Source: a virus. Taken from it: 22,711 nt of DNA. The DNA lies in IMG/VR virus record IMGVR_UViG_3300025132_000328, positions 1-22,711 of that record. One strand, written 5' to 3'. Numbering within the stretch: the stretch's first letter is position 1; every line of letters starts with the position of its first letter. Positions 1 to 22,711 of this stretch are shown one piece after another. Position numbers and translations under genes: made by a program. The notes under the pieces were generated by a model that saw nothing but the letters and a program-made list of their open reading frames with translations, searched no databases and had not been told where the DNA came from.

Positions 1-2
1 CG

Positions 3-161
3 ACGGCAAGTGTTGGAGCAATTACACCTGCAGATGTTATAGGATTAACAGGGGTTGAAGCAACCACAGAAATAGGTACAACTGGCTTTGGAACAATAGC
101 GTACAAAGATATTGACATAACTGGCAATACATCTTATACAGATGTAAATCATGCTGCTTAA
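3..161 (+). CDS. C-terminal end of a repetitive tail-fibre/structural protein (partial)
   Basis: The window opens inside a reading frame that runs without a stop to TAA at 159-161. About 52 residues are visible. They are rich in Thr, Val, Gly and Ala and contain two copies of a short beta-strand-like unit (GVEATTEIGTTGFGT and the related ASVGAITPADV). The end, ITGNTSYTDVNHAA, resembles the 'W/Y-T-D-V' endings I know from repetitive fibre proteins of marine phages. The next gene starts 20 nt downstream behind a good ribosome binding site and is also fibre-like, which supports a tail-fibre role. The N-terminal part is outside the window, so length and domain order are unknown. It is probably a receptor-binding or fibre shaft protein; the exact role is inferred. 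Confidence 0.6.
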   Translation, partial: TASVGAITPADVIGLTGVEATTEIGTTGFGTIAYKDIDITGNTSYTDVNHAA

Positions 162-181
162 TTGATTAAGGAGAAAAAATT

Positions 182-1486
182 ATGGCATCAACATATACAC
201 CTTTAGGGGTCGAATTAATGGCAACCGGTGAAAATGCCGGTACTTGGGGAACAAAAACTAATACAAATTTATCAATAATCGAACAGATCTCTGGCGGATA
301 TAAAGTACAAACTTTAAATGCTGCAGGGACTGGAGCAAACACAACAGCTTTGGCTGTAACAGACGGAAACACTGGTGCAACACTGGCTACTAGAATTATT
401 GTTTTAGGTGCAGAGTCACCAGAAGCGATTACAGGAAATAAAATTGTTACAGTACCTAATGATGTAGAAAATTTTTACATAGTAAAAAACAGCACAAGTG
501 GTGCTTACACCGTACAATTTAAAACAGCATCTGGATCAGGCGCAACAGTAACATGGGGTACTACTGATAAAGACTGGAAAATTATTTATGTAGATGGCGC
601 TGGAAGTAATCCAAGCGTTGTTGATGTTGGTGTAACCACAGCAGTAAACCCACAAACTTTAACAAATAAAACTTTAACTTCTCCAGCAATTGGAACTTCA
701 ATTTTAGATACTAACGGAAACGAACTTGCACTTTTAACAGCTACAGGTTCTGCAGTAAACGAATTTACAATTGCAAACGCGGCTACTGGCAGTGGACCTA
801 CTCTTTCATCTACTGGTGGCGATACAAATATTGATATTAACGTAACTCCAAAAGGAACTGGAGACGTTGTTCTTGCAGGTGATACTGTAAAAGTTGGAGA
901 CTCAGGGGCAGCAGCTACTTTGACTTCTAACGGAGCAGGAGCCCTAACAGTAACTACTGGCGGAACAGAAGATTTAGTTCTAAGCACAAACAGCGGAACT
1001 AACTCGGGCACTATTACTATCACAGATGGCGCTAACGCCGACATGACTATTGCTCCTAACGGTTACGGTAGAGCTACTTTCAGCGGTCAAGGTAAAATTG
1101 AAAGTGTTGCAGAAAAAGTTACAGTTTCTGCTAGTGGACCAACAGGAACAGTTAACTATGATGTACTCACACAAGCAGTTTTATACACAACTGCAAACAA
1201 TGCGGCAAACTACACTCTAAATTTTAGAGGTGATGGTTCTACGACTTTGAACACTATTATGGATACAGGTGAGTCTGTAACACTTGCTCACATTTCTACA
1301 AATGGTGGATCAGCTTATTACAATAACGCAGTTACGGTTGATGGATCAAGTATAACACCAGAATGGCAAGGAGGATCAGCTCCTTCCGGAGGAAATGCCA
1401 ATTCAAATGATATTTATTCTTATACAATTATTAAAACTGGGGATGCTACGTTTAAAGTGTTTGCATCTCAAACACAATTTGCATAA
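182..1486 (+). CDS. Tail-fibre-like structural protein, 434 aa
   Basis: The start is supported by AAGGAG about 6 nt upstream of ATG. The N-terminus (residues about 10-36, with ATGENAGTWGTKTNTNLSII) is a signature I recognise from fibre-region proteins of marine podoviruses. The middle carries the fibre motif NPQTLTNKTLTSPAIGTS (about residues 157-174), common in phage tail-fibre repeats, followed by Thr/Gly/Asn-rich beta-type repeats such as NIDINVTPKGTGDVVL and MTIAPNGYGRATFSG. The C-terminal ~110 residues (TGTNYDVLTQAVLY-like onward) are less repetitive and could form a distal domain. There is no enzyme motif. It lies between another fibre protein end and a glycine-rich adhesin-like gene, which fits a virion tail appendage. 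Which appendage it builds is not visible. Confidence 0.7.
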   Translation: MASTYTPLGVELMATGENAGTWGTKTNTNLSIIEQISGGYKVQTLNAAGTGANTTALAVTDGNTGATLATRIIVLGAESPEAITGNKIVTVPNDVENFYIVKNSTSGAYTVQFKTASGSGATVTWGTTDKDWKIIYVDGAGSNPSVVDVGVTTAVNPQTLTNKTLTSPAIGTSILDTNGNELALLTATGSAVNEFTIANAATGSGPTLSSTGGDTNIDINVTPKGTGDVVLAGDTVKVGDSGAAATLTSNGAGALTVTTGGTEDLVLSTNSGTNSGTITITDGANADMTIAPNGYGRATFSGQGKIESVAEKVTVSASGPTGTVNYDVLTQAVLYTTANNAANYTLNFRGDGSTTLNTIMDTGESVTLAHISTNGGSAYYNNAVTVDGSSITPEWQGGSAPSGGNANSNDIYSYTIIKTGDATFKVFASQTQFA

Positions 1487-1507
1487 TAAAATAGGAGGAT
1501 AAAAATT

Positions 1508-2317
1508 ATGCCACTATTAAGTACAAAAGGGGGCGGAAGCGCATCAGCATTTGGTTTTACAAGTTTAGGTATACCAGCAGAATACGAAGTACAATTTACA
1601 GTCGTTGGCGGAGGAGCTGGCGGAGGCGGAGACATCGGCGGAGGCGGCGGTGGCGGAGGCTATTTTCACAATTCAGCATATACATTCAACAGAGGCACTA
1701 CATACCCAGTCACAATTGGCGGAGGCGGAGGCGGAAGTTTCCGAAGAGGTGGTAATGGAAGCGCTTCAGAAGTTCAATCAGCAAGTCCAAGTATCGGCGG
1801 CGGTGGCGGCGGCGGTAGTAGAGGACAACCCGCAAACCCGGGACCTGGTGGTGGCGGCGGAGGCTCTGGATATGGAGCTTCTCCAGTTGGATCTGGTGGA
1901 CCTTATGGTTATCCAGGCGGCGGTGGCCCAACAGGAGCTGGCGGCGGAGCCGGAGGAACTGGCGGTAGTGGAGATTCCGGAACTGGTGGAGTTGGATTAG
2001 AGAGCCCAATAGATAGTACTTATTATGGCGGTGGCGGCGGAGCCGGAGGTTGGAATGCATCAACTGCAGGACCTGGCGGAAACGGCGGTGGCGGAAATGG
2101 CGGCCGTAGTGGTAGACAAGCCGGCGGTACAAATAGAGGTGGCGGTGGCGGCGGAGCTGGATCAGCCTACTCTTCTTCGGCTGGCGGTTCTGGTGTAGTT
2201 CTTGTTAAATTACCAACTGCTTATTTTAGTGGTACCACATCAGGTAGTCCAACTGAAAGTACATCAGGTGATTTTACAATTTTAAAATATACAGGAAATG
2301 GATCGGTAGAAGCGTAA
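1508..2317 (+). CDS. Glycine-rich adhesin-like tail protein, 269 aa
   Basis: ATG follows AGGAGG with about 9 nt spacing. Residues 1-33 are ordinary and end in a beta-strand (EYEVQFTVVGGG). Residues about 34-228 are extremely Gly-rich, with runs of 4-8 glycines broken by Ser, Asn, Pro, Tyr and Arg. The last ~42 residues (GSGVVLVKLP, then TSGSPTESTSGDFTILKYTG) are a conserved-looking closing strand region. This layout, a strand with VVGGG, a polyglycine core and GSGVV(L/I) at the end, is typical of the glycine-rich domain of phage tail adhesins, where polyglycine-II sheets display variable loops for receptor binding. The role as receptor-binding tip is inferred from this and from its place between fibre genes. 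The coding strand is locally G-rich, unlike the AT-rich surroundings. Confidence 0.7.
   Translation: MPLLSTKGGGSASAFGFTSLGIPAEYEVQFTVVGGGAGGGGDIGGGGGGGGYFHNSAYTFNRGTTYPVTIGGGGGGSFRRGGNGSASEVQSASPSIGGGGGGGSRGQPANPGPGGGGGGSGYGASPVGSGGPYGYPGGGGPTGAGGGAGGTGGSGDSGTGGVGLESPIDSTYYGGGGGAGGWNASTAGPGGNGGGGNGGRSGRQAGGTNRGGGGGGAGSAYSSSAGGSGVVLVKLPTAYFSGTTSGSPTESTSGDFTILKYTGNGSVEA
1939..2049 (+). repeat. In-frame 18-bp direct repeat pair within the glycine-rich gene
   Basis: The 18-mer TGGCGGCGGAGCCGGAGG occurs at 1939-1956 and again at 2032-2049, exactly 93 bp (31 codons) apart and in the same reading frame. Near copies of GGCGGAGGCGG and GGTGGCGG occur throughout about 1608-2165. Recombination or slippage between such copies would delete or add whole Gly-rich loops without breaking the frame. 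This is seen directly in the sequence; the variability itself is inference. Confidence 0.7.
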
Positions 2318-2318
2318 C

Positions 2319-2738
2319 ATGGCTCATTTTGCAAAAATAGATGAAACTAATAAAGTGCTTCATATATATGCCGTAGACAATGAGGAAGTTCCAGATGAAG
2401 CAACAGGTATAGCATTCTGCGAAGCTACTGCAGGACCAGGAACATATATTCAAACTTCTTATAATACATACGGAAAAAAACATTATACTAATGGGGAGTT
2501 ATCTGCGGATCAATCAAAAGCATTTAGAGGAAACTATGCGGATAAAGGCGGTTATTGGCTACCTGACGAAAATCATTTTCAACCAGTACAACCTTATTCT
2601 TCATGGACTTGGAATAGTTCTACAGCTACATGGGATCCTCCTGTACCTAGACCAGAAACAGATGCAGAAGCAGGCACATATTGGGATTGGGATGAAGATA
2701 CTCAGAACTGGGTGCAGATCCATATTGTAATAGATTAA
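2319..2738 (+). CDS. Trp-rich fibre-associated protein, 139 aa
   Basis: Starts one base after the stop of the glycine-rich gene, so the two are probably translationally coupled. The N-terminus (MAHFAKIDETNKVLHIYAVD) and the TYIQTSYNTYG stretch match a small protein I know from many marine myo- and podovirus fibre regions, of unproven function (fibre tip, assembly factor or chaperone). Seven tryptophans (W80, W96, W98, W105, W122, W124, W131) are packed into the last 60 residues together with many Tyr, Pro and Asp, for example GTYWDWDEDTQNWV. It is the last gene before the halogenase/oxygenase cassette. Real gene with high confidence; exact role uncertain. Confidence 0.75.
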   Translation: MAHFAKIDETNKVLHIYAVDNEEVPDEATGIAFCEATAGPGTYIQTSYNTYGKKHYTNGELSADQSKAFRGNYADKGGYWLPDENHFQPVQPYSSWTWNSSTATWDPPVPRPETDAEAGTYWDWDEDTQNWVQIHIVID

Positions 2739-2780
2739 GTTTTGTTGTAGCATAAGCTACGTGATAGAAAGTTATTAAAG
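2739..2780 (+). other. 42-nt gap upstream of the oxygenase cassette with a small hairpin
   Basis: This is the second longest gap on the rightward strand. It holds a short perfect hairpin, GTAGC (2747-2751), loop ATAA, GCTAC (2756-2760), extendable by one G-U pair. No U-run follows it, so it does not look like an intrinsic terminator. It could be an RNA processing or pausing element, or nothing. No convincing promoter boxes were found here, and the Shine-Dalgarno for the next gene is weak (TTAAAG just before ATG). Confidence 0.3.
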
Positions 2781-3344
2781 ATGTTTTGGCCGTTTGAATT
2801 AGATAAAATTGAATTACATTGTGCTATAGAAAATTTTCTTTCTGATAAAGAATGTAAATCACTTATAGAATTAGGTCTGTCTAAAAAAATTAAAAAAGGT
2901 TCAACCTTTAATGGACAAAATGATCCTGTTAGAGAAAGTAATATATCATGGATAATGGGTGAAGACGCAGAATGGTTATATAGAAAAATAACTGATGCAA
3001 CTCTTCGTGTTAATAAAACTCAATTTCATTTTGATTTAACAGGTCTAGGTGAGGGTTTACAGTTTACGCAATATATAGCACCCGGAGGGAAGTACGGAGC
3101 CCATACTGATAGTGGACCTAAAACATGTATTAGAAAATTAAGTTTTGTTATTCAATTATCTAATCCAACAGATCATGAGGGAGGTAATTTAAAACTTCAT
3201 TTTTCAGATGATCCTTTGGTTATTCCTAAAAGAAAAGGATCTATTTGCTTTTTTCCAAGTTATGTGTTACACGAAGTTACTAAAATTACTAAAGGACAGA
3301 GGTTCAGTATTGTCGGTTGGATAACAGGACCTCAGTTTAGGTAA
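2781..3344 (+). CDS. Fe(II)/2-oxoglutarate-dependent oxygenase (prolyl-hydroxylase-like fold), 187 aa
   Basis: A double-stranded beta-helix oxygenase. The metal triad is visible as H108-x-D110 (in KYGAHTDSG) and H164 (in SYVLHEVTKI), and R174 (GQRFSIVGW) is the expected 2-oxoglutarate-binding arginine 10 residues after the distal His. The intervening EGGNLKLHF strand and the IPKRKGSICFFPS turn match the prolyl 4-hydroxylase-like 2OG-Fe(II) superfamily (PKHD-type). The usual core is complete at 187 aa, preceded by a helical N-terminal part (residues 15-75). Such enzymes couple 2OG decarboxylation to hydroxylation of a substrate, which cannot be predicted here. First gene of the nine-gene modification cassette. 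Confidence 0.82.
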   Translation: MFWPFELDKIELHCAIENFLSDKECKSLIELGLSKKIKKGSTFNGQNDPVRESNISWIMGEDAEWLYRKITDATLRVNKTQFHFDLTGLGEGLQFTQYIAPGGKYGAHTDSGPKTCIRKLSFVIQLSNPTDHEGGNLKLHFSDDPLVIPKRKGSICFFPSYVLHEVTKITKGQRFSIVGWITGPQFR

Positions 3345-3356
3345 AGGTTAGATTGA

Positions 3357-3878
3357 ATGCAGAAAGTAATAAACAACGTTTTAAGTAAAGAAGATATTTT
3401 TCAAGTGTATGAAAATCTTATTGATGACAACATGTGGAATTTAAGTAGAAGTTCTCAAGGGAATCTTGCAGGTACTTTTCCAGGTTGTACTTTAATAAAC
3501 GACGGACAACCTGTTTATAATAATCCCTATTGGATAGGGTACTTTACTTGTTTATTTGATAGATTAAATCAAAAATTACAGGAACAACATAATTTTAAAC
3601 TTGTAAGAAAAATAAAACGAATAGCTTTAAATGCAGCAAACAATAATTACTACACAGAATTTCATGGAGACGGAAATAATACATATAGTATTGTAGGTTT
3701 TCTTACACCACAGTGGTCAGAGGAATGGGGTGGAGAATTAAATGTAGAAGGTGAAATAATAAAATATAAACCGGGTGATTTTGTTTTATTTAATTCTGAA
3801 AAATTACATAAGTCACAAGAAATAAAAAAACAATTGCCATATTGGAGGGTATCTATAAATTATGTTATTGAAAACTAA
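3357..3878 (+). CDS. Fe(II)/2-oxoglutarate-dependent oxygenase, 173 aa
   Basis: The metal ligands are H103-x-D105 (TEFHGDGN) and H151 (SEKLHKSQEI), with R164 (YWRVSINYV) as the 2OG-binding arginine. Between them is the WSEEWGGELNVEG strand followed by KPGDFVLFNS, the pattern of 2OG-Fe(II) oxygenases of the PF13640 type. The WGGEL element is shared with the last cassette gene (8106-8660), suggesting the two are distant paralogues. The gene starts 12 nt after the previous stop with AAGG at 3344-3347, and its 3' end overlaps the halogenase by 17 nt. Substrate unknown. Confidence 0.82.
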   Translation: MQKVINNVLSKEDIFQVYENLIDDNMWNLSRSSQGNLAGTFPGCTLINDGQPVYNNPYWIGYFTCLFDRLNQKLQEQHNFKLVRKIKRIALNAANNNYYTEFHGDGNNTYSIVGFLTPQWSEEWGGELNVEGEIIKYKPGDFVLFNSEKLHKSQEIKKQLPYWRVSINYVIEN

Positions 3879-5397
3879 AGAAGTAAAAACAATATGTATT
3901 GTAGGTGGCGGATCTGCAGGTTGGATGTCTGCTGCAACTATAACAAAACTCTTTCCAGATATACAAGTATATTTAATTGAAAGCCCTGACTTTAAAACTA
4001 TTGGAGTTGGAGAAAGTACAATTGCACCTGCAATTAATACGTGGTTAGAAATGTTAGAGATTAAAGATAAAGATTTTATGAAAGAATGTGATGCTACTTA
4101 TAAACTAGGTATTATGTTTAAAGATTTTTATAAAAAAGACACAGAACAATTTTTTTATCCTTTTCAAAAAGCTTACGAAAGAAGACTACCGTTTGGAAAA
4201 AATGCATGGTTTTATAAGAAACAAATGAACCCAGCATTATCAAATGCTGATTATGCTAGATTTATAACTCCCATTACACATTTTGCTGATCAATATAAAA
4301 TGCCTAAAAACCCAATGGACATTCCAGGGTTTAATGCTGATCAAAATATTGCCTACCATTTTGATGCAACTAAACTAGGACAATGGTTAAAAAATAAATT
4401 TATTAAGTCAAATAAATTTAAGCATGTATTGGAAGAAATTAAATCTGTTGAAACAGATGATAACGGGATAAAAACTTTAAACAAAAAGTATACTGCTGAT
4501 TTATTCTTAGATTGTAGTGGCTTTAAATCACTTCTTATGGAAAAGATAGGTTGTAAAAAAAATAGAGCTGCTTCTAAAATTCTTATAAATAATCAAGCAT
4601 GGACAGCTCATGTTCCTTATGACGACGTCAATAAAAAAGAAGAGATGAAACCCTATACTTTGTGTACCGCAATTAATAATGGATGGGTTTGGGAAATACC
4701 TACTTGGGGAAGATTAGGTGTGGGCTATGTTCATTCTGACAAATACATTGAAACTAACAGTGCGTTAGTAGAATTTCAAAAATATTTAAAAGCTAAAGGT
4801 TATAAATATAAAGACCTTAAATATAAGTTAGTAAAATTTGACACCTATAGACATGAAAAAATGTTTGTTAAAAATGTTTGTTCTATTGGACTAGCTTCTT
4901 GTTTTATAGAGCCTTTAGAGTCGACTGGTTTAGTTACAATTCATGAAAACTTACTTGCATTAGCTAGATGTTTAAAAAGACATAAACATATTACCCAATT
5001 AGATAGAGATAGTTTTAATCTTCACACTAATATTACATATGATGGTTATGTAGATTTTGTTGGAATGCATTATTATGCAACAGCTAGAAATGATAATGAG
5101 TATTGGAACCATTATAGAAATAATAGTATTTTAGATTTATCGTATAGTAAAACAGAAGATATATTTTTAAATATTCATGCAAGAATGATTGAAAATTTTT
5201 ATAGTTCTAAATACGGTTTTCATTATATTGCTGCAGGTATGAATTTTGATCCCCTTGAGTTGATGAGTCCAAAAGCTTTTAGAGAGGAATACCAAGAAGC
5301 AATTAAAGTTAGAGATGACTGGGTAGAAAAAATAAAAGAAGAAGTAAAAAAAGAACCCACTCATTTTGAATATTTAAAAAACAAAATATATGGTTGA
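3862..5397 (+). CDS. Flavin-dependent tryptophan-halogenase family protein, 511 aa
   Basis: All hallmarks of the FADH2-dependent halogenase family are present in the right order. The N-terminal FAD-binding GGGSAGWM is at residues 15-22, then GVGEST at 48-53. K81 in CDATYKLGIMF matches the catalytic lysine that carries the activated halide (Lys79 in PrnA). The family signature W-x-W-x-I-P is at 275-280 (GWVWEIP), followed by GRLGVGYVH. E353-S-T-G in IEPLESTGL matches the active-site Glu/Ser pair. The length (511 aa) is normal. Family members halogenate Trp or other aromatic rings using FADH2, O2 and halide. No flavin reductase is visible in the window, so a host reductase would be needed. Translation starts inside the previous gene behind GGAGGG at 3844-3849. 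Substrate and halide are unknown; a cyanophage relative (VirX1) acts on varied aromatics. Confidence 0.9.
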   Translation: MLLKTKEVKTICIVGGGSAGWMSAATITKLFPDIQVYLIESPDFKTIGVGESTIAPAINTWLEMLEIKDKDFMKECDATYKLGIMFKDFYKKDTEQFFYPFQKAYERRLPFGKNAWFYKKQMNPALSNADYARFITPITHFADQYKMPKNPMDIPGFNADQNIAYHFDATKLGQWLKNKFIKSNKFKHVLEEIKSVETDDNGIKTLNKKYTADLFLDCSGFKSLLMEKIGCKKNRAASKILINNQAWTAHVPYDDVNKKEEMKPYTLCTAINNGWVWEIPTWGRLGVGYVHSDKYIETNSALVEFQKYLKAKGYKYKDLKYKLVKFDTYRHEKMFVKNVCSIGLASCFIEPLESTGLVTIHENLLALARCLKRHKHITQLDRDSFNLHTNITYDGYVDFVGMHYYATARNDNEYWNHYRNNSILDLSYSKTEDIFLNIHARMIENFYSSKYGFHYIAAGMNFDPLELMSPKAFREEYQEAIKVRDDWVEKIKEEVKKEPTHFEYLKNKIYG

Positions 5398-5959
5398 TAT
5401 AGTTGAAGGATATATGCCTGAACAAGATATTCAAGAAATAGAAAAGAAAGTTCTTGATAATCCACACTTCCCCTGGTTTTGGGAGGGTCGTACAACTTCA
5501 GATAATTATCCCGCTATGATGCACATAATGGTAGGACGATATGATGAACCACCTCTTACAGAGTTTAAAATTAATTCTCCCTTCTTTCATTTATTCGAAA
5601 GAATATTTTTAGATTTTTGTAATAAAAATAATATAGAAGTTAATCAAATTTTAAGAGCAGCTGTTAATTTAACTTGGTATTCAAAAGACAGATATGGAGA
5701 CCCCCACGTAGATCATCCCCATGAATATGGACATAAAGTATGTATGATGTATCTACACGATTTATCATGGGGACCTACTTTTATTTTTAATGAAAAAGGA
5801 ATGGGTAAAGAAAATAATCCCAAAGAGTTTACTGTCGCTAAAGAAGTTCCTTTTGAAAGAGGAAAAATAATTATTTTTTCAGGGGAGCACTGTCACGCTG
5901 CTGGATTTGTAAAAAAATCTAATCAGAAAAGAATCGCTGCAGTGATTACATTTAAATGA
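5390..5959 (+). CDS. Fe(II)/2-oxoglutarate-dependent oxygenase, 189 aa
   Basis: The second half (residues about 88-189) is a cupin-type oxygenase core with H106-x-D108 (GDPHVDHPHEYG), a distal His most likely H169 (GEHCHAAGF) and R181 (KRIAAVITF) as 2OG ligand. The GKIIIFSGEHCHAAG turn is typical of phage 2OG-Fe(II) oxygenases. The N-terminal half is rich in Trp, Phe and Tyr (PHFPWFWEG) and has no obvious homology. The start overlaps the halogenase end by 8 nt, pointing to coupled translation and stoichiometric expression with the halogenase. Substrate unknown. Confidence 0.78.
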   Translation: MVDIVEGYMPEQDIQEIEKKVLDNPHFPWFWEGRTTSDNYPAMMHIMVGRYDEPPLTEFKINSPFFHLFERIFLDFCNKNNIEVNQILRAAVNLTWYSKDRYGDPHVDHPHEYGHKVCMMYLHDLSWGPTFIFNEKGMGKENNPKEFTVAKEVPFERGKIIIFSGEHCHAAGFVKKSNQKRIAAVITFK

Positions 5960-6576
5960 GTGAAACTTTAATACCTTTATTTTCATCACTTGTAATGGTG
6001 AATGACACAGAACTATCTGAAATAGAAGAAAGAATTATTTTAGATTTTATAGATAAATGTAGCTTTGTGAAAACACGTGAAGACGAGAACTCTTCACATA
6101 TATCAGAAGATTACTATGTTTTAGATGATCCAAAATTAGCAGCCATAAGAAACAAGATAGCTATAGAAGTTAATAAATATATAGATCATTTACAGTATAA
6201 AGGACGATTTGATTTTTCAAGTTCTTGGATAACTAAAACAAAACCTGGAGAACAAAGCCATTATCACACCCATAGCAATACTATTTTTAGTGGCATTTTT
6301 TATATTAAAACAAAAGATGATTGTGGTAATCTAGCACTAACTGATTTTACTAAAACAAAATGGGGCATTAAAAAGAAAAAAGCTAACGTCTATAATTCTA
6401 GCACTTGGGAGATTACACCATTAAAAAATAGAATTATTATTTTCCCATCAAATGTGCCCCATAAAATAAATACCAATAGAACCAAACATACTAGATTCTC
6501 TATAGCTTTTAATATAATACCGTTAGGGAATATAGGAGGTGGAGAACAGGAAATAATATATGGAAAACAAAATTAA
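5956..6576 (+). CDS. 2OG-Fe(II) oxygenase-like protein with an HxH metal motif, 206 aa
   Basis: This matches the phage/bacterial family I know as 2OG-FeII_Oxy_5 (TIGR02466-type). It has a conserved W91 before the core, H104-x-H106 (HTHSNTIFSGIFYIK), the RIIIFPSNVPHKIN turn with H169, and R180 (TRFSIAFN). The second metal position is His rather than the Asp of classical 2OG oxygenases, as is usual in this family. The N-terminal ~90 residues are helical and contain the family-like DYYVLDDPKLAAIR stretch. The start is in an ATGA overlap with the previous gene, and the end overlaps the next by 17 nt. Two further members of the same family lie at 7065 and 7574. Biochemical activity of the family is poorly known. 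Confidence 0.75.
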   Translation: MSETLIPLFSSLVMVNDTELSEIEERIILDFIDKCSFVKTREDENSSHISEDYYVLDDPKLAAIRNKIAIEVNKYIDHLQYKGRFDFSSSWITKTKPGEQSHYHTHSNTIFSGIFYIKTKDDCGNLALTDFTKTKWGIKKKKANVYNSSTWEITPLKNRIIIFPSNVPHKINTNRTKHTRFSIAFNIIPLGNIGGGEQEIIYGKQN

Positions 6577-7057
6577 TTTTATAAAAAATTTTATAAAGTT
6601 CGACGTACCTTTTGATTTTAATAGTTTAGCTTTAATGTTAAGTAGTTATAATTTTTCGTCTAAAATAACAAGTAACCATACTTCAGAGTATATTTTAGAT
6701 AGTACTTTTCAAATAAAAAATGTTGATAAGGATCCTAAATTTAAATCTTTATTACAATTATTAAACAACAACTTTAATAAAGAACAAGAATATATTGATA
6801 TGGATATATTTTATTCAACATCTATCGGTGCATCTGGTATTACTCATAAAGATGAATATAGTGTTTATATATTAGGTGTATGTGGACACACTATTTATAA
6901 AGTAGAACAAGAAATTTTTGAAGTTTTTCCAGGAGATTTATTGTGTATACCAGCACATACCACTCATACAGCAATAGGCATGACGCCTAGAATTATATTG
7001 TCTTATGCTAAACCTCTTGAGGCTCGTCCACAAATTAATAATGTAAGGTACAAATAA
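6560..7057 (+). CDS. Cupin-fold protein, possible 2OG oxygenase relative, 165 aa
   Basis: Residues about 78-150 read as a cupin barrel: H96-x-D98 (GITHKDEYSVYILG), a turn with GHTIYKVEQEIFEV, then PGDLLCIPAHTTHTAIG with candidate ligands H133 and H136, and R144 before a closing ILSYA strand. This is closer to the JmjC/cupin_4 arrangement than to the prolyl-hydroxylase-type neighbours, so it may be an oxygenase or a non-catalytic or sugar-binding cupin. A clear AGGA at 6548-6551 lies 8 nt before the ATG, inside the preceding gene. It is embedded between two HxH oxygenase-like genes, which supports a shared pathway. Substrate unknown. Confidence 0.65.
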   Translation: MENKINFIKNFIKFDVPFDFNSLALMLSSYNFSSKITSNHTSEYILDSTFQIKNVDKDPKFKSLLQLLNNNFNKEQEYIDMDIFYSTSIGASGITHKDEYSVYILGVCGHTIYKVEQEIFEVFPGDLLCIPAHTTHTAIGMTPRIILSYAKPLEARPQINNVRYK

Positions 7058-7064
7058 CACATTT

Positions 7065-7574
7065 ATGGTACGAAGCTTTGATCCATTTATATATCAAAAC
7101 ATATTTCATGAATATGAACTAGACATAACACAAGGGGAAATAGATCTAGTCTACATGTTATTAAAAGATTTGTCTGTAAATAATTTGCAGCATAGTGATT
7201 CTAATGTAAAGACCTCATATAAAGATATAGATATTTTAGATACGCCTGGTTTATCTAATTTAAAAAAACAAATAACCGATATTTTAAAAACACATAACTT
7301 ACGTCTAAATAACAATTGGGGTCAATTATATAATAAGGATAATGAGCACAAGGTTCATAATCATCCTTTTTCTACTTGTTCAGGAATAATATATTTAGAT
7401 CCTAATGAGGCATCGCCTACTATTTTTTATGATAGAGATTTTAAAACTTATGTACATGCTTTTAAAAAAAATCAACTTTTATTATTTCCCTCTTACATTC
7501 CACATGAAGTATCTAGATTAAATAGCAATGAAAAAAGATTAGTAATATCATTTAACACAGATGAAAGGATTTAA
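7065..7574 (+). CDS. 2OG-Fe(II) oxygenase-like protein with an HxH metal motif, 169 aa
   Basis: Second member of the 2OG-FeII_Oxy_5-like set. The core aligns without gaps to the 5956 gene: W85, then H98-x-H100 (HNHPFSTCSGIIYLD), LLLFPSYIPHEVS with H147, and R158 (KRLVISFN). Its N-terminal part (FDPFIYQNIFHEYEL) differs strongly from the paralogue. It begins 7 nt after the cupin gene with no strong Shine-Dalgarno and ends in a TAATG overlap with the next gene. The substrate cannot be predicted. Confidence 0.75.
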   Translation: MVRSFDPFIYQNIFHEYELDITQGEIDLVYMLLKDLSVNNLQHSDSNVKTSYKDIDILDTPGLSNLKKQITDILKTHNLRLNNNWGQLYNKDNEHKVHNHPFSTCSGIIYLDPNEASPTIFYDRDFKTYVHAFKKNQLLLFPSYIPHEVSRLNSNEKRLVISFNTDERI

Positions 7575-8122
7575 TGCAAAATATATTCTCAACAGGAATA
7601 CAAGTACATCAGTTGGAAGGTATTGATAATGAAAAACTTATTCAATATGCTGAAAAATATTCGTTAAGAAATCAATTAAAAGAAAAATACGACATACTAA
7701 ATAATAGTATATTTTCTACCGTAAACAATTTGGTAGAAATAAAAATGAATGATTATTTTAACCACATATATAACAACACACACCATATTAAGTTAACAGA
7801 AGCGTGGGCTAATGTGGACAATGATACAGCAATAACAGTACCACATACACATAAGTTTCATTTTGTAGTAGCTGTTTATTACCCTTTGTCTACAGATGGT
7901 TCTATTCGATTTATGAATCCGATGCCCAATTTAATAGTTCATCAAAACGATAGCATGATAGATAAGTATAATGAATACAATAGTGACTTTTATACACTGC
8001 CTGTTAAGACAGGGCAGTTAGTGGTATTTAATTCTATGTTGTATCATTATATAAATCAATCAAACAATAAAAGAATATCTATTGCCTATAATGGAAGTTT
8101 AATAAATGGACCTAGCATTTAA
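7574..8122 (+). CDS. Diverged 2OG-Fe(II) oxygenase-like protein with an HxH motif, 182 aa
   Basis: Third and most diverged member of the HxH set: W78 (EAWANV), H91-x-H93 (PHTHKFHFVVAVYY), GQLVVFNSMLYHYIN with H158, and R167 (KRISIAYN). The Ser-Gly of the usual SGIxY strand is replaced by VVAVY, and there is a longer insertion (about residues 116-140) between the barrel halves. AAGGA at 7565-7569 precedes the ATG within the previous gene's end, so the two are probably coupled. The 3' end overlaps the next gene by 17 nt. It is likely metal-binding; catalysis is not assured. Confidence 0.7.
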   Translation: MQNIFSTGIQVHQLEGIDNEKLIQYAEKYSLRNQLKEKYDILNNSIFSTVNNLVEIKMNDYFNHIYNNTHHIKLTEAWANVDNDTAITVPHTHKFHFVVAVYYPLSTDGSIRFMNPMPNLIVHQNDSMIDKYNEYNSDFYTLPVKTGQLVVFNSMLYHYINQSNNKRISIAYNGSLINGPSI

Positions 8123-8660
8123 TTTTGAAGATAAATTATTTTGGATACATAACTTTTTACCACAAGAAACATACAAAAACATGTATGTCGAATTTATAAA
8201 AAGTAGAAATAAATTAAACTTTACAAAAAGTAGTGTGGCCTGGAATACTTTTAAAGAAGAAGTTGATAATATGTCAGAAAGTTATAGCCAACAAAGTCAA
8301 GAAGAAAGTTTGCAAGAATATTTAAAGACTTATCACAATGTATTAAAGAACCAATCTTTTATAAATTTTTTAGATTTTAAATTTAAAAGTCATTTACGAA
8401 TATTTAAACACAATCAGCATTTAGCATGGCACTCTGACGAAAAAGATAATAGAAAATATGCAGCTAGTTTTTATTTTAATAGAACATGGAATGATAATTG
8501 GGGTGGAGAACTTATGTTTAAAAGTAAAGAAGCCTCGGGTTTTATACCGGTGCTAGGCAACTCTTTAGTTATAGTTAAGAAGGGATTGATACACAAAGTA
8601 AACGCTAATCTTAAAAAAACCCACCCTAGATTAAGCATACAGACTTGGATAAATAGCTAG
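8106..8660 (+). CDS. Fe(II)/2-oxoglutarate-dependent oxygenase, 184 aa
   Basis: Last cassette gene. The triad is H109-x-D111 (LAWHSDEKDN) and H163 (KKGLIHKVNA), with R175 (PRLSIQTWI) as 2OG ligand. The WNDNWGGELMF strand resembles the WSEEWGGELNV of the gene at 3357, so these two look like old paralogues at opposite ends of the cassette. The N-terminal ~90 residues are helical and Gln/Glu/Ser-rich (SQQSQEESLQEY). The ATG is preceded by GGAAG at 8093-8097 inside the upstream gene. A 52-nt gap follows, the longest on this strand. Substrate unknown. Confidence 0.82.
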   Translation: MDLAFNFEDKLFWIHNFLPQETYKNMYVEFIKSRNKLNFTKSSVAWNTFKEEVDNMSESYSQQSQEESLQEYLKTYHNVLKNQSFINFLDFKFKSHLRIFKHNQHLAWHSDEKDNRKYAASFYFNRTWNDNWGGELMFKSKEASGFIPVLGNSLVIVKKGLIHKVNANLKKTHPRLSIQTWINS

Positions 8661-8712
8661 ATTTACAAGGATTATAATATATAGTATAGAGTGCTAATAT
8701 ATTAGGATAAGT
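8661..8712 (+). promoter_or_regulatory. 52-nt AT-rich gap after the cassette; possible promoter and palindrome
   Basis: The longest gap between rightward genes. It holds a consensus-like -10 box TATAAT at 8673-8678, but no good -35 box at the right distance. A second candidate is an extended -10, TGCTAATAT, at 8692-8700. A perfect 12-bp palindrome CTAATATATTAG lies at 8694-8705 and overlaps the ribosome binding site AGGA (8704-8707) of the next gene. A promoter re-starting the virion genes after the cassette is plausible but weakly supported. Confidence 0.35.
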
Positions 8713-10890
8713 ATGCTACAAAAACTAGGTTTTGCTCCAGGATTCAACAAACAAGTTACCGAAACAGGCGCTGAAGGACAGTGGTTTGACGGTGATAATG
8801 TACGTTTTAGATATGGAACACCTGAAAAAATAGGGGGTTGGAGTCAATTAGGTGAGAGTAAATTAACAGGAGCTGCAAGAGCTATCCATCATTTTGAAAA
8901 CAATGACAGTGTTAAATATGCTGCCATAGGAACTAATAGAATTCTATACGTATATTCAGGGGGAACTTATTACGATATTCACCCTATCAGAGCTACTTTA
9001 ACTGGAGCTAATTTTTCATCTACATCGTCATCAACGTCAGTAACCATAACATGCAGCGGGGTGCATGGACTAATAGAAAATGACATTGTTCTATTTGATG
9101 ACGTAACAGGTTTATCAGGGTCTACATACACTAACGCTACCTTTGAGGACAAAAAATATATGGTTGCTTCTGTGCCATCAGCTACTACTTTTACGGTGAC
9201 AGCGGCTACTGCTGAAGCAGGAACTCCGTTAAGCACCGCAGGATCGGCATCTGTTCTTTGTTATTACAACGTTGGTCCTTCTCAACAATTAGGTGGTTTT
9301 GGATGGGGAACTGCTAACTGGGGAGGTGAAGCTAGTGCACCGGTTACAACTACGTTAGCTTCTGCATTAACAAATACTGTTGATACTACAATTGTATTAA
9401 CAGACTCTAGCCAGTTTCCATCATCAGGAGAAATTAGAATTGGATCTGAAGATATTAGTTATACAGCTAACAACACGGGAACTAACACTTTGAGTGGTGG
9501 AGCAAGAGCTGTAAACGGAACCTCACCATCCACACACAGTTCTAGCGCAACAGTTACAAATATATCTGACTTTGTTGCATGGGGAGAAGCATCTACAGCT
9601 GACTTTACAATCTCTCCAGGACTATGGGTATTAGATAACTTTGGTCAAAAATTAATTGCACTTATTTATAATGGTGCTTGTTTTGAATGGGACGGAGCTC
9701 CATCAAACGCAACAGCAACAAGAGCTACAATTATTCCAAACGCCCCAACTAAATCTCGTCATGTAATTGTTTCTACACCGGATAGACACTTAGTATTTTT
9801 TGGAACAGAAACAGATATAGGAGATCCGACATCTCAAGACGATATGTTTATTAGATTTTCTGATCAAGAAAATATTAATCAAACAAATTCTTACACTGTG
9901 ACTGCTACTAATACCGCAGGCACACAGAGACTAGCTGATGGATCAAGGATCATGGGAGCTATCAAAGGTAGAGATGCTATTTATGTTTGGACTGATACTG
10001 CATTATTTCTTATGCAGTTTGTGGGTGCACCCTTTACATTTTCTTTTCAACAAGTAGGAACCAACTGTGGACTACTGGGTAAGAACGCAGCTGTAGAAGT
10101 TGATGGCGCTGCGTACTGGATGTCAGAGAATGGATTCTTTACTTACGACGGACAATTAAAATCTATGCCATGTTTGGTAGAAGATTTTGTTTACGATAAT
10201 ATTAACACGACAGCCAGAGATTTAGTAAATGCAGGATTAAACAACTTGTTTGGTGAAGTGACTTGGTTTTATTGTAACAGTGGATCTAATGTGGTTAACA
10301 GACAAGTAACTTATAACTATCTAGACTCAACAGTTAAAAGACCTATATGGACAACAGGAAGTTTATCTAGAACCGCATGGCAAGACTCTGCTGTGTTTGG
10401 TTTACCACACGCCACCTCTTATGATGTAAATAGTAATGCTTCTTATGATGTTATTGGAAACACTGACGGCTGTACAATATACTATGAACAGGAAACAGGG
10501 ACCGATCAAGTTGATGCTGGAGGTGCTGTTACAGCTGTGATAGCTAACATATCTTCTGGTGATTTTGATATTACACAAAGAAGAAGCAATACTGGACAGA
10601 CTGTAGGGATGCCGGATCTAAGAGGAGACGGAGAGTTTATAATGAGAATTAGTAGATTTATACCAGATTTTATTGATCAAACAGGCAATACGTCGGTAAA
10701 GTTTAAAACAAGAATTTATCCCAATAGCACACAAGTTACAAATAGCTTTACTTGTACGTCATCAACCACTAAAAAAGATATAAGAGTCCGAGCTAGACAA
10801 ATTGCACTAGAGATTGCAAACACTACTAGTGGAGAAGATTGGAAGTTAGGAACGTTTAGATTAGATATACACCCAGGAGGTAGAAGATAA
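8713..10890 (+). CDS. Tail hub/nozzle-like virion protein, 725 aa
   Basis: The N-terminus (GAEGQWFDGDNVRFRYG, then KIGGW, residues about 19-43) is a signature I recognise from a large, abundant protein of Pelagibacter-type podoviruses. The layout is beta-rich with no enzyme motif: a Ser/Thr-rich Ig-like insertion at about 96-175, a second insertion with SSGEIRIGSEDISYTAN at about 235-250, then a propeller-like region with IKGRDAIYVWTDTALFLM and AAYWMSENGFFTYDGQ. The overall pattern recalls tail nozzle or packaged-DNA-stabilising proteins (T7 gp12 / P22 gp10 type), but that assignment is inference. It opens the second block of structural genes after the oxygenase cassette, and AGGA precedes the ATG. 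Confidence 0.6.
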   Translation: MLQKLGFAPGFNKQVTETGAEGQWFDGDNVRFRYGTPEKIGGWSQLGESKLTGAARAIHHFENNDSVKYAAIGTNRILYVYSGGTYYDIHPIRATLTGANFSSTSSSTSVTITCSGVHGLIENDIVLFDDVTGLSGSTYTNATFEDKKYMVASVPSATTFTVTAATAEAGTPLSTAGSASVLCYYNVGPSQQLGGFGWGTANWGGEASAPVTTTLASALTNTVDTTIVLTDSSQFPSSGEIRIGSEDISYTANNTGTNTLSGGARAVNGTSPSTHSSSATVTNISDFVAWGEASTADFTISPGLWVLDNFGQKLIALIYNGACFEWDGAPSNATATRATIIPNAPTKSRHVIVSTPDRHLVFFGTETDIGDPTSQDDMFIRFSDQENINQTNSYTVTATNTAGTQRLADGSRIMGAIKGRDAIYVWTDTALFLMQFVGAPFTFSFQQVGTNCGLLGKNAAVEVDGAAYWMSENGFFTYDGQLKSMPCLVEDFVYDNINTTARDLVNAGLNNLFGEVTWFYCNSGSNVVNRQVTYNYLDSTVKRPIWTTGSLSRTAWQDSAVFGLPHATSYDVNSNASYDVIGNTDGCTIYYEQETGTDQVDAGGAVTAVIANISSGDFDITQRRSNTGQTVGMPDLRGDGEFIMRISRFIPDFIDQTGNTSVKFKTRIYPNSTQVTNSFTCTSSTTKKDIRVRARQIALEIANTTSGEDWKLGTFRLDIHPGGRR

Positions 10891-11783
10891 TGGATGAAAT
10901 AGATATAAACTTATTAAAAAAATTTAGAGGCGCAAACCCAGACGCTGCTAATCTTACAGACGATCAAATACTTGCTATATTTGCAGGATCTGGACCAGCA
11001 GAATTAGAACCAACTTTAGCAGGTGATTATGGAAGTATAGAGTATGGAGACAATGACGGATTTAGTTTAAAAAGTTTAATACCTTTTGGTGAAGGGTCTT
11101 TGTCTAGACAAATTATTGAAGGTCTTGGAAGTTTCTTACCACAACAAGACCCAAGACAAGTAGCTTTAAATAAATTTTATGCAACTAGGGGCGGAATAGA
11201 TAACATAGGAAGAATAGAAAGCGGGATAATGAAAGGGTACAATCCTGTATCGGGCGGTGCTTTAAATTTTCTTACAAGTGGTAAATTTGGTGAACCTACA
11301 AATTATGGGCTACAAAGAACTTACGATAAAAGATTAGATACAATAGAAAATACTTTAGGTAAAAAATATGGTCTAGATGAAGATGACATAGAGTCTATTT
11401 ACGCAGGGACTTTTGACGAAGAAATTATTAATCCAATGACCGGTAAACAAACAGGTTTAATACAAAGACTAATGGATATAAACAAATTAAAAACTGACGA
11501 AGCCGCTATGTTACGAAACATAGTCTCTGGCGATGGGGTAGGTATAAACGTTGACACATCATCAGGAGATGGCACAGGTTCTTCTGGCTCTTACGATGCA
11601 TCTGCAATTAATGTGCCTGCTAACGTGGCAGCCGCTGGTGGTTCTTATGATGGTTTTCAATCTAATGAAGGTGGCTTTGAATTTACAGATTCTCAAGGCA
11701 GTGCCGCAACATCAGATCAAGGATTTACAGATGGAGGATACTATGCAGGTTTAGCAAGAGGAGGCATAGTTAGTTTATTATAA
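10890..11783 (+). CDS. Hypothetical virion protein, 297 aa
   Basis: Starts in a TAATG overlap behind a strong AGGAGG (10875-10880). The N-terminal region is acidic and helical (ANLTDDQILAIFAGSGPAELE). The middle has conserved-looking segments (QQDPRQVALNKFYATRGG, RLDTIENTLGKKYGLDEDD), and residues about 215-285 are Gly/Ser-rich and probably flexible. It ends in LARGGIVSLL, a double-glycine peptide that also recurs in neighbouring proteins. I do not recognise a function. Its place between the tail nozzle-like gene and the small structural genes suggests a virion component. Confidence 0.6.
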   Translation: MDEIDINLLKKFRGANPDAANLTDDQILAIFAGSGPAELEPTLAGDYGSIEYGDNDGFSLKSLIPFGEGSLSRQIIEGLGSFLPQQDPRQVALNKFYATRGGIDNIGRIESGIMKGYNPVSGGALNFLTSGKFGEPTNYGLQRTYDKRLDTIENTLGKKYGLDEDDIESIYAGTFDEEIINPMTGKQTGLIQRLMDINKLKTDEAAMLRNIVSGDGVGINVDTSSGDGTGSSGSYDASAINVPANVAAAGGSYDGFQSNEGGFEFTDSQGSAATSDQGFTDGGYYAGLARGGIVSLL

Positions 11784-11950
11784 TGGCAAAAATTGTACAA
11801 TCATTAACAAGAGCAACCCAAGAGTACGAAGCAACAACATTTCAATCTTTGGTTAGAGATCTTGACTCTGTAATAACAAAATTAAATACTTCTTTTCAAG
11901 AAGAAGTAAAACAAGAGATAGAAGCCAAAAGCTTTTTCTTGGAGGGTTAG
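11783..11950 (+). CDS. Small helical protein, 55 aa
   Basis: A short frame starts in a TAATG overlap with the previous stop and runs to TAG at 11948-11950. The protein begins MAKIVQSLTRATQEYEATTF and is predicted to be mostly one long amphipathic helix with a charged C-terminus (EEVKQEIEAKSFFLEG). The next gene starts on the last base of its stop codon (TAGTG), so it sits in a fully coupled series and is almost certainly translated. GGAGGG at 11941-11946, near its end, serves the next gene. Function unknown; it could be a small connector or chaperone. Confidence 0.65.
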   Translation: MAKIVQSLTRATQEYEATTFQSLVRDLDSVITKLNTSFQEEVKQEIEAKSFFLEG

Positions 11951-12309
11951 TGACAGTATCAAATGTATATAAATTTTTTGGAGTAGATGATGTTACATCT
12001 ACAGCTGCACAAAATATGTTTGGAACAACTGTTGTAAACGGTGTAACTAAACAAAATCCTTTGATAAACGAAACCTATATTATTAAATCTATTCTTGTAA
12101 CGTCTGCTGGTACACCTACCGTAACGGTGACTAACAACAGTATTACGACCATTAAAACAGCGGCTCTTACAGCTAATACAACCACGGAATTATTAACCAA
12201 CCCGTTAATAGTAGAGGGAGATACAACTCTTTCATTAACTTCTAGCAGCACAGATTCTTTTGATATTGCTATAAGTTATCTAAACATTAAAAAGGAGAGA
12301 TTAGATTAA
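11950..12309 (+). CDS. Small beta-rich structural protein, 119 aa (GTG start)
   Basis: The start is GTG at 11950, overlapping the previous TAG by one base and preceded by GGAGGG at 11941-11946. The sequence is dominated by Thr, Ser, Val and Ile in alternating beta-strand patterns (IIKSILVTSAGTPTVTVTNN and TTLSLTSSSTDSFDIAISYL), with no catalytic motif. It resembles small jelly-roll or Ig-like virion proteins such as decoration or tail-completion proteins in overall character only. It is followed by another coupled small gene. Confidence 0.6.
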   Translation: MTVSNVYKFFGVDDVTSTAAQNMFGTTVVNGVTKQNPLINETYIIKSILVTSAGTPTVTVTNNSITTIKTAALTANTTTELLTNPLIVEGDTTLSLTSSSTDSFDIAISYLNIKKERLD

Positions 12310-12479
12310 TGAAAATACTGGAACCAACAAAGGTAGAAACAACGTATAGACATAAGCAAACAGGCGAAATTTTTAAGGAAAGAAAAGACTGGGAAGCGAA
12401 GGGGTATAAGAATGATGACATGGCTCAGGACGTAAAAGTCATGATGCCACCTCTTGATTTACTCAGTAAAACAAAGTAG
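12309..12479 (+). CDS. Small conserved phage protein, 56 aa
   Basis: The frame starts in a TAATG overlap at 12309 behind AAGGAGAG and ends with TAG at 12477-12479. The protein has a compact charged middle (TTYRHKQTGEIFKERKDWEA) and an end, DVKVMMPPLDLLSKTK, that I recognise from short proteins in the same neighbourhood of other marine phages. The Tyr-Arg-His-Lys...Gly-Glu...Trp arrangement looks like a small beta-hairpin fold. Function unknown; the tight coupling supports a virion assembly role. Confidence 0.65.
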   Translation: MKILEPTKVETTYRHKQTGEIFKERKDWEAKGYKNDDMAQDVKVMMPPLDLLSKTK

Positions 12480-12501
12480 AACGATAAATTAAGGTAAAAA
12501 T

Positions 12502-13602
12502 ATGGCAATATCTCGAATGCAAGAACCCAGACAACTATATGGACTAGGAAGCCTCGTAAAAAAGGCAACTAGAGGTATCAAAAAGATAGCTAAAAGTCCA
12601 ATAGGTAAGGCTGCTTTATTTGCTGCGGGTGCATATGGTTTAGGTGCTTTAGGCGGAGCTGCTCAAGGCGGTGGTTTTTTAAACATGCTTAGAACAGGGG
12701 GCATGAAAAATTTTGGCCTACGTCAAATTGGTGGCGGTTTAGGTAGATTAGCCTTTGGTCTTAAAGATGCAAAAGGTTTAGCCGGTCAAGGTTTGTTTGG
12801 ATCTGGTGGTGTGTTCTCACCTAAAAGATCTTATCTTACAGCTGGACTTGCAGCATCAGCATTACCATTTTTTATGGGTGGTGACGAAGAAGTAGAGGAA
12901 GAAGTTGAGATGATTGACCCGGTAGCAATTAGACAAAGAGTAAAAGATTTTTATAGAACTGGAGCAAATCCAGATGAGTTTGCTTTTCTTCCAGATAAAC
13001 GATTTGTTCAACGTAATTTTTACGCGGCACAAGGTGGTTTAGCTGAAGACGAAGAAGAAGAAGATAGATCTATGATAGGTAAAATTAGAAAAATGCCTAA
13101 GACATTTTTAAATATGGGTGGTGGTGCAGGAGATCAACAGGCCCAACAAATGCTTATGATGGAATATGTAAAATATAAAAACCAAGGCGGTGACATGTCC
13201 TTTGAACAATTTGTAAAAGCAGTAATGCAAGCATCACAAGAACCAGCGCAACAACCGAGAGTCATGGCCCAAGAGGGTGGTATCATGGATACAGAAGAAG
13301 CAGAAATGATTGACATGGGTGGCATGGAAAAAGATTATAGAAACACAGGCGGTTTTGTTGAAATGGGTGGTAAAGAAAGAGCTGACGATGTACCGGCAAG
13401 ATTATCTAAAAACGAATTTGTATTTACAGCAGACGCTGTAAGAAACGCTGGAGGCGGAGATATCGACAAAGGCGCAGAAGTTATGGAAAACTTAATGAAC
13501 AATTTAGAACAAGGCGGAAAAGTTTCTGAAGACTCGCAAGGGTTAGAAGGAGCTCAAGCAATGTACGATCAAATGAAACAATTAGAATCGAGGGTAATAT
13601 AA
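12502..13602 (+). CDS. Internal virion protein candidate with hydrophobic N-terminus, 366 aa
   Basis: Residues about 33-58 (GKAALFAAGAYGLGALGGAA) and 111-126 (YLTAGLAASALPFFMG) are Gly/Ala-rich hydrophobic segments, followed by a strongly acidic stretch (DEEVEEEVEMID). The C-terminal domain (about residues 282-366), with GGKERADDVPARLSKNEFV and TADAVRNAGGGDIDKGAEVM, is a well-conserved module I know from marine phages, where it is annotated only as hypothetical. Several double-glycine peptides interrupt the chain (AAQGGL, AQEGGI, NTGGF, EQGGK). Membrane-active segments in a virion-region protein suggest a role in DNA ejection, but that is inference. Confidence 0.6.
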   Translation: MAISRMQEPRQLYGLGSLVKKATRGIKKIAKSPIGKAALFAAGAYGLGALGGAAQGGGFLNMLRTGGMKNFGLRQIGGGLGRLAFGLKDAKGLAGQGLFGSGGVFSPKRSYLTAGLAASALPFFMGGDEEVEEEVEMIDPVAIRQRVKDFYRTGANPDEFAFLPDKRFVQRNFYAAQGGLAEDEEEEDRSMIGKIRKMPKTFLNMGGGAGDQQAQQMLMMEYVKYKNQGGDMSFEQFVKAVMQASQEPAQQPRVMAQEGGIMDTEEAEMIDMGGMEKDYRNTGGFVEMGGKERADDVPARLSKNEFVFTADAVRNAGGGDIDKGAEVMENLMNNLEQGGKVSEDSQGLEGAQAMYDQMKQLESRVI

Positions 13603-14501
13603 TGGCAGTAGCAGATTATTTAGAAGACGTTGTAAAAGATTATACCACGCAAGCCACAGCTGCGTTTCAAGCACCTCTTGCTCCTGAAACATTTACAGGC
13701 AGACAGTTTATTGCTGGTGAAGATCCTTTACAAACTCAAGCGATAGGAATGGCAACACAGGGTGTTGGATCTTACGCACCATTTTTAACAGCAGCACAAG
13801 CTGCACAAGCAGCCTCTGCAAATCAAGTTGGCGGAGCTGTACAGACAGCAGGTGGCTTAGGAGCATTAACCGGGGCTCAAGCATATCAACCGTTTATGTC
13901 GCCTTATCAATCACAAGTCATTGACGAAACTTTAAGACAATTCGATATTGAAAGAAGTGGTGGGAGACAAGCGATACAAGATTCTGCTGTTGCCTCTGGT
14001 AACTTTGGTGGTGGTAGAGAAGGTGCAATGTTAGGTCAATACGATTCAGATTCACTGGCTAACAGAGCAGGGATCAGGGCTGGTCTATTACAACAAAACC
14101 TTATGCAGGCTCAACAACAAGCTCAACAAGCGTTTCAAAACCAAAGAGCAATTGGACAAGATCAATTAGGATTAGCCGGTGCTTATAGACAACAGGGTGT
14201 CGATCAAATGGGTCTATCTAATTTTGCAAGAACAGGTATGGGTCAAGACATTTCTGCACTAGGTTCTCTTGGTGCGCTTAGAAGTGGACTAGAACAATCT
14301 CGATTATCTGCAGACCAACAACAACAGAGAGCTATGGCTCAAGAGCCATACGGAAGATTAACACAATACGGAAATATTTTATCACAATTTGGTGGAGGTG
14401 TCGGTCAACAATACGTAGAGCCTCAACCTGTCAGCCCTTTCCAATCAGCACTTAGCACAGCCTTAGGTATTGGTGGATTGTACGGAAAAATATTTGATTA
14501 A
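13602..14501 (+). CDS. Ala/Gln-rich internal virion protein candidate, 299 aa
   Basis: Starts in a TAATG overlap. The chain is helical and rich in Ala, Gln and Gly (TAAQAAQAASANQVGGA and QAQQQAQQAFQNQRAIGQ). The central YQPFMSPYQSQVIDETLR followed by DSAVASGNFGGGREGAML is a signature I have seen in podovirus-type proteins near the ejection genes. It ends in ALGIGGLYGKIFD, a Gly-rich hydrophobic tail like a short membrane-interacting helix. There is no enzyme motif. Likely part of the ejection apparatus or tail interior; the assignment rests on composition and position. Confidence 0.55.
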   Translation: MAVADYLEDVVKDYTTQATAAFQAPLAPETFTGRQFIAGEDPLQTQAIGMATQGVGSYAPFLTAAQAAQAASANQVGGAVQTAGGLGALTGAQAYQPFMSPYQSQVIDETLRQFDIERSGGRQAIQDSAVASGNFGGGREGAMLGQYDSDSLANRAGIRAGLLQQNLMQAQQQAQQAFQNQRAIGQDQLGLAGAYRQQGVDQMGLSNFARTGMGQDISALGSLGALRSGLEQSRLSADQQQQRAMAQEPYGRLTQYGNILSQFGGGVGQQYVEPQPVSPFQSALSTALGIGGLYGKIFD

Positions 14502-14503
14502 TT

Positions 14504-14695
14504 ATGGCTAAATCTAAAACTAAAAAAACATCTCTTAAGGATAATCTTATGTTTAAAGCAGCTAATATAGGTGGAACTGGATACGGTCTTTTTGAACTAC
14601 TATCTCACATGGGTGCTTTTAAAGATGGTGGTAGAGTTCGAGGATGTGGTGTAGCTAAAAGAGGATTTGGTAAAGCTATGAGAGGAAAAAAATGA
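14504..14695 (+). CDS. Small basic protein, 63 aa
   Basis: Begins two bases after the previous stop. Lys-rich N-terminus (KSKTKKTSLKDN), a short hydrophobic middle (YGLFELLSHMGAF), then the basic tail DGGRVRGCGVAKRGFGKAMR. This tail is a peptide I recognise as recurring at the ends of small virion-region proteins in marine phages. It overlaps the next gene by four bases (ATGA). Possibly nucleic-acid or membrane binding; function unknown. Confidence 0.65.
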   Translation: MAKSKTKKTSLKDNLMFKAANIGGTGYGLFELLSHMGAFKDGGRVRGCGVAKRGFGKAMRGKK

Positions 14696-15903
14696 AACCA
14701 TTAAATAGACCGATGTTTAGAATGGGAGGACCTATTAAAGAAGGGGTCATGTCAGGTATAAAAGAACCTAGACAAGGATACAACAGAGGTAAAATTGTTT
14801 CTAAAGTATTAAATAAAATTCCTGGAGGACAAAAAATTATATCTGGAACTAAAGATATTATACCAAGAACAATAGATAGAATTAAAAATTTTTATAAGAC
14901 CCCACCTTCTACAAGTAAAGATTTAGTTATATATAATGCTGCAGACGCTGCAAAAAGAAACCCTGCTTTTTTAACTAACAGATATTTATTTGAAAAAGGT
15001 ATTAAACCTGTAGCTGGAGGTATTTTTAAAACAGGTAAAGCTGTTCTACCATACACAGGGGTTGGAACTCTTGCAGCCGGCGGTGGGTTAGGTATCTATA
15101 ACATGTTGAAAGGCGATCCAAAGGTGGACGACGATGGAGTATCTGAAATAAACAAACTTAAAGCAGCAATCGGCATGCCAGAAAATTTAACCATTCGTAA
15201 GGATATGTCAACAGCTGAAAGCATAGCTGATAAACTAAATGAAGACGCTATTAAAACTGCAGAAGATTTAAGAAAAGAAAAAATACAAAGATACAGAGAC
15301 ATTGTAGATATAAAAGGTATGAACAAAGATGCTGCATACAATTCTTTAATTGCAGCTAGTAAAGCTATTAGTGAGTCTGGTGATTTCAAAGGTGACCTTA
15401 AATCTGGTAGATTAATAAATCAAATTATACAAGGAGCTAGTAAAGCATTTGATAAACCTCAAGCAACTAAAGACGCTATCGATACTCTTATACTTAAAGG
15501 TGAAATTGACAAAGATATCGCTGCAGGAAAACCAAGCACACTTGAAGCACAAATTAATACCATATCTAAAAATTTAAAAGTAGATAAAGAGACTGCAACT
15601 AAAATGGCATTGAAACAACCAACTGATTTAAGATCACAAATAACAGAAGACGCAGCTTTAATGAAATCAATTCCAACTCATGACATTATAGCTAACGCAG
15701 CTAAAAAACAAATTCCTGGTGCTATAGTTTTATATAGTGACCTTGAAGTCAGAGAAAAATTTGGAGACAAGATAAGTGCTGAAGAAATAGTTAAAACAGA
15801 AGATGCTTTTAAAAAAGCAGCAGACCCTAGTGGGGTATACATTATTGGAAAAGAAATTGTTTCTGTAGATAAACAAGGTAGCCCAACTACAATATATCCG
15901 TAA
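14692..15903 (+). CDS. Internal virion/ejection protein candidate, 403 aa
   Basis: The opening MKPLNRPMFRMGGPIKEGVM with GIKEPRQGY just after is a strongly conserved marine-phage signature of unknown function. The segment at about 116-138 (KAVLPYTGVGTLAAGGGLGI) is a likely membrane-interacting hairpin. The rest (about 150-403) is charged and helical with repeated short units (KGEIDKDIAAGKPSTLEA, KNLKVDKETATKMALKQP), suggesting a helical bundle. It sits directly before the 1305-aa protein and probably works with it. Ejection role inferred. Confidence 0.55.
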   Translation: MKPLNRPMFRMGGPIKEGVMSGIKEPRQGYNRGKIVSKVLNKIPGGQKIISGTKDIIPRTIDRIKNFYKTPPSTSKDLVIYNAADAAKRNPAFLTNRYLFEKGIKPVAGGIFKTGKAVLPYTGVGTLAAGGGLGIYNMLKGDPKVDDDGVSEINKLKAAIGMPENLTIRKDMSTAESIADKLNEDAIKTAEDLRKEKIQRYRDIVDIKGMNKDAAYNSLIAASKAISESGDFKGDLKSGRLINQIIQGASKAFDKPQATKDAIDTLILKGEIDKDIAAGKPSTLEAQINTISKNLKVDKETATKMALKQPTDLRSQITEDAALMKSIPTHDIIANAAKKQIPGAIVLYSDLEVREKFGDKISAEEIVKTEDAFKKAADPSGVYIIGKEIVSVDKQGSPTTIYP

Positions 15904-15909
15904 TGAACC

Positions 15910-18900
15910 ATGGCAATACAAAAATCAGACTTATTCTCTACGGACGATTATCAGATCAGTAGAGGAAATAAAATTGGAACAATAGAATCTATGCTATCAG
16001 GTGTAGCATCTGGTTTAATTGCCATACCAAAAGGTTTCTTTTCTTTGGGTGCAAGTCTCATGGATCTTGGTGTTAACAGTGGTAAAGCTGCACAAGTAGA
16101 GGCGTTCTTTGATGACCTTACAGAATTTGATGAGAAAGCAGAAGCAACAGCTGCTGGTAAAATTACAGAAGCATTAGTAAACATTGGTATACCAGGTGGT
16201 ATTGCATTTAAAAGTGCAGCAGGATTATCCAAAGCTGCCATGCTCGCAGGTAAAAATAATAAGTATGTAAGAATGACAAACCCTGGTTTAATTAAAGGGG
16301 CCGACGAAGCATTAGAACTTACAGCCAAAGGTAAAGGCAGACAATTTATAGCTGGTGCAATAGGAGGTGGTGTTGCAGAAGGGGTTTTTGTTGGTGATGC
16401 AGAAAAGATAGGTACCTTTGGGGATTTAATAGGTGGACCAACAGAGATAGATAGAAGCTCAGATGACCCGGATGCAGTAAGGGAAATATTAAATAGAGTT
16501 AAATTTGGTACAGAGGGTGCATTATTTACAGGAATAATTGGTGGCACAGGCACAATTATTAAAAAAATTACAAATAGAAATCAAGCGTTGGATGTAGCTA
16601 ATTCAAAACTAGATAGATGGATTGATACAGTAGCATCTAAATTTAGAGCTCGTAGTGGTAAAACTAAAGAATTTTTTGATATAGAACGAGGGACAATTGG
16701 TGCACAAGCAGCTGATGCCAATGCTGCAAGAAATCTATCGATAGATTTAGATAGAGATATAGACAAAATGTTTCCTTTTTTTAGAAGGATTGGAAATGCA
16801 CAAACTGAAAAACAACGATCAAAATTTTTAGGTGATGTAAATGATGCATTATTATCAGGAGAAGCAAAACTTGGTGACGACGGTATTGCAACTTTTGGGG
16901 AAATAGATGCGGCTGCAAAACAAAAAGTAATTGACGGCATAAGAAAATTTGCACCTAACGCAGATGTAGCAAAAGAATTAGAAGTATCTATCCTGGGTGG
17001 TTTATCTACTATGAGAAGTAAATGGGCTGACCTATTTTCTAAACTAGGTGGTTCATTAGATGCAACAGATATTCAAGCGTTTAAAAAATTATTTGGCGGA
17101 AAGTTTAAAAACTATCTTGGTTCTACCTACGACATATTTCAAGACAAAAGTATATTACCTTTTTTTAGATACAAACCTGCAGCACAAGCAATAAACAATG
17201 CTAAAGAATTATTTAAAAGAAGTGCAAAAGAAGCTGGTAAAGATATTACAGATTTAGAAGCAGAACAAATTGTAAATAATGTTCTTAAGACTTCTGGTCT
17301 ACCTAAAGGTTTAAGAATGGATAAACCTTCTGATGCACTATTTAATATACCCGACTTTTTTGTAAATAAAACATCGTTAGATGATGCGGTTAAAAGAAGT
17401 GGAGTGGCTAGAATATCTATTAAAGATGTAGAATTAGCAGATGACAGAAAAGTATTTGATGAATTGTTTGGTAAACAAAAAAATCCTATGCAAACTATGA
17501 TAGGCGGCATGGCTAAACTTTCTTTAATTACAAGACGTAATTTATTTTATGATGATCTTATAAAAAAGAATGATGAAGTTACAGAAGCTTTTAGAAATGC
17601 AACAGATAAAAGAGCAGTGGCTCAACCTATGTTTGCTAGATCAGAAGCAGAAGCTAGAGCTTTCTTTGGTGACGATTTTGTTAGAGTAGAAGTTATAGAT
17701 CCTGCACAAACGTTAAACGTAAACATTGCATCAGGTGCAAGTAATCCATTTGGTGATATTGCAAAACCATTTTTTGCAAGACCTGGTGTTGCAGAGGCAT
17801 TAAAAAATACATCTCTAAATACACAAAGCTCTGGTATACTTGGAAGATTGTACGAAAGTTTAGTGTTATACCCTAAAGCTACGTCACAAATTGCTAAAAC
17901 AATTTTATCACCAGTTACACACTTACGTAACTTTGTTAGTGCTGGAGCTTTTGCTGCAGCAAACGGTATCATACCGGCGGCAGATGTTAGTGCAATCAAA
18001 CAAGCATACCAAGCTTTACAAACACCTCTTAAAGGCACACGACAACAAAACGATTTATATGAAGAGTTATTACAATTAGGTGTTGTAAATTCTAACGTAA
18101 GACTTGGTGATCTATCTAGACTATTAAAAGATGTAAACTTTGGTGAGACCATGACATCTGATAAGGGGATGAGAATGTTATTAAAACCGTTATCAAAATT
18201 AAAATCTGTATCACAAGACCTGTACACAGCTGAAGATGACTTCTGGAAAATATATTCATGGGCCGTAGAAAAAAATAGAATAGAAAAATCTTTTGAAAAG
18301 ATTGGTGTAACAAGAGGACAGTTTTTTAAACGTAATGGTATTGATGTAAGACTTGATGAAAATTTTTTAAAACAAGAAGCTGCCGATATAGTAAAAAATA
18401 ATATACCCAACTATGATTATGTATCTGACTTTGTAAAAGGTTTAAGAAAACTACCTGTTGGTAACTTCGTATCGTTTCCAGCAGAGATAGCTAGAACAGG
18501 TACAAATATTGTTAGACGTGCACTCAGAGAAATAAACGAAGAAATTACTTTGCCTAATGGACAAACTTTTAAACCCTTTCAAAGCACTGGTTACACTAGA
18601 TTATTTGGTTTTACTACCACAGTTGCAGCTATACCAGTGGCTACAACAGCAGCATTTCAAGCCTTATACGACGTCACAGACGAGGAAAGAGAGGCCATTC
18701 GTAGGTTTGTAGCCGGCTGGTCCAAAAACTCTACGATACTGCCTATAAAACAAGATGATGGTAGTTTTAAATATGTAGATTTTAGTCATGCTAATGCATA
18801 CGATACATTAATTAGACCTTTACAAACTGTAGTTAACTCTGTTCAAGACGGTAGAACAGATCAAGACGGTATTATGGATGATTTTCTTAAAGGAGTGTTT

Positions 18901-19827
18901 GAAGCAACAAAAGAATTTGGTCAACCATTTATATCTGAATCTATTTGGACTGAGGCTGCATTAGATATTATAGCTAGAGGCGGTAGAACAAGAGAAGGTT
19001 TTCAAATATACAGTGATCAAGATACTGATGGAGATAAAGCTATGAAAATATTTGAACACTTAGTTAAAGCACAAATGCCTTTTTCAGTGGATCAATTAAA
19101 AAGATTAGACAGATCCATTGAAGGTGTAAATGTAATTACTAAAGGTAAGTTTGATGAGTATGGTCAGGACTATGAGTTCGGTGATGAGTTTGCTGGTCTG
19201 TTTGGTTTCAGAGCTGTCAACGTTAATCCTGAAAGAGCCATGAATTTTAAAGTTGCAAATTTTCAAAGAGGTGTAAGGGATTCAAGAAGTTTGTTTACTA
19301 GAACTGCATTAAAAGGTGGACCAATAGAACCAGTAGAAATTGTAGACGCATATATAAATGCTAATCGTGCAATGTTTGATGTTAAAAAAGAATTAAAAGG
19401 TGACATGGATGCTGCAAGATTATTAAATATATCTGATGAAGGTTTTGCTAGAGCACTAGACAGAGTTTCAAACATAGAACAAAGTGCAATCGACAATAAT
19501 ATTTTTAGACCATACGTTTTATCTTTAGAGGTACAGCAAGCAATGGCAGAGAATGCTGCTAGAATTGGAATACCAAATCCTTATGATATTGCAGCAGGAG
19601 CCATAGCAGATTTACAAGGACAATTTTCTGAACTTATTTTAACATTGCCAGAGTTTCCTGTTTTTGAAAATCCGTTACGACCTATCATGCAGGACACGCC
19701 ATTGGGACCAACAACACTTAACTTACCTACAATTAATACAGATGTTATAGGTAATCAGGTGCAAGGATCTAATTTTAACAACTTGACAACAGAACAAAAA
19801 TTATCAATACTATTTCCAAATGACTAA
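15910..19827 (+). CDS. Very large internal virion (DNA ejection) protein candidate, 1305 aa
   Basis: The longest gene in the window. The first ~220 residues contain four Gly/Ala-rich hydrophobic stretches (about 28-55, 86-113, 145-163, 199-218), like membrane-inserting segments. A long soluble helical region follows. Near residue 665 is LSPVTHLRNFVSAGAFAAAN and near 900 TTTVAAIPVATTAAFQALY followed by DVTDEEREAIRRFVAGW, two more conserved and partly hydrophobic stretches. Size, position before the lysis genes and hydrophobic segments are like the large internal proteins that podoviruses inject to form a channel (T7 gp16-like in role). I see no lytic transglycosylase active-site motif. Function inferred. 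Confidence 0.6.
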   Translation: MAIQKSDLFSTDDYQISRGNKIGTIESMLSGVASGLIAIPKGFFSLGASLMDLGVNSGKAAQVEAFFDDLTEFDEKAEATAAGKITEALVNIGIPGGIAFKSAAGLSKAAMLAGKNNKYVRMTNPGLIKGADEALELTAKGKGRQFIAGAIGGGVAEGVFVGDAEKIGTFGDLIGGPTEIDRSSDDPDAVREILNRVKFGTEGALFTGIIGGTGTIIKKITNRNQALDVANSKLDRWIDTVASKFRARSGKTKEFFDIERGTIGAQAADANAARNLSIDLDRDIDKMFPFFRRIGNAQTEKQRSKFLGDVNDALLSGEAKLGDDGIATFGEIDAAAKQKVIDGIRKFAPNADVAKELEVSILGGLSTMRSKWADLFSKLGGSLDATDIQAFKKLFGGKFKNYLGSTYDIFQDKSILPFFRYKPAAQAINNAKELFKRSAKEAGKDITDLEAEQIVNNVLKTSGLPKGLRMDKPSDALFNIPDFFVNKTSLDDAVKRSGVARISIKDVELADDRKVFDELFGKQKNPMQTMIGGMAKLSLITRRNLFYDDLIKKNDEVTEAFRNATDKRAVAQPMFARSEAEARAFFGDDFVRVEVIDPAQTLNVNIASGASNPFGDIAKPFFARPGVAEALKNTSLNTQSSGILGRLYESLVLYPKATSQIAKTILSPVTHLRNFVSAGAFAAANGIIPAADVSAIKQAYQALQTPLKGTRQQNDLYEELLQLGVVNSNVRLGDLSRLLKDVNFGETMTSDKGMRMLLKPLSKLKSVSQDLYTAEDDFWKIYSWAVEKNRIEKSFEKIGVTRGQFFKRNGIDVRLDENFLKQEAADIVKNNIPNYDYVSDFVKGLRKLPVGNFVSFPAEIARTGTNIVRRALREINEEITLPNGQTFKPFQSTGYTRLFGFTTTVAAIPVATTAAFQALYDVTDEEREAIRRFVAGWSKNSTILPIKQDDGSFKYVDFSHANAYDTLIRPLQTVVNSVQDGRTDQDGIMDDFLKGVFEATKEFGQPFISESIWTEAALDIIARGGRTREGFQIYSDQDTDGDKAMKIFEHLVKAQMPFSVDQLKRLDRSIEGVNVITKGKFDEYGQDYEFGDEFAGLFGFRAVNVNPERAMNFKVANFQRGVRDSRSLFTRTALKGGPIEPVEIVDAYINANRAMFDVKKELKGDMDAARLLNISDEGFARALDRVSNIEQSAIDNNIFRPYVLSLEVQQAMAENAARIGIPNPYDIAAGAIADLQGQFSELILTLPEFPVFENPLRPIMQDTPLGPTTLNLPTINTDVIGNQVQGSNFNNLTTEQKLSILFPND

Positions 19828-20008
19828 AAACGCATTACAAAAAATAGAAGACCATGAAAAGCTTTGCAGAATCATGCAAAAGCAAACGCATGATAAAATA
19901 CATAAACTGGAGCACCAAATAAACCGGGTGGAAAGTATTTTACTAGTATCTACCGGTGCTTTAATTACAGGCATGGCCTATGTTATATTTACTTTAGTAT
20001 TACAATAA
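19820..20008 (+). CDS. Small coiled-coil membrane protein, holin-like (XhlA-type), 62 aa
   Basis: Overlaps the end of the giant gene by 8 nt. Residues about 6-38 form a charged coiled coil (LQKIEDHEKLCRIMQKQTHD, then KIHKLEHQINRVES), and residues about 41-61 are one hydrophobic span (ILLVSTGALITGMAYVIF). This single-TM, cytoplasmic-coiled-coil layout is that of XhlA-type holin-associated proteins. The endolysin candidate starts on the last base of its stop. Holin function is inferred from layout and position. Confidence 0.65.
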   Translation: MTKNALQKIEDHEKLCRIMQKQTHDKIHKLEHQINRVESILLVSTGALITGMAYVIFTLVLQ

Positions 20009-20484
20009 TGAATCTTTCACGTAACTTCACCCTCTCAGAGCTTATTAAAAGCGACACTGCAATACGTAAGGGCATTAATAATAATCCTAACGCAGAACAG
20101 ATAGAAAAATTAAAATCATTGTGTGAAAATATTTTACAGCCAGTACGAGATCATTTTGGCAGAGTCAAGGTGACTAGCGGATTCCGTAGCGTAGAATTAT
20201 GCACTGCTATTGGCAGCTCCGTAAATTCGCAACATGCAAAAGCAGAGGCGGCGGACTTCGAAGTAATAGGCACGGACAACGCTGAACTTTTTGATTGGAT
20301 AAAAGCAAACCTTACGCCAGATCAGCTCATTCTCGAGTTCTATACTCCGGGTGAACCTAATAGCGGATGGATACATTGCTCGTGGATACCAGACCAACCA
20401 AGAGCATCATTCTTACATGCTTATAAATCAGAAGGTAAAACTAAATACAAACCTGTATTAGGAAGAGCAACGGATCTAGTTTAG
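20008..20484 (+). CDS. M15-family peptidase, probable endolysin, 158 aa
   Basis: A zinc D-Ala-D-Ala-type peptidase of the small phage M15 class (Peptidase_M15_3-like). N-terminal LSRNFTLSELIKSDTA is the usual short binding segment. The catalytic core shows VTSGFRS (55-61), SQHAKAEAADFEV with zinc ligands H76 and D83, and GWIHCSW with H123. The length is normal and no signal peptide is visible, so a holin would be needed for export, matching the gene just upstream. It would cut the peptide stems of peptidoglycan at lysis. Its stop overlaps the stop of the opposing helicase gene. Confidence 0.85.
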   Translation: MNLSRNFTLSELIKSDTAIRKGINNNPNAEQIEKLKSLCENILQPVRDHFGRVKVTSGFRSVELCTAIGSSVNSQHAKAEAADFEVIGTDNAELFDWIKANLTPDQLILEFYTPGEPNSGWIHCSWIPDQPRASFLHAYKSEGKTKYKPVLGRATDLV

Positions 20485-20496
20485 ATCCACTCTTTT
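20472..20496 (+). terminator. Hairpin over two convergent stop codons, probable terminator
   Basis: GGATCTA (20472-20478), loop GTT, TAGATCC (20482-20488) form a perfect 7-bp stem. On the rightward strand it is followed by ACTCTTTT, a modest U-run. An outer AAGAG (20463-20467) can pair with CTCTT (20490-20494). The stem contains the peptidase stop TAG (20482-20484) and the helicase stop (20481-20483, other strand). Leftward, the sequence after the stem is less U-rich, so it should work best for the rightward late transcript. Confidence 0.6.
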
Positions 20497-21914
20497 AATT
20501 CTTCCCCCATAATCTGTGTGGCTATATTAACTTTCTTACGTAAAGCTTTTACTATTCTAGTATCAACAGTATTTTCACAAATAATATCGATGTATGTCAT
20601 AGGTTTTTCTTGTCCTATACGATCTATTCTAGCTTCCGACTGTTGTCTTTTTTCTAAATCATAGCCATTAGAATAATAAATCATTGTTGATGCAGCTGTC
20701 AGCGTAATACCATAACCACCTGTTTGAGTCGTGCCGATAAAGAAACGAACACCAGACTCTGGGTCTTGGAATTTTTGTATGTTGTCTTGTCTATCTTCTT
20801 GTGGCGTCAGACCATAGTAATCTACAAAACTATTTTCGCCATATTTTTTAACTATCTCCTGGATTATCCTATGTACGTCTCTCTGGAAGTGGGCCCATAT
20901 AACAACCTTACCTTCTACTTCATCTAAGACATCCATCAATTCAGTAAGTCTGTTGGTAGGAATTTCTACTAAAGTACCATCGTCAGCGGTAAAATTACCA
21001 CAAGTTATTTGTTGTAATCTCATCAACTGAGTCAGAACCGTAGCTGTGGTCATGAGCTTACCATTAAAACTAGTTGCAGCAAGTCTACTCATTTCTTTGT
21101 ATGCCTTCAATTGATCTGGTGTAAGTGTGACTGTTCTCTTCATAAAAGTTTTTCTAGGTAAATCTAAACACTCATCTTTTAAGACTCTGTAAGAAAAAGG
21201 TTTTAGTTTTTCTGACAGCTCTTCTAAATTTCTGTAGCCAGTAACTATCTGTACAGACCTGCCACTAAAGTTTGCAGTCTTCATGACTGCATATCTAGTT
21301 CTAAAAGAATAATAAGAGTCATGGCCCAACAGACCGGGGCTCAGGAATTCACATTGTTTGTATAAGTCTAGAGGTGATTTAGTTACAGGAGAACCTGTAA
21401 GTATTCTATTATATTTGGTAGCTAAACCTAGTTTGCAAATATTTTTTGTACGCTTTGCATCTGGATTTTTTATTGTAGTAGACTCATCAATAGCCATCAT
21501 GGCTCTGTGAGAAAATAAAAATTTAGTTGCAAAGTCTACGCCTTTTTGAGTCGACAATGCTTCAACATTCATAACAAGTATGTGTAGATCTTCACCTGTC
21601 TCAAACAAACTATCTAGTGCAGTAGTTTGTTTTTTTGTAATTAACGGTTGCCACAATACAGTTTTATGTTCTATGTGGTCTACTAAGTGTGTGGGAATTT
21701 CTCCTTCGTACCAATTTTTTACAACACCTTTGGGCGCCACAATTAGGACACCATTTATTTTACCATTGTCATACAGCATAGATATGTTGTCTATCAACAC
21801 TTTTGATTTACCAGTACCCATCTCCATAAAGTATGCAAAATATGGTTTATCCCACGACATTTCTAAAGCTTTAAGCTGATGCGCATATGGCTTTGTCTTA
21901 AATTTATAATTCAT
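20481..21914 (-). CDS. SNF2-type DEAD-like helicase/ATPase, 477 aa
   Basis: Superfamily 2 motifs in order (from the start chosen here): Walker A MEMGTGKSK (30-38), motif Ia LIVAPKGVVKNW (57-68), motif II DEST (143-146), motif III ILTGSPVT (171-178), motif V TGGYGITLTAAS (398-409), and motif VI QSEARIDRIGQ (425-435). The last is the SNF2 signature QxxxRxxRxGQ. Only the minimal ATPase core is present. Such proteins occur in many marine phages and probably translocate on DNA during replication or recombination. I chose ATG at 21914: it follows a purine-rich AGAAGA and lies about 20 nt downstream of a leftward promoter. An in-frame ATG at 21953 would lie upstream of that promoter's -10 box. It is the only leftward gene here. 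Confidence 0.85.
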   Translation of the reverse strand: MNYKFKTKPYAHQLKALEMSWDKPYFAYFMEMGTGKSKVLIDNISMLYDNGKINGVLIVAPKGVVKNWYEGEIPTHLVDHIEHKTVLWQPLITKKQTTALDSLFETGEDLHILVMNVEALSTQKGVDFATKFLFSHRAMMAIDESTTIKNPDAKRTKNICKLGLATKYNRILTGSPVTKSPLDLYKQCEFLSPGLLGHDSYYSFRTRYAVMKTANFSGRSVQIVTGYRNLEELSEKLKPFSYRVLKDECLDLPRKTFMKRTVTLTPDQLKAYKEMSRLAATSFNGKLMTTATVLTQLMRLQQITCGNFTADDGTLVEIPTNRLTELMDVLDEVEGKVVIWAHFQRDVHRIIQEIVKKYGENSFVDYYGLTPQEDRQDNIQKFQDPESGVRFFIGTTQTGGYGITLTAASTMIYYSNGYDLEKRQQSEARIDRIGQEKPMTYIDIICENTVDTRIVKALRKKVNIATQIMGEELKEWI

Positions 21915-21933
21915 AATTTTTCTTCTTTCTGTA

Positions 21934-21961
21934 TTGACATCTATATAGAACATCCTATATT
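21934..21961 (+). promoter_or_regulatory. Rightward sigma70-like promoter
   Basis: TTGACA at 21934-21939 and TATATT at 21956-21961 with a 16-bp spacer. The start site would be near 21968, feeding the small gene ending at 22332 and the gene after it. Its -35 box lies opposite the leftward start site, so the two promoters should compete for RNA polymerase. Confidence 0.65.
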
Positions 21962-21970
21962 GTTTGTCAA
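21942..21970 (-). promoter_or_regulatory. Leftward sigma70-like promoter for the helicase gene
   Basis: On the minus strand, TTGACA (21970-21965) and TATATA (21947-21942) are separated by exactly 17 bp, a full consensus -35 with a good -10. Transcription would start near 21935, giving a short leader before ATG at 21914. It overlaps the rightward promoter almost completely. Confidence 0.65.
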
Positions 21971-21996
21971 TGTTAGAAAGAAAGAAAAAAGTTTAC

Positions 21997-22332
21997 GTGA
22001 TACAAGAACTACCTGGGACAAGAGCAGGCTCACCAAAAATAAATATTATGAGTGCAAAAGAATATGGTGACTTAGAATTTTTGTTACCAGAATTTTCACA
22101 AATAATATTTTCTCCTGGACCATTAGTTTTTAAGTTAAGAAAACTTTTAAAAGACTACACACCAGAAGATCATTTATTATTAACAGGTGATCCAGCGATA
22201 ATTGGTATTGCGTGTTCTATTGTTTCTGATATTACAAATGGTAAATTCAATCTATTGAAATGGGATAGACAAGAACGAGTATACTATCCTATTAAAATAA
22301 ATTTATACGAGAAAGGAGAAATTAATGATTGA
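21997..22332 (+). CDS. Conserved small phage protein of unknown function, 111 aa
   Basis: First rightward gene after the divergent promoters. I prefer GTG at 21997, giving a start near VIQELPGTRAGSPKINI, because ATG at 21970 or TTG at 21964 would fall at or before the predicted transcript start and lack a ribosome binding site. The Shine-Dalgarno for GTG is also weak (AGAAAGAAAG), so the start is uncertain. The protein contains PGPLVFKLRKLLKDYTPEDH and LLLTGDPAIIGIACSIVSD, which I recognise from early-region proteins of marine podoviruses without known function. The alternation of strands and helices suggests a compact alpha/beta fold. Its end overlaps the next gene by 8 nt. Confidence 0.65.
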   Translation: MIQELPGTRAGSPKINIMSAKEYGDLEFLLPEFSQIIFSPGPLVFKLRKLLKDYTPEDHLLLTGDPAIIGIACSIVSDITNGKFNLLKWDRQERVYYPIKINLYEKGEIND

Positions 22333-22711
22333 TTTTGAAAAAGACCAACGAGAAGAATTAGATGGTGCAAACGATGCAAATAAACTATCTGATCAAGTTG
22401 TAAAACTACAGCAACTAGAAAACGAGTTGCTAGCAAAAGAAGAAGAGTTAAAAGAATTGAAAAGAAAAGTAGACTTAGTATCTGGTGAGGTAATACCGAC
22501 CATGATGCAAGAGATGAATATTTCTACATTGAAGTTAGCAGACGGAACTTCAGTAGAAGTAAAACCGGTTTACGGTGCTTCTATTCCTAAAGCAAAACAG
22601 GAAGAAGCATACACATGGCTTCGAGAAAACGGCCTAGGTGATTTGATTAAAAATGAAATCACTGTTGCCTTTGGTCGTGACGAAGATAACAAGGCACAGC
22701 AATATGCTGTC
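22325..22711 (+). CDS. Coiled-coil phage protein, early region (partial, 129 aa visible)
   Basis: The ATG at 22325 follows AAGGAG (22312-22317) and overlaps the previous stop by 8 nt. The frame is open to the window end. Residues about 20-50 are a heptad-like coiled coil (QVVKLQQLENELLAKEEELK). The following domain includes LKLADGTSVEVKPVYGASIP and TWLRENGLGDLIKNEITVAF, a pattern I know from conserved early-region marine-phage proteins without assigned function. Probably oligomeric through the coiled coil; a DNA replication or recombination accessory role would fit the neighbouring helicase but is not shown. Confidence 0.65.
   Translation, partial: MIDFEKDQREELDGANDANKLSDQVVKLQQLENELLAKEEELKELKRKVDLVSGEVIPTMMQEMNISTLKLADGTSVEVKPVYGASIPKAKQEEAYTWLRENGLGDLIKNEITVAFGRDEDNKAQQYAV

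Follow-up and report, generated by a model that had tools for sequence, protein, structure and literature searches.

Few 'auxiliary' genes recur in marine phages as often as those for 2OG-Fe(II) oxygenases, whose function has been assigned to host metabolism or to DNA repair with no direct test (PMC3037559, PMC9602691, PMC9146016). Cyanophage S-SCSM1 carries 24 2OG genes of low identity (PF13640, PF13661, PF13759 and PF05721); it resembles the phage described here in having many such oxygenases in one genome, but its set was read as host metabolic reprogramming, and the text on its virion proteomics names no 2OG enzyme among 45 proteins (PMC9602691). In the metaviromic islands of Mizuno 2014, Fe(II)-dependent oxygenases are listed with tail fibres and gp38 adhesins under the variable genes for 'host recognition' (PMC3909814). 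That work gives no mechanism and no co-transfer of tip and enzyme cassette, and its table holds no halogenase, whereas here both enzyme types occupy one slot, whose variability is judged between contigs.

Three HTVC023P-type pelagiphages (HTVC023P, HTVC027P and 023Pt_psg01) share the arrangement, as judged by a related virion gene (40-47% identical) and by the corresponding slot beside the fibre genes, where each has at least one 2OG gene and some have several. Wittmers 2022 describes the 2OG genes as clustered and non-orthologous, and the available part of that paper does not tie them to an adhesin (PMC9599517). No halogenase is annotated in the slot of these three phages, and the word is absent from PMC9599517. 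Among viral halogenases, VirX1 is reported to iodinate diverse substrates (Gkotsi 2019, as cited in PMC10452541). It is a homologue of the halogenase described below, and its phage, Syn10, encodes it in a stretch close to Gly-rich genes that also holds another halogenase and seven oxygenase-like genes; Syn10 differs in being a Synechococcus phage of the Kyanoviridae, with other gene families and another gene order. Finally, in Pam3 gp24 and S16 gp38 a glycine stem and variable distal loops form a receptor-binding domain, and the available text on the Pam3 fibre mentions no tailoring enzyme.

A nine-gene run in a phage tail region

The window, that is, the whole stretch of DNA analysed, is the complete IMG/VR record IMGVR_UViG_3300025132_000328 (22,711 bp). 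ORF calls on it give nine intact ORFs (G1-G9) between 2781 and 8660, all on the plus strand. Seven of them encode 2OG-Fe(II)-type oxygenases, one a cupin/JmjC-like protein and one a flavin-dependent halogenase. The nine are densely packed, with overlaps of 4-17 nt at several junctions and no other ORF between them. The first-pass annotation had described a single uninterrupted nine-gene run in a phage tail region; ORF positions and Pfam/PHROG matches confirm the run, and the Gly-rich fibre tip 5' of it and the virion protein 3' of it confirm the setting.

A megablast search of the window against the phage collection returned no match. The GC content of the cassette is low (0.26-0.33) because of amino-acid composition, since GC3 is alike inside (0.15-0.24) and outside (0.11-0.34) the cassette; we therefore reject a recent foreign origin as a reading of the low GC. 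No PolA was seen among the annotated window genes. An anti-phage defence role was also dropped, as PADLOC run on the window genes gave generic 2OG matches only, plus a weak AbiEi match for G8.

Fibre tip, partner protein and virion gene

Upstream of the run lies a fibre gene (ORF 182-1486, plus strand) whose 3' end (1048..1486) contains the left edge of a block shared with relatives: its 5' part has diverged, and DNA identity to the related locus L002 resumes at 1048 (81% over 1048-3339). The next gene, t1508 (1508..2317, plus strand), matches PF21722 Gly_rich_2 (8e-16; 59 bits against a cut-off of 24). Its AF2 model (pLDDT 75, pTM 0.77) matches, in a VIA fold comparison, the Bxb1 tail tip (Z 12.8) and the Pam3 fibre 7ypx (Z 12.0; 2.9 A over 156 residues), and in the family alignment the Gly columns are conserved and the loops variable. 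Foldseek on the same model found nothing at E<=0.001. S16 gp38 is missing from the fold matches, which we do not count against that likeness. By its modelled fold, t1508 is a Gly-rich fibre tip of the Pam3 gp24 / S16 gp38 type, with receptor binding predicted.

Between tip and cassette is a small Trp-rich protein, t2319 (2319..2738, plus strand; phrog_7759, 9e-31). Its family, which we call t23, has invariant SW/W/P positions and is inherited with tip and cassette; it is possibly a tip assembly factor or an enzyme substrate. The right boundary of the slot is a conserved virion gene (8713..10890, plus strand) annotated 'stabilization/constituent' (phrog_3287, 1e-94).

Oxygenases and the cupin-like protein

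Ligands were read from homologue alignments, in which, for the seven oxygenases, they are invariant or nearly so. G1 (2781..3344; PF13640, 1e-15), G2 (3357..3878; PF13640, 1e-7) and G4 (5390..5959; phrog_274, 8e-30) carry an HxD...H...R arrangement that fits the Fe(II)/2-oxoglutarate oxygenase motif (H108-D110-H164-R174, H103-D105-H151-R164 and H106-D108-H169-R181, respectively), and G9 (8106..8660; PF13640, 6e-12) has HxD...H (H109-D111-H163) with a less conserved Arg. G5 (5956..6576; PF13759, 1e-18; TIGR02466 over its cut-off), G7 (7065..7574; PF13759, 5e-13) and G8 (7574..8122; PF13759, 2e-11) match PF13759 strongly, yet their triad is HxH...H, without the usual carboxylate (H104-H106-H169-R180, H98-H100-H147 and H91-H93-H158-R167). 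It had been claimed that metal ligands, distal His and 2OG Arg are visible in every oxygenase. The triads are indeed conserved, but the C-terminal Arg is not uniformly so: in G7 and G9 it occurs in the window and its conservation among homologues falls below 85%. G8 also has a weak, sub-cut-off NCBIfam match to a carbohydrate-cluster oxygenase.

The cupin/JmjC-like G6 (6560..7057; phrog_4992, 5e-10) scores under the cut-offs of JmjC_2 (19.4 bits against 22; E-value 0.0008) and Cupin_2 (18.6 against 27.2; 0.0016), and structure prediction gave no usable model (pLDDT 35). We do not file it as a member of the cupin/JmjC-type hydroxylases, but it may work like one because its HxD...H...R motif (H96-D98-H136-R144) is invariant in 4 sequences. 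The shared genes are under purifying selection (dN/dS 0.07-0.43), and on motif grounds the run suggests catalytically intact enzymes. As a side observation, phrog_274 is labelled 'DNA endonuclease V', a label that is probably wrong because the family matches most oxygenases of the run.

The halogenase

G3 (3862..5397) belongs to the VirX1/PrnA superfamily of flavin-dependent halogenases (PF04820 Trp_halogenase, 2e-91, 307 bits; phrog_2928, 4e-132), and its closest solved structure is VirX1 itself (PDB 6qgm, 2e-90; 34.7% identity). Across 64 sequences G15-G17/G20 of the GxGxxG flavin motif, K81, E350 and W275/W277/P280 of the WxWxxP motif are invariant. We take K81 and E350 to be the PrnA catalytic Lys/Glu pair. 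G3 thus has the motifs of a flavin-dependent halogenase, with putative halide incorporation. The earlier statement that one cyanophage halogenase is known proves an understatement, as homologues of G3 occur in 67 annotated phage records and Syn10 alone has two halogenases. A scan of bacterial and archaeal genomes found no relative of G3; it reaches only near relatives because it was based on two short peptide patterns.

A shared block exchanged between tail backgrounds

One gene order recurs in seven IMG/VR contigs from roughly two lineages: the end of the fibre gene is followed by the Gly-rich tip, the small Trp-rich protein, G1, the halogenase, G4, G5 and G6 (the shorter contigs show only part of it). 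Proteins of this core order are 77-90% identical across the seven contigs (for the enzymes G1 77-80%, G4 86-90%, G5 85-87% and G6 84-87%), against only about 47-49% for the next virion gene. DNA identity between the window and L002 is 81-87% across a block that opens at 1048, within the fibre gene, and has its right edge at 7063, at the end of G6. Between these two loci, dS is 0.31-0.49 inside the block and 1.02-1.45 for the fibre and virion genes that flank it.

Other pairs show similar edges. L107 and L101 record a recent swap: they are 96.2% identical across a 6,886-bp stretch that begins 40 bp before the end of the fibre gene and stops some 140 bp inside the virion gene, and their virion proteins are just 39% identical; the block shared by L138 and L136 terminates in the same way. 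Conversely, L020 is 94% identical to the window from 8651 onward, a stretch that takes in the virion gene, whereas its cassette is unrelated and its upstream DNA dissimilar.

Only G1, G3, G4, G5 and G6 travel together. G2 occurs in those relatives as 81-83% identical copies downstream of the virion gene, and it is also found with a different cassette (L177), which rejects a strict coupling to the halogenase module. G7-G9 are absent from the relatives that carry the core order: G7 is 53% identical to an HTVC027P gene in the same slot on the opposite strand, and relatives of G9 (57-66%) sit in other oxygenase clusters. The proposal of a complete nine-gene tailoring pathway is therefore not borne out, since G2, G7, G8 and G9 lie outside the shared block. 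The first-pass annotation had set conservation of the set as a unit against shuffled oxygenase content; both hold, because a conserved core unit, kept with the adhesin, sits in a locus of otherwise shuffled oxygenases. G7 and G9 were gained individually, and G2 is mobile.

Cassettes follow the tip across loci

A survey of about 170 loci reveals a hypervariable slot in which fibre, Gly-rich tip and small protein are followed by a changing set of oxygenases, in some loci with a halogenase as well, and then by the virion gene. Where loci were picked by the downstream virion gene alone, oxygenase or halogenase genes lie within 4 kb upstream of it in 41 of the 44 (mean 3.1), versus 0 of 20 loci within 4 kb downstream. 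Inside the slot they make up 301/549 ORFs, compared with 25/439 outside, in what is partly a selected set.

Cassette similarity tracks the tip (partial Mantel r 0.42, p=0.0005) and the t23 protein (0.475, p=0.0005), against 0.11 (p=0.07) for the virion gene. The signal lies in the high-similarity tail: Pearson and tail tests are significant, a rank-based (Spearman) Mantel test is not. All 9 of 9 similar-tip pairs share cassettes, as opposed to only 2/100 pairs with similar virion genes. Cassettes follow the tip, not the backbone.

Residue composition was also compared. Trp and Tyr are not enriched in the tip or t23 protein of halogenase-bearing loci, and no relation between oxygenase number and residue counts in either protein survives correction. 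Tip His is higher in halogenase-bearing loci (2.8 vs 1.5, p=0.005 uncorrected, 18 tests), a difference we do not rely on.

What the enzymes may act on

The reading we favour, which we hold to have about an even chance of being right, is that G1-G9 supply the enzymes of a host-recognition module that marine phages exchange, and that these co-transferred enzymes have the phage's own receptor-binding tip as their target for oxidation or halogenation. A Gly-rich tip and its small Trp-rich partner would be encoded beside variable Fe(II) oxygenases, in some phages joined by a flavin-dependent halogenase, and the enzymes would be produced along with the virion proteins. Before assembly, side chains of the new tip and/or partner would be hydroxylated, and in this phage also halogenated, which would widen the chemistry of the variable host-contacting loops and so affect adsorption. 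Tip and enzymes would be swapped jointly by recombination within the last part of the fibre gene and the first part of the downstream virion gene; we propose that different tips need different enzymes and are therefore exchanged with them. If the enzymes act before assembly, the lack of a named 2OG enzyme in the S-SCSM1 virion proteomics is expected. Against tip tailoring we count that linkage alone can co-transfer neighbouring genes, that the rank-based test is null and the close relatives amount to about two lineages, and that neither Trp/Tyr nor residue counts in tip or t23 give a correlate. A host receptor or envelope as target would, moreover, equally co-vary with the tip.

This last point leads to an unlikely alternative, in which the enzymes alter the host surface (receptor or precursor) during infection, for example against progeny sticking to debris or against rival phages. 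Enzymes would then follow the tip since both address one receptor, which predicts the same co-transfer, and glycosyltransferases are annotated near the virion gene in other phages; yet none of the nine genes exceeds a Pfam or NCBIfam cut-off for an envelope-biosynthesis family. We think it just as improbable that these are auxiliary metabolic genes, for 2-oxoglutarate/nitrogen balance or a metabolite, housed in a hot spot by the fibre genes. That is the published view of cyanophage 2OG oxygenases (PMC3037559, PMC9602691), and shared blocks can arise from linkage, but it leaves unexplained both the dominance of oxygenases and halogenases in the slot and the way distinct enzymes follow distinct tips; profile searches, furthermore, recognised no scaffold-making or metabolite-transport genes in the window.

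Far less probable is a role of the oxygenase-fold proteins as Fe carriers or structural components of the tail instead of enzymes, as in the 'Ferrojan Horse' idea raised for HTVC027P (PMC12753301): conserved metal ligands and a tail-region location agree with it, but most members also retain the putative 2OG-binding Arg, the halogenase goes unexplained, and the S-SCSM1 virion proteome text names no 2OG protein (PMC9602691). Modification of nucleic acid (DNA/RNA repair or hypermodification), an older proposal for cases in which phage 2OG oxygenases neighbour DNA repair genes (PMC9146016) that the 'DNA endonuclease V' PHROG labels might seem to favour, is similarly remote, as the genes here are surrounded by virion genes and follow the adhesin, and the label falls on proteins with 2OG-oxygenase Pfam matches.

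Implications

The place of the set beside the adhesin and its joint transfer offer a concrete, testable alternative to the functions so far ascribed to these oxygenases, namely a role in host recognition, and they point to a candidate for the native target of viral halogenases of the VirX1 type. Predicting host range only from sequence would miss part of the chemistry if the tip is modified. In a wider sense, we tentatively suggest, at somewhat less than even confidence, that marine phages diversify their tips by modular post-translational modification, with matched sets of oxygenases and a halogenase inherited with each tip as one exchangeable unit and recognition extending beyond the amino-acid sequence. 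If true, this would account for the frequency of such enzymes in marine phage genomes.

Gene content and active sites

The window, a complete IMG/VR record of 22,711 bp, is DNA of a tailed phage, probably a genome fragment. In it, nine closely packed plus-strand genes (G1 to G9, 2781-8660) are flanked on one side by the tail-fibre region and on the other by a virion gene that is conserved (8713-10890). The first-pass annotation had read this run as seven oxygenase-like genes, one cupin-like gene and one halogenase gene, with active-site metal residues in place in each oxygenase, and both points are borne out by the ORFs, family matches and alignments. Profile searches place seven of the nine in 2OG-Fe(II) oxygenase families. 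The halogenase, G3, is flavin-dependent, its nearest solved relative being VirX1 of cyanophage Syn10 (the identity of the Syn10 gene was confirmed), and G6 is cupin/JmjC-like and weakly recognized by profiles. Across relatives, the metal-binding residues show little or no variation in any of the eight non-flavin proteins, and the same holds for the flavin motif of G3, its Lys and Glu, and its WxWxxP motif. G5, G7 and G8 (5956-6573, 7065-7571 and 7574-8119; PF13759/TIGR02466 type) carry an invariant HxH...H where HxD...H is usual, a pattern that hints at a metal site made of three His residues.

The PHROG families phrog_274 and phrog_19810, labelled 'DNA endonuclease V', match 2OG-oxygenase proteins (in the window at 3357-3875, 5390-5956, 5956-6573, 7065-7571 and 8106-8657), and denV-annotated cyanophage genes are among the G4 matches. 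This label looks wrong.

The neighbouring tip

Upstream of the cassette, 182-1486 is a fibre gene, 1508-2317 encodes a Gly-rich protein that matches PF21722, and 2319-2738 encodes a small Trp-rich protein, t23. Among solved folds, the AlphaFold2 model of the Gly-rich protein (pLDDT 75, pTM 0.77) best matches the Bxb1 tail tip (Z 12.8) and the fibre of Pam3 (Z 12.0), with the next-ranked fold, the ALK Gly-rich domain, far lower (Z 5.7); Foldseek E-values are weak. The Pam3 domain has a glycine stem bearing variable distal loops, through which it is proposed to attach to the host receptor (PMC9608196); in our alignment, too, glycine columns are conserved and the inserts vary. On the family match, the modelled fold and this analogy, we read the protein as a receptor-binding tip. 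The t23 family has invariant W/P positions, occurs in marine phages of different hosts and, in the loci compared here, usually sits near the fibre tip.

A recurring slot in marine phages

Loci were collected by virion gene and by halogenase, and their ORFs labelled with iterated profiles; the expected ligand motif is present in 541 of 566 oxygenase-like ORFs. A recurring arrangement runs from the fibre gene through the Gly-rich tip, t23 and a variable set of oxygenases, sometimes joined by a halogenase, to the virion gene, with a mean of 4.7 oxygenase/halogenase enzymes per complete slot (n=64). Among loci picked by virion gene only, a choice that does not select for the enzymes, these lie within 4 kb upstream of it in 41/44 and within 4 kb downstream in 0/20. 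The oxygenase run is inverted (minus strand) within the same slot in HTVC027P (L009:10295-11956), L028 and L089, and a second arrangement (L149-L158) has halogenase-containing oxygenase clusters downstream of a virion-protein-family gene.

That marine phages carry 2OG oxygenases and halogenases is already well known. The nearest annotated phages by virion gene include 023Pt_psg01 and Pelagibacter phages HTVC027P and HTVC023P, each with one to several 2OG genes in this slot; clusters of 2OG genes were described earlier for HTVC023P-type phages (PMC9599517), and metaviromic islands list Fe(II)-dependent oxygenases alongside host-recognition genes (PMC3909814). Among the open papers covered by our search, none reported that such enzymes are transferred together with a Gly-rich tip or that the tip is modified. 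For two proteins annotated 'putative ferrochelatase' (HTVC023P, L010:8289-8906; 023Pt_psg01, L011:10054-10707), Pfam gave no hit at E<=0.1, not even to ferrochelatase, and both contain an RHKD...H pattern as in 2OG-Fe(II) oxygenases; a mislabel may underlie the published association of 2OG genes with ferrochelatases.

Joint exchange of enzymes and tip

Four independent IMG/VR scans (queries: halogenase, G6, G5 and G4) returned only the same six or seven contigs as relatives at >=80%, about two lineages by sequence. As far as each contig extends, the order is fibre end, tip, t23, G1, halogenase, G4, G5, G6, yet at the virion gene they share only about 47-49% identity with the window. DNA similarity to one of them, L002, runs from 1048, within the fibre gene, to 7063, six bases past G6; synonymous divergence is 0.31-0.49 in block genes against 1.02-1.45 in the flanking fibre and virion genes. 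G2 occurs in these phages (81-83% identity) downstream of the virion gene, and in L177 with another cassette; G7, G8 and G9 are absent from them, and G9 relatives (57-66%) sit in other oxygenase clusters. Whether the nine genes form a conserved unit or a shuffled set therefore has a double answer: G1, the halogenase, G4, G5 and G6 stay ordered with tip and t23, and G2 and G7-G9 fall outside the block.

Two further swaps have the same borders. L107 and L101 share 96.2% identity across a 6,886-bp stretch that begins 40 bp before the fibre gene ends and stops about 140 bp inside the virion gene; overall, their virion proteins are 39% identical. In L138 and L136, divergence sets in 40 bp inside the virion gene. 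Over 49 dereplicated loci, cassette similarity follows the tip (partial Mantel r 0.42) and t23 (0.475; both p=0.0005) but not the virion gene (r 0.11, p=0.07). Similar cassettes accompany 9/9 similar-tip pairs and only 2/100 similar-virion-gene pairs. A rank-based version is not significant, we think because most pairs are dissimilar throughout and their ranks mostly noise.

What the enzymes may act on

The enzymes common to relatives are intact and under purifying selection, and they have been exchanged jointly with the tip across diverged backbones, which leads us to propose the tip, or the small protein that accompanies it, as their target. Enzymes whose target is the host receptor would likewise follow the tip, and adjacent genes can move together by linkage alone; residue composition gave no substrate signature surviving correction. 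We put the chances about even that the cassette enzymes modify the tip or t23 before assembly, in which case hydroxylation would be the likeliest reaction, joined by halogenation where a halogenase is present.
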